Assembly: GCA_012729785.1 (NCBI GenBank)
Contig: JAAYCL010000014.1
Coordinates: forward strand, 43,271-107,270
Length of the DNA: 64,000 nt
Direction: 5' to 3'
From: Chlamydiota bacterium
GTDB lineage: Bacteria; Auribacterota; Tritonobacteria; UBA1439
In this document: positions 1-64,000 of the stretch, piece after piece
Layout: each line of letters starts with the position of its first letter
How positions within the stretch are numbered: position 1 is the first letter of the stretch
Translations under genes and position numbers: made by a program
The notes under the pieces: generated by a model
Told to the model about the DNA's origin: nothing
Database searches by the model: none
Seen by the model: only the letters and a program-made list of their open reading frames with translations

Positions 1-323
1 GCGACGCAGGCGCTCCGCGCGAGGTCGGGGAAGAGGGTGTAGTGCATCTCGATCTGCTGCGGGTTGGTGAACGAGTGCATCTTCCCGTCGCGGTACGTCT
101 TGTGGAGGCAGTCGTAGTCGCGGCCGAAGATCTCCGCCCAGCCGCCCTTTTTCGGGTAGTAGAGTATCTTCGCGGAGATCATCCCGGGCGGATGGCAGTA
201 GCCCTGGGCGAAGGCGAGGCTGCCGTCCTTCCTGAGGAAGTAGGTGCAGTCGGTGACCCTCTCCCCGAGTTCGGCGATGGGGACGAGGAAGATATCCATC
301 ATCTCGTCGAAACGATCCTTCAT
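1..323 (-). CDS. Hypothetical protein, C-terminus cut by the window edge
   Basis: Reading leftward from the ATG at 321-323 there is an uninterrupted frame of about 107 codons running off the left edge. The product starts MKDRFDEMMDIFLVPIAEL and has a patch with the order HPPG, KILYYP and G-R-D-Y. That patch recalls, weakly, the N-terminal half of uncharacterised archaeal/bacterial proteins annotated as predicted nucleotidyltransferases. No catalytic motif is visible in the part present, so no function is assigned. There is no clear Shine-Dalgarno; a -10-like TATACT (plus-strand 333-338) lies 10 nt upstream. It is divergent from the superoxide dismutase gene. Confidence 0.6.
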   Translation of the reverse strand, partial: MKDRFDEMMDIFLVPIAELGERVTDCTYFLRKDGSLAFAQGYCHPPGMISAKILYYPKKGGWAEIFGRDYDCLHKTYRDGKMHSFTNPQQIEMHYTLFPDLARSACV

Positions 324-400
324 AGGGGGGGAAGTATACTACAACGGGCCGCGGATGCCACTATGAAGGCGTGTGAGCGTATGGACTCGCGCGGGCGGGC

Positions 401-430
401 GCGCCGCATTTCGAGGCGCCGCATTTCGAG
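401..430. repeat. Perfect 15-bp tandem duplication next to the SOD promoter
   Basis: The unit gcgccgcatttcgag occurs twice head to tail (401-415 and 416-430) with no mismatch and ends one base before the -35 hexamer of the superoxide dismutase promoter. The position suits a tandem operator or activator site, but a chance duplication cannot be excluded. Confidence 0.75.
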
Positions 431-431
431 G

Positions 432-460
432 TTGCGCTCCCGATGGCGCCGCGGTAAAAT
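432..460 (+). promoter_or_regulatory. sigma70-like promoter for the SOD gene
   Basis: TTGCGC (432-437), 17-nt spacer, TAAAAT (455-460). The start codon lies 60 nt downstream. Confidence 0.6.
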
Positions 461-520
461 CGGGTGTCCCGCGCGGGGGGCGCATCCGGCGCGCCGGGTC
501 GCGGGCGAGAGGAGGAGGGT

Positions 521-1213
521 ATGCATATCGGACTGTGCGCCGCCTGCTGCGCGGCGCTGGTCGCAGGCGCGGCCGCGGCGGATCCGCCCGCCGCGCCGCC
601 CGCGGCCGTCTCCGCCGCCCCGGCCGCCCGCTACACGGCCGCGGACTGTTCGCGCCTCAACGGGATCCCCGGCCTGCCCGATGCGCTTCTCTCGATGCAC
701 GTCACGCTCTACCAGGGGTACGTGAAGAACGCCAATCTTCTGGCGGAGAAGCTGACGGCTCTCTCCGCCGCCGGGGGCGGCCGCTCGCCCGAGTATGCCG
801 AGCTGAAGCGGCGTTTCGGCTGGGAGTACGACGGGATGCGTCTGCACGAGCTCTACTTCGAGAACATCTGCTCCCGGCGCGAGGCGCTCGACCCGAAGGG
901 CCCGCTCGCCCGGCGCCTCGCGAGCGACTTCGGGAGCGTGGAGGCGTGGAGGAAGGAGTTCGTCGACACGGGGATGATGCGCGGCATCGGCTGGGCGGCG
1001 CTCGTCGACGACCCGCGGAGCGGCCGGCTGACGAACGTCTGGATCGGCGAGCACGATGTCGGGCATCTCGCGGGGGCTCGCATCGTACTCATCGCGGACG
1101 TCTTCGAGCACGCGTTCATCACGGAGTTCAAGCTCGACCGGGCGAAGTACCTCGAGGCGTTCCTCGCCGCCGTCGACTGGAAGGCGGCGGAGAAGCGTCT
1201 CGGCGCGCGGTAA
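521..1213 (+). CDS. Exported Fe/Mn-family superoxide dismutase
   Basis: The 230-aa product has the C-terminal half of the Fe/Mn superoxide dismutase fold, which converts superoxide to peroxide and oxygen. Likely metal ligands are His60 (in MHVTLYQGYVKN), His109 (RLHELYF), Asp193 and His197 (ADVFEHAF). Residues 1-21 look like a signal peptide followed by an Ala/Pro-rich linker, so the enzyme is probably periplasmic or surface-exposed. The HxxLYxGYV spacing is one residue shorter than in classical SodA/SodB; this is typical of a divergent subfamily in uncultured bacteria (recalled, not checked). The start at 521 is preceded by gaggagg; an in-frame start at 464 would precede the signal peptide and is rejected. 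Metal preference cannot be read from sequence. Confidence 0.85.
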   Translation: MHIGLCAACCAALVAGAAAADPPAAPPAAVSAAPAARYTAADCSRLNGIPGLPDALLSMHVTLYQGYVKNANLLAEKLTALSAAGGGRSPEYAELKRRFGWEYDGMRLHELYFENICSRREALDPKGPLARRLASDFGSVEAWRKEFVDTGMMRGIGWAALVDDPRSGRLTNVWIGEHDVGHLAGARIVLIADVFEHAFITEFKLDRAKYLEAFLAAVDWKAAEKRLGAR

Positions 1214-1361
1214 CGCGGAGACACTCTTTGCAGGGCACACGCGGGGAAGCGGTCGCGAAGTGGACATTCCACGGGTGAACGCGCCATTCCGCCCCGGGTT
1301 TTTCACTGTGCCCTGTGCCGCGGCGGGGCGAGAAGCGGGATCTGAAGAGTGTCCCCGCGTT
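1212..1361. repeat. 150-bp inverted-repeat (REP/MITE-like) element
   Basis: The ends form a 17-nt inverted repeat with one mismatch: aacgcggagacactctt at 1212-1228 and its complement at 1345-1361. A nested pair lies inside (cagggcac at 1231-1238, gtgccctg at 1308-1315), so the unit could fold into a long hairpin. It begins inside the TAA stop of the SOD gene and fills half of the 312-bp gap before the next gene. It encodes no protein. Ends beginning with a GGGGACACTC-like string recall REP-type repeats. The rest of the gap holds only the promoter at 1458-1486. Confidence 0.6.
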
Positions 1362-1457
1362 GTAGTTCCGGTTCTCTCACGTCGTATCTGGTCTTTCCCC
1401 CATCAGAGGGGGGGATGTGGCATAACCCAAGCAAAACGCCAGAGATCCATTTTTCCG

Positions 1458-1486
1458 TTGCACCCCGCTGCGGGCGGGAGTAAGAT
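1458..1486 (+). promoter_or_regulatory. sigma70-like promoter for the propeller gene at 1526
   Basis: TTGCAC (1458-1463), 17-nt spacer, TAAGAT (1481-1486). The start codon is 39 nt further on. Confidence 0.6.
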
Positions 1487-1525
1487 CAGCCGGGCGTGCG
1501 GTCGGTCGGGAGAGGAGGGGAGGGT

Positions 1526-3031
1526 ATGAAGAGAATTGTCGCGGCGTTGGCGGTGCTGGTGCTCGCGTCGGGGGCCGCGCAAGCGGGACCGGTGTGGCCG
1601 ATGCAGGGGCAGAACCCGCAGCGCACGGGGCAGAGCCCGTTCGCGGGTCCCACGAGACCCGTGCTTCACTGGACCTACCTGACCGGGGGCATCTACAACT
1701 CCCCCGCCATCGGCTCGGACGGGACGGTGTACTTCGGCTCCCAGGACAACCGGCTCTACGCCGTGAACTCATCCGGGGGGCACAGGTGGACGTACCACAC
1801 CGGCGGCGGCATCTACAACTCCCCCGCCATCGGCTCGGACGGGACGGTGTACGTCGGGTCGCTCGACAATCGTTTCTACGCCGTCAACTCCGCCGGGATG
1901 CTCAGGTGGTCGTACTCGACCGGCCCGATATCCTCCGCATCATCCCCCGCCATCGGCTCGGACGGGACGATCTACGTCGGGTCGGACTACGACGTCGGGT
2001 CGGACTATTGCCAGTTCTATGCATTCAATTCGAGAGGGACGTGTCGCTGGAGCTACCAGATGCCCGGGATGTCGTCCGGTGTCCCCAAATCCCCGGCGAT
2101 CGGCTCGGACGGGACGGTGTACGTCGGCTCCATGGCCAACCGGCTGTACGCCTTCAACTCGAACGGGGCCGTCAGGTGGTCGTACAGCACAGGCGCCCAG
2201 CCCTCCGGCCAGTCGATCGGGCCTGACGGGACGGTCTACGTCGGATTCGACGACAACCGGCTCTACGCCTTCAAATCCAACGGCGCGCGCAGCTGGTCGT
2301 ATATGATGGGCAAACACGCCTATTCTTCCCCCGCCATCGGGTCCGACGGGACGGTCTACGTCGGGTCGTACGACAACCGCCTCTACGCGTTCCATTTCAG
2401 CGGGGGCTTCAGGTGGACGTACCGCACCGGCGGCACCGTCGAATCGTCCCCCGCCATCGGCTCGGACGGGACGGTGTACTTCGGCTCCACGGACAACCGG
2501 CTCTACGCCTGCAACTCCATTGGGACGCTCAGGTGGTCCTACACGGCGACCGCTCTCGTCGAGGCGTGTGGCCCCGCCATCGGCTCGGACGGGACGATCT
2601 ACTTCGGGACGGGGGACAACCGACTCTGGTCCGTGGGCGTGCCGACGACGCCGACGCCGACCCCCGTGCCGCCGGCGCAGGTGGACGTCAGCGGAAGCAC
2701 GGTCTCGCCGGGCGACACGCTCAGCGCCGTCTTCCGGACCAACCAGCCGATCTCGCAACCGTTCACCGCGTACGCGGTCGTCATATTCCCCGACGGCGCG
2801 ACGATGGTGAACGTCCTCGACTTCAGCACGGCATTGAAGCCGGTGGCGAGCGACGTGCAGGGGCTTCCGGCAGGGTTCGAGTACACGCTCATAAACAACC
2901 TCGTCATCCCGGGGACGATTCCCCCGGGCCGATACGAGATCGTGGCGGCGTTCTTCACGCCGGGTCGGCCGATCACGAGCCGGGACGACGCCTTCTACCA
3001 GGCGAGCGTGTTCGTGACAGTGCAGCGGTAG
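1526..3031 (+). CDS. Exported PQQ-type beta-propeller protein
   Basis: 501 aa. A clear signal peptide (about residues 1-20, ending AAQA) is followed by about eight repeats of the pattern SPAIGSDGTVYVGS-xDNRLYA-NS-G-RWSY-TG, each about 38-40 residues. This is the PQQ/quinoprotein-like propeller fold, but none of the quinone ligands of alcohol dehydrogenases is evident, so it is read as a structural or binding propeller. A short Pro-Thr linker (near residue 372) joins a C-terminal beta-sandwich-like domain of about 125 residues that resembles the stand-alone product at 25131. The DNA of the repeats is strikingly homogenised (ggctcggacgggacg recurs), suggesting recent repeat conversion. The start is chosen by the agaggaggggaggg Shine-Dalgarno. 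A relative lies at 61906. Confidence 0.85.
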   Translation: MKRIVAALAVLVLASGAAQAGPVWPMQGQNPQRTGQSPFAGPTRPVLHWTYLTGGIYNSPAIGSDGTVYFGSQDNRLYAVNSSGGHRWTYHTGGGIYNSPAIGSDGTVYVGSLDNRFYAVNSAGMLRWSYSTGPISSASSPAIGSDGTIYVGSDYDVGSDYCQFYAFNSRGTCRWSYQMPGMSSGVPKSPAIGSDGTVYVGSMANRLYAFNSNGAVRWSYSTGAQPSGQSIGPDGTVYVGFDDNRLYAFKSNGARSWSYMMGKHAYSSPAIGSDGTVYVGSYDNRLYAFHFSGGFRWTYRTGGTVESSPAIGSDGTVYFGSTDNRLYACNSIGTLRWSYTATALVEACGPAIGSDGTIYFGTGDNRLWSVGVPTTPTPTPVPPAQVDVSGSTVSPGDTLSAVFRTNQPISQPFTAYAVVIFPDGATMVNVLDFSTALKPVASDVQGLPAGFEYTLINNLVIPGTIPPGRYEIVAAFFTPGRPITSRDDAFYQASVFVTVQR

Positions 3032-3111
3032 CCGAGTTCGGGGCGCTCTTCACGGCACACACGAAGCCGGCGGGATGCAGGGTGCGCGTCCCCCGGGGGT
3101 GCGATGGCAGC

Positions 3112-3222
3112 GAAGACGCTGTATGCAACTGTTTCCGCACGAATGTGGTATGGCATTATTCGTCCCGGGGACGATTAAATCCGTAAGATGTTGAAGCGGT
3201 GAGTGTTGTATACAACGTCTGC
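3112..3222. mobile_element. 111-bp MITE-like palindromic element, copy 1
   Basis: Non-coding element with imperfect terminal inverted repeats (gaagacgctgtat at 3112-3124 and atacaacgtctgc at 3210-3222; two mismatches in 13). Its reverse complement aligns without gaps over all 111 bp to copy 2 at 11534-11644, with 74 identical positions by hand count. The best-preserved block is the interior ccggggacgattaaa (about 3166-3180). It sits 80 bp after the propeller gene and ends 17 bp before the metalloprotease start, so that gene's ribosome-binding site lies just outside it. No target duplication is obvious. Confidence 0.7.
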
Positions 3223-3239
3223 GTCGGGGAGGACGGCGC

Positions 3240-4790
3240 ATGATCCGCCCCGGTCCGTGCTCCATCAGCCGCAGGCCGTTCGTCGCCCCGTGCGGTCGCG
3301 GCCCCCGTGCACCCCTGGACGGGGCGGCGCCCGTTTTCTGGCGCCGGCCCGTCTTCCTGCGCCGGCCCCCTGTGCCGCGCCGTTTCCCCGCGGCCCCCGC
3401 GCCGTTTTCCCCCGCGTCGGATCCCGCGGTCCGGACGGCGCGGCGATTCCTCTCCCTCCACGCCGAAGCCCTCGGCGTCGATCCTCCCTGCCTCGTCTTC
3501 GTCCGCCTCTGGCGCACGCGCAGCGGCGCCCACGTCAGGTTCCAGCAGGTCCTCGACGGCGTCCCCGTCATAGGCGCGCTCCTCGACGTCCACCTCGATG
3601 CCGCGGGGACGGCGACCGTCGTGACCGGCGCCTTCCACCGGGGGCTGAAGAGGAGCGGCGCCTTCCGAAAGGCGGGCATCGGCAAGAGGGAGGCGGCGCG
3701 GGTCGCGCGGGCGGACCTCGGGCGCGGCGCGCGGCTGCGGGCGGAGGAGGGGTGCGCGGAGCTGGTGTTCGTGGAGCGCCGGCACGCGCGGCGGGTCTAC
3801 AAGGTGGTGCTCCCCGCGTCGCGGCCGCTCGGAAACTGGGTCTACCTCGTCGACGCCGCCACGGGCGCGATCCTCCGGAGCAGCAACACGATGCGCTTCG
3901 CCCGCGGCAGCGTCTTCCCGAGGAGCCCCGCGGAGGATCCCGCGCCGCGCGTTGTCCCGCTCGAGCGCCTCCGCGACCCGTTCCTCCTGGAGGGGACGCA
4001 CGTCGCCGTCGTCAACGAGGATTGCCCCGAGGCGCGCGAGGAGGACGGGGAGTTCCTCTATGATCCCTCCGACACGCACTTCGACGAGGTGATGGCGTAC
4101 TACCATATCGACCGCGCGGCCGAGGCCTTCGGGCGCCTCGACCCCGGGATCGAGACCGCGCTGGCGACACGCGGGACGCTGCGCGTCCATGTGCACGCCG
4201 GGGAGCGGATGGAGAACGCCTGGTACGATCCGGCCACCCGCGCCATATACTTGGGCGACGGCGGCGGGCCGGGGCGGTTGAACGACCTCGCCAAGGAGGC
4301 GGCGGTGATCTGCCACGAGTACGCCCACGCCGTGCTCGACCGGGTCAATCCGCACCTGAAGGGGCCCGAGGCCGACGCGTTGCACGAGGGGTACGCCGAC
4401 TACTTCGGCTGTTCGCTCACCGGAGACCCCCTGATCGGGGAGTGGGTCGTCGCCGCCCGCGGCGAGCCGTGCCTCCGCAACCTGGGGAACCGCCTGCGCT
4501 ACCCGCGCGACCTGTCGGGCGCGCCGCACGCGGACGGCGCGATATGGGCCGGGGCGTGCTGGGACCTTCGACGGGCGCTGGGGCCGGAGACGGCGGACGC
4601 GCTCGTCTACGAGAGCATGCATTTCCTGCCCGAGTTCGCGCGGTTCGCCGACGCGGCGACGGGGCTTGCGCAGGCCGCCGGGTGCGTCTTCGCCGGACGC
4701 CACCGGGGGCGGATCGCGGAGGCGCTGGCCGACAGGGGGTTCGGCGCCGACATCGAGAGGAGGCCGTTATGCGTGCCGCGCCATGCCTGA
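3240..4790 (+). CDS. Thermolysin-like (M4/M36-type) zinc metalloprotease with FTP-like propeptide
   Basis: 516 aa. Residues about 60-220 resemble an FTP/PepSY inhibitory propeptide (VRFQQVLDGVPVIGALLDVHL, then LVDAATGAILRS). The catalytic part carries HEYAH (His359, Glu360, His363) and a downstream LHEGYADYF whose Glu383 lies 24 residues after the first His, the spacing of the third zinc ligand in the thermolysin clan. A peptidase with an Arg-rich N-terminus but no convincing signal peptide; export is likely but not shown. ATG 3240 has GGGGAGGA 6 nt upstream. The next gene starts inside its 3' end (22-bp overlap), suggesting translational coupling. Confidence 0.8.
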   Translation: MIRPGPCSISRRPFVAPCGRGPRAPLDGAAPVFWRRPVFLRRPPVPRRFPAAPAPFSPASDPAVRTARRFLSLHAEALGVDPPCLVFVRLWRTRSGAHVRFQQVLDGVPVIGALLDVHLDAAGTATVVTGAFHRGLKRSGAFRKAGIGKREAARVARADLGRGARLRAEEGCAELVFVERRHARRVYKVVLPASRPLGNWVYLVDAATGAILRSSNTMRFARGSVFPRSPAEDPAPRVVPLERLRDPFLLEGTHVAVVNEDCPEAREEDGEFLYDPSDTHFDEVMAYYHIDRAAEAFGRLDPGIETALATRGTLRVHVHAGERMENAWYDPATRAIYLGDGGGPGRLNDLAKEAAVICHEYAHAVLDRVNPHLKGPEADALHEGYADYFGCSLTGDPLIGEWVVAARGEPCLRNLGNRLRYPRDLSGAPHADGAIWAGACWDLRRALGPETADALVYESMHFLPEFARFADAATGLAQAAGCVFAGRHRGRIAEALADRGFGADIERRPLCVPRHA

Positions 4791-5755
4791 TCTTCGCGAT
4801 GCTGCTCTCCGCGGCGCCCGCCAGTCACGAGCGCGACCTCGCCACACAGCTCCCGGCGGAGGTCGTGGACTACGTCGTGGCGGCCCGGCTCGACGCCGGC
4901 CGAGCGGAGGAGTTGCTGAAGGAGCTGTTCCAGCGGCTGCGGATGCGGCCGCGTTACGCGCTCGCGGTCTTCCCGCTCCCCGGCGACGACCGGGCGCGTC
5001 TGATCTTCATCAAGGGGAAGGATGCCGACGTCGCGCTCGTCAAGAAGGCCCTCGTGGCGATGGACGCGGCGTCTCCCCCGGCGCAGGAGGAGGAGCGCGT
5101 TCCGCTGCTGCGGGTGGAAACGGGGGCGGCGGGGCCCGCGGAGATGCGGCGGCGGATCGTCGCGGCCGCCGCGCGCGCCCGTCTTTCGGTCGCGGACAAG
5201 GATCTGTTCATCTACCCGGAGGGGGTCGAGGGGGGGCTCTTCTTCACCGGGCCCGCGGCGCTCCAGGCCCCTGTCGCCGAGCTCGCCGAGGGGCTCGGGA
5301 AGAATCCGCTCCCCGGCGCCGCCGACGCGGCGCGGGACTGGCTCCTCGGGCTGGGCAGGGAGACCGCGAAATCGTTCGCGGCGCTTCTATCCGCGGCCCT
5401 CTCCGCCGCCGCGGTCCTGCTGCTCCACCTTCTCCTCTGCCGCCTGCCGCGCCTCGGCGCGCGCTACCGGAGATCGTTCCGCTTCTTCTGGGAGAGGCTG
5501 TTCGCGTCGTTCAAGGGGAAGGACCTCGCCTGGGAGATCATCAAGGCGGCGGCGGAGTTCGGGGCCGCCGCGGCCCTCCCGTCGCCGGAACGGATGCGGG
5601 GCGCGGCGCCGCCGCGCGCGCAGGCGCTCGACGCCGCCCGCCGGTACGCGCGCTGGCGGGGCGTGAATCCGGACGAGCCGGAGATCGCGGGGCTGCTCGA
5701 TGCGGCGGTGGAGGCGGCGGTGCATCGGGCCGTCCGCGGGGAGGGGCGGGGGTGA
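4769..5755 (+). CDS. Membrane protein with secretin-N-domain-like segments, function unknown
   Basis: 328 aa with an N-terminal signal sequence (about residues 1-19) and a hydrophobic helix near residues 210-230 followed by a basic stretch, so one transmembrane anchor is likely. Residues about 30-105 and 110-180 each have a beta-alpha-beta flavour ending in a 'x-IFIKGKDADVALVKKAL'-type segment, reminiscent of NolW/secretin N-domains; this is only a pattern impression. The C-terminal cytoplasmic part is Arg/Ala-rich. It overlaps the metalloprotease gene by 22 bp, so the two probably act together. The start at 4769 has cgagaggagg upstream. Confidence 0.6.
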   Translation: MRAAPCLIFAMLLSAAPASHERDLATQLPAEVVDYVVAARLDAGRAEELLKELFQRLRMRPRYALAVFPLPGDDRARLIFIKGKDADVALVKKALVAMDAASPPAQEEERVPLLRVETGAAGPAEMRRRIVAAAARARLSVADKDLFIYPEGVEGGLFFTGPAALQAPVAELAEGLGKNPLPGAADAARDWLLGLGRETAKSFAALLSAALSAAAVLLLHLLLCRLPRLGARYRRSFRFFWERLFASFKGKDLAWEIIKAAAEFGAAAALPSPERMRGAAPPRAQALDAARRYARWRGVNPDEPEIAGLLDAAVEAAVHRAVRGEGRG

Positions 5756-5845
5756 GGCGTCGAACGCGCGCCTTCGGCCCGCTGGGCGGCTCGGGGTGCG
5801 CGGGCCGTGTTACAATGGCGTTCCAGACCGGCAGGGGGGTGCGCA

Positions 5846-6340
5846 GTGGGGAGACCGGAAGCCGAGGAGAGACCGCTGGCCGTGGCGATCGCGGCGCTCG
5901 TCCACGAGGGGAGGATACTCCTGATCAGGCGGGCGCGGGGGGACTACCCGGGGCTCTGGGGTCTGCCCGGCGGGAAGATCGAATGCGGCGAGCATCTGTC
6001 GGAGGCGGCGGAGCGGGAGATACGCGAGGAATGCGGCATCGAGGCGGCGTTCGTCCGGCACCTCGGCTGCGTCTCGGAGCATTTGGTGGAGGAGGGGCGG
6101 GTTAGGCGCCATTTCATCCTGCACGTTTGCGCGCTCGCACCTCGAGGCACGATGCTGCGCCCCGGCGCCGAGGGGGAGCTGCGCTGGTGCCCGCTGGAGG
6201 CGCTTGGGCCGATGCGCGGCGAGATCATCCCCAGCGATCTGCTCATCATCGAGCGGATGGTGGCGGGGGAGGGGAAAGGGTACTACGACTGCGTGCTCGA
6301 GAAGACCGGGGATGCCCACGTGTTGAAAAGATTCGTCTGA
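5846..6340 (+). CDS. Nudix hydrolase
   Basis: 164 aa from GTG 5846. The Nudix box is complete: G-x5-E-x7-REIREECGI (GKIECGEHLSEAAEREIREE), with the Mg2+-binding glutamates present. Such enzymes cleave nucleoside diphosphates linked to another moiety; MutT-like sanitation or NADH/ADP-sugar cleavage are possible, and the substrate cannot be read here. The GTG start has agggggg 6 nt upstream; a second in-frame GTG at 5807 would be longer but has no Shine-Dalgarno, and a -10-like TACAAT (5811-5816) overlaps it. The gene converges on the histidine kinase with 8 bp between the stops. Confidence 0.85.
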   Translation: MGRPEAEERPLAVAIAALVHEGRILLIRRARGDYPGLWGLPGGKIECGEHLSEAAEREIREECGIEAAFVRHLGCVSEHLVEEGRVRRHFILHVCALAPRGTMLRPGAEGELRWCPLEALGPMRGEIIPSDLLIIERMVAGEGKGYYDCVLEKTGDAHVLKRFV

Positions 6341-6348
6341 GGGATCCG

Positions 6349-8256
6349 TCACTCCTCCGCGGGCTTGATCAGCGGGAGGATGACGGTGAACACCGTGTCG
6401 CGCCCTTCGAGGCTCATCACCTCGATCTTCCCGCCGTGCTCCCTGACGATCCCGTGGGCGATGCTCAAACCAAGCCCGGTGCCCTGCCCGAACTCCTTCG
6501 TGCTGAAATACGGGACGAAGATCTTCTCGATCCGGTCGGGCGGGATGTGGGGGCCGTTGTTGGCGATGGCGATCTCGGCGGCGCCGTTTTGGTGGCGGCT
6601 CGTCACCGTGATCAGGCGCTCCCCGTCTTTCTCCATCAGGGCGTGGTGCGCGTTGGTGAGGATGTTGACGAAGACCTGCTGCAGCTGGTTGGAATCGAGC
6701 ATCCCCTTCCGGATCGACGGGTCGAGGCGGGTCTGCACGCGTATCCCGTTGGCGATGAACTGGTGCGCCTTCAGGTCGATCGCGAGGCCGACGATCTCGT
6801 TCACCGAGGCGCAGACGCGTCGCAGCGGCGGCTTGCGGGAGAAGGTGAGAAGATTCCTCACCAGGTACTGGCACCGGAGCGCCTCCTTGTGGAGGCGGTC
6901 GATGTCCTCCTTGAGTTCCGCCGGGGCGTCATGCTGTCGAAGGATCTCGGCGTACCCGAGGACGCCGGTGAGGGGGTTGTTCAGTTCGTGGGCGATGCCG
7001 GAGATGAGTTCGCCGAGGGCCGAGAGCTTCTCCTTCTGTATCAGTTCCTCCTCGATCTGCTTGCGCCGCGTGATCTCCTCGGAGATCCCCGCGTAGCCGA
7101 TCAGTTTCCCCGTCTCGTCCCTGATGGTGCACATCCGCAGCGAGACCGGGAACACCTCGCCTGATTTTCTCCGGTCGAAGATCTCCCCCTCCCAGAGGCC
7201 GTTCCTCGCCTCGCGGGCGATGCGGCCGGAGAGATCGGGCGGGTTTCCGGGGACGCCCTCGAAGAAATCGGCGGAGCGCATCCCGAGCATCTCCTCCGCC
7301 CGGTAGCCGAGCATCTTTTGCACGGCGGGGTTGGCGTAGACGATCCGGCGGTTGAGGTCCATGATCATCACGCTCGCCGACGTGTTCTCGATGACGCTGG
7401 CGAGCTGCCGCATATGCCGCTCGATGATGAGACGTTGGGAGATGTCGCGGCAGATGGCGAGGACGATCCGCCTGCCGCGGAAGTCGACTGCGCTCGCGCT
7501 GACGTCGGCGACGAAATGCGCCCCGGTCTTCCTGAGCATCTCGATCTGGGCGGATGCGCGGGAGCTCCCCTCGTCATCGCCCAGGCGCCGCAGGATCCCG
7601 GCGAACTCCCCCGGGGCGTAGAGCTCGGAGTTCTTCAGGCCGAGGAGCTCCTCCGCGGAGTAGCCGGTCATCGTCTCCGCCATCCGGTTCGCCGTGAGGA
7701 TCCGGTCCGCCTGTGGGTCGATGGTGAATATCGCGTCGTTCGCCCGTTCCATCAGGAGCCGGTGGAGGATCTCGGACTCCTTGAGCTCGGCGGTCTTTTC
7801 CGCCACGAGGGTCTTGAGCCCGGTCGTGTATTCGCTGATCACCGCCTGGGCCTTCCGCTTTGCCGTGATGTCGGTGAGGAGCTGGATGACGGCCCGGCCG
7901 CCGTCGGGCATCAGGAACGGGCTCGCGGAGGATTCGTAGAGACGCCCCTTCTGATCGCGCATCACACAGCTGAAGGACTCCTTCCCCTCGTGCAGGATCG
8001 CCGTGATCGGGCAGGAGGGGCAGCTGCTCGTTCGCCCGGCGATGGCGGCGTAGCACTTCCGGCCGACGAGATCCCCGTAGCGTCCGCGCAGCCTGGCGTT
8101 GTTGTAGAGGATGGTATGGGAGGCGTCCTCTATCAGGACAAAACAGCCGACGGCGTCAAATATCTCGAGGGGGGCGCGCGGCGGCCCGGCCTTGGGCGCC
8201 GTGGGGCGCGCGGGACCGGGGCGCTTCGTCCGCGAAATCCTGGAAGAGGTGCGCAT
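6349..8256 (-). CDS. Triple-PAS sensor histidine kinase (cytoplasmic)
   Basis: 635 aa. Order: a basic tail, PAS 1 (about 30-140, containing CYAAIAGRTSSCPSCP, a Cys-rich signature of a PAS subgroup), a short coiled coil, PAS 2 (about 170-285), PAS 3 (about 290-400), then a HisKA domain with the phospho-acceptor in GIAHELNNPL (His near 422) and an HATPase domain with an N box (NILTNAHHAL) and GQGTGLGLSIAHGI. There is no transmembrane segment, so the stimulus is internal; the cysteines could bind a metal or sense redox. No partner receiver is adjacent; lone receivers lie at 15375 and 53231. The start at 8256 is chosen because the promoter lies just upstream; longer in-frame starts would lie in the promoter. 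Confidence 0.9.
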   Translation of the reverse strand: MRTSSRISRTKRPGPARPTAPKAGPPRAPLEIFDAVGCFVLIEDASHTILYNNARLRGRYGDLVGRKCYAAIAGRTSSCPSCPITAILHEGKESFSCVMRDQKGRLYESSASPFLMPDGGRAVIQLLTDITAKRKAQAVISEYTTGLKTLVAEKTAELKESEILHRLLMERANDAIFTIDPQADRILTANRMAETMTGYSAEELLGLKNSELYAPGEFAGILRRLGDDEGSSRASAQIEMLRKTGAHFVADVSASAVDFRGRRIVLAICRDISQRLIIERHMRQLASVIENTSASVMIMDLNRRIVYANPAVQKMLGYRAEEMLGMRSADFFEGVPGNPPDLSGRIAREARNGLWEGEIFDRRKSGEVFPVSLRMCTIRDETGKLIGYAGISEEITRRKQIEEELIQKEKLSALGELISGIAHELNNPLTGVLGYAEILRQHDAPAELKEDIDRLHKEALRCQYLVRNLLTFSRKPPLRRVCASVNEIVGLAIDLKAHQFIANGIRVQTRLDPSIRKGMLDSNQLQQVFVNILTNAHHALMEKDGERLITVTSRHQNGAAEIAIANNGPHIPPDRIEKIFVPYFSTKEFGQGTGLGLSIAHGIVREHGGKIEVMSLEGRDTVFTVILPLIKPAEE

Positions 8257-8276
8257 ACGCGATTTGAGGTTGAAAA

Positions 8277-8306
8277 AGTATATACGAGCGCCGCAAGGCG
8301 GGTCAA
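8277..8306 (-). promoter_or_regulatory. Promoter for the histidine kinase
   Basis: On the minus strand TTGACC (8301-8306), 18-nt spacer, TATACT (8277-8282). The kinase ATG is 20 nt downstream. Confidence 0.65.
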
Positions 8307-8351
8307 CGAAAAGCGCATTCACGAAAAGCGCATTCCCTGAAAAGCGCATTC
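8307..8351. repeat. Three 14-bp direct repeats abutting the kinase promoter
   Basis: The sequence (c/t)gaaaagcgcattc occurs at 8307-8320, 8322-8335 and 8338-8351, with start-to-start spacing of 15 and 16 bp. The array begins at the base next to the -35 hexamer of the kinase promoter and lies in the divergent region shared with the CPBP protease gene. Its placement suggests a cooperative transcription-factor site. Confidence 0.75.
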
Positions 8352-8392
8352 CCCGTCCCGTTCCCGGCGACGGCGATCTGGCGACGGCGATC

Positions 8393-8422
8393 TTGCCCGC
8401 GCCGCCGCGCGGATGCTACCAT
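8393..8422 (+). promoter_or_regulatory. Possible promoter for the CPBP protease
   Basis: TTGCCC (8393-8398), 18-nt spacer, TACCAT (8417-8422). The likely start codon is 28 nt downstream. Confidence 0.45.
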
Positions 8423-8450
8423 CGTCGTCCGCTCAGCCATGGAGTTGCCG

Positions 8451-9452
8451 ATGCCCGATCCGACCCGGTCCGCCCGATACTGGGGCGCCGTGCTCGTCTG
8501 CGCCTGCATCGCCGTCGGGGGGGCGCTCGCGCCGCGCGCCCCCGTTCCCGCGGATGCGCCCGCCCGCCGCGCCGTTCCCGGAGAGGAGGAGATGCTCCGC
8601 CTCTTCGAAAAGGCGGTCTCCGAGCGGCCGCTCGTGAGGCACCTGTCGCTCCTCTTCGCCGGCGCCGTGGTTGCGGGGCTGCTCATCGACGTCAAGGTTG
8701 CCGCGCGCCTCCTCCGCCGGCGTCTTGCGCCGGCCGGGACCCCGGGGGAGGGGTGGGGAATCGGCGAGGTGCTGAAGGCGGCGCTCCTCTTTCTCTCCGT
8801 CTTCCTCGCCCTGCAGGCGCTCGCGCCGCTGTTCCGGCGGCTTTTTGGCGGCCCCTCGGAGGTCACGCTCCAGGTCGCCTTCCAGTTCTTGGCGGAACTC
8901 GCCGCGGTCGCGTACATCCTCGTATCCGTCCGGCCGGGGCCGCGCGGGCCGCTCGCGGGGCTCGGGCTCGGGGCCGGGCGGCCGCTCCCGGCGGCGTGGG
9001 CCGGCGTGAAGGCGTACGCCGGGTTCCTCCCGGTCCTGCTCTGCCTCGTCGTGATCAGCCGCATCGCCGCAGAGCGGACGGGCGTCGCGGTCGAGCCGCA
9101 GGCGCCGCTCGGGCTCTTCTTCGCCGATCTGTCGGGCCCCGCCCTGGTATTCCTGGCGGCGTTCGTGGCCGTCATCGGCCCGGTCTTCGAGGAGATCTTC
9201 TTCCGTGGCTTCGCCTACCAGGCGGTCAGGCGGCGGTGGGGGCGGCTGCCGGCCGTGCTCCTGACCGCGCTCCTCTTCTCCGCCCTCCACGCCAACGCCG
9301 CGGTCTTCCTGCCGATCCTCGGCCTCGGCGTCGTCCTGGCCTCCGTCTTCGAGACGACGGGGTCGCTCGTGGCGCCGATCGCGGTCCACCTCTGCCAGAA
9401 CGGCGCGGCGGTTGCGGCGGCCCTCCTGCTCCGCTCCATTGCATCCCCCTGA
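8451..9452 (+). CDS. CPBP-family intramembrane metalloprotease (CAAX protease-like)
   Basis: 333 aa with about seven to eight hydrophobic segments. The C-terminal third has the CPBP motifs: EEIFFRGFAYQ (Glu-Glu-x3-Arg) and a later SALHANAAVFLP (His), the residues that coordinate zinc in Rce1-type proteases. In bacteria, relatives serve in bacteriocin immunity or membrane-protein maturation; the role here is unknown. ATG 8451 has GGAG 6 nt upstream; ATG 8439 in the same frame is an alternative that adds four residues. It is followed 53 bp later by mtnA and may be co-transcribed. Confidence 0.8.
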   Translation: MPDPTRSARYWGAVLVCACIAVGGALAPRAPVPADAPARRAVPGEEEMLRLFEKAVSERPLVRHLSLLFAGAVVAGLLIDVKVAARLLRRRLAPAGTPGEGWGIGEVLKAALLFLSVFLALQALAPLFRRLFGGPSEVTLQVAFQFLAELAAVAYILVSVRPGPRGPLAGLGLGAGRPLPAAWAGVKAYAGFLPVLLCLVVISRIAAERTGVAVEPQAPLGLFFADLSGPALVFLAAFVAVIGPVFEEIFFRGFAYQAVRRRWGRLPAVLLTALLFSALHANAAVFLPILGLGVVLASVFETTGSLVAPIAVHLCQNGAAVAAALLLRSIASP

Positions 9453-9505
9453 CTGTGCTACAATCGGTTCTCGACAGTCCGGCATCTCGACCGCATGGAG
9501 GCCGT

Positions 9506-10573
9506 ATGAGAGTCAAAACCATCGCGTGGAAGAACGGGGCGATGCGCATCGTGGACCAGACAAAGCTTCCCGGGAAGCTCGTCTACAAGGAGTGCCGGAC
9601 GCCCGGCGAGGCGTGGGACGCCATCAAGCGGCTCGAGGTGCGCGGCGCCCCCGCCATCGGGATCGCGGGGGCGATGGGCGCGCTGCTCGGGATCCGGAAT
9701 TCCCGCGCGCGGACCTTCGACCGGTTCTTCGCGGAGCTCCGGAAGGTCGCCGACTACCTCGGCTCCTCGCGTCCCACGGCGGTGAACCTGTTCTGGGCCC
9801 TGCGGAGGATGACGGAGACCGCCGCCCGGCACCGCACCGACGACATCCCCGCCCTCAAGAGGATCCTCGAACGGGAGGCGCTCGCCATCCTCGATGAGGA
9901 CAACGACATCTGCCGCCGCATCGGGGCGCACGGCGCGGCCCTTCTCGCGCACGGGACTCGAATCCTGACGCACTGCAACGCCGGGGGCCTCGCCACGGCG
10001 GAGTACGGGACCGCCCTCGCCGTGCTCTTCGCCGCCCACGAAGCCGGGAAGCGGATCAGCGTCTTCGCCGACGAGACGCGGCCGCTCCTCCAGGGGGCGC
10101 GGCTGACCGCGTGGGAGCTGATGCGCGCGGGCATCGACGTGACGCTCATCTGCGACAGCATGGCCGCCCGGCTGATGTTCGAGCGGCGGGTGGATATCGT
10201 CATCACCGGCGCCGACCGGATCGCCGCCAACGGGGACACCGCGAACAAGATCGGCACCTACGGCCTCGCGCGGCTCGCCGAGGCCCACGGCATCCCGTTC
10301 TACATCGCCGCGCCGCTCTCCACCGTGGACCTCGATCTCCGCACCGGGAAGGGGATCCCGATCGAGCAGCGCGACCCTGACGAGGTGCGGACGATCGGCG
10401 GGACGCGCATCGCCCCGGCGAGGGTGAAGGTCTACAACCCCGCCTTCGACGTGACCCCCGCCCGCTTCATTGCGGGGATCATCACGGAGACCGGCGTCGT
10501 CGGCCCCCCGTACCGGGCGAACCTGCGCGCGGCGTTCAGGAAGGCGGGGGTGAAACCGAGGCCGCGGCGGTGA
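9506..10573 (+). CDS. mtnA: S-methyl-5-thioribose-1-phosphate isomerase
   Basis: 355 aa, the usual MtnA length. It converts 5-methylthioribose 1-phosphate to the ribulose form in methionine salvage. Seen in sequence: RGAPAIGIAGAMG near the N-terminus, the catalytic-cysteine segment THCNAGGLATAEYGTAL, and GADRIAANGDTANKIGTY with the catalytic Asp. It belongs to the same superfamily as eIF2B subunits, but these motifs favour the isomerase. The start has GGAGG 5 nt upstream. A -10-like TACAAT lies at 9459-9464. No other methionine-salvage gene lies nearby, so the pathway must be completed elsewhere or be partial. The thiL start follows after 16 bp. Confidence 0.92.
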   Translation: MRVKTIAWKNGAMRIVDQTKLPGKLVYKECRTPGEAWDAIKRLEVRGAPAIGIAGAMGALLGIRNSRARTFDRFFAELRKVADYLGSSRPTAVNLFWALRRMTETAARHRTDDIPALKRILEREALAILDEDNDICRRIGAHGAALLAHGTRILTHCNAGGLATAEYGTALAVLFAAHEAGKRISVFADETRPLLQGARLTAWELMRAGIDVTLICDSMAARLMFERRVDIVITGADRIAANGDTANKIGTYGLARLAEAHGIPFYIAAPLSTVDLDLRTGKGIPIEQRDPDEVRTIGGTRIAPARVKVYNPAFDVTPARFIAGIITETGVVGPPYRANLRAAFRKAGVKPRPRR

Positions 10574-10589
10574 GGGGCGGGAGGCGCGC

Positions 10590-11537
10590 GTGGAACGGAC
10601 GCTCGGCGACATCGGCGAGTTCGCCCTCATACGGGAGCTGAGGGGGCGGCTGTCCGCGGGGCCGGGGACGCTCGTCGGCATCGGGGACGATGCGGCCGTG
10701 CTCGAGCCGCCCGCCCCGGGGCGCGTCCTGCTCTTCACGACGGATATGCTCGTCGAGGGGACGCACTTCGACCTCGCCGCCGCCTCCCCGTACCGGATCG
10801 GGTGGAAGGCGCTCGCCTGCAGTCTGAGCGACATCGCCGCGATGGGCGGCGTGCCGCGCGCCGCGGTCGTGTCGCTTGGCGCCCCCGGGGGGCTCGGCGT
10901 CGACTTCTGCCGCGAGCTGTACCGGGGTATGGACGAGGCCGCCCGGCGGTTCGACTGCGGGATCGCGGGGGGGGACACCGTCGGGAGCAGTCGCGGGCTC
11001 GCCGTGTCGGTGGCGATGCTCGGGGATGTGGAGCGGGAGCGGCTCGTCTTGCGCTCCGGCGCCCGCACCGGCGACGGCCTCTGGGTGACCGGGTGGCTGG
11101 GGGGATCGCTCGCGGGCAAACACCTCGCCTTCACGCCGCGGGTGCACGAGGCCCGTTTCCTCGTCGAGCGCTTCCCGGTAACGGCGATGATGGATCTGAG
11201 CGACGGGCTCGGGAGCGACCTGTTCAGGATGGCGGAGGCGAGCGAGGCGGGGTTCCGGCTGTGCGCCGGCCGGATACCTGTCGACAGGGCGGCGATCGGG
11301 GATGCGGACGAGGAGACGCTCCTCCGGAGGGCGCTCTACGACGGGGAGGATTTCGAGCTGCTCGCGGCGGTGGCCCCCTCCGTCGACGACGCCGTCGTGA
11401 AGGAGGCGTTCGACGCGCGTTTCGACTGCGGGATCCGGCGGATCGGGACGGTGATGGGAAAGGCGCACGGCATCACGCTCTCGACGCCGGAGGGGGAGAG
11501 GCCCCTCATCGAGGGGGGGTTTGCACACCTCGCGTAG
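10590..11537 (+). CDS. thiL: Thiamine-monophosphate kinase
   Basis: 315 aa, starting with GTG. It phosphorylates thiamine monophosphate to the diphosphate cofactor. Seen: GDIGEFALI at the N-terminus, VGIGDDAAVL, TTDMLVEGTHFDL, the SDIAAMGG segment and MDLSDGLGSDLFRM, all typical of ThiL in the PurM/AIR-synthetase fold. It follows mtnA closely. Its TAG stop (11535-11537) lies within the left terminal repeat of the 111-bp element, so the native C-terminus may have been altered by the insertion. The Thi4-type thiazole synthase at 23900 supplies an upstream step of the same pathway. Confidence 0.92.
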   Translation: MERTLGDIGEFALIRELRGRLSAGPGTLVGIGDDAAVLEPPAPGRVLLFTTDMLVEGTHFDLAAASPYRIGWKALACSLSDIAAMGGVPRAAVVSLGAPGGLGVDFCRELYRGMDEAARRFDCGIAGGDTVGSSRGLAVSVAMLGDVERERLVLRSGARTGDGLWVTGWLGGSLAGKHLAFTPRVHEARFLVERFPVTAMMDLSDGLGSDLFRMAEASEAGFRLCAGRIPVDRAAIGDADEETLLRRALYDGEDFELLAAVAPSVDDAVVKEAFDARFDCGIRRIGTVMGKAHGITLSTPEGERPLIEGGFAHLA

Positions 11538-11644
11538 ACGTTGTATATAACTCACGCCGCCGCAACGAGTTAATACTTTAATCGTCCCCGGTACGTTTAA
11601 AGTTGTAATTCGTTCTCTGGGAGTATGATGGATACAACGTCTAC
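11534..11644. mobile_element. 111-bp MITE-like palindromic element, copy 2
   Basis: Perfect 13-bp terminal inverted repeats: gtagacgttgtat (11534-11546) and atacaacgtctac (11632-11644). It aligns without gaps, in inverted orientation, to copy 1 at 3112-3222. It fills the whole thiL-tsaE junction: the thiL stop codon is inside the left repeat, and the tsaE start (11625) and its gggag Shine-Dalgarno are inside the right part. Its A/T content is visibly higher than the flanks. It encodes no transposase, so any mobility would be in trans. Confidence 0.75.
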
Positions 11645-12095
11645 CTTATTTATCTCTTCGGGACCTGAAGAGACGCGGCGCATCGGGGCGCGCATCGGCG
11701 CGCGCCTGAAGCCCGGCGCGGTGCTCGCGCTCCGCGGCGAACTCGGGGCGGGGAAGACCTGCTTCGTCCAGGGGCTCGCGGAGGGGCTCGGGATCGTCCC
11801 GCCCGCGCGCGTGAGCAGCCCGTCGTTCGTCATCATCAACGAGTACCCGGCGCGCATCCCGCTCTTCCATTTCGACCTGTACCGCCTCCCCGACGGGACT
11901 GAACTGGTCGAGCTGGGCTGGGAGGACTACCTCGAGCGCGGGGGGGTGATCGCGATCGAGTGGGCGGAGCGGATGGCGGCGCTTCTCCCGGAGGACCGCA
12001 TCGATATCGAGATCGAGGTCACCGGCGAGAAGAGTCGCCGGATCACCGTGCGGGGGGCGCAGGCGGAAAGACTGGCCGCGGATGGAGGCGGCTGA
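11625..12095 (+). CDS. tsaE: tRNA t6A-synthesis ATPase TsaE
   Basis: 156 aa. TsaE is the ATPase partner of TsaB-TsaD in making N6-threonylcarbamoyladenosine at position 37 of ANN-decoding tRNAs. Seen: Walker A GELGAGKT, SPSFVIINEY, FDLYRL and AIEWAER, in the expected order. The first six to seven codons, the start and the Shine-Dalgarno come from the 111-bp element. TsaB follows 101 bp downstream and TsaD is at 38206, so three members of the t6A machinery are in the window. Confidence 0.92.
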   Translation: MMDTTSTLFISSGPEETRRIGARIGARLKPGAVLALRGELGAGKTCFVQGLAEGLGIVPPARVSSPSFVIINEYPARIPLFHFDLYRLPDGTELVELGWEDYLERGGVIAIEWAERMAALLPEDRIDIEIEVTGEKSRRITVRGAQAERLAADGGG

Positions 12096-12196
12096 AGAGG
12101 GATCGCGCCGCGAAGGGAACGGGAAACCGCTGGACGCGGATGCGCGCGGCGTGAACGGCTGTTCTTCTCCGTCTTTTCTGTGGAGGCGATGAACGC

Positions 12197-12955
12197 ATGA
12201 ATATCCTCGGGCTCGAGGCATCCACGCGCAGGGCGAGCATCGCCGTCGTCCGGAGCGGGGGGGCGCCGGCGGAGACGGTGCTCCCGGACGACCGGAGCGC
12301 CTCCGCGCAGCTCGTCCCGGCGCTCGACGGGCTGTTGAAGAAGTGCGGGCTGGCGGCGGGCGACCTCGACGGCATCGCCGTCGGGATCGGACCGGGTTCG
12401 TTCACCGGGATCAGGATCTGCCTCGCGACCGCACGCGGGTTCTCCGCCGCCCGCGGGACGCCGATCAGGGGCGTCTGCGGTTTCGACGCGCTCGTCGCCG
12501 AATATTTCGAACCGGCCGGCGCGAGGGAAGACGGGATCCCGTCTCCGCCCTTCTCCCCCGGAGGGGGAGGGGCGGGGAGCGAGAGGGGGGCGGAGCGCCT
12601 GTGCGTCGTCGCCGACGCGCACAGTCACGGGCTCTACGCGGCGGTCTACGCGCGGGACGGCGGAAAGTACCGGCGCGCGCAGGAGCCGTTCGTCTGCCGG
12701 CCCGACGCCCTCCCCGGGAGGATCGAGGGGGAGGTCTTCTTCCTCGGGCCGCACCTCGACAGGTTCAGGGAACCCCTCGCGAAACTCTTCGCCGGGCGTG
12801 CCTCGTTCGATACAGAGAACCGCTTCCCGTCCGCGACGGCCGCCGCGCTCCTGTTCGAGAGCCCCTCGGCCGTCCGCGACGATCCCCCCGGCGCGGTCGC
12901 CCCGCTCTATCTTCTCCCGGGCGTCCGCGTGAAACCGGCCGGCGGCAGGGCGTAA
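12197..12955 (+). CDS. tsaB: tRNA t6A-synthesis subunit TsaB
   Basis: 252 aa, ASKHA-fold pseudo-protease that dimerises with TsaD. Seen: MNILGLEASTRRASIAV, the GPGSFTGIRI segment typical of TsaB, and VVADAHSHGLYAAVY. An insert of about 18 residues rich in Pro and Gly (around residues 112-132) corresponds to a GC-rich palindrome at 12547-12577 and is not expected in TsaB; it probably forms a surface loop. ATG 12197 is used; the ATG at 12189 is out of frame. Confidence 0.9.
   Translation: MNILGLEASTRRASIAVVRSGGAPAETVLPDDRSASAQLVPALDGLLKKCGLAAGDLDGIAVGIGPGSFTGIRICLATARGFSAARGTPIRGVCGFDALVAEYFEPAGAREDGIPSPPFSPGGGGAGSERGAERLCVVADAHSHGLYAAVYARDGGKYRRAQEPFVCRPDALPGRIEGEVFFLGPHLDRFREPLAKLFAGRASFDTENRFPSATAAALLFESPSAVRDDPPGAVAPLYLLPGVRVKPAGGRA
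12547..12577. repeat. CT/GA-rich palindrome inside tsaB
   Basis: Core ctcccccggagggggag: 7-bp perfect arms around a 3-nt loop, extended imperfectly to cgcccttctccccc on the left and gggggaggggcg on the right. A similar palindrome lies at 18716-18743. The length keeps the tsaB frame open. Confidence 0.5.
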
Positions 12956-13085
12956 CGCGCGAAGCTGCGGTGCGGGCATCCGAACGGCATCGACCGCGGC
13001 GGCAATCCAGGGTCAGGCCTTTACTCTTTACAGAGCATTCAACCGGCAAGACCCGACTGGTCGGACACAAGCGGCCGGGAAGGGA

Positions 13086-13162
13086 TGGTGGGCGATGCAG
13101 GACTTGAACCTGCGACCTCTTGGGTGTGATCCAAGCGCTCTAGCCAGCTGAGCTAATCGCCC
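13086..13162 (-). tRNA. tRNA-Val (anticodon CAC)
   Basis: The minus strand folds into a full cloverleaf: acceptor GGGCGAT/ATCGCCC, D arm GCTC...GAGC, anticodon stem CTTGG/CCAAG with loop ATCACAC (anticodon CAC, reading GUG), T arm GCAGG-TTCAAGT-CCTGC, discriminator A and an encoded CCA. It stands alone between tsaB and a divergent plus-strand gene. Confidence 0.93.
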
Positions 13163-13177
13163 CCCGAGGATGTCCTC

Positions 13178-13205
13178 AGTATACCAGTTCCATCCCGCCT
13201 GTAAA
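13178..13205 (-). promoter_or_regulatory. Promoter for tRNA-Val
   Basis: Minus strand TTTACA (13200-13205), 16-nt spacer, TATACT (13178-13183). The tRNA begins 15 nt downstream. Confidence 0.7.
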
Positions 13206-13210
13206 CCATC

Positions 13211-13239
13211 TTCCGCCCCGTCCTGGATTTCGCTATACT
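13211..13239 (+). promoter_or_regulatory. Promoter for the zinc-ribbon coiled-coil gene
   Basis: TTCCGC (13211-13216), 17-nt spacer, TATACT (13234-13239); the ATG is 19 nt downstream. It is divergent from, and nearly back to back with, the tRNA promoter. Confidence 0.5.
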
Positions 13240-13258
13240 GTGATAAAGGGGATACCCA

Positions 13259-14041
13259 ATGCACCAGCTTCAACGCGATATCGCGCGGCTCCTCGTTGTG
13301 CAGGAGCGGGAGCGCGAGCTTATGGCCCTCGAGAAGGAGAAGGCGGCGCTCCCGGAAGCGCTCGAGGGAGCGAAGGCGGCCGTCAAAGAGGCGGAGGGGG
13401 AGGTCGAGCGGCGCAAGGGCGAGCTCAAGGCTCTCCAGATGAAGAAGAAGGAGCTCGAACTCGAGTCCTCGGCGAAGCTCGAGGCGGTCGCCAAGTACCA
13501 GAAGCAGCAGTTCGACGTCAAGACCAACGCGGAATACCAGGCGCTCCAGAAGGAGATCGTCAACCGCCAGATCGAGAACTCCCGGATCGAGGACAGGATC
13601 CTCGAGACGATGCTGGAGATCGAGGAGCGCGAGGGGACGATACGGGCGGGCGAAGAGGACGTGAAGGCCAGGGGGCACGATCTTGCCGCGCAGGAGAGGA
13701 ACACCGCGGAGAAGGGGACGCGGATCGAGGCGAGGATCGCCGCGCTCAAGGCCGAGCGAGACGCCCTCCTCCCCGGGATAGACGAGGCCGTGCTCCGCAG
13801 GTACCAGCGGATCTTTCGGAACAAGAGGGACATGGCGGTCGTGCCGCTCGCCGGCTACGTCTGCGGCGGGTGCCATATGCACCTGCCTCCGCAGATCGCG
13901 CACCTCGTGCGCAAGGGCGACGAGCTGGTGATCTGCGAGAGCTGCTCGCGAATCCTCTACTGGGCGGAAGGGCTCGTGGACAAGGAGCCCGCCGCCGGAC
14001 CGTCCCCGGAACCGGCGCCGGGGATCGTCGGGCAGGCATAG
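13259..14041 (+). CDS. Coiled-coil protein with C-terminal C4 zinc ribbon
   Basis: 260 aa. Residues about 1-185 are almost continuous heptad-rich coiled coil (Glu/Lys/Leu-rich). A conserved linker KTNAEYQALQKEI sits in the middle. The C-terminus has two pairs of cysteines, CGGCHMHL and CESCSRIL, forming a zinc ribbon, then a Pro-rich tail. This is the architecture of the widespread DUF164/CT398-type family, sometimes annotated as a nucleic-acid-binding protein; the role is not established. It is located directly upstream of rnpB, a placement common for this family in several bacterial groups (recalled, not checked). Confidence 0.85.
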   Translation: MHQLQRDIARLLVVQERERELMALEKEKAALPEALEGAKAAVKEAEGEVERRKGELKALQMKKKELELESSAKLEAVAKYQKQQFDVKTNAEYQALQKEIVNRQIENSRIEDRILETMLEIEEREGTIRAGEEDVKARGHDLAAQERNTAEKGTRIEARIAALKAERDALLPGIDEAVLRRYQRIFRNKRDMAVVPLAGYVCGGCHMHLPPQIAHLVRKGDELVICESCSRILYWAEGLVDKEPAAGPSPEPAPGIVGQA

Positions 14042-14171
14042 GCGACGGCTTCCGCGGGATAGGTGCATGCCGCGGAGCGGGGGCGGCCCTGATTCTCGAG
14101 GGGGAACGGCCGGCGGGGGTTCCCTCGGCGCCCCGGACCTTTCCGCATCGATCTTTCAGCTCTTTCTCACT

Positions 14172-14589
14172 GTTCAGGGCGGGCCGGGCGGCCGCGCCGG
14201 GCGCGAAAGCGCCCGGCGAGGAAAGTCCGGACACCACAGGGCGGCGCACCTCGATAACATCGGGGCGGTCGGGGACCCGCAAGGGCCTCCGGCAAGGACC
14301 AGTGCCACAGAGACGCCCTGCCATCGGGCAGGGCGCCCCGCCTTCATGGCGGGGCGAGTCCTCCGGCAACGGAGGGGTGAAACGAGGCAAACTCTGCGCG
14401 GTGCAAGGCCAAATAGGGGGCGAGGAGCTGCCCGCTCCGATCCCGCAAGGGGACAGCCCCGGGTAGGCCGCTTGAGCCGCGGAGCAATCCGCGGCCCAGA
14501 GGAATGGCCGCCGTCCGGTGCGCAAGTGCGGGTGCATTCCCCACTCGGGCACAGGGATACAGAATCCGGCTTATAGGCCCGCCCTGACA
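14172..14589 (+). ncRNA. rnpB: RNase P RNA, bacterial type A
   Basis: The 5' tgttcagggcgggc pairs with the 3' gcccgccctgaca to form P1. Conserved regions are in order: GAGGAAAGTCCGGAC (about 14217-14231), GTGCCACAGAGA, GGGTGAAACGAGG, GGTGCAAGGCCAAATAGG, and near the 3' end ACAGAATCCGGCTTATAGGC. The length of about 418 nt is normal for type A. This is the ribozyme that matures tRNA 5' ends. Exact ends are uncertain by a few bases. An imperfect hairpin at about 14096-14130 precedes it. Confidence 0.93.
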
Positions 14590-15017
14590 GTGCTTGAATT
14601 TCCGTATCCGCGCGGCCGTCCGGCGCGCGGCGGCGTGGATCGGGATGGACAGGAACCGGGCGAACGGCCTGTGCATCCGGATCGGATGGGCACTGCCCCC
14701 GCGGTGCGTATCCGTTCGACGAGGCGGGGCGCGTGAGCCCGCTCGCCGGCGCCCCGTTCGCCGGCTCGAGCTGATGCGCGGGGGCGCGGCGTCATCCGCC
14801 TCGTTCCGCACGCGCGGTGCATCGCCCTCCTCACTGAAACGATCGACGCCGCACCCGCACCCCGCGGGGGGCGCAGGCGTCGCGCGACATATTCCTCCTC
14901 CCCGAGCGCCGGCGGGAGCCGCAGCGTGCCGGTTTCGCGCCACTTTTTCCTGCCTCGAAATCAAGCGGGTGCGGTAGAATACCGCGGGATGCGGGACGAA
15001 CGACAGGGGGGATCGGC
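14590..15017. other. 428-bp gap with no supported gene
   Basis: Open frames here are short GC-rich shadows without a credible start or domain. The only notable signal is a -10-like TAGAAT (14975-14980) before the lipoprotein gene; no -35 is convincing. Confidence 0.6.
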
Positions 15018-15335
15018 ATGAAGCGTCTGTTGTGCGCGGCGTTTCTGTCGCTGCTGTGCGGCTGTTCGGCCGTCGGCTGGCGGGCCGGCGACCAAGGGGC
15101 GGCGCCGTGCATCGCGCAGCCGGAGGCGGTCGCCCTGGCCAAACGGGAGATACGGAAGCGAAACGCGGATGCGTGGGGGATACGCTCCCAGGCGGAGTTC
15201 CGGGACGGCAGGTGGACCGTCACGTCGCGGTTCACCGTACCGGCGGACCTGCTCGGGCTGTTCCAGGAGGAGCGGCGGTGCGCCGTCGTCGTGGACTGCG
15301 ACGGCAGGGTTCTCTCGCACCGCTCCCTTCCGTAG
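15018..15335 (+). CDS. Small lipoprotein, function unknown
   Basis: 105 aa. It has a type II signal peptide with lipobox LLCGC (Cys16), so it is probably membrane-anchored outside the cytoplasm. The mature part has a helix beginning EAVALAKREIRKRN followed by beta strands ending CAVVVDCDGRVLSHRSLP, a layout like small PepSY or NTF2-like accessory domains, but no family is recognised with confidence. A Shine-Dalgarno (aggggggatcggc) precedes the ATG. A receiver gene begins 40 bp downstream. Confidence 0.75.
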   Translation: MKRLLCAAFLSLLCGCSAVGWRAGDQGAAPCIAQPEAVALAKREIRKRNADAWGIRSQAEFRDGRWTVTSRFTVPADLLGLFQEERRCAVVVDCDGRVLSHRSLP

Positions 15336-15374
15336 GCCCGCGGCGCATGTCAGGCATGGGACGGGGGAACGGCG

Positions 15375-15782
15375 ATGCCAGCGAAGAGGATACTGGTGGC
15401 GGATGACGATGAGGCGGTGCGGGACTATTTCGGCCGTCTCTTTCCCGCGCCGGAGTACGAGCTGCACGGCGCCGCCGGGGGCCTGGAGGCACTCGAGAGG
15501 ATCGCGGCGGACGGCTTCGATATGCTGATCCTCGACCTGGTGATGCCCGATATGGACGGGTTGGAGGTGCTCAGGAGGGTGCGCGAGATCCGCCCGGATA
15601 TCCTTGTGTTCGTCGTCACCGGCTATCCGTCCGAGGAGACGACGAAGGAAGCGGTCGCCCGCGGGTGCGTGGACTACGTCCACAAGCCGTTCGATGCCGA
15701 GGAGATCAGGGGCCTGGTGCGCGGCGCGTTCGACGCGCAGGAGTACCGTTTCCGCCACGCGCGTTCGTCCGCGCCGGACTGA
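15375..15782 (+). CDS. Single-domain response regulator (receiver only)
   Basis: 135 aa CheY-like receiver. Seen: the acidic pair VADDDEA, the phospho-acceptor Asp in LILDLVMPDMDG, Thr in VVTGYP and Lys in DYVHKPFD. There is a short 15-residue tail and no output domain, so it should work by protein-protein contact or as a phosphorelay intermediate. No kinase is adjacent; the PAS kinase at 6349 is the only one in the window. Confidence 0.9.
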   Translation: MPAKRILVADDDEAVRDYFGRLFPAPEYELHGAAGGLEALERIAADGFDMLILDLVMPDMDGLEVLRRVREIRPDILVFVVTGYPSEETTKEAVARGCVDYVHKPFDAEEIRGLVRGAFDAQEYRFRHARSSAPD

Positions 15783-15810
15783 TCCTTCCTTTTCCCGGCG
15801 ATGATTCCGC

Positions 15811-15839
15811 TTGCAGGCGCGGGGCAAAGGTCATACCAT
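15811..15839 (+). promoter_or_regulatory. Promoter for the agmatinase-arginine decarboxylase pair
   Basis: TTGCAG (15811-15816), 17-nt spacer, TACCAT (15834-15839); the TTG start is 50 nt downstream. Confidence 0.6.
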
Positions 15840-15889
15840 TCCCCCCGTTCAGGATCCCGGACCAGCGCGTTCCGTCATGGAGGAGTGAA

Positions 15890-16891
15890 TTGAGTCGCAC
15901 GCCCCGGTTCGTCCCGCGCAACTTCTGCGGCCTCCCCCCGGCGTACTCCTCGTGGGACTCCGCGCGCGCGGTCATCATCCCCGTCCCGTACGACCTCACC
16001 TCCACGTACGTGTCGGGATCGCGGAGCGGCCCCGACGCGATCATCGGCGCCTCGATGAATATGGAGCATTTCGACGAGGAGCTGCGCGTCGAGACGTTCC
16101 GCATCGGCATCCACACCCAGGACCGGCTCGAGCCGACCGCCTCCTCCCCGGACGATATGATCGCTGCGGTGGAGCGCGCCGTGGGGAGGGTCGCGGCCGC
16201 GGGGAAGCTCCCGGTGACGCTCGGCGGCGAACATTCGATCACCACCGGGGCGCTCCGCGCGCTGAAGCGGCGGCACCGGAAACTCTCGATCCTCCAGCTC
16301 GACGCGCACGCCGACCTCCGCGACGCGTACCAGGGCACGCGCCAGAGCCACGCCTGCGCGGGCAGGAGGGCCGCGGAGATGGGAACGCTGGTTCAGGCGG
16401 GGATACGGAGCCTGAGCGCCGAGGAGGAGCGGTTCCGCCTGGGTTCCGACGTTGCCACCTTCTTCGCGGCGGATATCGCCGAGGGGCGCGTCTCCGCGCA
16501 GGAGATCGTCGCGGGGCTGGGGGAGGAGCTGTACATCACCGTCGACCTCGATGCGCTCGACCCGTCCGTCATGCCCGCCACGGGCACGCCGGAGCCGGGC
16601 GGGCTCGGCTGGTACCAGCTGCTGGGGATCCTCAGGGCGGCCTGCGCGGGACGGCGCGTCGTCGGCTTCGACGTGGTGGAACTCTGCCCCATCCCGGGCA
16701 ATGTGGCGCCCGATTTCCTCGCCGCCAAGCTCGTCTACCGGATGCTGGGGTACGTCTTTGCCGACCTGCTGGGAAGGGGTGGGAGCGCGCGGAGGACGCG
16801 GAAAACACCGGATGCGGGGCACACGCGCGCACCGGGGGAGACGAAAGGCGGGGGGCGGCATCTCCGGCGGCGCCGCTCCGACGGCGCATGA
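15890..16891 (+). CDS. speB: Agmatinase (arginase/ureohydrolase family)
   Basis: 333 aa from TTG 15890, with GGAGGAG just upstream. The dinuclear Mn site is intact: GGEHSI, LDAHADLRDAY and DLDALDPSVMP. It hydrolyses agmatine to putrescine and urea; arginase is the alternative, but the adjacent arginine decarboxylase makes agmatine the natural substrate. A Lys/Arg-rich tail of about 35 residues follows the family core. It is followed 72 bp later by pdaD. Confidence 0.87.
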   Translation: MSRTPRFVPRNFCGLPPAYSSWDSARAVIIPVPYDLTSTYVSGSRSGPDAIIGASMNMEHFDEELRVETFRIGIHTQDRLEPTASSPDDMIAAVERAVGRVAAAGKLPVTLGGEHSITTGALRALKRRHRKLSILQLDAHADLRDAYQGTRQSHACAGRRAAEMGTLVQAGIRSLSAEEERFRLGSDVATFFAADIAEGRVSAQEIVAGLGEELYITVDLDALDPSVMPATGTPEPGGLGWYQLLGILRAACAGRRVVGFDVVELCPIPGNVAPDFLAAKLVYRMLGYVFADLLGRGGSARRTRKTPDAGHTRAPGETKGGGRHLRRRRSDGA

Positions 16892-16963
16892 ACGCCGTTT
16901 CGCCCCGAACACGCGCTTTGCGTGGCAGCTGTATGGCGGCGAACGCGAAAGGGAGGGATGATT

Positions 16964-17509
16964 ATGCTGTTCGTGCCCAAGCGTGTCTTCTTCACTAACG
17001 GGGTCGGGACGCACAAGAGGGAGCTGCGCTCGTTCGAGTTGGCGCTACGCGACGCCGGGATCGAGCGGTGCAACCTCGTGACCGTCTCGAGCATCCTTCC
17101 GCCCGACTGCAAGATCATCTCGCGGGCGCGCGGCCTCAAGGAGCTCGTCCCCGGGATGATCACCTTCACCGTTTTGGCGCGCTGCTCGTCGAACGAGCCC
17201 CACCGCCTCCTTTCGGCGAGCGTCGGCTGCGCGGTCCCGTCGAAGGGGTTCTACGGCTACCTGAGCGAGTATCACACCTTCGGGGAGAATGAGAAACAGG
17301 CCGGGGACAACGCGGAGGATATGGCTGCGGCGATGCTCGCGAGCACGCTCGGCATCGACTTCGACGAGGACAGGAGCTGGGACGAGCAGAAGTCCGTCTA
17401 CCGGATCCAGAACAAGGTGGTGCGCGCGATGAACGTCACGCAGTCCGCGGTCGTCACCCCGTCGGGCAACTACACCACCGTGCTCGCCGCCGCCGTGTTC
17501 CTGTTCTGA
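16964..17509 (+). CDS. pdaD: Pyruvoyl-dependent arginine decarboxylase
   Basis: 181 aa. It makes agmatine from arginine using a pyruvoyl group generated by self-cleavage. Seen: VPKRVFFTNGVGTHK at the N-terminus, the cleavage region LVTVSSILPPDC (Ser-Ser), and the GMITFTVLARCSSNEP segment typical of PdaD. PdaD is best known from archaea and from chlamydial and some other bacteria. Together with speB it forms a two-step arginine-to-putrescine route. ATG 16964 has suitable spacing from gggaggg; ATG 16958 is also in frame. Confidence 0.9.
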   Translation: MLFVPKRVFFTNGVGTHKRELRSFELALRDAGIERCNLVTVSSILPPDCKIISRARGLKELVPGMITFTVLARCSSNEPHRLLSASVGCAVPSKGFYGYLSEYHTFGENEKQAGDNAEDMAAAMLASTLGIDFDEDRSWDEQKSVYRIQNKVVRAMNVTQSAVVTPSGNYTTVLAAAVFLF

Positions 17510-17535
17510 CCTCGGCATCGAGGAGGCGCCGCGCC

Positions 17536-17955
17536 GTGTCCCTCTTTCCCGTCTCGCCGGGGAAGGAGCGCGCCCTCTCCGCCCTGATGCGCCGTCTCGG
17601 CATCCGGGAGGAGGACCTCGAGGAGGAGTTCATCCGCTCCTCCGGCCCCGGGGGGCAGCGCCTCAACAAGGCCTCGACCTGCGTCCGGCTGCTCCACCGC
17701 CCCAGCGGCGTCTCCGTGAAGTGCTCCGAGGAGCGCTCGCGTTCCCTCAACCGCTACCTCGCCAGGAAGCGCCTCGCCGCGCGCATCGAGAAGATCCGCC
17801 TGGGGCGCGCGAGCGCCGCGGAGCAGGAGCGGCAGCGGCAGCGGCGCCGGAAGCGTCGGCGGTCGCGCCGGGCGAAGGCGCGGATGCTGGAGGAGAAGCG
17901 CAAACACGCGGAGAAGAAGGCGCTGCGGAGACCCGCCGGGTACGCCGACGCGTGA
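17536..17955 (+). CDS. Stand-alone GGQ release-factor-like protein (ArfB/PrfH-type)
   Basis: 139 aa from GTG. It contains the peptidyl-tRNA hydrolysis domain with SSGPGGQRLNKASTCVRL, and lacks the codon-recognition domains of RF1/RF2. The last 60 residues are extremely Arg/Lys-rich and helical, like the ribosome-channel-binding tail of ArfB (YaeJ). A role in rescue of stalled ribosomes is therefore likely; a C12orf65-like factor is the same family. The full RF1 is at 47790. Confidence 0.85.
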   Translation: MSLFPVSPGKERALSALMRRLGIREEDLEEEFIRSSGPGGQRLNKASTCVRLLHRPSGVSVKCSEERSRSLNRYLARKRLAARIEKIRLGRASAAEQERQRQRRRKRRRSRRAKARMLEEKRKHAEKKALRRPAGYADA

Positions 17956-17975
17956 CGGCCGCCTTTCGGCGGCCG
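17956..17975. terminator. Hairpin between convergent genes
   Basis: Perfect 8-bp stem CGGCCGCC-tttc-GGCGGCCG starting at the stop codon of the GGQ gene. It has no U tract on either strand, so it may be a Rho-type or simple 3'-end hairpin. Confidence 0.4.
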
Positions 17976-17981
17976 CGCCGT

Positions 17982-18659
17982 TCAGCCGATCGAGAACCCC
18001 TCCCTCTCCAGTCTCCTCCGCGTCGCGGGCAGCGAATGCAGCGCGGAGAGGAGGAGGGCGTAGAGTCCCGCCAGGGCGATCCAGAACAGCCACCCCGGAA
18101 CCGTGGAAAAGCCCGACTGCTCCCAGAGTTGGCGAAGCGTGCCCACGGGGGCGGGGTAGGTGGCGACGCGCGCTACCCAGGCGAGCGTGAGGATGAGGAA
18201 GATCCAGATGTAGGTCCTGCGGAGGCGCAGCGTCAGGGCGCCGCGGAAAGCCAGGGGACGGTGGGGGCGGAGGAGGTCCTCGGCGAGGCGCACCCGCCAC
18301 TCGCCGCGCTGGGCGGCCGCATTCCCGAGGAGGACCTTGGCGTAATACTCCTTCTCGATGAGACGCACGCGCCAGTCGATCGAGAGGTAGTAGCTGTAAC
18401 GGCGCGCCTCGATCATCAAGAACATCAGGATGAAGAAATGGGCGACGAAGAGGATCATGTGGCGGTTGCCGCCGCCCACGATGCCGAAGCTCAACATCCC
18501 CGCGGTGGCGGCGACCGCCCAGTCGGTGGTGTTGTCCACGATGTTCCGCCATGCGTTCGAGCGGGTCACCGTGGCGCGGTAGTAGTGCACGACGGCGCCG
18601 GTCTGCAGCATCTGTTCGGGGTGGTCGAGGATATCAAGCGGTGCGGCGGCCGGATCCAT
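17982..18659 (-). CDS. DUF2270-like membrane protein
   Basis: 225 aa with four likely transmembrane helices. The N-terminal VVHYYRATVTRSNAWRNIVDNTTDWAV region, with conserved HYYRxE/A and NTTDWAV, marks the DUF2270 family as I know it. Other conserved features are EARRYSYYLSIDWRVRLIEKEYYA between helices 2 and 3. The function is unknown. The start at 18659 has GGGAGG upstream; ATG 18677 would add six residues. Confidence 0.75.
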   Translation of the reverse strand: MDPAAAPLDILDHPEQMLQTGAVVHYYRATVTRSNAWRNIVDNTTDWAVAATAGMLSFGIVGGGNRHMILFVAHFFILMFLMIEARRYSYYLSIDWRVRLIEKEYYAKVLLGNAAAQRGEWRVRLAEDLLRPHRPLAFRGALTLRLRRTYIWIFLILTLAWVARVATYPAPVGTLRQLWEQSGFSTVPGWLFWIALAGLYALLLSALHSLPATRRRLEREGFSIG

Positions 18660-18715
18660 CCCTGCGGATCCTCCCATCCGGGGGGGCCGGCGGAACGCGG
18701 CGCCCCGTGAAAGAT

Positions 18716-18743
18716 CCCCCTCCCCCGCGGACGGGGGAGGGGG
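18716..18743. repeat. CT/GA-rich palindrome, possible terminator
   Basis: Perfect 11-bp stem (ccccctccccc ... gggggaggggg) with 6-nt loop gcggac, just after the stop of the Lys-rich protein gene on the minus strand. Only a weak T-rich stretch follows. It is related in sequence to the palindrome inside tsaB. Confidence 0.6.
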
Positions 18744-18752
18744 CGAGCGCGG

Positions 18753-19622
18753 CTACTTCTTGGCCTTCTTGTACCCCTTGACGAACTTCCTCGCCATCGA
18801 CTCGGGGTCGTCGCCGTACTTGCAGATGCGGGAGTGCATCGTGTAGAGCGCCCAGTAGTCGAGCCCCGTGAGGTCCGACTGCGTGATCATCGGCATCACC
18901 TTCACGAGCTCCTCCCGGATCCTGGCGCGCACCGGGGCGATGTACGTGCCCGCGGGAACGCGCGCGGACGATCGGGCGGGCGCGGGGGTCGCCGAAGAGG
19001 CCTTCCGCGCCGCGGCGGCGGGCGCCGCGGCTGCGGGCGCCGTTCCCCGGCGCTTCGCCCGCGCGGCCTCGCGCGCGGCGCGCTCGCGCAGCTTGGCTGC
19101 CTGCGCCTTCGCGCGGGCGCGCTCCTTCGCGACGCGGGCGCGTTCCCGCGCGGCGAGCTCCCGCTTCTTCGCATCCATCTTTCTGTTCTCGATCTCCTGG
19201 GCGCGCATCATACGCTCCTGTTCTTTTGCCGCCGCCTTCGGGGACAACGGCGGCGATTCCGGCACAACCGGCTTCACCGGCAGCGCCTTCGCCGGGTCGT
19301 ACCCCTTGATGAGCTTCCTCGCGAGCGTCTCCGGGTCCGCGCCGCTCTTCACCACATCCTGGTGGATTGTGTAGAGCGCCCAGTAGTCGAGCTTCTTGAT
19401 CAGCCTCGGGTCGACGTGGGGAAGGAGCGCGCAGACCGCGTCCTTGATATGCACCCGTCGAGGAGCGACGTAGGGGGGCGTTTCGACCGGGGGGGCGGGG
19501 AGGGGAACCGCCGCCGCCTTCTTCACGGCGCGTTTCTTCCGGACGACGCGTTGTGGTTTCCGGGCGCGCGGCGTCTTCTTCGTCCCCGCGGCCTTGCGGC
19601 CCCGTTTCTTTTTCTTCTTCAT
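18753..19622 (-). CDS. Lys-rich protein with a duplicated unrecognised domain
   Basis: 289 aa. Residues 1-40 are very basic (MKKKKKRGRK...). Two copies of a domain of about 60 residues lie near 50-112 and 226-288; they share the order APxRxxI, then LDYWALYTxH, then DPEx(L/M)ARK and KGY. Between them is a charged, Ala/Arg/Glu-rich segment (about 130-190, likely a long helix) and an Ala/Pro linker. The basic tail and histone-H1-like composition suggest a nucleic-acid or nucleoid partner, but this is inference. ATG 19622 has GGAGGAGG upstream. It has its own strong promoter. Confidence 0.7.
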   Translation of the reverse strand: MKKKKKRGRKAAGTKKTPRARKPQRVVRKKRAVKKAAAVPLPAPPVETPPYVAPRRVHIKDAVCALLPHVDPRLIKKLDYWALYTIHQDVVKSGADPETLARKLIKGYDPAKALPVKPVVPESPPLSPKAAAKEQERMMRAQEIENRKMDAKKRELAARERARVAKERARAKAQAAKLRERAAREAARAKRRGTAPAAAAPAAAARKASSATPAPARSSARVPAGTYIAPVRARIREELVKVMPMITQSDLTGLDYWALYTMHSRICKYGDDPESMARKFVKGYKKAKK

Positions 19623-19653
19623 CGTGCCTCCTCCTCCGGTTACCAAGCGCCAC

Positions 19654-19683
19654 AGTATAGCGGGACGGCCGCGAGGATGTCAA
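19654..19683 (-). promoter_or_regulatory. Strong promoter for the duplicated-domain protein
   Basis: Minus strand TTGACA (19678-19683), 18-nt spacer, TATACT (19654-19659). The ATG is 31 nt downstream. Confidence 0.7.
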
Positions 19684-19836
19684 CCGGCCCCGGGGAATAA
19701 TTCAGGCCGCTTGTTGGGGCGGTGGGGGGCTCGCACGGCGCGGTTTTAGGGTGGCGGGGGGCTCACCTGTGTGGTAGATTGAATCTCCCTCGCGGTGAAC
19801 CGCCGCGACAACCCGGATGGCGAGGAGGGGTCCCAG

Positions 19837-22161
19837 ATGGCGTACACCTACGTCGGCACGAACATCCCCAGGCCCGACGCCGCCGCCAAAGCGACGGGAC
19901 GGGTCCAGTTTCTCGACGATCTGCGTCTCCCCGGGCTGCTGCACATCGCCTTCCTTCGGCCCGACTGCGCGCACGCCAAGATCGTCTCGATCGACACCTC
20001 CGAGGCGGAGAAGTGCCCGGGGGTGGTGGCGGTCGTCACCGGGCGCGACTGCAGATTCCGCTACGGCGAAAACATGAAGGACCGCCTCCCGCTCGCGGTG
20101 GACAAGGTCCGCTGGATCGGGGAGCCGGTTGCGGCCGTGGTGGCGGAGAAGCTCCACCAGGCCCGCGCCGCCGTCGCGAAGATCAAGGCGGTCTACGATC
20201 CGCTCCCGGTCTACATCGACGCCCGCGACGCCCTGAAGGAGGGGGCCGTTCTCATCCACGAGGAGGCCCCGACGTTCGTCCACCTCCCGGGGATGGAGCC
20301 GGTTCCCGGCACCAACATCGCGACCCGCTACACCCTGAAGAAGGGCGACGTGGAGCAGGGGTTCCGGGAGTCGGAGGTCGTGCTGGAGGGGGAGTTCAAC
20401 TACCCGTTTGGCTCCTCGGCCGCCATCGAGCCGCACGGCGCCATCGCGTGGTTCCACGAGGACAAGACGATCGAGATTTGGTCGTCCTCGATCTGCCCGT
20501 TCATCGTGCGCGAGGACGTCGCCCTCGTCTACGGGCTCCCGATCTGCGACGTGCGGGTGCACGTCCCCGAGGTGGGGGGCTGCTTCGGCTACAAGTCCGA
20601 CGTGACCATCGAGCAGACGGTCGCCTACATCGCGAGCTTCGTGCCGGGACGCCCGGTGAAGTGGGTTGCGACCCGCCAGGAGGACCTCCTGAGCACGCTC
20701 ATCGGGCACGGGATCAGGACGAGGATCAAGATCGGCGCCAAGAGGGACGGGACGCTGACCGCCCTGCAGACCACCATCCTCCATTCGACCGGCGCCTCGA
20801 TGGACACCGGGATCCACGTGTTGATCGCGTCGACGCACAACTCCACCGGCGCCTACGAGTTTCCCCACTGCCGCCTCGAGGGGCTCGCGGTCTACACCAA
20901 CACGCCGCCCGTCGGGGCGTACCGCGGCTACGGCCACCAGGAGTCGCAGTTCGCGATGGAGCGGATGATGGACCGGCTGGCGCGGGCGCTGAAGATGGAC
21001 CCGTTCGTTCTGCGGGAGAAGAACTACCTCGGCCCCGGCAAGGTGACCTCGCTCGGCGAGCGGCTCTGGGAGAGCAACGGGAACGTGAAGAAGTGCGCCG
21101 ATGTCGTCCGGGGCATCGTCTTCTCGAAGCCGAAGACGATCGCCGAGGACGCGACGTACTGGTACGGCCGCGGCTTCGCCGCGTTGATGAAGTCGCCCAA
21201 GGGGGCGCCGTTCTCCTCGAAGTCGTGCTACCTGAAGTACAACAGCGACGGGAGCGTCTCGATCAACATGGGCGGCGCCGAGGTCGGGCAGGGCCTGCGG
21301 ACGGTGGTGCGACAGGTGGCGGCCGAGGCGCTGAAGATCGCCCCCGAGCGCATTCGGGTCTACACTGAGATCGACACGCAGTTCTCGCCGTGGGAGTGGC
21401 AGACGATCGGGTCGATGTTCACGATCCAGGGGGGGAGGGCGATCCTGAGGGCGTGTGAGAAGGCGGTCGCGCAGCTCAAGAAGACCGCCGCCCAGGTCCT
21501 CCGGGTGGACGAGGACCGGCTGGTCCACGACGGCGACTGGATCTATCTGAACCACGATCCCGGTGTCCGCGTCGAGGTGGCGAAGCTCGCCCGCGGCTAC
21601 ACCTATGACGACGGCGTGACGGTGGGCGAGGTGGTCCACGCCACCGCCGACGCGCGCCTCCCCCGGCAGTCGAACCCGAACGCCTGCGGGCAGGGCACGA
21701 TGGGGATCACCTACACCTTCGGGGCGCAGGCGTGCGAGATCCGGATCGAGAAGGCGACGGGGAAAATCATCGTCGACCATTTCGTCTCATGTTTCGACGT
21801 CGGACAGGTGATCAATCCCCGGCAGATCAGGGGCCAGGTCGCCGGCGGGGTGATGATGGCGATCGGCGCCACGCTCTGCGAGGAGCTCAGATTCACCCCC
21901 GACGGCAAGGCCGTCAACCCGCACTTCTCGAAATACCGGTTCCCCACGATCAAGGACGCGCCGAAAAAACAGACGATCGAGTTCGTGGAGACCCCCGAGG
22001 CGATCGGGCCGTTCGGCGCGCGGGGGATCGGCGAGCACCCCGTGATCGGCGTCGCGCCGTCGATCCTCAACGCGGTCTACGACGCAATCGGGGTCGAGTT
22101 CAGCGAGATCCCCCTGACGCCGGAGAAGATCAAGAAGGCCATCGAGGAGAAGGGAAACTAG
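19837..22161 (+). CDS. Molybdenum hydroxylase, molybdopterin-binding large subunit
   Basis: 774 aa, xanthine dehydrogenase/aldehyde oxidoreductase family. Seen: PRPDAAAKATGRVQFLDDL at the N-terminus, GGCFGYKSD (variant of GGGFGGK), GAYRGYGHQE, GGAEVGQGLRT, QGTMGITYTFGAQACE and the catalytic-glutamate segment GARGIGEHP. The substrate (purine, aldehyde, nicotinate or aromatic) cannot be read. The gene order is large subunit then [2Fe-2S] subunit, with 2 bp between them, and no FAD subunit. The ATG has gaggagggg upstream. Confidence 0.9.
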   Translation: MAYTYVGTNIPRPDAAAKATGRVQFLDDLRLPGLLHIAFLRPDCAHAKIVSIDTSEAEKCPGVVAVVTGRDCRFRYGENMKDRLPLAVDKVRWIGEPVAAVVAEKLHQARAAVAKIKAVYDPLPVYIDARDALKEGAVLIHEEAPTFVHLPGMEPVPGTNIATRYTLKKGDVEQGFRESEVVLEGEFNYPFGSSAAIEPHGAIAWFHEDKTIEIWSSSICPFIVREDVALVYGLPICDVRVHVPEVGGCFGYKSDVTIEQTVAYIASFVPGRPVKWVATRQEDLLSTLIGHGIRTRIKIGAKRDGTLTALQTTILHSTGASMDTGIHVLIASTHNSTGAYEFPHCRLEGLAVYTNTPPVGAYRGYGHQESQFAMERMMDRLARALKMDPFVLREKNYLGPGKVTSLGERLWESNGNVKKCADVVRGIVFSKPKTIAEDATYWYGRGFAALMKSPKGAPFSSKSCYLKYNSDGSVSINMGGAEVGQGLRTVVRQVAAEALKIAPERIRVYTEIDTQFSPWEWQTIGSMFTIQGGRAILRACEKAVAQLKKTAAQVLRVDEDRLVHDGDWIYLNHDPGVRVEVAKLARGYTYDDGVTVGEVVHATADARLPRQSNPNACGQGTMGITYTFGAQACEIRIEKATGKIIVDHFVSCFDVGQVINPRQIRGQVAGGVMMAIGATLCEELRFTPDGKAVNPHFSKYRFPTIKDAPKKQTIEFVETPEAIGPFGARGIGEHPVIGVAPSILNAVYDAIGVEFSEIPLTPEKIKKAIEEKGN

Positions 22162-22163
22162 CC

Positions 22164-22643
22164 ATGGCAGAGAGGATATCCTTCACCGTCAACGGCGCGG
22201 CGCGGAGCGTGGAGCTCGAGGGGTGGGAGAAGGCGATCGATGTCCTTCGCGAGACGCTCGGCCTTACCGGGACGAAACGCGGCTGCGACGACGCCTCCTG
22301 CGGCGCCTGCACGATCGTCGTCGACGGTGTCGCGAAAAAGAGCTGCGTCTTGCCGGCGAAGAGGCTCGACGGGACGACCGTGCTCACGATCGAGGGGATG
22401 GCGCGCGGGACGACGCTCCACCCGATACAGGAGGCGCTCATCGAGGCGGGGGCGGTGCAGTGCGGCTACTGCATCCCCGGGATCGTGATGACGCTGCACG
22501 CCCTCTTCACGGCCACGCCGGCGGCGGCCGAGGAGAAGATCGTCGAGGCGCTCTCCAGGCACCTCTGCCGCTGCACCGGCTACGAGGCGCTCCTCGAGGG
22601 GGCGAGACTCGCGCAGAACAAGCTCGCCGGGACCGAAGGTTGA
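22164..22643 (+). CDS. Molybdenum hydroxylase, [2Fe-2S] small subunit
   Basis: 159 aa with both iron-sulfur clusters of the XdhC/CoxS family: the plant-ferredoxin-type GCDDASCGACTIVVDG plus a following Cys, and the helical cluster QCGYCIPGIVMT with HLCRCTGY. It passes electrons from the molybdopterin centre to an acceptor. It follows the large subunit by 2 bp, so the two are clearly co-expressed. Without an FAD subunit, a ferredoxin, cytochrome or separate flavoprotein would be the acceptor. Confidence 0.92.
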   Translation: MAERISFTVNGAARSVELEGWEKAIDVLRETLGLTGTKRGCDDASCGACTIVVDGVAKKSCVLPAKRLDGTTVLTIEGMARGTTLHPIQEALIEAGAVQCGYCIPGIVMTLHALFTATPAAAEEKIVEALSRHLCRCTGYEALLEGARLAQNKLAGTEG

Positions 22644-22696
22644 CCGTGCCGAAGACGCGGGGCCGTTTGGCGGGAGAGGCTCAGGGGGGGACGCCG

Positions 22697-23380
22697 ATGG
22701 GAACGCGGGCCCGGCGCGCGCGGCCGTCGCCGGTCGCGGTCCTGTTCTCGGGGGGGACGGACTCGACCGCCGTGGCGGTCCATCTCCTCCGGCGGGGGCG
22801 CGCGACGCGCCTCCTCACATTCGACAACGGCGCGGAGAAGTGGCTCGAGCTCGCCGGGTACAAGGCGGGCTTCATCCAGAGGCGGTTTCCGGGCCTCTGC
22901 ACATGGGAGCTCCTCGACTCCACCGCCCTGTTCCGCGATCTCGCCGTCGTGCCGATGGTTGAGGACGTGAAGCGCTTTGGCGGGGGCGGGAACCTCGTCT
23001 GCTGCGGCTGCAAGCTCGCGATGCTCTGCAAGACGATCGTCTACTGCAGGCGACACGGGATCCGGGAGATCGCGGACGGGTTCCAGAAGGGGCAGGACTA
23101 CTACCCGGAACAGACGCAGGACTACATCGCGCCCGCGGACCGCTTCGCGCGCGCCTACGGGATCCGGTATCTCCACCCGTTCTGGGAGCGGCCCGAGCTG
23201 AAGCAGGATGCGATCGTGCTGGAGGGCGCCGTGCCCCCCGCCCCGATACAGCCCTGGTGTCTCTTCGGCTGCAACCCGATCCTCGACAAGACGTCCATCG
23301 GCCCCTACGTCGAGAGCAAGCTTCCCCGGATGCGGGCCTACGTCGACGCCGCGCTCCGGCAAAAGAAGAAGAGGGGCTGA
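22697..23380 (+). CDS. PP-loop ATP pyrophosphatase-like protein
   Basis: 227 aa. The PP-loop is FSGGTDST (about residues 18-25), which binds ATP in tRNA-thiolating, QueC-type and related adenylating enzymes. There are several cysteines: CTWELL, LVCCGCKLAMLC and PWCLFGCNP, which could bind a metal or act as sulfur carriers. The family is not recognised further. It follows the molybdenum hydroxylase genes closely, so a cofactor or sulfur-transfer role is a possibility only. ATG 22697 has agggggg upstream; GTG 22646 in frame is an alternative. Confidence 0.65.
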   Translation: MGTRARRARPSPVAVLFSGGTDSTAVAVHLLRRGRATRLLTFDNGAEKWLELAGYKAGFIQRRFPGLCTWELLDSTALFRDLAVVPMVEDVKRFGGGGNLVCCGCKLAMLCKTIVYCRRHGIREIADGFQKGQDYYPEQTQDYIAPADRFARAYGIRYLHPFWERPELKQDAIVLEGAVPPAPIQPWCLFGCNPILDKTSIGPYVESKLPRMRAYVDAALRQKKKRG

Positions 23381-23487
23381 GGCCCCATCGCGCCCCGCCT
23401 GGCGGTCCCCTCGGAATCTACGGGAGGCGACGGCTTGTTCCCGCGCCGGGCCGGCGGGGCGCGGCGGATCCTCGCCGGGAGGGGGCG

Positions 23488-23922
23488 ATGAGGGAAGAGG
23501 GCACGGTGCTCGCGCTCGACGGCGACACGGCGCGGGTGCGCATCGCCCGCCGCGGCGCCTGCGGCGGTTGCCGCGTCTGCGCGGCGATCGGGCCCGGGGG
23601 GATGGTGATCGAGGCGCTGAACTCCGCGGGGGCGAAGGTCGGCGACAGGGTGAGGGTCGAGGCGGCGGGGCCGGATCCGCTGCGCGCGGCCCTCCTGGTG
23701 TACGGTCTGCCGCTTGCGCTCCTCGTCGCGGGCTGCCTCGGCGGAACCGCCTTGACCGGCTCCCAGACCGCCGGGATGGGCGTCGGATTCGCCGCCTTCC
23801 TCCTCGCCTACGGAGCCCTGCACCGCTACGACAGGCGGATGCGGAAAACAGGCGCCTGCGCGGCGACGGTCGTGGAACGGATAACAGACGGAGGCAAGAG
23901 TGCCGACGGCATCTGCGGGTGA
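23488..23922 (+). CDS. RseC/MucC-like membrane protein
   Basis: 144 aa. An N-terminal soluble part with CGGCRVC (four-cysteine, redox or metal-binding region) is followed by two hydrophobic helices (about 73-95 and 100-118). This matches the RseC/MucC family, which in proteobacteria accompanies sigma-E regulation and in Rnf-type operons the reduction of SoxR. No anti-sigma factor or Rnf gene is nearby. It overlaps the thi4 start by 23 bp. Confidence 0.75.
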   Translation: MREEGTVLALDGDTARVRIARRGACGGCRVCAAIGPGGMVIEALNSAGAKVGDRVRVEAAGPDPLRAALLVYGLPLALLVAGCLGGTALTGSQTAGMGVGFAAFLLAYGALHRYDRRMRKTGACAATVVERITDGGKSADGICG

Positions 23923-24760
23923 GGAGGGCGGAAGGGGCGTGAAGAATATGAAAGGCCTGAAAGGGCTCGACGATGTGGCGATTTCGCGCATCATCGTCGA
24001 GGAGTACACGAAAGAGTTTTTGGCGCACCTCGACTGCGACGCGGCGGTCGTCGGCGCGGGGCCGTCGGGGCTCGTCGCCGCGCAGTACCTGGCGCGGGGG
24101 GGGATGAAGGTCGCCGTCTACGAGCGGCGGTTGTCGGTGGGCGGCGGGATGTGGGGCGGCGGCATGATGTGCGGCCGCTGCGTCTTCCAGGAGGCCTCCC
24201 TGCCGATTCTCCGCGAGGCCGGCGTGCGCGTCAAGGACCGCGGGGACGGCTACTACACGACCGACTCGATCGAGACGGTGGCCTGTCTCTGCGCGACGGC
24301 GGTGAAGGCGGGGGCGCGGATATTCAACCTGCTCTCGGCGGAGGACGTGATGATCCGCGGCGCGCGCGTGACCGGCGTGGTGCTCCAGTGGACCGCGGTG
24401 GAGGCGGCGCGGCTCCACGTCGACCCGCTGACCGCCGGCGCCAGATTTGTGGTGGACGCGACCGGCCACGCCGCGGAGATCGCCAACATCATCGTCCGCA
24501 AGATCGGGAAAAAGCTTCTGACGGAGACCGGCGACCTCCTCGGCGAGAAGCCGATGTGGGCGGAGCGTGGGGAGAGGACGATCGTCGCGCACACGAAGGA
24601 GATCTATCCCGGCGTCCAGGTGGCCGGGATGGCGGCCAACGCAGTTTTCGGCGGCCCCCGGATGGGGCCGATCTTCGGCGGGATGCTCCTCTCGGGGAAA
24701 CTGGCGGCGGAACGGATCCTCTCCGCAAGCGGCAGAAAACAGTTGCCGCGTCCCCGCTGA
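23900..24760 (+). CDS. thi4: Thi4-type thiamine thiazole synthase, His-type
   Basis: 286 aa. It makes the thiazole phosphate moiety of thiamine from NAD and glycine. Seen: the FAD/NAD-binding VVGAGPSGLVAAQYLA, GGGMWGGGMMC, and VVDATGHAAE near residue 193. At the position where the suicide enzyme has its sulfur-donating Cys, this protein has His173 (ARLHVDPL), as in the methanogen enzyme that uses free sulfide and can turn over repeatedly. That suggests an anaerobic, sulfide-containing habitat. GTG 23900 has GGAGG 5 nt upstream; a KGLKGL tract follows. Overlaps the RseC-like gene. Confidence 0.88.
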   Translation: MPTASAGEEGGRGVKNMKGLKGLDDVAISRIIVEEYTKEFLAHLDCDAAVVGAGPSGLVAAQYLARGGMKVAVYERRLSVGGGMWGGGMMCGRCVFQEASLPILREAGVRVKDRGDGYYTTDSIETVACLCATAVKAGARIFNLLSAEDVMIRGARVTGVVLQWTAVEAARLHVDPLTAGARFVVDATGHAAEIANIIVRKIGKKLLTETGDLLGEKPMWAERGERTIVAHTKEIYPGVQVAGMAANAVFGGPRMGPIFGGMLLSGKLAAERILSASGRKQLPRPR

Positions 24761-24771
24761 AGCCCTATACT
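24743..24771 (+). promoter_or_regulatory. Promoter for the small lipoprotein
   Basis: TTGCCG (24743-24748), 17-nt spacer, TATACT (24766-24771); the promoter straddles the thi4 stop and the ATG is 31 nt downstream. Confidence 0.7.
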
Positions 24772-24802
24772 GAAACCGACAAGGTTTAAGAAGGAGGGTA
24801 CG

Positions 24803-24976
24803 ATGAGGAAGCTCGTCTGCGCGGCGATGGCGATCGCGCTGGGTACCGCGCTCCTCGGGTGCAAGGAGCCGCCGCCGGAGGAAAAGGCGGCGAACGCGCT
24901 CAACAAGATGGTCGACTCGGCCAAACAGGCGGTCGACGACGCCAACAAAGCCGTCCAGGACGCCGTCAACAAGTAG
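24803..24976 (+). CDS. Small helical lipoprotein
   Basis: 57 aa. Signal peptide with lipobox LLGC (Cys20), then a short amphipathic heptad-like helix rich in Ala, Asp, Lys and Val ending DANKAVQDAVNK. This resembles abundant small Lpp/entericidin-like lipoproteins with coiled-coil tails, although it is far shorter than Lpp and does not end in the Lpp-type Lys attachment context with certainty (it does end in Lys). Shine-Dalgarno aaggagg lies 6-8 nt upstream. It has its own strong promoter and terminator, consistent with a highly expressed single-gene transcript. Confidence 0.75.
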   Translation: MRKLVCAAMAIALGTALLGCKEPPPEEKAANALNKMVDSAKQAVDDANKAVQDAVNK

Positions 24977-25000
24977 TTCCGGCGGCACGAGGCGCGACGC

Positions 25001-25040
25001 GCCCGGCGGCGGTGGGGGGCACCGCCGCCGGGCATTTTTC
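25001..25040 (+). terminator. Rho-independent terminator of the small lipoprotein gene
   Basis: Perfect 13-bp stem (gcccggcggcggt / accgccgccgggc) with 7-nt loop, followed by attttt. It is 24 nt past the stop codon. Confidence 0.88.
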
Positions 25041-25130
25041 TTGTTTCGGTTCCGTTGCCTCCGGGCGGCGCACGTAGTACCCTATCGGGTGGAAGGCCCG
25101 CGATGCCGCGGCCTTCGGGAGGGGGGAGGG

Positions 25131-25613
25131 ATGACCGTTCGACACCGGATCTGCGTGACCGCCGTCCTCCTCTGCGCGGCGTGCGTCTGCGCCGCGGCGG
25201 AGTGCCGGGGGGAGGAGCGGAAGCCGCTCTGCATCAATCCCTCGCCGCTGGTCGCGGGGCGGCGGTTCCAGTTCGACGTCGCCCTGCGGGCGCCGGTCTC
25301 CGTGCCGTTCGATGTCTACTGCTTCGCGAAAACCACCTACGGGAACTTCTCCCTGAGCTTCGACGGGTACGTCGGGTATATCGGCAACGGATGGCAGCCC
25401 GTCTACAGGGCCGTCTGGGGCCGGGAGTTCCCGTACTCGGCGCGCGTGCGGCCGAACGTGGTCATCCCCGCGGATATGCGGCACAACTACATCACCTTCT
25501 ACCTGTTCCTCGCGCAGTACGATGCGTGGATCCCGGCCACCTTCCTCGAGGAGCTGGGCCCCCACACCGCCAATATCATCTTCTTCGACTCCGTGAAGCT
25601 CCGCGTGAAGTAG
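25131..25613 (+). CDS. Exported single-domain protein related to the propeller C-terminal domain
   Basis: 160 aa. A signal peptide (about 1-25) is followed by one beta-rich domain. The order PSPLVAGRRFQFDVALRAP, then VPFDVYCFAKTTYG, then FYLFLAQYDAWIP matches the C-terminal domain of the propeller at 1526 (SPGDTLSAVF, then QPFTAYAVVIFPDG, then YEIVAAFF). It therefore looks like a free-standing version of that domain, probably secreted. The function is unknown. The ATG has a strong ggaggggggaggg Shine-Dalgarno. Genes at 25632, 26052 and 26477 follow at short spacing. Confidence 0.65.
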   Translation: MTVRHRICVTAVLLCAACVCAAAECRGEERKPLCINPSPLVAGRRFQFDVALRAPVSVPFDVYCFAKTTYGNFSLSFDGYVGYIGNGWQPVYRAVWGREFPYSARVRPNVVIPADMRHNYITFYLFLAQYDAWIPATFLEELGPHTANIIFFDSVKLRVK

Positions 25614-25631
25614 AAAGGCGCAGGCCGCCCG

Positions 25632-26042
25632 ATGCAGATGAAGCCGGATCTCGTCTACTCGGTCCTCTGCGACGACGTGCGCCAGGAGATCAACGGAAAG
25701 TTCATCTTCCTCGGCGTCTTCCAGAACATCTGGGTGAAGGGCCTGCCCGCCGTGCACCACCGCCTCTGCATCGCCAACTCCTGGTACAACGGCATCGGCG
25801 AGTTCCACGCCCGCTCCGCGGTCGTCGCCCCCGACAAGAAGACCCGCGTGGTCGAGAGCGTCCCGGTCAAGATCGTCCTCACGGAGGAGAACCGCGGTTC
25901 GATCGTGGTGAACTTCTTCCAGAACATCCGCTTCGCGGAGGAGGGGCTGTACTGGGTGGAGGTGAGCCTCGAGGGGACGCTCGTGACCCGCTACCCGTTC
26001 CGGGTTGCGCGCGCGCCGCAGAGGCCGCCAGCCGGCCCCTAG
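25632..26042 (+). CDS. Conserved hypothetical protein (DUF6941-like)
   Basis: 136 aa, no signal peptide. The N-terminus YSVLCDDVRQEINGKFIFLGVFQNI, with conserved LCDDVR, NGK and GVF, looks like a family of uncharacterised cytoplasmic proteins annotated DUF6941 in some databases. The rest is beta-rich, ending in LYWVEVSLEGTLVTRYPFRV. The function is unknown. Nineteen bp from the preceding stop and 9 bp before the thioesterase gene. Confidence 0.65.
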   Translation: MQMKPDLVYSVLCDDVRQEINGKFIFLGVFQNIWVKGLPAVHHRLCIANSWYNGIGEFHARSAVVAPDKKTRVVESVPVKIVLTEENRGSIVVNFFQNIRFAEEGLYWVEVSLEGTLVTRYPFRVARAPQRPPAGP

Positions 26043-26051
26043 CCCGCAGGT

Positions 26052-26456
26052 ATGCCCGCGCTCCGACTGAGCGACGACCGGTGGTGTTTCGCCTGCGGGG
26101 AGAAGAACCCCGCGGGGCTCAAGCTTGTTTTCTCCGCCGCCCCCGACGGCGCGCTCCGCGCCTCGTTCTCCTTCCGCAAGGAACATCAGGGGTACGAGGG
26201 GATCGTCCACGGCGGCCTGATCGGCCTCGTGTTGGACGAGATCATGCTGAACCTCGCCTGGCGGATGGGCCTGCGCGCGGTCACCGCCGCGCTCGACCTC
26301 CGGTTCAGGGAGGCCGTCCGGGTGGGGGAGCGGGTGGAGTTCACCGGGCGGATCACGGGGCGGAAGGGGAGGCTCGTGCTCGCGGAGGCGGAGGCGCGCT
26401 CCCCGGACGGCGCCCTGGTCGCCGAGGCGAAGGCCAAGTGCCTCCTGGTGGACTGA
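26052..26456 (+). CDS. Hotdog-fold thioesterase (PaaI/4HBT-like)
   Basis: 134 aa. It contains YEGIVHGGLIGLVLDEIM, where HGG and the following Asp/Glu are the active-site residues of PaaI/YbgC-type thioesterases. The N-terminal CFACGEKNPAGLKLVF is typical of a subgroup with a Cys-x2-Cys lead. It presumably hydrolyses an acyl-CoA; the acyl group is unknown. It is 20 bp upstream of nadE and in the same operon. Confidence 0.85.
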   Translation: MPALRLSDDRWCFACGEKNPAGLKLVFSAAPDGALRASFSFRKEHQGYEGIVHGGLIGLVLDEIMLNLAWRMGLRAVTAALDLRFREAVRVGERVEFTGRITGRKGRLVLAEAEARSPDGALVAEAKAKCLLVD

Positions 26457-26476
26457 TCCGCGGCGGGGGGACGGGG

Positions 26477-28101
<1,625 letters not shown>

Positions 28102-28108
<7 letters not shown>

Positions 28109-29499
28109 GCGGCCGCACGGGCGCGATGGTAGGAGGCCCGGGTGCGGTCCTTCAGCGCACGGTAGGCGCGGCTCAGCAGCTCGTGGCAGCGCGCCTGCTC
28201 CTCCCGGTACTTCGGATTGGCGTTCTGGAGCGCCCGCTCCCCGATCTCGACCGCGCCGCGCGGGTCCCGCCGCCGCATCCTGATCTCGCACTTTCCCGCG
28301 AGGGCGCGGGTGTTGCCGGGGTAGAGGCGGAGGAGTTGATCGAGGAACGCGTCCGCGGCGTCGAGGTCCCCGCCCCCGAGCGACTTCTCCGCGAGCGTGA
28401 TCAGGGCGGTGTAGGTGTCGGGCCCCGCCTTGAGCGCCCGCGCGAGCACGCCGTGCCGCGCCGCCTCCGCGGGCACCCCGAGCTTTTTGCAGGCGGCCTC
28501 GAGGACCTCGTGCCCGTGGGCAAGCTCGAATGCGAAGTAGGACGGGGTGCGCAGCAGCGCCTCCTCGCAGATGCGCCGCGCGGTCGAGGCATCCCCGCGC
28601 CGCAGCGCGAGCTCGGCGCGCCCGATGGCGACGCGCGAATTGCCCGCGTACCGCGCCCCGAGCGCGTCCAGTTCCGTCTCGGCATCGGCGAGGCGGCCCT
28701 GGCGCAGGTAGAGCTCGGCGAGGCTTGCCGCCCCCTGGAAGGTGCCGCGGACCTTCCGGAAGCAGTCCGCGGCCTCTGACAACCGGCCGGATTCCGCAAG
28801 GGCCCAGCCGAGCATCCCGATCAGGTCGGCGTCGTCGGCCTTGAAACCGAGCGCCTTTTTGTAGAAGCGCGCCGCGCGCCGCCAGTCCTGTCTCTTGGCG
28901 TACAGCCGGCCGAGGTCCTTGCACCTCCGGTAGCTCGGCCCGAAACGGCTGATCGCCTCGGAGAGGTTCGCGATGCCGCGGGGGAAATCCCCCAGCTTCT
29001 CCACGAGGAGGAAGTGGAGCCGCTCGTGGCTCCGCTCCTTCAGGGCGCTGCCGCGCGGGATGCCGCGATAGAGGCGCACCGCCTGCTCGAACATCCCGCG
29101 GTCGCGGTAGATGCGGTCGATCCTTTCGTACGGCGCCGGGTCGTCGGGGTCGGCGGCGATGAGCCTTTTGTAGAGGCGGATCGCGCGGGGGGCCTTGCCC
29201 GCCTCGCAGTAGGTCCTGGCGAGGTGGCTCAGCAGGTCGCGGTCCCCGGGGTTTCGGGCGAGGGCCTTCCTGAGCACGGCAGCGGCCGCGGCGTGACAGT
29301 TGTCGGCCCGCATCAGGGCCGCGAGCGCCTTGACGTTGGAGAGCTGCTGCGGCCGTTCGCGGACGAGGTCGTAGAGACGTCTTTTCTCGGGGGTGTCGAC
29401 GTCCTCCGGGACGGCGGCGGCGCGGGATCGGGCGTCAGGCGCCTGCCGCGGCCGGCGAGGGGGAGTCTTTTTTCGAGTCCTTCTTGGTGCCGCTGGCAT
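28102..29499 (-). CDS. Tetratricopeptide-repeat protein
   Basis: 465 aa. A basic, Pro/Arg-rich N-terminus is followed by about 10 TPR-like helix pairs covering most of the protein (e.g. LLSHLARTYCEAGKAPRAIRLYKRLIAADPDDP). No signal peptide or enzymatic domain is present, so it is a cytoplasmic scaffold. ATG 29499 is preceded by aaggagaagg. Its 5' end overlaps the 3' end of the FmdB-like gene by 65 bp, so the two are translationally linked. Confidence 0.8.
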
Positions 29500-29710
29500 C
29501 CTTCTCCTTTTTCTCCGCGGCCCGATACCCGTGGCTTCGGTAGTCGGTCGCGTAGAAACCGTGGCCCTTGAAGATGATGCCGGCGCCCGCGCCGATGAGA
29601 CGTTTCACGGCGGCGCCGCAGCGGGGGCACGCCTTCAACGGTTTCGCGGTGATCCGCTGAAACCGGTCGAAGCGTCCACACTTTCGGCACTCGTACTCGT
29701 AGGTTGGCAT
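29435..29710 (-). CDS. FmdB-family zinc-ribbon protein
   Basis: 91 aa. It opens with MPTYEYECRKCGRFDRFQ and has a second CPRCG pair, giving the small C4 zinc ribbon of the FmdB/CxxC_CxxC_SSSS family, originally linked to formamidase regulation. A GIIFKGHGFYATDYR segment, conserved in the family, follows, then a Lys/Ser/Ala tail. Likely a small regulatory or RNA-binding protein; the target is unknown. A GC-rich imperfect hairpin with a TTCG loop lies just upstream (about 29729-29765). Confidence 0.85.
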   Translation of the reverse strand: MPTYEYECRKCGRFDRFQRITAKPLKACPRCGAAVKRLIGAGAGIIFKGHGFYATDYRSHGYRAAEKKEKDASGTKKDSKKDSPSPAAAGA

Positions 29711-29774
29711 CGTCTGCAGTCCCCCGCGCGGCCCTCCCCGAAGGGGGGGCGGTGGCCCTTCTCCGTGCCGCAGG

Positions 29775-30764
29775 CTACGGTTTGGGCGCCGCCTCGGGCT
29801 TCAATCCGAGGTAGATGAGCGTCCCGGAGACGCACCAGACCACGAACGGGATGGAAAGGATCGAGAGGCGGATGATGAGCGTGAATGCGCCCCAGATGAA
29901 ACCGGCGAACGAGTAGGTCCACCGCAACGTATCCTGCGGCGCCGCGTACAATCCCCGCCCCACGAGCCCGGCAGGGGGGCTGCAGCACTCGGGGAGGGAG
30001 AAGAACCCGGCCGCGCAGTCGAACGCCCTGTTGAACGCCGGCGGCACGGAGGAGACGATCCGCGTGTACTGGGCGCCCATGGTCCGCGACGAGATCATCG
30101 CGTCCACGGCGGTGACCGCGGAGAGGAAATGGACGATGATGATGAAGACGAGCGCGGTGGCGATCAGGTAGCCGATGAAACGCACGGTGTTGGCCCGGAT
30201 GAAGTCGTTGAGCTCGCTGACCGGGCTCTCCTTGCCGACCATGATGATGGGGGGCAGGAGCAGGGTCCCGCAAAGGAGGATGATCCCCGCGGCGACGAGC
30301 AGGGCGCTCAAGAAGAAGAGCGGCAGCGCCAGGAACGGCCAGACGATCTCACCGAGGAAGGGGATGCGGCCGAACCAGCCGGCGATCGAGTGACAGAGCA
30401 CCATCAGGAGGATGATCAGGACGATCTTGAGCGGCGCGATGATCAGCGGCGTGGCGGATACCCGGACGGCGTGCAGCGCCCCTTTGAAATCGACCGCCGG
30501 GAGCCCGGCGACCTCCGCCACGGTCACCTTCGCGATCGCACCCCAGGTGAAGAATAGTATGAAGAGCACCGCCACCCAGTTCAGGATTGCGACGAGCGAT
30601 TGGAGCTGGCCGCGCAGGACGAAACCGCCGAGGAGGTTCATGATGACAAGGGAGGCCGCCACGGCGCAGACCATCCCGCCGATCTGCAAGGCGATCTTCT
30701 TCCCGCTGAACGAGAGGCTGAAGATCCTCGAGAAGGTTTTCATTCCCGTCTGCAACGCATCCAT
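29775..30764 (-). CDS. Polytopic membrane protein of unknown function
   Basis: 329 aa with about six to seven hydrophobic helices. Between helices 5 and 6 is a loop of about 60 residues with two cysteines (FDCAAG, LPECCSPPAG) that would be on the outer face. No transporter signature is seen; it resembles uncharacterised integral membrane proteins of uncultured bacteria. ATG 30764 has GGGAGGG upstream and a good promoter at 30813-30841. Confidence 0.7.
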   Translation of the reverse strand: MDALQTGMKTFSRIFSLSFSGKKIALQIGGMVCAVAASLVIMNLLGGFVLRGQLQSLVAILNWVAVLFILFFTWGAIAKVTVAEVAGLPAVDFKGALHAVRVSATPLIIAPLKIVLIILLMVLCHSIAGWFGRIPFLGEIVWPFLALPLFFLSALLVAAGIILLCGTLLLPPIIMVGKESPVSELNDFIRANTVRFIGYLIATALVFIIIVHFLSAVTAVDAMISSRTMGAQYTRIVSSVPPAFNRAFDCAAGFFSLPECCSPPAGLVGRGLYAAPQDTLRWTYSFAGFIWGAFTLIIRLSILSIPFVVWCVSGTLIYLGLKPEAAPKP

Positions 30765-30812
30765 GGCCGATCCCTCCCTGCGTAGGCGCGCCATTCCGCA
30801 CCATGCGGCCAC

Positions 30813-30841
30813 ATCGTACCGCAGCACCGATGCGCTGTCAA
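30813..30841 (-). promoter_or_regulatory. Promoter for the polytopic membrane protein
   Basis: Minus strand TTGACA (30836-30841), 17-nt spacer, TACGAT (30813-30818). Confidence 0.65.
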
Positions 30842-30875
30842 GCCCCCAAAACAGCCCCCAACACACCGGAACCGG

Positions 30876-30904
30876 TTGCGCGGCCCGTGCCTGCGTGGTA
30901 CACT
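30876..30904 (+). promoter_or_regulatory. Promoter for the small lipoprotein at 30930
   Basis: TTGCGC (30876-30881), 17-nt spacer, TACACT (30899-30904). The ATG is 25 nt downstream. Confidence 0.6.
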
Positions 30905-30929
30905 TACCCCCGATACCGGAGCGGTTTCT

Positions 30930-31097
30930 ATGGCCCTGACACGATACCTGTGGCGTGCGGGTGCGGTGCTGTGCATCGCCGCCCTGGCGGCGCTCCTCGC
31001 GGGGTGCGCGACCCCCGAGGGCGGCTCCTCCATCCCATGGGCCAGGCCCGAGCCGTGGGAGAACCAGCCGAACCTGATGCCCGGCGTGCGGTTCTGA
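30930..31097 (+). CDS. Very small lipoprotein with WARPEPWEN motif
   Basis: 55 aa. Signal peptide with lipobox LLAGC (Cys26), then only about 30 residues: ATPEGGSSIPWARPEPWEN and a short tail MPGVRF. The PWxxPExWE pattern recurs, as I recall, in tiny lipoproteins of PVC-group bacteria, so this is probably a real conserved gene. No function is known. It is 18 bp upstream of the glycosidase-like gene. Confidence 0.65.
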   Translation: MALTRYLWRAGAVLCIAALAALLAGCATPEGGSSIPWARPEPWENQPNLMPGVRF

Positions 31098-31115
31098 CGC
31101 GGGCGCTGCGTGGGT

Positions 31116-32342
31116 ATGCCTTCATTTCCCGTGAACGGCGGTCACCCGACGGCGGGGCTCGTCCCCGCTGCGCGTCCCTCCGCGGGGAGGCGGCGGCACG
31201 CCGCCGCCCGCCACGCGCTCCTCTTCTGCGCCTTCGCCGCCTGCGCCTCCGCCTCCCCCCGTCTCCGCCCGCGGCCGCCGGAGCGCCCCCGCGAGATGCG
31301 CGGGATTTGGGCGGAGTGCGAGGGCGCCAACGCCACGCTCTCCAGCCGCGCCAGGATCGAGGAGATGTTCCGGCGTCTGGAGGAGGCGGGCGTCAACACG
31401 GTGTTCCTGCAGGTCTACCGCGGGGACAAGGCGTGGTACCGTTCCGGGATCGCGGACGCGGGGCCGTACGACGCCTTTTATTCCCGGGAGAAGGCCTGCC
31501 CCCTGCGCCTGGCGATCGACATGGCGCACGCGCGGGGGATGCAGCTCCACGCATGGGTGAACGTGTTCAGGGTCTGGGGAGGACGGGACGCAAAGACGAT
31601 ACAGGCGCTCGGGAAGGGGGCGATGACCCGCGACCGGTCGGGGAAATCGATACTCGACTACCCCCGGCACGCGCTCCCCGACGGCGGCTACTGGCTCGAT
31701 CCGGGCGACCCGGTCGCGCGCAGGCATCTCCTGCGCGTTGTGCGGGAGCTGCTGGAGCGATACCCGGACCTCGACGGCATCCACCTCGACTACGCGCGGT
31801 ACCCGTTCGACGAGAAGGGGAAGACGGATTTCGGCTACGGGTCCGCAAGCGTGGCGGCGTTCAAGAAAGCCGCCGGCGCCGCCCCGAGTCGGCGTACGGC
31901 GGCGGCGCGGGCGCGCTGGGACGGGTGGCGGCGGGACCAGGTGACGCTGTTCGTCGGGGGGGCGAAGCGTCTGACGGGAAAACGGGGGAAGGCGCTCTCC
32001 GTGGCGGTCGTCGCCGACGAGAAGAAGTGCCGCGAGAGCACCTTCCAGGATTGGCGCCGCTGGCTCGGCGAGGGGCTCGTCGACTTCGTCGTGCCGATGA
32101 ACTACAGCGCGGACCGGGCGCTGGTCCGCGCGCGCGCGGAGAAGGCGCTCTCGGCGGCCGGAGCGGGGAAGAGGGTCGCCGTCGGGCTCGGGGCCTACAA
32201 GGTGCTGGATTCCCCCGCGGCGCTCGCGGCGCAGGTCGGGGACTGTAGAAGGCTGGGGGCGCTCGGCGTGGTTCTTTTCTCCTACGACAACCTGGCCAAA
32301 CGCCCGGGGCTGTTCGGGTATCTCGGGAGGAAGGTCTTTTAA
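31116..32342 (+). CDS. GHL10-type glycoside hydrolase-like protein
   Basis: 408 aa. After a Pro/Arg-rich N-terminus with a hydrophobic stretch (about 34-47, ending FAACAS, possibly a lipobox), the core is a TIM-barrel-like domain: EMRGIWAECEGANATL, INTVFLQVYRGD-type strand, LHAWVNVFRVWGG, and DGIHLDYARYPF, which matches the GHL10/DUF187 family of putative glycosidases. The Asp/Glu residues in the strand ends are the candidate catalytic acids. A later VVPMNYSADRAL fits the same fold. The substrate is unknown. It is probably exported. Confidence 0.75.
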   Translation: MPSFPVNGGHPTAGLVPAARPSAGRRRHAAARHALLFCAFAACASASPRLRPRPPERPREMRGIWAECEGANATLSSRARIEEMFRRLEEAGVNTVFLQVYRGDKAWYRSGIADAGPYDAFYSREKACPLRLAIDMAHARGMQLHAWVNVFRVWGGRDAKTIQALGKGAMTRDRSGKSILDYPRHALPDGGYWLDPGDPVARRHLLRVVRELLERYPDLDGIHLDYARYPFDEKGKTDFGYGSASVAAFKKAAGAAPSRRTAAARARWDGWRRDQVTLFVGGAKRLTGKRGKALSVAVVADEKKCRESTFQDWRRWLGEGLVDFVVPMNYSADRALVRARAEKALSAAGAGKRVAVGLGAYKVLDSPAALAAQVGDCRRLGALGVVLFSYDNLAKRPGLFGYLGRKVF

Positions 32343-32344
32343 CC

Positions 32345-32370
32345 GGCGCCCGGGCGGCGGCCCGGGCGCC
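32345..32370 (+). terminator. Strong hairpin after the GHL10-like gene
   Basis: Perfect 10-bp stem GGCGCCCGGG / CCCGGGCGCC with a 6-nt loop, 2 nt after the stop codon. It has no U tract, so it may stabilise the 3' end rather than terminate. Confidence 0.4.
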
Positions 32371-32393
32371 ATGCAACCCGCACGGGAGGAGCG

Positions 32394-32987
32394 ATGATGA
32401 ACGATACTCTGGAACGCAAAAACCTTTTCGGGGCCTACCTGCTGATCGCGGCGGTCGTGCTGGGGTTATTCCTGGTGTTACGGCAGATCGCCGTTTTCCA
32501 GCAGGCGCGGGTGAATGCCTCGATGCAGAAGGCGGCGCACAAGGCCGCCCCGATACCGCTTTCCACGACGCCGAAGCCGGCGATCAAGAAGATCGTCGAG
32601 ACGGAGCGCCAGATCGAAGACCAGGACATTCTGGAGGCGTACGAGAAGGAGGAACGCCGGCCGGGCCTGCTGCAGCTGTTCAGCGTAGGAGAGCGGTTGC
32701 TTCAGAAGAAGGTCGAGGGGGTCGAGTACGTGAAGGCGGTTCTTTTCAGGACGCAGGCCGGGACCGGGAGGATCCTCGCCGATGTCGCCCTGCACAACGA
32801 CTCCGCGGTCCCCGTCACCCCGCGGTTCCAGCTGATGCTCTTCAACGCCAAGGGCAGGTTCCTGTGCCGGGACACGATCCTCTACATCACGGAGGATCTT
32901 GCCCCCGGGGAGAAGAAGATCGAGACGATGAGTCTCCCCCGGGCTCCCCGGGATGTCGCGTTCTACGAGATTCGGCAGCTCGATTGA
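32394..32987 (+). CDS. Single-pass membrane protein with FxLYD-like domain
   Basis: 197 aa. A short cytoplasmic N-terminus is followed by one transmembrane helix (about 11-29), a helical stalk, and an extracytoplasmic beta-sandwich of about 90 residues (VADVALHNDSAVPVTPRFQL-type pattern, then LAPGEKKIETM), resembling FxLYD/DUF4352-like modules. The function is unknown. ATG 32394 has ggaggag upstream. The DUF4416 gene follows 16 bp after its stop. Confidence 0.65.
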   Translation: MMNDTLERKNLFGAYLLIAAVVLGLFLVLRQIAVFQQARVNASMQKAAHKAAPIPLSTTPKPAIKKIVETERQIEDQDILEAYEKEERRPGLLQLFSVGERLLQKKVEGVEYVKAVLFRTQAGTGRILADVALHNDSAVPVTPRFQLMLFNAKGRFLCRDTILYITEDLAPGEKKIETMSLPRAPRDVAFYEIRQLD

Positions 32988-33003
32988 GATTCGGAGCGAT
33001 CCG

Positions 33004-33543
33004 ATGGGCGCGGCAAGGGAGAAGGGGCCGGTCGCGCGCGTCGCCGCGCTGCTGTGTGCCGCGGGCGAGGACCCGCAGCTGTTCCTCGACGCCCTCGCCG
33101 GACTGTGGGGCGCCCCCGGACTCGTGGGCGCGCCGATACAGTTCGGTTTCACCGACTTCTATGAAAACGAGATGGGCCCCGATCTCGTCCGGCGCTTCGT
33201 CCTCTTCAGGGATCCCGCCCCGGCGGACGGCCTCCGGGACTGGAAGATCGAGGCCAACGCGCTGGAGGGGCGGTTCGCATCCGGGGGCAGACGGCGCCTG
33301 AACGCGGATCCCGGCTACCTGGATCCGGGCGCCGTCGTGGTGGCCTCCGTGAAGGACGCGGCCTCCCGGGTCTATCTCGGGAAGGGGATCTACGCGCAGC
33401 CGATGCTGCGCTTTGAGGCGGGAAGCTTCCGGGCGTGGCCCTGGACGTACCCCGACTACGCCTCGCCGGAGGCGATACGGTTCTTCAATGCGGCGCGGGC
33501 CGCATGCCGCGATATGTTTCGTCAGCCGGTGCGCGGTCGATAG
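33004..33543 (+). CDS. DUF4416-family protein
   Basis: 179 aa. Seen: the family hallmarks FTDFYENEMGP and GYLDPGAVVVASVKDAASRVYLGKGIYAQ, then AWPWTYPDY. DUF4416 is widespread in anaerobic and PVC-like bacteria and is sometimes annotated as GTP-binding, without experimental basis known to me. The start at 33004 is the closest to cggag; an upstream ATG (32953) would overlap the preceding gene. Confidence 0.85.
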   Translation: MGAAREKGPVARVAALLCAAGEDPQLFLDALAGLWGAPGLVGAPIQFGFTDFYENEMGPDLVRRFVLFRDPAPADGLRDWKIEANALEGRFASGGRRRLNADPGYLDPGAVVVASVKDAASRVYLGKGIYAQPMLRFEAGSFRAWPWTYPDYASPEAIRFFNAARAACRDMFRQPVRGR

Positions 33544-33605
33544 TCGATACCCGGCCGCCGAGGTTCGATGCGGCGGCGGTGCACGGACCCGAGCATCGAA
33601 TGCGG

Positions 33606-33634
33606 TTGACTTGCCCCCGGCCCATTGCTAGTAT
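33606..33634 (+). promoter_or_regulatory. Promoter for the split transketolase
   Basis: TTGACT (33606-33611), 17-nt spacer, TAGTAT (33629-33634). Confidence 0.7.
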
Positions 33635-33713
33635 CGGTTCCCCACCGGGGGGCTATCCTTCCGTGACGACGAGGTTCGGCGGCTCGACAAGGCGCGACAG
33701 GAAACAGACCGCG

Positions 33714-34547
33714 GTGCGCCCCCTGAACGATTCGTTTCTCCGGGAGCTCGAGGAGCGGGCGCGTACCATCCGCATGAACATCATCAGGATGATCGCCCGG
33801 GCGGGGTCAGGGCACCCCGGCGGCTCCTTGTCGATCGCGGACATCCTCACGGCGCTCTATTTCACCCAAATGCGCCATCGCCCGAAGGAACCGCGTTGGG
33901 CGGACCGCGACCGGTGCATCCTCTCCAAGGGGCACGCGGCCCCGGCCCTCTACGCCGTCCTGGGCGAGTGCGGCTACTTTCCGAAGGGGGAGTTCCTCAA
34001 GCTGCGGAGATTCGGCGCGATGCTCCAGGGGCACCCGGACGCCACGCGCGTCCCCGGCGTCGAGACCTCGACCGGCTCCCTCGGCCAGGGGATCTCCGTC
34101 GGGGTGGGGATGGCGCTCGCGGGGAGGATCGACGGCAGGGGCTACCGGGTCTATGTCGTCCTCGGCGACGGGGAGATCGAGGAGGGCGAGGTCTGGGAGG
34201 CCGCGATGGCCGCCGCGCACTACCGGCTCGACCGGCTGTGCGCGATCGTGGACTTCAACGGCCTCCAGATCGACGGGAGGGTGCAGGACACGATGAACCC
34301 CGAGCCGATCGCGGCGAAGTGGGAGGCGTTCGGCTGGGCGGCGCGCGAGATCGACGGACACGATTTCAGGCAGATCATCGCCGCGCTCGACTGGGCCGCG
34401 GAACCGAAGAAGAAGCCGTCCGCCATCATCGCCAGGACCGTGAAGGGCAAGGGGGTTTCGTTCATGGAGGCCCAGGTCAACTGGCACGGCGTGGCGCCAA
34501 CGGCCGAGGAGTCGAAGCGGGCGCTCGCCGAACTGGGAGAGGCGTAA
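33714..34547 (+). CDS. Transketolase, N-terminal (ThDP-binding) subunit
   Basis: 277 aa. Seen: ARAGSGHPGGSLSIADIL, SKGHAAPALYAVL, TSTGSLGQGISVGVGMAL and the ThDP motif GDGEIEEGEVWEAAMAAAHY ... DFNGLQIDG. This is the first half of a split transketolase, common in archaea and many anaerobes. It shuttles two-carbon units in the pentose phosphate pathway. GTG 33714 gives the expected family start; GTG 33663 is also in frame. The C-terminal partner follows 4 bp later. Confidence 0.9.
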   Translation: MRPLNDSFLRELEERARTIRMNIIRMIARAGSGHPGGSLSIADILTALYFTQMRHRPKEPRWADRDRCILSKGHAAPALYAVLGECGYFPKGEFLKLRRFGAMLQGHPDATRVPGVETSTGSLGQGISVGVGMALAGRIDGRGYRVYVVLGDGEIEEGEVWEAAMAAAHYRLDRLCAIVDFNGLQIDGRVQDTMNPEPIAAKWEAFGWAAREIDGHDFRQIIAALDWAAEPKKKPSAIIARTVKGKGVSFMEAQVNWHGVAPTAEESKRALAELGEA

Positions 34548-34551
34548 GGCG

Positions 34552-35496
34552 ATGGGGGCTGCACGGGCGATACGGGACGGGTACGGCGAGGCGCTCCTCG
34601 AGCTCGGGAGGAGCAACGGGAACGTCGTCGTGCTCGACGCGGATCTCGCCGAGTCGACGCGTTCGTCCGTCTTCAGGAAAGAGTTTCCCGAGCGCTTCTT
34701 CAACGCGGGCATCGCCGAGCAGAACATGGTCAACATGGCCGTCGGGCTCGCCCTCTCCGGGAAGACGGTCTTCGCGTCGAGCTTCGCCATCTTCGCCACC
34801 GGCCGCTGCTGGGAGCAGCTCAGGAACTCGGTCGCGGCCACGAGGGCCAACGTGAAGATCGTCGCGAGCCACGGCGGGCTGACCGTCGGGCCCGACGGCC
34901 TCTCGCACCAGTGCGTCGAGGACATCTCCCTAATGCGTACCATCCCGCACTTCGCCGTCATCGTGCCGTGCGACTGGGTGGAGGCGAAGAAGGCGGTGCT
35001 CGCCGCGGCCCGGATCCCGGGGCCCGTCTACATCCGGACGGCGCGGCCCAAGACTGCGCAGGTCACGAGCGAGGAGACGCCGTTCGTTATCGGCAAGTCC
35101 GTGCGCCTGCGCGACGGCGAAGACGTGACTTTGGTCGCCTGCGGCCTGATGGTCCTCGCGGCGATCGAGGCCGCCGAGGCCCTCGCGGCCGAGGGGATCC
35201 GGGCGGCGGTCGTCGACATGCACACGATCAAGCCCCTGGACGCGAAGGCGGTCGTCGCCGCGGCCAGGGAGACCGGCGCGCTCGTCACCGCGGAGGAGCA
35301 CACCCTGCTCGGCGGACTCGGCAGCGCCGTCGCGGAGACGACGGCGGCGCAGTATCCGGTCCCGGTCGAGATGGTCGGGATCCGCGACCGGTTCGGCCAG
35401 TCCGGCGAACCCGACGAGCTGCTCCGGAGATACGGGCTCACCCCCGGCGATATCTGCAAGGCAGCCAAGAGGGCGATGGGAAGGAAACGGGGCTGA
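34552..35496 (+). CDS. Transketolase, C-terminal (pyrimidine-binding) subunit
   Basis: 314 aa. Seen: DADLAESTRSSVF, FFNAGIAEQNMVNMAVGLAL (the Glu that activates ThDP), SHGGLTVGPDGLSHQ and EEHTLLGGLGSAVAE. Together with the preceding gene it makes the holoenzyme. An alternative, 1-deoxyxylulose-5-phosphate synthase, is a single chain and unlikely. The stop precedes the S41 protease pair by about 46 bp. Confidence 0.9.
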   Translation: MGAARAIRDGYGEALLELGRSNGNVVVLDADLAESTRSSVFRKEFPERFFNAGIAEQNMVNMAVGLALSGKTVFASSFAIFATGRCWEQLRNSVAATRANVKIVASHGGLTVGPDGLSHQCVEDISLMRTIPHFAVIVPCDWVEAKKAVLAAARIPGPVYIRTARPKTAQVTSEETPFVIGKSVRLRDGEDVTLVACGLMVLAAIEAAEALAAEGIRAAVVDMHTIKPLDAKAVVAAARETGALVTAEEHTLLGGLGSAVAETTAAQYPVPVEMVGIRDRFGQSGEPDELLRRYGLTPGDICKAAKRAMGRKRG

Positions 35497-35542
35497 GGCG
35501 CCCCGTCTTTCGCCGCCCGCGTCAACCCAGGACACCGCGACG

Positions 35543-36844
35543 ATGAGATATTCTTCGACCCGCTTCCCGCTGTACTGTCTGCTGCTCATGTTGGCCGCAT
35601 CGGTCGTCCTGTCCCGGCCCGCCGCCCCGGCGGGGGGCGCAGCGGAGAAGGACGGGGACGTCTACCGGAGCCTCGACATCCTCTGCGACGTCATCACGAT
35701 CATCCAGCGCGACTACATAGAGAAGCTGGGCACCGAGCGGCTGATGCAGGACGCGCTCCGGGGGATGCTCGCCTCGCTCGACAGCTACAGCACCTACCTG
35801 CCGGCCCCGGCCCCCCGGGCGACCCCCGGCCCCCCGGCGGGGGAGCCCGGCACCTATGGGCTCGAGGTGGCGTACAAGAACAGGCTGCTCACGGTGGTTT
35901 CCCCCGTGGAGAACGGGCCGGCCTGGAAGGCCGGCCTGAAGAGCGGCGACCTGATCATCAAGATCGGGGAGGAGCCCGTCGACGATCGCCCGCTCGCCGA
36001 ACTGCTCCAGCTCTTCCGCGGCGCCGCCGCGGGGGAGCTGCGCCTGCAGGTGGCGCGGCGGGGGGAGCGCGAGTTCCTTGATTTCACCCTCGCCCCCGGG
36101 AAGGTGGAGGGGCCGGCGGCGCGGACGGAGATGCCGGAAGACAAGATCGCCCTGCTGAGGATCGCGCGCTTCGACCGGGGAACGCCCGCGCGGGTCGCCG
36201 AGTGCCTTGCCGCCCTGAAGGAGCGCGGCGCCGACGGCACGGTCCTCGACCTCAGGGACTGCCCCGCGGGGGAGATAGAGGCAGCCATCGAGGTCGCCGG
36301 GCACTTCATTTCGGAGGGTGGGCTCGTGGCGACGCTCGCGGCCCGGTCGGATGAGGCGCGGAAGGAGTTCGTCTCGTCCGGCGCACAGCCGTCGGCCGAG
36401 GGCCCGGTGGTAATCCTCGTCAACGGAGGGACGAGCGGCGCGGCGGAGGTGCTCGCGGGCGCGCTGCAGGCGGAAGGGCGGGGCGTGTTGATGGGGCAGA
36501 AGAGTTTCGGCTGCGCCTTCGAGGAGGGGACGTTCACGCTCAAGGACGGTTCGGTGATCACGCTTTTGACCGCCGTCTACCGGACGCCGGCCGGCGCCGA
36601 GATACAGGACAAGGGGCTCACCCCGGACATAGAGGTCGTATCCGAGACGGCGGAGACGGAGGCGGGGGAGGGGGAGGGGGGGGAAGGGGAGGGGGAGGAG
36701 TTCGAGATCCCCGACGAAAAGGGCGAGAAGGGGCTGAAGGGCGTGAAGGCTCCGAAGGGTGAGCAGGAAACGGACCCGGTGGTGCAGCGCGCGATCGACC
36801 TCATCAAGGGGATGCGCATAATGAAGAGCAAGGAGGGGAACTAG
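35543..36844 (+). CDS. Degenerate S41 (C-terminal processing) protease homologue
   Basis: 433 aa: signal sequence, N-terminal helical region, PDZ (about 105-170), and S41 core. The fold features are present (VILVNGGTSGAAEVLAGAL ... GQKSFGCAFEEG) but the catalytic residues are not: counting from the intact neighbour, the Ser is Gly299 (in TSGAAE) and the Lys is Cys324 (in SFGCAF), 25 residues apart as in real enzymes. An acidic Gly/Glu-rich low-complexity stretch and a KGEKGLKGVKAPKG tract close the protein. It probably acts as a pseudo-enzyme, adaptor or regulator. The active paralogue starts 3 bp later. Confidence 0.8.
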   Translation: MRYSSTRFPLYCLLLMLAASVVLSRPAAPAGGAAEKDGDVYRSLDILCDVITIIQRDYIEKLGTERLMQDALRGMLASLDSYSTYLPAPAPRATPGPPAGEPGTYGLEVAYKNRLLTVVSPVENGPAWKAGLKSGDLIIKIGEEPVDDRPLAELLQLFRGAAAGELRLQVARRGEREFLDFTLAPGKVEGPAARTEMPEDKIALLRIARFDRGTPARVAECLAALKERGADGTVLDLRDCPAGEIEAAIEVAGHFISEGGLVATLAARSDEARKEFVSSGAQPSAEGPVVILVNGGTSGAAEVLAGALQAEGRGVLMGQKSFGCAFEEGTFTLKDGSVITLLTAVYRTPAGAEIQDKGLTPDIEVVSETAETEAGEGEGGEGEGEEFEIPDEKGEKGLKGVKAPKGEQETDPVVQRAIDLIKGMRIMKSKEGN

Positions 36845-36846
36845 TC

Positions 36847-38169
36847 GTGCGCAGGCGCAGCCCCTTCCCCGTCGCGGCCTCGTGCCTTGCGGCCTGCTGC
36901 CTCGTCACGGCCCTCTGCGCGGCGTTGGGCCGGGCCGCGGACAGACAGTTGCGGTCGGGCCTCGACATCTTCGTCTCCGGGATGGATATCGTCTCGAGGC
37001 ACTACTACCGCGAGGTGGAGGACCGCGATCTCGCCTACGGCGCCCTCAAGGGGATGTGCAGCGCCCTCGATCCCCACAGCCAGTTCATGGACGAGGAGAT
37101 CTACCGCGAGATGAAGGTCGAGACCGAGGGTGCGTTCGGCGGCCTCGGCATCGAGATCACCATCCGGGACAAGTTCCTCACCGTGGTCGCGCCGATCGAG
37201 GACACCCCCGCATTCAAGGCGGGGCTCAGGGCGGGCGACCGCATCGTGGAGATCGAGGGGGTCTCGACGAAGGACCTGAGCCTCGTGGAGGCGGTCCGCA
37301 CCCTCCGCGGCACCCCCGGGACCGTCGCGCGGATTACGGTGATGCGGCCGAGCACCGGCGCGATGCTGCCGTTCGCCATCACCCGCGCAAACATCCAGAT
37401 CCAGAGCGTCAAGGACGCCGGGCTCGTCAGGAGCCGGATCGGCTACATCCGCCTCACCCAGTTCCAGGAGCACACCGGGAGCGATTTCGACAAGGCGCTG
37501 CGGGCGCTCGCGGCCGAGGGGATGGAGGGGCTCATCCTCGACCTCCGCAACAATCCCGGGGGCCTTCTCCAGGTCGCCATCGAGATCGCCGACAAGTTCA
37601 TCGGCGGGGAGCGGCTGCTCGTGTACACGAAGGGCAGGATCCGGACACAGAACATCGAGTTCAAATCGCACGGCAAGGCGGCCTTTCCGGACCTGCCGAT
37701 GGTCATCCTCGTGAACAAGGGGAGCGCCAGCGGGTCGGAGATCGTCGCCGGGGCGCTGCAGGACTGGGGCCGCGGCATCATCCTCGGCGAGCCGACGTTC
37801 GGCAAAGGGTCGGTGCAGAGCGTGCTCCCGCTCCCCGATGGCTCCGCCCTGCGCCTGACCACCGCGCACTACTTCACCCCCAAGGGCCGGGTGATCCAGA
37901 AGGTCGGGGTCCAGCCCGATATCCGGGTCGAGATGACGGACGAACAGGAGATCAAGGTGCTCATGCGGCGCAGGCTGGAGAGGATGATCAAGGAGAGCCC
38001 GGAGGGGACCGACCTCGCCACGGAGAAGGCGGAGCTGAAGAAGCTCGGGGAGGCGGCGGACGTGCAGCTGGAGCGGGCGCTCGACCTCCTACAGGGGATC
38101 CTCGCCGTCCGGAAACCGCTCGGGGCCACCCCCGCCCCCGCCCCCGCGAAAACCCCCGCGGCGGGCTGA
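36847..38169 (+). CDS. S41 carboxy-terminal processing protease, intact
   Basis: 440 aa. Signal sequence, PDZ (about 95-170), then S41 core with catalytic Ser295 (NKGSASGSEIVAGALQD) and Lys320 (PTFGKGSVQ), the Ser/Lys dyad. These periplasmic proteases trim or degrade proteins from the C-terminus. It starts with GTG with aaggagggg upstream, immediately after the degenerate paralogue, so the pair is translationally coupled. The C-terminal tail is Pro/Ala-rich. Confidence 0.9.
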   Translation: MRRRSPFPVAASCLAACCLVTALCAALGRAADRQLRSGLDIFVSGMDIVSRHYYREVEDRDLAYGALKGMCSALDPHSQFMDEEIYREMKVETEGAFGGLGIEITIRDKFLTVVAPIEDTPAFKAGLRAGDRIVEIEGVSTKDLSLVEAVRTLRGTPGTVARITVMRPSTGAMLPFAITRANIQIQSVKDAGLVRSRIGYIRLTQFQEHTGSDFDKALRALAAEGMEGLILDLRNNPGGLLQVAIEIADKFIGGERLLVYTKGRIRTQNIEFKSHGKAAFPDLPMVILVNKGSASGSEIVAGALQDWGRGIILGEPTFGKGSVQSVLPLPDGSALRLTTAHYFTPKGRVIQKVGVQPDIRVEMTDEQEIKVLMRRRLERMIKESPEGTDLATEKAELKKLGEAADVQLERALDLLQGILAVRKPLGATPAPAPAKTPAAG

Positions 38170-38205
38170 TACCGTCCGGCTCATCCCCCGGCCGCGAGGT
38201 GCGCC

Positions 38206-39210
38206 GTGCTGATCCTCGGTATAGAGACGTCGTGCGACGAGACCGGCGTCGCGCTGGTCGACGCGCGAAGCGGCGCGATCGCCGCGGAGGCGGTGGCGTC
38301 GCAGGACGAACTGCACGCGCGCTACGCCGGGGTGGTCCCCGAGCTCGCCTCTCGCCGGCACCTCTGCACCCTCGCGCCGCTCACCGCGCGGGTGCTTCGG
38401 GAGGCGGGCGCCGCGGCACGCGATGTCGGCCTCGTCGCGGCGGCGCGCGGGCCCGGCCTCGCGGGCTGCCTCCTCGCGGGGGTGAGCTTCGCCAAGGGGT
38501 TCGCGTACGCCCTCGGGGCGCCGATCCTCGGGATCAACCACCTCGAGGCGCACCTGTACATGTGCGTGGCGGGCGGCGGGATCGACTTCCCGGCGGTCGC
38601 GCTCGTCGTCTCCGGGGGGCACACGATCCTCGCGATCGTGCCCGAGTGGGGCCGTTACGAGCTGCTGGGGCAGACCCGCGACGACGCGGTCGGGGAGGCC
38701 TACGACAAGGTGGCCTCGATGCTCGGGCTCCCGTACCCCGGCGGGCCCGCGATCGAAAGGCGCGCGCGCCGCGCCGCGAGGGCGGTGCGTTTCCCGCGGC
38801 CGCTGCTCAAGAGCGGCGACCTGGAGTTCAGTCTGAGCGGCCTGAAGACGGCGGTGCGCACCCGTCTCCGGTCGGGCGGGGCGGCGCCGCCCGGCGAAGA
38901 GGAGGTCGACGCGGTCGCGCGCGGGTTCCAGGAGGCGGTGATCGAGGTTTTGCGCCTGAAGACCGTCGAGGGGGCCCGCCGCGTGGGCGCCCGCACCGTG
39001 CTGCTCGCGGGGGGGGTCGCGCGCAACGAGGCGCTCCGGTCGGGGATCGAACGGGAGGCCGCGAGGCGGGGGGTGCGCGTGGTCGCCTCACCGCCGTCCC
39101 ACTGCACCGACAACGGCGCGATGATCGCCTTGCTCGCGCGCCTGCAGTGGGCCGAGGGACGGCGGGACGGATCGGATCTCGATATAGACCCGGGCCTGCG
39201 GCTCTGCTAG
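38206..39210 (+). CDS. tsaD: tRNA t6A transferase catalytic subunit
   Basis: 334 aa. TsaD transfers the threonylcarbamoyl group to A37. Seen: ILGIETSCDETGVALVD, the metal-ligand motif INHLEAHLYMC (variant of HxEGH), LVVSGGHT, GRTRDDAVGEA-type segment (GQTRDDAVGEAYDKVA), PGGPAIE and a C-terminal GGVARNEALR. GTG start. TsaB and TsaE are at 12197 and 11625; TsaC is not in the window. Confidence 0.94.
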   Translation: MLILGIETSCDETGVALVDARSGAIAAEAVASQDELHARYAGVVPELASRRHLCTLAPLTARVLREAGAAARDVGLVAAARGPGLAGCLLAGVSFAKGFAYALGAPILGINHLEAHLYMCVAGGGIDFPAVALVVSGGHTILAIVPEWGRYELLGQTRDDAVGEAYDKVASMLGLPYPGGPAIERRARRAARAVRFPRPLLKSGDLEFSLSGLKTAVRTRLRSGGAAPPGEEEVDAVARGFQEAVIEVLRLKTVEGARRVGARTVLLAGGVARNEALRSGIEREAARRGVRVVASPPSHCTDNGAMIALLARLQWAEGRRDGSDLDIDPGLRLC

Positions 39211-39286
39211 GGGCCCGGCCGCCGGTCGTTGCGCAGCGGCGCGGCGCGGGACGCCGCGGCGCTTGGCCGCGGATGGAGGCGGGGAT

Positions 39287-40036
39287 ATGAATCCGGACAA
39301 TCTGAAAAAACTCTTCTCGGATGTCGCGAAGGGGAAGATCTCCCCCGCGGCCGCCCTCAAGAGGGTCCGCCATCTGCCGTTCGAGGAGCTCGGCCACAGC
39401 ACGGTGGACGGGCACCGGGCGATCAGGCAGGGGTACCCCGAGGTGATCTTCTGCCAGGGCAAGACCGTCGAGGAGATCGAGGAGATCGCCGCGCGGATCT
39501 GCGGGGCGGGGGACAACCTGCTCGCCACGCGCGCCTCCGAGGAGGCGTTCCGCCGCATCCACGCGCTGTTCCCGGACGCGGTCTACCACCGCCGCGCGCA
39601 CGCGGTGACGGTCGAGCGGCGCCGTCTCACCAAGGCCCCCGGCTTCATCGCCGTGGTGAGCGCCGGCACCGCGGACGGCCCCGTGGCCGAGGAGGCGGCG
39701 GTCACCGCGGAGTCGATGGGCAACACCGTCCGCAGGTTCTACGACGTGGGCGTCGCGGGGCTGCACCGGCTGCTCCGCAAGCTGCCGGACCTCGCGCGCG
39801 CCCGGGTAATCGTGGTCGCCGCGGGGATGGAGGGGGCGCTGCCGAGCGTGGTGGGGGGGCTCGTGGGAAGGCCCGTCGTCGCGGTCCCGACGAGCGTTGG
39901 CTACGGCGCGAGTTTCGGCGGCATCGCGGCGCTGCTCGGGATGCTCAACAGCTGCGCGGCGGGCGTCACGGTGGTGAACATCGACAACGGTTTCGGAGCG
40001 GGCTACGCCGCCGCCCTGATCAACAAGACGAGGTAG
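39287..40036 (+). CDS. larB: Pyridinium-3,5-biscarboxylate mononucleotide synthase
   Basis: 249 aa. LarB carboxylates and activates nicotinate adenine dinucleotide in making the nickel-pincer cofactor of lactate racemase-type enzymes. Seen: an N-terminal DVAKGKISPAAAL, GHSTVDGHRAIRQGYPEVIFCQGK, then a PurE-like core AVVSAGTADGPVAEEAA, VVAAGMEGALPSVV and AVPTSVGYGASFGG. larC follows 97 bp later. Confidence 0.92.
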   Translation: MNPDNLKKLFSDVAKGKISPAAALKRVRHLPFEELGHSTVDGHRAIRQGYPEVIFCQGKTVEEIEEIAARICGAGDNLLATRASEEAFRRIHALFPDAVYHRRAHAVTVERRRLTKAPGFIAVVSAGTADGPVAEEAAVTAESMGNTVRRFYDVGVAGLHRLLRKLPDLARARVIVVAAGMEGALPSVVGGLVGRPVVAVPTSVGYGASFGGIAALLGMLNSCAAGVTVVNIDNGFGAGYAAALINKTR

Positions 40037-40133
40037 GGGCTTCCGGCCGCAGATCGACACGGCTGCGCGCGGACGCGGAGGGACGATGGGTGATCCGCGA
40101 AGATCCGCGGCATTGCGGACGGTGAAGGGCGAT

Positions 40134-41363
40134 ATGAGAAAGGTCGCGTACTTCGACTGCTTCGCCGGCGTGAGCGGCGATATGATCCTCGGCGCCCTGC
40201 TCGACGCGGGGCTGCGCCTCGACGCGCTCCGCGGCGCACTCCGCGGTCTCCCCCTGCGCGGATGGCGCCTCGAGGCGCGCCGCGTGCGGCGCGAAGGGCT
40301 CGCCGGGACGAGGGCGTCCGTGACGATCGTTGCGGGGGCCGGGAAGACACTCCACGGGCTCGAGCCGATCCTGCGCCTGGTGCGGCGGAGCCGGCTCCCG
40401 GCGCCGGTGCGGCGGAGCGCCGAGGAGACGTTCCACCTCCTCGCGCGGGCCGAGTCGAGGGTCCACGGGGTGCGGCTCGCCGAGGCGCATTTCCACGAGG
40501 TCGGAGCCGTCGACTCCGTCGTCGACGTGCTCGGCGCCCTCGCAGGGCTGCAGCTGCTCGGCGTGGACGAGGTCCGCGCCTCCGCCCTCCCGTGGAACGG
40601 CGGGATGGTGCGGTGCGCGCACGGGCTTCTTCCGGTGCCTGCGCCCGCCACCGTCGAACTGCTGCGCGGGCTCCCGGTCGCGCCGCACCCCTCCCCCGGC
40701 GAGATGGTGACCCCGACCGGGATCGCGATCCTCCGGGCGGTCGCGGCGGGGTTCGGCGCCTGCCCGGCGATGACGGTTGTGCGCGTCGGCTACGGGGCCG
40801 GGGAGAAACGCTTCCACGGCGTTCCCAATCTGCTGCGTCTCGTCCTCGGTGAGGCGGAGGGTGGGGACGGCGCCGGCGTCGTCACGGTCCTCGAGACCGA
40901 AATCGACGACATGCCGCCATCCCGGTACGACCACCTCTCGCGCCTCCTCTTCGAGGCGGGGGCGCTCGACGTCTTCATGACCCCGGTGTTGATGAAGAAG
41001 AACCGCCCGGGCCAGCTCCTCACCGCCCTCCTTTCGCCGGGGTTGGCGGGCACGGCGGCGGAGATCGTGCTGCGCGAGAGCACGACGCTGGGGGTGCGGA
41101 TGCGCGAGGAACGGCGCGTGACGCTCCCGCGGAGGATCGTCGAGGTGAAGACGCGGTTCGGGCGCGTCCGGGTGAAGCTGGCGCGGCGCCCGGGCGGACG
41201 GGTGACCGCCGCGCCGGAGCACGACGACTGCGCGGCGCTGGCGGCGAGGACGGGGGCGCCGCTGGACGAGGTGGCAAACGAGGCGCGGAAGGCGGCGGCG
41301 CGCAGGGCGGGGAGACGGCGGGGAGCCAAAGAGGAAAGGGGTGCGCGGTTATGGTCGAGATGA
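40134..41363 (+). CDS. larC: Nickel-insertion protein of the nickel-pincer cofactor
   Basis: 409 aa, single chain (no programmed frameshift is needed). LarC is a cyclometallase that inserts nickel into the pincer nucleotide. Seen: [38 protein letters not shown] (histidine-rich), PTGIAILRA, and [10 protein letters not shown]. larE is not adjacent and no LarA-type user enzyme is in the window. The stop overlaps the pilT start by 13 bp. Confidence 0.93.
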
Positions 41364-42412
41364 AGGAGCTTCTGGAGCGCACGGTCGCCGAGGGGGCGTC
41401 CGACCTGCACATATGCGTCGGCTGTCCGCCGACGATACGGCTCCACGGGGGGCTGATCCCGCTCGAGGGGCCGCCGCTCGGGCCCGTGGACACCGAACGG
41501 CTCGTCAAGGGCGTCACCTCCGACCAGAACCAGGAGAAGCTGCGCACGAAAGGAGGGGCCGACTTCGGCTTCAGTTTCGGCGACCAGGCGCGCTTCAGGG
41601 TGAGCGTCTACAAGCAGAAGGGCTCGATGGCGATGGCGCTGCGCCTGATCCCCAACCGCCTGCTGACGCTCGAGGAGATCGGCCTCCCCGCGATGATCAA
41701 GACGCTCCTCTACAAGCCGCGCGGGCTGATTCTCGTCACCGGCCCCACCGGCTCGGGGAAGACGACCACGCTCGCCTCGATGCTGAACGTCATCAACCAG
41801 GAGCGGGACTGCCACATCCTCACCATCGAGGACCCGATCGAATACTACCACGATCACGCGAAATCGGTCGTGACCCAGCGCGAGGTGGGGGTCGACGTCC
41901 CCGACTTCTCCGACGCGATCGTCCACGGCCTCCGGCAGGACCCGGACGTGATCCTCGTCGGGGAGATGCGCGACCTGCAGACGATGGAGGCGGCGATCAG
42001 CGCCGCCGAGACGGGGCACCTCGTCTTCGCCACCCTCCACACCACCGGCGCCGGGAGGACGATGGACCGGATCATCGACGCATTCCCCACCGGACAGCAG
42101 GGACAGATCCGCTCCCAGCTCTCGCAGAGCATCGTGGCGGTGATCTCGCAGCTCCTGCTCCCGAAACTGAGCGGCTCGGGTCGGGTCGCGCCGACCGAGA
42201 TCATGATCGCGACCCCCTCCATCCAGAACCTCATCCGCGAGAACAAGACGTTCCGGATACAGTCCGACATCCAGACCGGAGCCCGGCACGGGATGCGGAC
42301 GCTGGACATGTCGCTGATGAACCTGTACCAGCAGGGGACGATCAGCTACGAGTCGATGATGAACGCCGCGCAGGATCCCGAGCAGATCTTGATCCAGATC
42401 GGCGGACGGTGA
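41351..42412 (+). CDS. pilT: Type IV pilus retraction ATPase
   Basis: 353 aa, usual PilT length. Seen: SDLHICVG near the start, Walker [16 protein letters not shown], Asp box [13 protein letters not shown], Walker B-type [26 protein letters not shown] and AIRNLIRE-like [14 protein letters not shown] near the C-terminus. It powers pilus retraction and twitching. It is isolated from the two minor-pilin operons at 55-61.7 kb. It overlaps the larC end by 13 bp. Confidence 0.93.
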
Positions 42413-42450
42413 CGCCGCCCGTTTCGCGGCGCACGGGTCGAAAATAATGG

Positions 42451-42481
42451 TTGACGGCTGCGGGGGGACGCATGCTACCAT
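42451..42481 (+). promoter_or_regulatory. Weak candidate promoter before polA
   Basis: TTGACG (42451-42456) and TACCAT (42476-42481) are separated by 19 nt, longer than ideal. The 180-nt leader to the GTG start shows no riboswitch I recognise. Confidence 0.35.
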
Positions 42482-42659
42482 CCGCGCGGACTCAGGGGTG
42501 TTTCCGGGGCCGGTTGTCCCACCATCATTCAATCCCAAAATGATGATCCGGATCGCGCCGCGCGCGGCCGGCGTCGCGCCGCGTGGGCGGCGCTGCGCGT
42601 GAGACGTGCGTGTTCCTCGTCCACAGTCGATGAACTTGTGCCCCCCGGGCAGGTAACCG

Positions 42660-45287
42660 GTGCAACGTCGGACTCTCTTCCTCATCGACGGAATGTCGTG
42701 CGCCTACAGGGCGTTCTACGCCATCCGCGATCTCCGCAGCTCCTCCGGTGAGCCGACCAACGCGGTCTACGGTTTTACCAACATGCTTCTCAAGCTGCTG
42801 CGCGAGCGGACGCCGGACGCCGTCGCCGTCGTCTTCGACACCCCGGCCCCGACGTTCCGGCACGAGCGTTTCGGCGCCTACAAGGCCACCCGGAAACCGA
42901 TGCCGGACGATCTCTCCGTCCAGCTGCCGTTCATCCGGGAGGTCATCGACGCCTACCGGATCCCTTCGGTCCAGCGGGACGGGGTCGAGGCCGACGACCT
43001 GATGGCGAGCCTGGCCGTGCGGGCGGTGGGGGAGGGGTACGACGTCTTTCTCGTCACCAGCGACAAGGATATGCTCCAGCTCGTCGGCGACCGCATCTCG
43101 GTGATCAGGCCCGAGGCCGGGGAGGTTTGCGACGCCGCCGCGGTGACGGCGCGCTTCGGCGTGGAGCCGGCGAAGGTAATCGAGGTGCTCGCGTTGGCGG
43201 GGGATGCGAGCGACAACGTGCCGGGGGTGCCCGGCATAGGGGAGAAGACGGCGATCGAGCTGGTGCGTCAATTCGGCGGCATCGAGGGGGTGCTCGCGCA
43301 CGTGGCGGAGGTGAAGGGGGAGAAGCGCCGGGAGAAGCTGGTGCGCCACGCGGAGCAGGCGCGGCTCTCGCGCGAGCTGGTCACGCTCAAAAGGGACGTC
43401 CCGCTCGACATCGCGACCTCCGCGCTCGCCGTGAAGGAGCCCGACCGCGCGCGCCTCGGCGAGCTCTTCCGCCGATTCGAATTCAAAAGGCTCCAGGCGG
43501 AGTTCGCGGGCGGAAACGGCCCCGGCGTTGCGGAGTACCGCTGCCTCGAAGACCCCGAGGCCCTCGCGCAGCTCGCCGCCGCCCTCGCGAAAACGGGAGG
43601 GTTCGCCCTGGAACTCGTGGCCACCTCTCGGGACCCGATGGCCGCGGAACTTGTCGGCATCGCCATCTGCAGCGCGCCGGGAGCGGCCTGCTACGCGCCC
43701 GGAACCGGGCGCCTGCGGGAGCTGCTCGGGCCCTCCCTCGCGAACCCTAGGTTGATGAAGACCGGGCACGACCTCAAGCGCGCGGCGCGCCTGCTGCGCG
43801 GCGCGGGCCTGGAACTGGAGGGGCAGGCGTTCGACACGATGCTGGCCGCGTGGCTGCTCAACCCCTCGCGCGCCTCCTACGAGCTCGGCGACCTCGCCTT
43901 GGACTATTTGGACACACGCCTCGCCGCCTCCTCCGGCCTCGCCGGCAAGAAAAGCGCCTCCCTCGCGGAGCTCCCGCCGGCCGCGATCTCCCCCCACGCG
44001 TGCGCGGAGGCGGACGCCGTCCTCCGCCTGCGCGCCCTGATGGAGCCGCGCCTCGCCGAGCAGGGGATGGACGCCTTGTTCCGCGACATCGAGATGCCGC
44101 TCGCGGAGGTTTTGGGGGGGATGGAGGAGACGGGGATACGGGTCGAGACGGAGCCGCTCCGGCGCCTCTCCGCGGAGCTGGGCGGCGCGCTCGAGGAACT
44201 CGAGTCCGCCATCCACCGGATGGCGGGGGGGGCGTTCAACCTGAACTCCCCGTCCCAGCTCGCGCGGGTGCTGTTCGAGCGGCTCGGTCTCACCCCGACG
44301 AGGAAGATCAAGACCGGCTGGTCGACCGACTACGACGCGCTCCTCGATCTCTCCCGCCTGCATCCGCTCCCCGCCAAGCTCCTCGAGTACCGGAGCCTGA
44401 GCAAGCTGAAGAACACCTACGTCGACATCCTCCCGCGGCTGGTCAACGCGCGCACGGGGCGCATCCACACCACCTTCCGCCAGACGGGGACCGCGACCGG
44501 GCGACTCTCCTCGAGCGACCCGAACCTCCAGAACATCCCGGTGCGCACGGAGATCGGGAGGCGGATCCGGCAGGCGTTCGTGCCGGGACGCCCCGGGATG
44601 GTGCTGCTCTCCGCCGACTACTCGCAGATCGACCTCCGCGTCCTCGCCCACCTCTCGGGCGATCGGGAGCTCGTCGCGGCGTTCGCCCGCGGCGACGACA
44701 TCCACGCCCGCACCGCCGCGGCGCTGTTCGGGGTCGAAGCCGCGGCGGTGACGCCGGAGATGCGCCGGCAGGCCAAGACGGTCAACTTCGGCATCGTCTA
44801 CGGGATGAGCGCCTTCGGGCTCGCGCGCGACCTTGGGATCGCGCCGGGGGAGGCGCGGGGGTTCATCGACCGGTACTTCCAGCACTACGCCGGCGTGCGC
44901 CGGTACATCGACGCCGCCTTGAAGGAGGCCGCCGCGCGCGGCTGGGTGGCGACGCTCCTCAACCGGCGGCGGGCCGTTCCCGAGCTCGCGAGCCGGAGCG
45001 GGCCGACCCGCGAGCAGGGGAGCCGGATCGCGACCAACGCGCCGATCCAGGGCTCCTCCGCGGATCTGATCAAGATCGCGATGCTCGCGATCGCGCGGGA
45101 GATGCGGGGCGGGCGATGGCGCGCGGCGATGCTGATTCAGATCCACGACGAGCTCCTCTTCGAGGTGGATCGGGAACAGGCAGTCGACTTCGGCGCGATG
45201 GTCCGGGAGAAGATGGAGAAGGCGTGGGCCCTCCGGGTGCCCCTGGAGGTGCGCCTGGAGACGGGCTCGAACTGGGGGGAGCTGTAA
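42660..45287 (+). CDS. polA: DNA polymerase I
   Basis: 875 aa. Order: 5'-3' exonuclease (1-290; FLIDGMSCAYRAFYA, GVEADDLMASLA, VTSDKDMLQLV, GDASDNVPGV), a 3'-5' exonuclease domain (about 305-470) and polymerase (about 480-875; TGRLSSSDPNLQNIP, LSADYSQIDLRVLAHLSGD, RQAKTVNFGIVYGMS, IQIHDELLFEV). The proofreading DxE motif is degenerate: the expected Phe-Asp-x-Glu site reads FALELV (residues 315-320), so proofreading is probably absent, as in Taq polymerase. GTG start with ggtaaccg upstream. Begins the plus-strand run of housekeeping genes. Confidence 0.94.
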   Translation: MQRRTLFLIDGMSCAYRAFYAIRDLRSSSGEPTNAVYGFTNMLLKLLRERTPDAVAVVFDTPAPTFRHERFGAYKATRKPMPDDLSVQLPFIREVIDAYRIPSVQRDGVEADDLMASLAVRAVGEGYDVFLVTSDKDMLQLVGDRISVIRPEAGEVCDAAAVTARFGVEPAKVIEVLALAGDASDNVPGVPGIGEKTAIELVRQFGGIEGVLAHVAEVKGEKRREKLVRHAEQARLSRELVTLKRDVPLDIATSALAVKEPDRARLGELFRRFEFKRLQAEFAGGNGPGVAEYRCLEDPEALAQLAAALAKTGGFALELVATSRDPMAAELVGIAICSAPGAACYAPGTGRLRELLGPSLANPRLMKTGHDLKRAARLLRGAGLELEGQAFDTMLAAWLLNPSRASYELGDLALDYLDTRLAASSGLAGKKSASLAELPPAAISPHACAEADAVLRLRALMEPRLAEQGMDALFRDIEMPLAEVLGGMEETGIRVETEPLRRLSAELGGALEELESAIHRMAGGAFNLNSPSQLARVLFERLGLTPTRKIKTGWSTDYDALLDLSRLHPLPAKLLEYRSLSKLKNTYVDILPRLVNARTGRIHTTFRQTGTATGRLSSSDPNLQNIPVRTEIGRRIRQAFVPGRPGMVLLSADYSQIDLRVLAHLSGDRELVAAFARGDDIHARTAAALFGVEAAAVTPEMRRQAKTVNFGIVYGMSAFGLARDLGIAPGEARGFIDRYFQHYAGVRRYIDAALKEAAARGWVATLLNRRRAVPELASRSGPTREQGSRIATNAPIQGSSADLIKIAMLAIAREMRGGRWRAAMLIQIHDELLFEVDREQAVDFGAMVREKMEKAWALRVPLEVRLETGSNWGEL

Positions 45288-45295
45288 GGCGCGGT

Positions 45296-45949
45296 GTGAA
45301 GAAGGCGAAGGGTATAAAGGGCGCGAAGGGGGGGAGGGCTCCCCTTGTCACGATCGGGCTCACGGGCGGCTACGGCACCGGCAAGGGCACGGTTGCGGGG
45401 ATCCTCGGCCGGCTCGGGGCGCTCGTGATCGACGCCGACGAGATCGCGCACGAGGCGATCGCCCCCCGCCGGCCGGCGTGGCGCGAAATCGTCCGCCTGT
45501 TCGGCGGGGGCATCTGCGCCCCGGACGGTTCGATCGACCGCCGCCGCCTCGCCGCCGTCGTCTTCAGGGACGGGCGCCTGCTCCGGCGCCTGAACGCGAT
45601 CGTCCACCCGAGGGTGGGGCGGGAGATCAGGCGGCGGCTCGCCCGCGCCCGGCGCGAGGGGGTGCGCCGCGTCGCGGTGGCGAACGTGCCGCTCCTCTTC
45701 GAGAGCGGCATGGACCGATGGTTCGATACGACGGTGGTGGTCGTCTGCCCGCGCGCGGAGCAGGTGCGCCGCTGCGCGGCCCGGGACCGGCTTTCGGGGC
45801 GCGAGGTCGTGCGCAGGATACGGTCGCAGTGGCCGATACGGGAGAAACTACGGCGTGCCCGCCATATCGTCGACAACGGCGGGACGCGTGCATATACGGA
45901 GAGGCAGGTGCGGAGACTGTGGGATTCATTGACAGGAGGTAACGCGTGA
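45296..45949 (+). CDS. coaE: Dephospho-CoA kinase
   Basis: 217 aa from GTG. It performs the last step of coenzyme A synthesis. Seen: Walker [46 protein letters not shown]. The frame opens with [13 protein letters not shown], an unusual KG-rich leader not found in typical CoaE. The stop overlaps the rho GTG (45946) in GTGA, so the two are coupled. Confidence 0.9.
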
Positions 45950-47313
45950 GACCGAGGACACGGATGGAGCCGGTGATGAACGAGATGCGGAGGCGCGAGG
46001 GACAGGAGCGGGAGGCGCCGCGTGAGGTCCGCCCGGAGGAGGCTGTTTCCCCGGCGGGGGGGGAGCAGGTCAATATCAGCAAGCTCCAGCAGATGACGAT
46101 GGCCCAGCTCAGCAGGATGGCGCGGGATTTGAAGATCGAGGGGATCGCCACCCTCAAGAAGCACCAGCTCATCCTGGAGATCCTGAAGGCGCGGGCGGTG
46201 GAGAACGGGCTGATGTTCGGCGAGGGCTGTCTCGAGATCCTCCCCGACGGCTTCGGGTTCCTCCGCTCGCAGAACTACAACTACCTCCCCTGTCCCGAGG
46301 ACATCTACATCTCGCCGTCGCAGATCCGCAAGTTCGACCTCAAGAAGGGCGACACGATCTCCGGACAGATACGCCCGCCGAAGGACAAGGAGAGGTACTT
46401 CGCGCTCATCCGGGTCGAGGCGATCAACTACGAGTCCCCGGAGAAGGCGCGGGAGCGGACGCTGTTCGACAACCTCACGCCCCTCTACCCGCACACGCGG
46501 CTGATGCTCGAGACCGCGCCGGACAACATCAGCATGCGGGTGATGGACCTCCTGACCCCGATCGGCAAGGGGCAGCGCGGGCTCATCGTCTCCCCGCCCC
46601 GGGCGGGCAAGACGATGCTGCTCCAGAAGGTCGCCAACAGCATCACGACCAACAACCCCGAGTGCTACCTGATCGTCCTCCTCATCGACGAGCGCCCCGA
46701 GGAGGTGACGGACATGGAGCGCACCGTGAAGGGGGAGGTGGTCAGTTCGACCTTCGACGAGCCCGCGGACCGGCACGTGCAGGTCGCCGAGATGGTGATC
46801 AACAAGGCCCGGCGTCTCGTCGAGCACAAGCGGGACGTGGTGATCCTCCTCGACAGCATCACCCGCCTCGCCCGGGCCTACAACGTCATCCAGCCGCACA
46901 GCGGCAAGATCCTCTCGGGCGGCGTGGACTCGAACGCCCTCCAGAAGCCGAAGCGGTTCTTCGGGGCGGCCCGAAACATCGAGGAGGGGGGGAGCATCAC
47001 GATCATCGCCACCGCCCTCGTCGACACCGGAAGCCGGATGGACGACGTCATCTTCGAGGAGTTCAAGGGCACCGGCAACATGGAGCTGCACCTCGACCGG
47101 CGGCTCGTGGACAAGCGATGCTTCCCGGCCATCGACATCGAGAAGTCGGGGACCCGCAAGGAGGAGCTGCTCCTGCACCCCGACGAGCTGACCAAGGTCT
47201 GGACCCTGCGCAAGGTGTTGAGCGGGCTGAACCCGGTCGAGGTGATGGAGATGATCATCGAGAAGCTCAAGAAGACCAAGAGCAACGCGGAGTTCCTCCT
47301 CACGCTCAACTGA
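45946..47313 (+). CDS. rho: Transcription termination factor Rho
   Basis: 455 aa. Seen: Rho N-terminal domain ([15 protein letters not shown]), RNA-binding cold-shock-like fold ([20 protein letters not shown]), Walker [25 protein letters not shown] and the Q/R-loop region [20 protein letters not shown]. An acidic/basic N-terminal extension of about 50 residues precedes the core. GTG start overlaps coaE; GGAGGT lies 7 nt upstream. L31 follows after 32 bp, a common rho-rpmE arrangement. Confidence 0.96.
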
Positions 47314-47345
47314 GACGCGGCGGGGGGCTCGACAAGGAGGGGAAG

Positions 47346-47738
47346 ATGAAACAGGGGATTCACCCGAAGTACGTGGAGTCGACGGTCTCGTGCGCCTGCG
47401 GCGAAACGTTCCAGACCCGTTCGACAAGGAAGGAGATCAAGGTGGGCGTCTGCGCGAAGTGCCACCCGTTCTTCACCGGGACGCAGAAGTATCTCGACAC
47501 GGCGGGGCGCGTCGAGAAGTTCATGAAGAAGTACGCCGCCCCGAAGTCCCCGAAGAAGAAGAAGGTCCGCACCCTGAAGGACGCGATGAAGCCCGCCCAG
47601 GAGAAGGGGAAGGTCGGCGCGGCGGCGGCCGAACCATCGGCGGCTCCGCCCGCGCCCGAGCCGGCCCCGCTTGAATCCCCGGCGGCTGCCGACAAGACGG
47701 CGCCCGCTTCGGCGCCCGAGGTTCAGCCGGGCGAGTAA
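47346..47738 (+). CDS. rpmE: Ribosomal protein L31 with long disordered tail
   Basis: 130 aa, about twice the normal length. The first about 70 residues are canonical zinc-binding (C+) L31: [26 protein letters not shown] and [19 protein letters not shown] (Cys-x-Cys and Cys-x2-Cys). The rest is a Lys-rich then Ala/Pro/Glu-rich tail with no fold. The tail may be a lineage-specific extension; a sequencing frameshift is unlikely because the frame is clean. It is followed by prfA. Confidence 0.93.
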
Positions 47739-47789
47739 CATCGTCTGGGCGCGCGGGGGTGCGCGGCTGCCGATGCCGCCACCTCCAGG

Positions 47790-48869
<1,080 letters not shown>

Positions 48870-48893
48870 CGCAACCGCGGGGTGCGAGGCAGC

Positions 48894-49784
48894 ATGGGAC
48901 CCAACTCCGACCGCGTCATCGATCTCATCAACTGGGGCCGCGCGCTCTTCATCGAGCGGAGGATCCCGCACGCGCGCTACACGATGGAGGTGCTCCTCGA
49001 GCACATCCTGGGGGCCGCGCGCGCGGATCTCTACTGCGACCGGGACCGCCGGCTCACCGCGGAACAGATGGACCGGCTGATGGGCTATATCGAGGAACGG
49101 CTCGCCCGGAAGCCGCTCTGGCACCTGGTGGGCTCCGTGGAGTTCTACGGCCTGCCGATCCGCGTGAGCGACCGCGTGCTCATCCCGCGGCCGGAGACGG
49201 AGCTGCTCGTCGAGCGCGCCGTGCAGGAGCTGACGCGGCGCCCGCGGCAGGCGGTGCGGTACGTCGCCGACGTCGGGACCGGCAGCGGGAACATCGCCAT
49301 CGCCGTCGCCTCTGCGGCGGGCGGGACGTTCGTGTACGCGACCGACCTCTCCCCGGAGGCGCTGGCCGTCGCGAAGGCGAACGCCCGGCAGAACGGCGTC
49401 GAGGGGGCGATATGCTTCCTGGAGGGGGATCTCCTCGAGCCGCTGCGGGCGGGGGGGCGGGGGAAAGTGGATATGGTCGTCTCGAACCCGCCGTACGTGT
49501 CGGACGCCGACTGGGCGGATCTCCCCCCCGAGGTGCGGGACCGCGAGCCCCGGCTCGCCCTCCGCGGCGGCCCGGACGGTCTGCGCTGCCTCGCGCGCCT
49601 CGTGGAAGAGGCGCCCTCCGTGCTCGTCCCCGGGGGGGCGCTCCTGCTCGAGGTGGGCAGGGGGCAGGCGCCGCAGGTGCGCGCGATGATGGAGCGGGCG
49701 GGCGTCTACCGGCGCGTCGAGACGCACAGGGACTACGCCGGAATCGACCGGCTGGTGGTCGGGGCTGATGTCGGACGGGTCTGA
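48894..49784 (+). CDS. prmC: Release-factor glutamine methyltransferase
   Basis: 296 aa. PrmC methylates the Gln of the GGQ motif in RF1/RF2. Seen: an N-terminal helical domain, [13 protein letters not shown], the SAM motif [16 protein letters not shown], and the NPPY signature [13 protein letters not shown]. It is the direct partner of the upstream prfA. ATG 48894 has gaggc upstream. Confidence 0.94.
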
Positions 49785-49835
49785 CGGGTCCGGGGCGTCG
49801 GCCCCGGCGGGACAGGACACGCGAGGGCGGCGGCA

Positions 49836-51098
49836 ATGGACAGGATCGTCGTGCGGGGGGGGAGGCGGCTCAAGGGGACGGTCAGGATCGGGGGGGCCAA
49901 GAATGCCGCCCTTCCGATCATGGCCGCCGCGCTCCTCGGCGACAGCCCCTCCCGCATCCGCAACGTCCCGCGCGTCGCCGATATCCGCACGATGGCCGAC
50001 ATCCTCTCCGCCCTGGGGGCGCGGGTGGAGTTCCCGTCGCCACACGAGGTGGTCATCGACCCGCGCGGCCTCGGCAACCCGACCGCCCCGTACGAACTCG
50101 TCCGCAAGATGCGCGCCTCGATCTGCGTGCTCGGTCCGCTGCTCGGGTCGCTGGGGCGGGCGCGCATCTCGCTCCCCGGAGGATGCGCCATCGGCGCGCG
50201 GCCGATCGACCTGCACATCAAGGGGATGGAGCGGCTGGGCGCATCGATGCGCCTCTCGCACGGTTTCGTCGTCGCGCGCGGGGACCGGATGCGGGGGGGC
50301 GAGGTGTTCCTCGGGGGGCGCTTCGGGTCCAGCGTCCTTGCCACCGCGAACGTGCTGATGGCGGCGGTCAAGACCCCCGGGGTGACCCGGATCGAGGGCG
50401 CCGCCTCCGAACCGGAGATGGCGGACCTCGCGGAGTTCTTGAAGAAGATGGGCGCCCGCATCGGGGGGATGTGCACGCACTCGCTCCGCGTCGAGGGGGT
50501 GCGGCGCCTCGCGGGCGCGTCGCACACGCTTATCCCCGACCGGATCGAGGCGGGCACCTACATGATCGCCGCGGCGATCACGGGCGGGGAGCTCGAGCTG
50601 AAGGGCGCCCGTCCCGACCATCTCGGCGCGGTGATCGATCTGATCGAGGCCGCGGGGGTCTCCGTCGGCGCGCTGCGGGGGGGGCTGCGGGTGAGCGGGG
50701 CGGGGAGACGGCGCGTCGTGGACCTCGCCACGCATCCGTACCCGGGGTTCCCCACCGATCTCCAGGCGCAGATGATCGCCTTGCTGACCCTCTGCCCGGG
50801 CATAAGCGTCGTCACCGAGAAGGTCTTCCCCGAGCGCTTCCTGCACGTCCCGGAACTGAACAGGATGGCGGCGCGGATCTCGATCGAAGGGTCGAGCGCC
50901 ATCATCAGGGGTGTCCGGGGGCTGAGCGGCGCGCCGGTGATGGCCTCCGACCTCCGCGCCAGCGCCGCCCTCGTCCTCGCGGGCCTCGTCGCGCGCGGGG
51001 AGACGGTCGTGGACAGGGTCTACCACCTCGACCGGGGGTACGAAAACCTGGAGGGGAAGCTCCGGAAGGTCGGGGCCCTCATCGAGCGCGTGGGGTAG
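49836..51098 (+). CDS. murA: UDP-N-acetylglucosamine 1-carboxyvinyltransferase
   Basis: 420 aa. First committed step of peptidoglycan synthesis. Seen: [16 protein letters not shown], the active-site loop with Cys117 ([15 protein letters not shown]), so it should be fosfomycin-sensitive, and [13 protein letters not shown]. Its presence shows a peptidoglycan-based cell wall. The small membrane protein gene follows 13 bp later. Confidence 0.95.
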
Positions 51099-51111
51099 GG
51101 GGGATGGATCG

Positions 51112-51639
51112 ATGAAGCCGGGCAGCCACCTGGCGGCGTCGCTCGCGGTGAGCGCCGCGCTCTACGCCCTCTTCCGCTCCCTTTCGATCAGTTTCTGGAG
51201 CCTCGCCGGAGGCACGCTTATCGATATCGACCATCTCTACGACTATGCCGTCCACCCGCGCCGCCCCGCATGCCGAGATTTCAGCCTGCGGCATTTCTTC
51301 GACGTGATGTACAACCGCCGGCTCGATCGCGTCTTCGTCCTGTTGCACGCCTTCGAGCTCGCGGCCGCCCTCCTGGTCCTGGGGTGGGCGGTTCCGGCGA
51401 CGGGGGGATGGGCGATACCGCTGGGGTTCGGGATGAGCGTCCACATCCTGTTGGACGTCTTGTTTAACAGGATCGGCGTCGTTGCGTACAGCATCGTCGC
51501 GCGCGCCGCGCACGGCTTCGACAACGCATTCTTCTACAGGAAAGAAGCGGGAGGGGACCGCCTGCCGGAACGATGCGGCGCCGCCCGGCCGCCTAGCCGG
51601 GGAGCGCGCCTTGTTCGATCCGCGCCACGAGGCGGTTGA
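51112..51639 (+). CDS. Small membrane protein with DIDH motif
   Basis: 175 aa, with two to three hydrophobic helices. It has an N-terminal [26 protein letters not shown] and later [14 protein letters not shown], i.e. Asp/His residues in and near membrane segments, like YdjM-type membrane-bound metal-dependent hydrolase-like proteins. The function is unknown. The 3' end overlaps the convergent small gene by 47 bp, so the true C-terminus may be shorter in function. Confidence 0.6.
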
Positions 51640-51775
51640 GGAGCGTGACCACCTGCTCCTGGTCCGCCGCGTGGATCGAGACAGAGGTCTCGACGCCGTC
51701 GAATTTGGCTATCAGGAACGCCTCTTCGCAGCGCGCCGCGAAGGTGAACGCCTTTTGGTCCACGGGAGCGTACAT
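51593..51775 (-). CDS. Small hypothetical protein
   Basis: 60 aa from ATG 51775. Product begins MYAPVDQKAFTFAARCEEAF and has a compact alpha/beta look ([24 protein letters not shown]). A TTGCGC-N17-AATACT promoter lies upstream on the same strand. Overlaps the end of the DIDH-motif gene tail to tail. No family is recognised. Confidence 0.5.
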   Translation of the reverse strand: MYAPVDQKAFTFAARCEEAFLIAKFDGVETSVSIHAADQEQVVTLLNRLVARIEQGALPG

Positions 51776-51850
51776 CGTGTCTGCGTGCCCCTTTCGGTCG
51801 TCGCGCCCCCTCCAACCCGTTCCCACGGGCGCGGTTGACATATCGGCATA

Positions 51851-51879
51851 AGTATTGCATGCGGCGGAAAGAGGCGCAA
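51851..51879 (-). promoter_or_regulatory. Candidate promoter for the small gene at 51775
   Basis: Minus strand TTGCGC (51874-51879), 17-nt spacer, AATACT (51851-51856). Confidence 0.45.
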
Positions 51880-52011
51880 GGTTTTTTTGCGGAATCCTTC
51901 ATGCGCGGACGCGGAAAACCGCGCACCGCGGTCTGGAAAGCCGGGGGCAGGCGACGGAGCGCCGCCAGGGCGGGCTTCTGTATGCCGGCGCGAACAGGGG
52001 AGGGGGCCCGG

Positions 52012-52506
52012 ATGGATGCGATCGAGGCGATCATGGGCAGGCGCAGCGTGCGGAGGTTCGCGGGGACACCGGTACCCCGCGCGACAATCGAGCGCATCGT
52101 GGACGCGGGAAGGATGGCGCCGACCGCGCGCAACGTTCAGCCATGGCGGTTCGTCGCCGTGACTGACACGGAGACCCGCCGCGCCCTGGCCGCCCTCGCG
52201 ACCACGGGTCCGTTCATCGCGGAGGCGCCGCTCTGCATCGCCGTGTTCTGCGCCGACACGAAATACTGGCTCGAGGACGGCTGCGCCGCGACGGAGAACA
52301 TCATCATCGCCGCGCGGGCGCACGGCCTCGGACACTGCTGGGTGGCGGGGGATAAGAAACCGTACGCGGGGCGGGTCGCCGAACTGCTGGGCGCCCCCGC
52401 CGGGCATCGCCTGGTGGCCCTGATCGCCGTCGGACACCCCGCGTCGGAGCCCCCGTCCGCGCCCAAGAAGCCCCTCGCGGAGGTGCTGCACTGGGAGAGG
52501 TTCTGA
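52012..52506 (+). CDS. Nitroreductase-family flavoprotein
   Basis: 164 aa, short for the family. Seen: RRSVRRFAGTPVPRATIERIVDAGRMAPTARNVQPWRF (FMN-binding N-terminal region), then ENIIIAARAHGLGHCWV and a C-terminal LVALIAVGHP. It is FMN-dependent and uses NAD(P)H; the natural substrate is unknown. ATG 52012 has aggggaggggg upstream; longer in-frame starts exist at 51835 but the extension is Arg/Gly-rich and unlike the family. Confidence 0.85.
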   Translation: MDAIEAIMGRRSVRRFAGTPVPRATIERIVDAGRMAPTARNVQPWRFVAVTDTETRRALAALATTGPFIAEAPLCIAVFCADTKYWLEDGCAATENIIIAARAHGLGHCWVAGDKKPYAGRVAELLGAPAGHRLVALIAVGHPASEPPSAPKKPLAEVLHWERF

Positions 52507-52662
52507 GGGAGAGGCAGTCGGCGTCCCGTGTGTCCTTCTGGCTCCATCGCCGCAACTTTTCGCTGGAATGCGTCGCGCCGCCGCGATACAATATGTTGTG
52601 GTGCCGGGAATCCTTGCATATGCGCACTATTCCTTGCACCGTACACGTTACACTGCTTTTAC

Positions 52663-52740
52663 GGTGGGTGTAGCTCAGCTGGTTAGAGCACCTGGTTGTG
52701 GCCCAGGTTGTCGGGGGTTCGAATCCCCTCATCCACCCCA
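52663..52740 (+). tRNA. tRNA-His (anticodon GTG)
   Basis: Complete cloverleaf with the diagnostic extra G-1 (52663) opposite discriminator C73. Acceptor GTGGGTG/CATCCAC, D arm GCTC...GAGC, anticodon stem CCTGG/CCAGG with loop TTGTGGC (anticodon GTG), T arm GGGGG-TTCGAAT-CCCCT, and an encoded CCA ending at 52740. Single tRNA gene with no neighbouring tRNA. Confidence 0.95.
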
Positions 52741-52826
52741 TAGTTCGGGAGGCGAAACGGGGCCCGCCTCCCTGATCCGGTCGGCCCGCGCTCCCGTCGC
52801 GTCGCGGGATGAGAGGCCGCAGCGGG

Positions 52827-53168
52827 ATGGAATCCGCCAAGGAGCGTATCGACGCCCTCTTCAAGGCCGAGGCGCGCGAGCTCCTCGGCAACCTTGCGAG
52901 GGGGCTCACCGTGCTCGGGCGGGGCGGGGGTGACGAAGCCCTCCTGCGGAAGATGGCGCGCGACGCCCACACCCTCCGCGGTTCCGCGACGATGATGGGG
53001 TACGCGGCGGCGGCCGCCGCCGCGCGCGCGGTGGAGGAGTCGTTCGAGGCCGCGGGGGGCGGCGGTATCCCGCCCGGCGGGGAGCATTTCGCCGCGCTCC
53101 GGCGGTGCGTCGAACGGCTTGTGGAGGCGCTGGACCGTGGCGCGCCCCCCCCGCCCCGGCGGGGGTGA
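52827..53168 (+). CDS. Hpt (histidine phosphotransfer) domain protein
   Basis: 113 aa. A helical bundle with ARDAHTLRGSATMMGY, in which the His of AHTLRGSA is the phospho-acceptor of Hpt domains (CheA P1, phosphorelays). There is no other domain; a Gly/Pro-rich tail follows. The receiver gene starts 62 bp downstream, so the two probably exchange phosphate. ATG 52809 in frame is an alternative. Confidence 0.8.
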   Translation: MESAKERIDALFKAEARELLGNLARGLTVLGRGGGDEALLRKMARDAHTLRGSATMMGYAAAAAAARAVEESFEAAGGGGIPPGGEHFAALRRCVERLVEALDRGAPPPPRRG

Positions 53169-53230
53169 TCGGCGCCGGTTTCCAGGGGGCGGCCGGGCCC
53201 GCGGCAGACGCGGGCAAGAGGGAGGGGACA

Positions 53231-53602
53231 ATGCCGAAGAAGGTGTTGATCATCGAGGACAGCGCGACCGACGCGGCGATCGTGAAGGAACTGCTCGAGA
53301 AGGAGGGGATCACGACTGTTATCTCCGTCTCCGGCAAGGAGGGCGTCGAGAAGGCGGTGGCGCTGAAGCCCGACCTGATCGTGCTGGACATCATGCTTCC
53401 CGATATCAGCGGTTTCGACGTCTGCGCCAAGCTCAAGGAGAAGACCGCGCTCAGCGCCACCATCGTCGTCGTGCTGAGCGTCAAGGACAACATCGAGGAC
53501 ATCACCAGGGCGTTCCACGTGGGCGCGGACGACTATATCATCAAGCCGCCGCTCCCCGAGCTGCTCACACGCAAGATCAAGCTGTATCTAGGCATCCGCT
53601 GA
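53231..53602 (+). CDS. Single-domain response regulator
   Basis: 123 aa receiver only. Seen: [13 protein letters not shown] (acidic pair), [13 protein letters not shown] (phospho-acceptor Asp), VVLSVKDN and DDYIIKPP (Lys). The Hpt protein upstream would be its immediate partner. The ATG is preceded by gggagggg. Confidence 0.9.
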
Positions 53603-53636
53603 GCCGGGGCCGCCTGCGCACAACAAGAGGAACGAC

Positions 53637-55022
53637 ATGAGCGATCCCGCCTCCGGCGCCGTCGAAGTGCCGCGGCAATGGTACAACCTCGCGGCCGATC
53701 TCCCGACCTCGCCGCACCCCCCGTGCGCCCCCGACGGCACGCCCGTGACCGCCGAGATGCTGGCGCCGGTCTTCCCGATGAACCTGATCGAGCAGGAGAT
53801 GAGCGTCGAGCGCTGGATCGATATCCCGGAGGAGATCCGGGAGATCCTGTCGCGCTGGCGTCCGACGCCGCTGCGCAGGGCGCGGCACCTCGAACGGCAT
53901 CTGAAGACCCCGGCGCGCATATACTACAAGGACGAGAGCGTGAGCCCGCCGGGGAGCCACAAGCCCAACACCGCCGTGGCCCAGGCGTGGTACAACAAGG
54001 AGTTCGGCATCACCCGGCTGGTCACGGAGACCGGCGCGGGCCAGTGGGGCTGCGCGCTCGCCTTCGCCTGTTCGCTGCTCGGGCTCGAGTGCAAGGTCTA
54101 CATGGTCCGCATCAGCTTCGACCAGAAGCCGCTCCGCAAGACCATGATGCGGGTGTGGGGCGCCGATTGTACGGCGAGCCCGAGCACGCAGACGAACGCC
54201 GGGCGCCGGATCCTCGCCGAGACACCCGACACGCCGGGGAGTCTCGGGATCGCCATCAGCGAGGCGGTCGAGGAGGCGGTGAGCGATCGCTCCGGCGCGA
54301 CGCGCTACGCGCTCGGGAGCGTGCTCAACCACGTGATGCTTCATCAGACGGTCATCGGCCTCGAGGCCAAGGAGCAGTTGCAGCAGGCCGGGGAGAAGAG
54401 GCCCGACATCATCATCGCCTGCGCCGGGGGAGGGAGCAACTTCGCGGGGATCTCGTTCCCGTTCGTGTGCGACAAGATCCACGGAGACGATATCGCCATC
54501 ATCCCGGTCGAGCCCGCGGCGTGCCCGAAGATGACCCGCGGTCCGTTCGCCTACGATTTCGGCGATACCGCGGGGCTCACCCCGCTCCTTGCGATGTACA
54601 CCCTCGGGCACGCCTTTGTGCCGCCCCCGATCCACGCGGGCGGCCTCCGCTACCACGGGATGGCGCCGCTCGTGAGTCAGGCGATCGTCGAGGGGCTCGT
54701 GACGCCGCGCGCCTACAATCAGTTGAACTGCTACGCGGCCGCGATGCGATGGGCCGGGACTGAGGGGATGATATGCGCCCCCGAGACGAGCCATGCCATC
54801 GCCTGCGTCATCGAGGAGGCGGAGAGGGCCCGCGAGGAGGGGAAGGAGAAGGTGATCCTGTTCAACTACAGCGGGCACGGGCTGATGGATCTCACCGGCT
54901 ACGACCGGTACCTCTCCGGGCAGCTCTCCGACTACGTGCTCCCCGAGGCGGCGCTCCAGGAGTCCGTCGAGAACCTCACGCGTCTGCCCAAGCCCGCCAC
55001 GCGGCGGCCGGGGAACCGGTAG
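53637..55022 (+). CDS. TrpB2-type tryptophan synthase beta-like protein
   Basis: 461 aa, PLP enzyme, longer than TrpB1 and of the TrpB2 class. Seen: [36 protein letters not shown] (PLP Lys in SHKPN), ETGAGQWG, and [17 protein letters not shown]. TrpB2 makes tryptophan from indole and serine or phosphoserine, and often is an indole-salvaging enzyme. No trpA or other trp gene is present. It follows the two signalling genes by 34 bp; a functional link is not evident. Confidence 0.9.
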
Positions 55023-55076
55023 TCCGGACGGACGCCGCGCCCATCCTTCGCCGCGTTGCGCGATCCCGCCGCCGCG

Positions 55077-55472
55077 TCAGAGCGCGGGGCGCGCGTGCCT
55101 GCCCGCCGCGGCGGGCGGCTCCTCCCCCTTGGACGCCCGGGAACTCTTCCACCGCGTCTCCCGCCTCGGCTCGATCTTGACCGTCGCGGGGAAGCAGTGG
55201 AGGGACGCCTCCGCCTCAACGGGAAAGGCGGCGATCCCCTTCATGAAGCGGCTGGAACGGAGCCGCGCCGCCGCAACGGCGGAAGGAGGGGCGTGGAGGC
55301 GGGAGTGCGCGGCGGTTGGCGGGAGCGGCTCGGCAACCGGTTCCCGCACGCCGCCGGACCGCCCCCCCTGCCGGAGCGAGGGGAGGAGCGCCAGGAGAAG
55401 GCCCATGAGTAGCAGGAACGCGGCGGCCTCGATGGCGATGAGGGCGTCGAGCGTCATCCTGCGCTGTCTCAC
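55077..55472 (-). CDS. Small single-pass protein at the end of minor-pilin operon A
   Basis: 131 aa from GTG 55472, overlapping the preceding stop as GTGA. It has one hydrophobic helix near the N-terminus (DALIAIEAAAFLLLMGLLLALL) and then an Arg/Pro/Ser-rich tail with no recognisable fold. Translational coupling with the large PilX-like gene is the main argument that it is real. An internal ATG (55457) is a later possible start. Confidence 0.5.
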   Translation of the reverse strand: MRQRRMTLDALIAIEAAAFLLLMGLLLALLPSLRQGGRSGGVREPVAEPLPPTAAHSRLHAPPSAVAAARLRSSRFMKGIAAFPVEAEASLHCFPATVKIEPRRETRWKSSRASKGEEPPAAAGRHARPAL

Positions 55473-57160
55473 GGCGCGACCTCCTGCCAGTAGATGAGAT
55501 CGAACATGTTCGTAGGCGGGAAGTACGGAGGGGGGAAGTAGACGACCCGCGTGTCGTAGATGTAGTTTTTGGAGTAGCCGCTCGTCTTGGTCGGCTGCCC
55601 GGCGATGTCGCCGCTGAAGGTCCCCACCGCTCCCCGCTGCCTCTGGATGAGGCCGCCGACGATCGTCAGCGTCCCCTCGAGGTGGCTGGTGTAGTCCTCC
55701 ACCCGGAAGCTGCCGGTGCTGCTCCCCGTGCTGTCGGGGGCCCCCAGCGCCATCACGGTCGCGCAGATCTTCCGGTCGATGGGACCGCCGCCGTCGTCCG
55801 CGACGATCACGTCCCCCTTCGCGACCAGGCCGAGCGTGTCGGTGGACTCCGGCTGGTCGTACCCGGTCGAATCGGACCCCCCGTCGCCGTCGTCGTCGGT
55901 GTCGTCCGGCTGCTCGCCGGGAAGGGTGTACCGGCCGTCGCCGTTCCGGTCGACCCCCTCGTCGTTCACGCCGTTGCCGTTCGGGTCGCTTAAAAGCCCG
56001 TCCCCGTCATAGTCGACCGGGTCGACACGGTAGAGGACGTCGTCCGTGACGATGAGGTCCCCCTGCGTGAGGATGGTGAGTTGGCCCGCGAGCGTGCCGG
56101 AGATCTCCGCGTCCCCGTTCACGTACACGACCGCCTTGCCCGAGGGGCTGGCGTTCGCGTCGAAGACGTCCACGCGGTTCGTGACGGTGACGTTCTCGGT
56201 GGTGTAGTAGCCCGGGATCGTGACCGTCTCGCTGTAGCGGGTCGCGTGGTAGATCCCGTAGCGCCAGCCGCGCCAGGTTTCGGTCACGGTTTGGGGCGGA
56301 TGCCACACCTGCTGCTCCTCCTGCTGGGTGTAGGTGAGCGTCCCCCGATCCCCCCCCTCGACGCCGAGGGTGATCTCCGTGTCTGAATCGATGACGAGCC
56401 CGAGGGCGCCGGAGGATGCCGCCTCTATCTCGGACATGTCGGTCGGGTAGGTGACGCTATCCGCCCCCAGCTCGTACCCGTCCCTGAAATGGGGCACATC
56501 CCGGGTGCCGTTGTTGGGGAGGGTGGAGGTTCGGGAGCTGCCGTTGTTGTAGAAGGTGAACGTGTCGCCGACGGAGGTGACCTTCCCCCAGAAATCGGGT
56601 CTGCCGGCGATATGGAGCGATCCGTTGGTGTGCACGAGGCCGAGCAGGGCGTCGGTCGTGACGAACCAGATGTTGCTGGGTTCGTTGTTGGTGAAGTACG
56701 CGTAGCGGGCGAAGCTCCCCAGAAGCATCGTCACGAGGATCTTCCTGCGCAGCTCGTCGCCGCTTTCGGGTGTGCCGTCGGGATCCGCGGTCCCGATGGA
56801 GGCGATGGTGTAGAACGGGATCGACCACGAGCCGAGTTCCACGTCGATCGAGGCGGTGTACGAGCCGGATCCGAACGGGACGGCGGCGGCCCCGAGCACC
56901 GTGGAGGCGGGGATCGTGTCCGTGGTCCTGAGGAGGGCGCTCCCCAGCTTTGCCTGGGCGGTGAGCCATTCCTTGGCGTGCTCCGCCCCCGCCTCCGCGA
57001 GGTACAGCGCCTCGGTGTGGCCGATCTTCCGGGCGACAAGCCGGCCGTCGGTCACGGCCGCGTAGAGCCAGGCGGCGATGACGGCGGTCATGATGGCGAG
57101 GAAGCAGCAGACGACGACCAGCAGATTTCCCCGGCGGGGATCCTCAAGGCGCGGTTTCAT
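55469..57160 (-). CDS. Large PilX-like minor-pilin-operon protein with Ca-binding-type loops
   Basis: 563 aa. N-terminal hydrophobic helix (about 12-33; NLLVVVCCFLAIMTAVIAAW) followed by LYLAEAGAEHAKEW, the signature of PilX/PulK-like proteins. A beta-rich body follows. Residues about 380-427 hold a series of acidic loops (DYDGDGLLSDPN, DPNGNGVNDEG, DRNGDGRY, DDDGDGGSD), typical of calcium-binding dockerin/TSP3-type loops. It ends LIYWQEVAP, similar to the paralogue at 59324. Start overlaps nothing; the upstream gene's stop is 4 bp away. Confidence 0.75.
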   Translation of the reverse strand: MKPRLEDPRRGNLLVVVCCFLAIMTAVIAAWLYAAVTDGRLVARKIGHTEALYLAEAGAEHAKEWLTAQAKLGSALLRTTDTIPASTVLGAAAVPFGSGSYTASIDVELGSWSIPFYTIASIGTADPDGTPESGDELRRKILVTMLLGSFARYAYFTNNEPSNIWFVTTDALLGLVHTNGSLHIAGRPDFWGKVTSVGDTFTFYNNGSSRTSTLPNNGTRDVPHFRDGYELGADSVTYPTDMSEIEAASSGALGLVIDSDTEITLGVEGGDRGTLTYTQQEEQQVWHPPQTVTETWRGWRYGIYHATRYSETVTIPGYYTTENVTVTNRVDVFDANASPSGKAVVYVNGDAEISGTLAGQLTILTQGDLIVTDDVLYRVDPVDYDGDGLLSDPNGNGVNDEGVDRNGDGRYTLPGEQPDDTDDDGDGGSDSTGYDQPESTDTLGLVAKGDVIVADDGGGPIDRKICATVMALGAPDSTGSSTGSFRVEDYTSHLEGTLTIVGGLIQRQRGAVGTFSGDIAGQPTKTSGYSKNYIYDTRVVYFPPPYFPPTNMFDLIYWQEVAP

Positions 57161-57164
57161 GGCG

Positions 57165-57911
57165 TCACATGTTCCTCGCAAATACCTCGAACGCTGTATC
57201 GAGGCTCGGTTCAGATGCATCGCGGGTTCCGTTGCGGTTCCAGTCGTTGTAGCACCTGAAGGCGGCCTGCACGCGGCTGTTGCGGGCGCCGTCCTGCCCG
57301 CCGGGGAGGATCCGGAAGATGCCCCCCGCGCCCGTCGGCTCGACGGACGGCACGATCGGTTCGTCGGACGCGGGGGAGGGGGAGCCGCCCGCGTTGAAAT
57401 AGATCGTCGTCCCGTCCAGGTAGTAGGTGAAGCGGATGTGGACGATCGATCTGTTGTCGTGCTGGGAGGCCGTGGTCCCGGCGTACCCCCGCGTGCAGGA
57501 GGAAAGCCGCCTCGTCTTCGGCTCCGCGCTCCCGTAGGCGATCGCCTCATCGTCTATGTACACGACCCCGGAAGGGGGGAAGACCTCCGCGGTCTGCACG
57601 TGGAGCGAGGAGTGGGTGGCGTTGACCGCGGAGCGGAGCACGGTCGCCGGGATGGTCACGGTCAGGGCGTTCCCCCCCTGCGCCACGGCGATCGCCTCCG
57701 CGGCGCTCGATCCTGAGGAGAGCCGTTCGATCCCGTAGCGCGCGCGGGAGAGGAGGCAGAGCCGCTCGGAGCCGTCGCGGTAGAGGCGCGAGAAGGCGAT
57801 GAAGGTGCCCAGGATGCCCCCGACGAGCAGGGCCGACAGGGTCGAGGCGAAGAGCACCTCGACGAGGGTGAATCCGCTCCTGCGCCTCCGCGCCTGCATC
57901 GGGGGTCTCAT
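57165..57911 (-). CDS. PilW-like pseudopilin with EF-hand-like loop
   Basis: 248 aa. Type IV prepilin leader GFTLVEVLFAS (cleavage after Gly, Glu at +5) preceded by a basic stretch. The globular part has a perfect EF-hand-like loop DWNRNGTRDASE (residues 223-234). Likely a minor pseudopilin, PilW/PulJ-like, initiating pilus assembly. Start overlaps the preceding stop in TGATG. Confidence 0.82.
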   Translation of the reverse strand: MRPPMQARRRRSGFTLVEVLFASTLSALLVGGILGTFIAFSRLYRDGSERLCLLSRARYGIERLSSGSSAAEAIAVAQGGNALTVTIPATVLRSAVNATHSSLHVQTAEVFPPSGVVYIDDEAIAYGSAEPKTRRLSSCTRGYAGTTASQHDNRSIVHIRFTYYLDGTTIYFNAGGSPSPASDEPIVPSVEPTGAGGIFRILPGGQDGARNSRVQAAFRCYNDWNRNGTRDASEPSLDTAFEVFARNM

Positions 57912-58342
57912 CAGGTCACGTTGTTTTTGCTGACCAGGGTGTGGAGGGTGACGTCGAACGAACGGTTCTGTTCGGTCCACTGCACGGAGACCGAGATCCT
58001 CTTCCTCGCGGCCCCGGAGACGCCGGATACCGTCACGACGATGTTCGCGCGGGGGGAGCCGGCCGGGTCGAGCGGGATCCCGGCCTCTCCGTAGGCGCCG
58101 GCCGCGGTCGAGAGGGAGGCGTACCGGAGGTTCATCACCTCCTCGATCTTGCTGCGCGCGAAACCGAGCGCCGCGATCTGGTGGGCGTTCCTTTTGACGG
58201 CCCCGTACCCCGCGAGCATCCCGCCGAGAATCGCCGGGAGCGCGAGGCCGAATATCCCCGCGCTGACGAGCACCTCGACAAGCGTGAGGCCCGCCCGTCC
58301 GTCTGCACCGGCGCACCGGGATACGCAACGGCTGGCTTTCAT
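57911..58342 (-). CDS. PilV-like pseudopilin, first gene of minor-pilin operon A
   Basis: 143 aa. Prepilin leader AGLTLVEVLVSAGIF with cleavage after Gly and Glu at +5, then a hydrophobic helix. The remainder is a small beta-rich head. There is no Shine-Dalgarno: a consensus TTGACA-N16-TATAAT promoter ends only 12 nt before the ATG, so the mRNA would be nearly leaderless. Resembles PilV/PulI. Overlaps the PilW-like gene. Confidence 0.82.
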   Translation of the reverse strand: MKASRCVSRCAGADGRAGLTLVEVLVSAGIFGLALPAILGGMLAGYGAVKRNAHQIAALGFARSKIEEVMNLRYASLSTAAGAYGEAGIPLDPAGSPRANIVVTVSGVSGAARKRISVSVQWTEQNRSFDVTLHTLVSKNNVT

Positions 58343-58354
58343 TGAACCATCTAC

Positions 58355-58382
58355 ATTATACACTACAATACCATTATGTCAA
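58355..58382 (-). promoter_or_regulatory. Perfect consensus sigma70 promoter of minor-pilin operon A
   Basis: Minus strand TTGACA (58377-58382), 16-nt spacer, TATAAT (58355-58360), both hexamers perfect. Only 12 nt separate the -10 from the start codon. Confidence 0.85.
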
Positions 58383-58500
58383 TCGTGGCACTCGCCGCGC
58401 GGGAGCCGGGGAATGCGCGGATACGAAGCAGTGTATGCCGTATCGAATCGCTTCGATCCGCCCGTTCACGCCGGGAACCGCGAGCCGCCCGGAGGCGCGC

Positions 58501-58529
58501 TTTACTCGGCAGGATGCGTGTGCTATACA
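58501..58529 (+). promoter_or_regulatory. Promoter for the TPR gene at 58565
   Basis: TTTACT (58501-58506), 17-nt spacer, TATACA (58524-58529). The ATG is 35 nt downstream. Confidence 0.65.
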
Positions 58530-58564
58530 GGGACGGACAGAGGCGCGGCGAGGGGGGCGATCGG

Positions 58565-59314
58565 ATGCAGGGAATCGGTCTGGGGCGGAGGGAGGTCGCG
58601 GCCTGGGTGGGGGCGATCATCGCGCTGATCCTGCTCGGTCTCGGCGCGGCCGCGGCGAGGAGGGCGGCGGCCCGGAGGGGGGCGGAGGTGCGGCCCGTGG
58701 ACCCGTACCGCGCAGAGATCGAACGCACGGACCCGGTCGAAATCCACACCAGGAGCGCCTACGCCTACGAGGCGGAGGGGTCGCTCGAGATGGCCGTCAA
58801 GGAGTACCTCGAACTCGTGAGGACCGACCCGGACGACGTCGCCGCCCGCGCGAACCTCGCGGCGCTGTATTTCAAGACGGGCGCCCCCGAGCGGGCCGTC
58901 GCGGAGATCCACGAGATCCTGAGGATAGACCCGTCGCAGTTCGGGCACCGGGAGGTTCTCGCGGACGCCTATGCGGAGGCGGGGGACCACGCGCGGGCCG
59001 CCCGGGAGTACGAGGAGGCGCTCCGGTACGCACCCGACTCCGCGGATCTCCGCTGCAAGCTCGGCAGGGAGCACCTCCTGACGAGGCGGCATGCGCTCGC
59101 GCGCGACGAGTTCCGGAAGGCGGTCGAAACGGACCCGGAATCCGCGGAGGCGCACCGCGGTCTCGCGGCGTCCCTCCGGGCGTTGGGGGAGGTCGAGGAG
59201 GCGGCGAGGGAAGCGGCCCTAGCCGAGACGCTCAGGCAACGGGAGGACCCGCCGTTGAAGCCGGGGCGGCTCCCGCCGTACCGGCCGCTCCGCTCGAAGC
59301 GCCCTACACCGTGA
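58565..59314 (+). CDS. Membrane-anchored TPR protein between the pilin operons
   Basis: 249 aa. N-terminal hydrophobic helix (about 13-32) then four to five TPR units (RSAYAYEAEGSLEMAVKEYLELV, LAALYFKTGAPERAVAEIHEIL, VLADAYAEAGDHARAAREYEEAL, LGREHLLTRRHALARDEFRKAV). It may be a PilF/PilW-like lipoprotein-independent scaffold for pilus assembly, since it lies between two minor-pilin operons. The start has gaggggggcgatcgg upstream. It converges on the PilX-like gene with 9 bp between stops. Confidence 0.78.
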   Translation: MQGIGLGRREVAAWVGAIIALILLGLGAAAARRAAARRGAEVRPVDPYRAEIERTDPVEIHTRSAYAYEAEGSLEMAVKEYLELVRTDPDDVAARANLAALYFKTGAPERAVAEIHEILRIDPSQFGHREVLADAYAEAGDHARAAREYEEALRYAPDSADLRCKLGREHLLTRRHALARDEFRKAVETDPESAEAHRGLAASLRALGEVEEAAREAALAETLRQREDPPLKPGRLPPYRPLRSKRPTP

Positions 59315-59323
59315 GCGGCGGTT

Positions 59324-60637
59324 TCACGGCGTCGGCATCGGCGGGGGCATCTCCTGCCAGTAGCGCAGCGCGTACTTCCCGCCCTGCAACTCCTTCTCGC
59401 CGAGGGCCTCGTCGTAATGGTACTCCGTCCCGCCCTGCACGGTGACGGTCTTTCCCACGAACGAGCCGTACTTGTCCTCGCTGCCGGTGAATTTGAGGTC
59501 GGCGTTGGGGGCGTAGACCGCCCCGTAAAACGCGGCGGAGCCTCCGATGTACAGATCCGTGCACCCCACCCCGCCGTAGATCGAGCAGTCGGCGGGGATG
59601 CCGCCGGGGTTGGTGAGCCCGTTCCCGGAGAAGGAGGCGGGCGCATCGAGATAGAACTCCACCTTGCCGACCAGGTTGATCGTGCCGTTTCCCGACAGGG
59701 AGATGCTCGTGCCCCTGTAGCCGGTGACCCAGACCACAGTAGCGGGGTCGCTGCTGTCGGAGGGGGGGCCGGTGAAGGTGAGGACGTGCCCGGTGGACTT
59801 GATCCCCGTGAACTTGTAGTACCCCGGCTCGTAGGTGAGGTCGCTCTTGACGGTGAGCACGCCCGCCCCGGGCTCGACGACGTAGTTCCGGGAGGGAGGC
59901 GAATTGTACGGTAGTTCCTGCTCGAAATCGTGCGTGACGGTTCCCGAGATCGTGGCGCCGCCGGTCACCGTGCCCCCCTCGCCCGTCATCACGTTCCCGT
60001 AGACCGTGATGTTCTGGCCGAGGTCCACTGCAGGGTCGCCGCCGCTGTTGGTGGCGATGTCGCCCTTCCCCTCGTCCGGCTCTCCCGGCGCGCCGCGGTG
60101 GACATTGTCGCCGCCGTAAACCCCGTCCCGGGAGTCGTAGCTGTCCACGACGAGGCCCCCTCCCAGCGTGACTAACGCGTCCCCGAGGAACGCGCCGTCG
60201 AACGGCCGGATGACCTTGGGGACGCAGAGCGCCTTCACGGTCCTCGCAAGAACCCCGGGGGCGTGTATCCCCGGCGCGTAGCCGATGCTCTCGACGAGCC
60301 AGTAGGGCTTGGGACTCATCGGGGTCGGCCAGGCCCGGATGACAAAGTCGCCCTTGACCTCCCCGGCGTTGGTCGAGAAGCCGGTCACGCTGCGCGTCTT
60401 CGGGGCCCCGCCCCAGTCGGAGAGCTCGGCGTCCGCGTTCATCGCGTGGTAGACGTACTCCACGCCCGCCTCGGCGAGGTTGAACGCGACCGCCCCGCGG
60501 TAGACGCGATGGGTGAGGAAGGAGTCGTGCCAGGGGGAGAGCATGAAGCCCGCCGAGAAGATGAGCAGCGCGATGATGATGCACATCGTGATGATCAGCG
60601 CGCTGCCCCGGGCGGCATCGGTTGCCGGACGGTTCAT
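59324..60637 (-). CDS. PilX-like minor-pilin-operon protein, last gene of operon B
   Basis: 437 aa. N-terminal hydrophobic helix (about 13-34; ALIITMCIIIALLIFSAGF) followed by FNLAEAGVEYVYHA, as in PilX/PulK-like proteins. The body is beta-rich with repeated GGxxSGTV-type and NGTINLVGKV strands like a right-handed beta-helix adhesin. It ends ALRYWQEMPPPMPTP, sharing the (L/I)xYWQE motif with the paralogue at 55469. Ends 9 bp from the TPR gene. Confidence 0.78.
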   Translation of the reverse strand: MNRPATDAARGSALIITMCIIIALLIFSAGFMLSPWHDSFLTHRVYRGAVAFNLAEAGVEYVYHAMNADAELSDWGGAPKTRSVTGFSTNAGEVKGDFVIRAWPTPMSPKPYWLVESIGYAPGIHAPGVLARTVKALCVPKVIRPFDGAFLGDALVTLGGGLVVDSYDSRDGVYGGDNVHRGAPGEPDEGKGDIATNSGGDPAVDLGQNITVYGNVMTGEGGTVTGGATISGTVTHDFEQELPYNSPPSRNYVVEPGAGVLTVKSDLTYEPGYYKFTGIKSTGHVLTFTGPPSDSSDPATVVWVTGYRGTSISLSGNGTINLVGKVEFYLDAPASFSGNGLTNPGGIPADCSIYGGVGCTDLYIGGSAAFYGAVYAPNADLKFTGSEDKYGSFVGKTVTVQGGTEYHYDEALGEKELQGGKYALRYWQEMPPPMPTP

Positions 60638-60647
60638 CGGTTCACCA

Positions 60648-61310
60648 TCAGGTTGACCTCGCCGCCGTGTTCCTGAACGTCACGGTGGTGGCGAGGCGCT
60701 CGGTCTGTGCGGTCACCGCCGGTTTGCCCGCGTAGTCGACCGAGGAGACCACGGCCACCGCGCCGCCGACCGCAAGGGAGATCTCCACCGCGCAGGCGTC
60801 GGCGGGCACAGACGTCGTGGCGTTGTTCCTGTCCTCGAGCGTGAAGGCGAGCGCGGTCACGCCCCGGGCGACCACCGTGGTGCCGCTTTCCCTGTCGCTT
60901 GATTCGTGGGGGATCACGATCCTCTCCAGGGCGTTCCCGTTCAGGCGGTAGACGAAGTAGTCGGCCGCGTTCTTGATGTCGATGATCTCCTTCGACGCGT
61001 CTATCGCGGGGACCTTGAGCACGAGGCAGGTGGCCGACGTCGCATGGCCTCCGTGGGTTGCGACCGGCTCGATCGTCCACCTGATGTCCCTGGCCATCGA
61101 ATCCATCGCGTGGCGGATCTCGTTTCGGACGCCGAGGTGGGAGTAGCCGACCGCGAAGGCGCGCTGGTAGGAGATGAAGGTGTACAGCACGAACCCGATC
61201 GCCATCGCCATCACGCTCGAGGCGAACATGAGTTCGAGGAGGGTGAATCCGCCGCGGCAGCCGCGGCGAACGGGCGTTCCCCCTTCGCGGCCGCTTCTGC
61301 GCGCCCTCAT
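60648..61310 (-). CDS. PilW-like pseudopilin, operon B
   Basis: 220 aa. Prepilin leader GGFTLLELMFASS (Glu at +5), basic N-terminal tail and long hydrophobic helix. The head is beta-rich with Cys near residues 131 and 179. The start codon overlaps the upstream stop in ATGA, so the order PilV-like, PilW-like, PilX-like is fixed. Paralogous in layout to 57165-57911. Confidence 0.8.
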   Translation of the reverse strand: MRARRSGREGGTPVRRGCRGGFTLLELMFASSVMAMAIGFVLYTFISYQRAFAVGYSHLGVRNEIRHAMDSMARDIRWTIEPVATHGGHATSATCLVLKVPAIDASKEIIDIKNAADYFVYRLNGNALERIVIPHESSDRESGTTVVARGVTALAFTLEDRNNATTSVPADACAVEISLAVGGAVAVVSSVDYAGKPAVTAQTERLATTVTFRNTAARST

Positions 61311-61714
61311 GGCCGGCCTATCCCTTCCTTGGTGATGTACGTCGCGAGGCTCACGTGCATCGGCCGCCCGGGCGGCGGCCCGGCGTGCGAGACCCACCCG
61401 ACGTGCGCGGTGACCTTCTTCATCGTCGCCGTCTCGTCCTGCACCGCGAACGAGCCGCTCACCGCCGTTCCATCCCGGTTGCGCAGCGACGGCACGGCGA
61501 ACGTGTGCGGCGCGACGGAGGCGAAACTTGCGTTCCGCATCCGCTCGATCTCCTGCTGCGCTGCCTGGAGCGCCGCGGCGGATTCGCGCGAGGCCCTAAT
61601 GGTCTGTATGCTCCAGGTCACGGCCGTGGCGAGGCCTCCGAAGGCGACCGCTACCAGAACGATGGCGATCAACACCTCCATGAGCGTCATGCCGCGCCGG
61701 CGCCCGGCACCCAT
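61307..61714 (-). CDS. PilV-like pseudopilin, first gene of operon B
   Basis: 135 aa. Short leader ending RRRG, then MTLMEVLIAIVLVAVAFGGL (Glu at +5). A small head of beta strands follows. It is the first gene of operon B. The Shine-Dalgarno (agagagga) is present, unlike in operon A. Confidence 0.82.
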   Translation of the reverse strand: MGAGRRRGMTLMEVLIAIVLVAVAFGGLATAVTWSIQTIRASRESAAALQAAQQEIERMRNASFASVAPHTFAVPSLRNRDGTAVSGSFAVQDETATMKKVTAHVGWVSHAGPPPGRPMHVSLATYITKEGIGRP

Positions 61715-61745
61715 TGGCGGATCCTCTCTTGGGCTCTGCCCTGTT

Positions 61746-61774
61746 TATATAGCATATTCAGGGGGTATTGTCAA
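61746..61774 (-). promoter_or_regulatory. Promoter of minor-pilin operon B
   Basis: Minus strand TTGACA (61769-61774), 17-nt spacer, TATATA (61746-61751); the ATG is 31 nt downstream. Divergent from the propeller gene promoter. Confidence 0.75.
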
Positions 61775-61831
61775 TTTCCGCGCCCCCCCGTGTCGTCTCC
61801 ACGGAACGAGGCCCGGCTGTTCGCTCGGCCC

Positions 61832-61860
61832 TTTACTTTTCCTGAAATCGGTGCTACGTT
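61832..61860 (+). promoter_or_regulatory. Promoter for the propeller gene at 61906
   Basis: TTTACT (61832-61837), 17-nt spacer, TACGTT (61855-61860). Confidence 0.5.
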
Positions 61861-61905
61861 CATACGCGGCCCGGTCAACTGAACATCCGCTCCGGGGAGA
61901 GCCGA

Positions 61906-64000
61906 ATGAGGCGGTTCGCTGCGTTGTTGTGGGTGGGGGTATTCGCGCTCGGTCCCGGCGGCGAGGCGCGGGCGGCGGACGCCGCCTGGCCGATGTTCCG
62001 CTACGATCCCGCGCGTACGGCGAGGAGCCCGTACGAGGGCACCGCGGGTTTCGGGGTCAGCTGGACGTTCGCGGTGCCCGGGGGGACCGAGTCGTCGATC
62101 TCCATCGGCTCCGACGGAAGCGTCTACTTCGGCGCGTACGACAACAACTTCTATGCCCTCAATTCAAACGGGACACTCGACTGGAAGTTCCTCACCGGAA
62201 ACGCGGTGCAGTCCTCGCCCGCCATCGACTCCGGGGGGGCGCTCTACTTCGGCGGAATCGACAACCTCGTCTATGCGCTGAACCCCGGCGGCGGCCTGCG
62301 CTGGTCGTTCGAGACCGGCGATCCCGTCTTCTCCTCCCCCGCGGTGCACGGCGGTGTGGTCTACGTCGGGTCGATGGACAACGCCGTCTACGGCATCTCC
62401 GCGTCGGATCCGTCGGACTTCTGGACGTACGCCACGGGAGACGACGTCGAGTCCTCCCCCGCGGTCGCCTCAGACGGGACGATCTACGTCGGCTCCAAGG
62501 ACGGGCGTCTGTACGCGCTCAACTCCGACGGCACCCTTCTCTGGAGTTATGTCGCGGAGAACAGCCTGCGCGCCTCGCCGATGGTGATCGAGGCCACGAG
62601 CCACGTCGCCATCGGCTGCCTCGACAGCGATCTCTACGTCTTCACCTCCAGCGGCGACCTTGCATGGAGGTACACGACTGGCGGCCCGATCAACTGCTCC
62701 CCGGCCCTGTTGCCCGGCGGCACCATCCTCATCGGGTCGGATGACACGCGCCTGTACGCCCTCGACTCCGGCGGGGCGCTCCTCTGGACCTATGAAACCG
62801 GTGCGAACATCTACTCCTCCCCCGCGGTCGACTCCGCCGGGAAGATCTACTTCGCGTCTGATGACAGTTACGTCTACGCACTCACCTCGGACGGGCACTA
62901 TGTCGATTCGTACGATGTCACCGGGCTCCCCTCGTCGCCTGCGATCGACTCGTCGGGGCGGATCTACGTGGGAACCGTCTGGGGGGACGACAATCTGTAC
63001 GTGCTCCAGCAGACACCGACCCCCTCGCCGACACCGACGATCACCCCCACGCCCACGATCACGCCGACGCCCACGATCACCCCCACGCCGACGATCACCC
63101 CGACGCCCACGATTACCCCCACGCCGACGATCACCCCCACGCCGACGGAGACGCCGACGATCACGCCCACGCCGACGGAGACGCCCACCGAGACGCCCAC
63201 CATCACCCCGACGCCGACGGAGACGCCCACCGAAACGCCGACAATCACCCCGACGCCGACGGAGACGCCGACGGAGACGCCCACGGAGACGCCCACAATC
63301 ACCCCGACGCCGACGGAGACGCCCACAATCACCCCGACGCCGACGGAGACGCCCACGATCACCCCGACGCCCACGGAGACGCCGACGGTCACCGAGACGC
63401 CGACGGAGACGCCGACAGAGACGCCGACGATCACCGAGACGCCGACAGAGACGCCGACGGTCACCGAGACGCCGACGGAAACGCCGACAGAGACGCCGAC
63501 GATCACCGAGACGCCGACGGAGACGCCCACAGAGACGCCGACGGTCACGGAGACGCCGACGGAGACGCCCACAGAGACGCCGACGGTTACCGAGACGCCG
63601 ACGGAGACGCCCACAGAGACGCCGACGGTCACGGAGACGCCGACGGAAACGCCGACAGAGACACCGACGGTCACGGAGACGCCGACGGAGACGCCGACGG
63701 AGACACCCACGGAGACGCCCACGGTAACCCCGACGCCCACGGAGACGCCATGCACTACCTCGTTGATGGTCGGTGACATCAGCGATATGGAGATCGCCAC
63801 GACGAGGTCTGCGTCGGAGAACGGGTGGACGTATAAGATCGGTTGCGCCGACGATATCGACGGGAAGGAGCTTGGATCCGTCTCCGACTACTCGAATGAA
63901 TACAATGACCTCGGGGGGTACGCCCCGCAGCCGGTGGCGTTGAGGATCTGGACCGACGAGGAGTGGATGAACATCACCGCCGGGGACAGGTTGGTCATCG
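61906..64000 (+). CDS. Exported PQQ-type propeller protein with long Thr-Pro linker, cut by the window edge
   Basis: The frame from ATG 61906 stays open to the right edge (about 698 codons). Signal peptide (about 1-24), then a propeller of about eight repeats of the type [33 protein letters not shown], related to 1526-3031. From about residue 370 (63012) a Thr-Pro-Glu/Ile linker of about 245 residues follows to 63750, then a new domain starts with [18 protein letters not shown] and is truncated. It is presumably a surface-attached protein that extends across the wall. A short Shine-Dalgarno (ggggaga) is present. The divergent pilin operon suggests a shared surface function. Confidence 0.85.
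63012..63750 (+). repeat. Minisatellite coding for the TPT(E/I) linker
   Basis: About 740 bp of tandem variations on acgccgacggagacgccc and acgccgacgatcaccccc. It translates as TPTETPT and TPTITPT blocks. The opposite strand also lacks stops over the region (a Val/Gly/Ser-rich phantom frame), which is only a codon-pattern effect. Confidence 0.9.

Follow-up and report, generated by a model that had tools for sequence, protein, structure and literature searches.

A family of GTAG-footed palindromic elements in Candidatus Auribacterota, very probably REPINs moved by a RAYT transposase

The genome of a Candidatus Auribacterota bacterium (GenBank assembly GCA_012729785.1) carries, within the 64,000-nucleotide stretch of contig JAAYCL010000014.1 that we analysed (the window), two non-coding palindromes of 111 bp each, and we asked what kind of element these are and what moves them, or once did. 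The original prediction held them to be two inverted copies of a MITE or of another folded, transposase-dependent element, with ends known from no described family.

The window palindromes and their family in the genome

Both elements have the boundaries first drawn for them (Table 1), and they align without gaps once one is reversed: copy 1 matches the reverse complement of copy 2 at 74/111 positions, exactly the number first counted by hand. The description of the two as inverted copies stands as far as this reversed alignment is concerned; as a statement about relative orientation it does not, since each copy is palindromic in itself (self-identity 74/111 and 78/111), and the direct alignment, at 72/111, leaves little information in the comparison. 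The ends of copy 2 are the perfect 13-bp inverted repeats that had been reported for it, and those of copy 1 are mismatched at foot positions 2 and 8, both in the left foot. As DNA, each copy folds better than all 200 of its dinucleotide shuffles (z of -3.5 and -5.2 for the two copies). A search of Rfam yielded no match at copy 1 or copy 2; elsewhere in the window it identified two tRNAs, at 13089-13162 (-) and 52664-52737 (+), and a class A RNase P RNA at 14176-14589 (+).

The elements are far from alone. A BLAST search of the whole genome with copy 2 reached copy 1 at E=3.1e-6, beyond chance, along with many other places, and a pattern built on two 10-bp ends recovered four complete elements. 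A 55-column profile made from 28 half-units then gave 34 units at E<1e-5, spread over about 23 loci of the 2.59-Mb genome, most of these units having been among those used to build the profile; the idea that only two loci exist therefore fails. The four half-units in the window score 41-52 bits, values that are not independent of the profile since it was made from copies of the family, although the pattern and BLAST searches had picked these up beforehand. Twelve doublets are present at the approximately 23 loci, and no two copies are identical in sequence. All copies are extragenic, in that no long coding ORF from a simple composition-based gene call spans an element. Where an ORF of coding-type composition reads into a foot, the TAG of that foot is usually its stop codon (9 of 11 such ORFs, or 9 of the 34 feet overall).

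Two unusual members deserve mention. A mini-element of 55 bp at G000:C37:79724-79778 (L089:4725-4779) consists of two feet only, and its TAGs end both of the convergent neighbour genes. The doublet on contig C25 of the same genome (units 67752-67806 and 68278-68332) has a 471-bp insert at its centre (L077:5797-6270), with a 157-aa ORF that resembles the end of an IS4-family transposase (NF033592, 4e-6, below the cut-off); from its sequence, this ORF is a putative IS remnant in the centre of a REPIN.

Table 1. Coordinates of the two window elements and of the RAYT locus (window positions unless a contig is given)
Feature	Position	Strand	Remark
Copy 1, complete REPIN (two inverted 55-nt units, 1-nt centre)	3112-3222	.	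Ends 17 nt before the ATG of the next gene
Copy 1, left 55-nt unit; foot GAAGACGCTGTATGCAAC, inner arm to CGTCCC	3112-3166	+	Profile R1, 44.1 bits over positions 2-55
Copy 1, right 55-nt unit	3168-3222	-	Profile R1, 49.3 bits
Copy 2, complete REPIN between thiL and tsaE	11534-11644	.	Empty site in four related genomes
Copy 2, left 55-nt unit	11534-11588	+	Profile R1, 51.6 bits
Copy 2, right 55-nt unit	11590-11644	-	Profile R1, 41.1 bits
TAG of copy 2 GTAG foot, stop codon of thiL (ORF 10590-11537)	11535-11537	+	
ATGATG inside copy 2 right unit, likely start codons of tsaE (ORF 11625-12095)	11625-11630	+	MMDTTST-LFISSGPEET aligned with the tsaE starts of relatives
RAYT (Y1/HUH transposase), 230-258 aa	G000:C14:7147-7836		39 kb from copy 1, outside the window
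RAYT-flanking unit	C14 7101-7155	+	
RAYT-flanking unit	C14 7902-7951	-	
RAYT-flanking unit	C14 8013-8067	-	

Unit architecture and pairing of the inner arms

The basic unit of the family is 55 nt long and is found singly or as an inverted doublet. All 28 units first collected align over exactly 55 columns, with no insertion or deletion, and the columns fall into three parts: a nearly invariant foot, GTAGACGTTGTATnYAAC, in columns 1-18; 15 variable nucleotides in columns 19-33; and an inner arm of 22 nt in columns 34-55 that ends in CGTCCC in most copies. The two units of a doublet are separated by 0-1 nt in eight cases and by 11-12 nt in two.

Although the inner arms vary from copy to copy, the two arms of a doublet agree with each other much more closely than arms taken from different copies. 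Over columns 34-49 of the 12 doublets we counted 149 matches of 192, against 113 expected, a value reached in 0 of 20000 permutations, whereas columns 1-18 and 19-33 had no excess of within-copy matching. The result was unchanged when one near-duplicate and the two long-insert doublets were left out. In the seven copies of 111 nt, changes on both sides were found at 13 of the 22 inner pairs, and sliding the partner by a single column lowered pairing from 88% to 30-34%. The ends that flank transposase genes, which lie approximately 700-860 nt apart, have matching inner arms as well. Within a single unit covariation is weak and gives no convincing stem; the only plausible one is a 4-bp hairpin, GTTG-TATn-YAAC (columns 7-10/15-18), in which no two-sided change was seen. 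A pyrimidine occupies column 15 in 22 of 24 units and column 18 in 24 of 24, a one-sided signal that falls short of proving the hairpin.

Matching of this kind might also come from quasi-palindrome correction, that is, template switching during replication, a proposal that concerns the cause of the covariation and not the identity of the element. Such correction is expected near the tip of a palindrome, and the matching region is indeed the central 22 nt of each side; against it stand the sharp boundary that every copy shows at column 33/34 and the agreement of the arms despite inserts of 471-857 nt between the units. The column-33 limit and the matching across these inserts favour selection for pairing over template switching, and we regard correction as a rather unlikely source of the signal.

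Insertion sites and a transposase with the same ends

Comparison with related genomes revealed that the sites of the two window elements are not shared. In four genomes of the same family (G002, G003, G004 and G005) thiL overlaps tsaE, and the last conserved codon of ThiL lies 19 nt from the first conserved codons of TsaE; here copy 2 stands between the two genes, and 6 flanking nucleotides remain. Copy 1 precedes a peptidase-like gene, the ortholog of which in G001, a member of the same genus, has a similar leader directly before its ATG and no element. In 12 elements we found no convincing target duplication, the abutting matches being 0-2 nt.

The transposase with matching ends that the original prediction called for is encoded on contig C14, by a Y1/HUH gene flanked by units of the family. 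Its product matches Pfam Y1_Tnp at 3.5e-8, above the curated cut-off, and NCBIfam REP_Tyr_transpos (NF047646) at 2.4e-17, but with 63 bits against an equivalog cut-off of 80; it is therefore RAYT-like and not an equivalog by the NCBI definition. The HUH motif is present as HFH and the class 2 Y motif (Y---NP) as YIERNP, and Pfam reported no HTH domain. A search of the RAYT sequence against solved structures gave no match. An AlphaFold model of a 53%-identical homologue (mean pLDDT 86.7, pTM 0.84) was matched best in the PDB by 4er8, a complex of the E. coli RAYT with a REP hairpin, and from this model and the Pfam match the C14 protein is predicted to carry the Y1 HUH transposase fold. We considered and rejected as cognate a second, different RAYT-like gene at C36:27851-28264 (L085:5849-6580), which lies beside a solo unit and has inverted ends of its own (GGGGTCGGACCACG).

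We conclude that the window elements are very probably REPINs of a REPIN/RAYT system, moved by the C14 RAYT. A REPIN of this family would be a non-autonomous single-strand transposon made of two inverted, GTAG-footed units, each with a foot (GTAG, AC and the possible mini-hairpin GTTG-TATn-YAAC), the 15-nt variable stretch and the 22-nt inner arm; pairing of this arm with that of the partner unit would turn the whole 111 nt into one long hairpin. The RAYT, now or formerly, would be the agent of its spread. If it acts as do the RAYTs that have been studied (PMC8266576, PMC6006769), it would recognise the folded foot on single-stranded DNA, probably on the lagging-strand template, and its tyrosine would cut beside the foot before the strand is joined elsewhere. 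Because the copies have diverged, movement is probably old or rare. The genome is compact, and insertions may survive mainly at the 3' ends of genes, with the TAG of the foot acting as a stop codon.

A host-maintained RNA or DNA structure, such as a terminator, an mRNA stabiliser or a protein binding site whose mobility lies wholly in the past, would account for the compensatory changes in the inner stem, the strong folding and the location at gene 3' ends, and it is compatible with a REPIN origin. We consider it unlikely: the sites are not conserved between relatives, and a local terminator hairpin would not need arms that match across the approximately 700-860 nt between transposase ends. 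The elements may nonetheless serve the host in a second capacity, as terminators or stabilisers of RNA. The multi-copy family, the folding palindrome, the sites empty in relatives and the transposase with the same ends all bear out the prediction of a folded, transposase-dependent element, and it is the label MITE that has to be given up in its usual sense: an element derived by deletion from a DDE insertion sequence, which moves as double-stranded DNA and makes a short duplication of its target, could have long terminal inverted repeats, dispersed copies and empty sites, but is highly improbable given that 0 of 12 elements have such a duplication, that the gene flanked by these ends encodes a Y1/HUH protein, and that the sole DDE trace found with units, the below-cut-off IS4-like remnant in one element, gives no sign of owning the ends.

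Related RAYTs and described systems

The RAYT locus has a counterpart in G002, which belongs to another genus of the same family and, like G005, to Candidatus Auribacterota (G006 is Candidatus Tritonobacter lacicola). There the same deacetylase-like gene has a RAYT of 53% identity next to it, and the order is that of this genome: unit, unit, RAYT and inverted unit (REP-REP-RAYT-REP). This syntenic RAYT (L124:4112-4837, G002:C185) may be inactive, because HFR replaces its HUH motif. A second G002 RAYT, on contig C4, has HFH and variant units of its own. In G003 and G004 the site is empty, since the deacetylase-like gene there directly abuts its convergent neighbour. G003 has kept approximately 20 units, yet no RAYT of this clade was found in its assembly, which is 94% complete. 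The RAYT locus is best explained by an old insertion that was inherited vertically, though with these genomes loss and gain are indistinguishable. Many of the G003 units are gathered in a 45-kb stretch of a single contig (G003:C4:140277-184671). Integron attC sites were considered on account of the palindromes and of the clustering in G002 and G003, and were set aside because the ends, judged by eye, do not fit RYYYAAC/GTTRRRY.

Among the named genomes scanned, most other relatives of the C14 RAYT are found in Candidatus Omnitrophota, with a few in Myxococcota and Desulfuromonadales. The majority of these genes are flanked by inverted repeats of 55-57 nt that share the layout of the window units, namely GAC at positions 4-6 of the foot and, near position 35, an AGTTA/AGATA motif. 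The closest relatives have NNAGAC feet, and in a sister group the feet are GGGGACAC or GGGGACGG, sequences that fit or resemble the GGGGWSAS consensus for the ends of TIRYTs. In a tree of 41 RAYTs, with foot labels assigned by eye and six rows without clear ends left unlabelled, foot type switches once, at a branch with 93/94 support; as far as these sequences tell, the element ends follow the RAYT tree. We tentatively suggest, as a possible history, that a single foot change turned GGGGAC-footed TIRtrons into the GTAG-footed REPINs of this RAYT clade, with the 55-nt architecture kept, and with an element-specific arm that is required to pair with the other end.

The claim that no described family has these ends is correct for the exact sequence, within the searches made, and incorrect for the kind, as GTAG-tagged REPINs with RAYTs are well described (PMC3116915, PMC3733652). 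In Pseudomonas fluorescens SBW25, whose GII doublets have a spacing of 110 bp (Bertels and Rainey 2011, PMC3116915), REPINs likewise have two inverted conserved ends, a spacer of fixed length, a whole-element hairpin, compensatory changes and a cognate RAYT. The window family differs in its 18-nt ends with a separate inner arm, its phylum, its RAYT flanked by units in a 2+1 layout, and its approximately 23 loci against hundreds, a copy number that is low for REPINs. With GTAG-tagged REPs and REPtrons (PMC3733652) it shares the GTAG foot, doublets in opposite orientation, location at gene 3' ends, a repeat-flanked RAYT and TAG stops, which Di Nocera et al. (2013, PMC3733652) noted in GTAG REPs; its unit, however, is 55 nt where theirs are 20-40 bp, and a long stem of its own is not convincing.

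TIRYTs and TIRtrons have GGGGWSAS ends (PMC3733652) and probably belong to subclass 2.1 of TnpAY1 (Quentin et al. 2018, PMC6006769). Like them, sister RAYTs of the C14 protein, at 35-41% identity, come with terminal inverted repeats, here of 55-57 nt, that start with GGGGACAC and have the same layout as the window units. The feet of the window clade, in contrast, are GTAGAC or NNAGAC, and its own ends (GTAGACGT) do not fit GGGGWSAS. The 'double foot' REPs of TnpAY1 subclass 2.4 (PMC6006769) carry GTAG and CTAC at their two ends, an arrangement that is exact at C37:79724-79778, whereas the protein motifs differ in part (THFH, WQ and YIERNP here; NH[IFV]H, WQ and YIxNNP there). IS200/IS605 transposons such as IS608 and ISDra2 share the Y1 HUH transposase fold and depart from the window system in having Y---Q in place of YIERNP, the ends here being long inverted repeats.

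REPIN/RAYT systems are thus already known as a kind of bacterial mobile DNA, of which the window system is a new branch. What is new is the occurrence in Candidatus Auribacterota, for which we found no report of such elements among open-licence papers, and the RAYT tree on which ends with AGAC feet and ends with GGGGAC feet (TIRYT-type), alike in layout, are one switch apart. The findings extend REPIN/RAYT systems to this phylum, with relatives in Omnitrophota, and tie to one transposase tree two end types that had been described as unrelated, the GTAG REPs and the GGGGWSAS TIRs. At thiL/tsaE a mobile hairpin separates two overlapping core genes and supplies a new stop codon and, in all likelihood, the new tsaE start. 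Because the conserved foot, the free spacer and the covarying inner arm are so cleanly set apart, it can be tested directly what end-to-end pairing does; if mobility does require the ends to pair, that requirement would act like a lock between the left and the right end.
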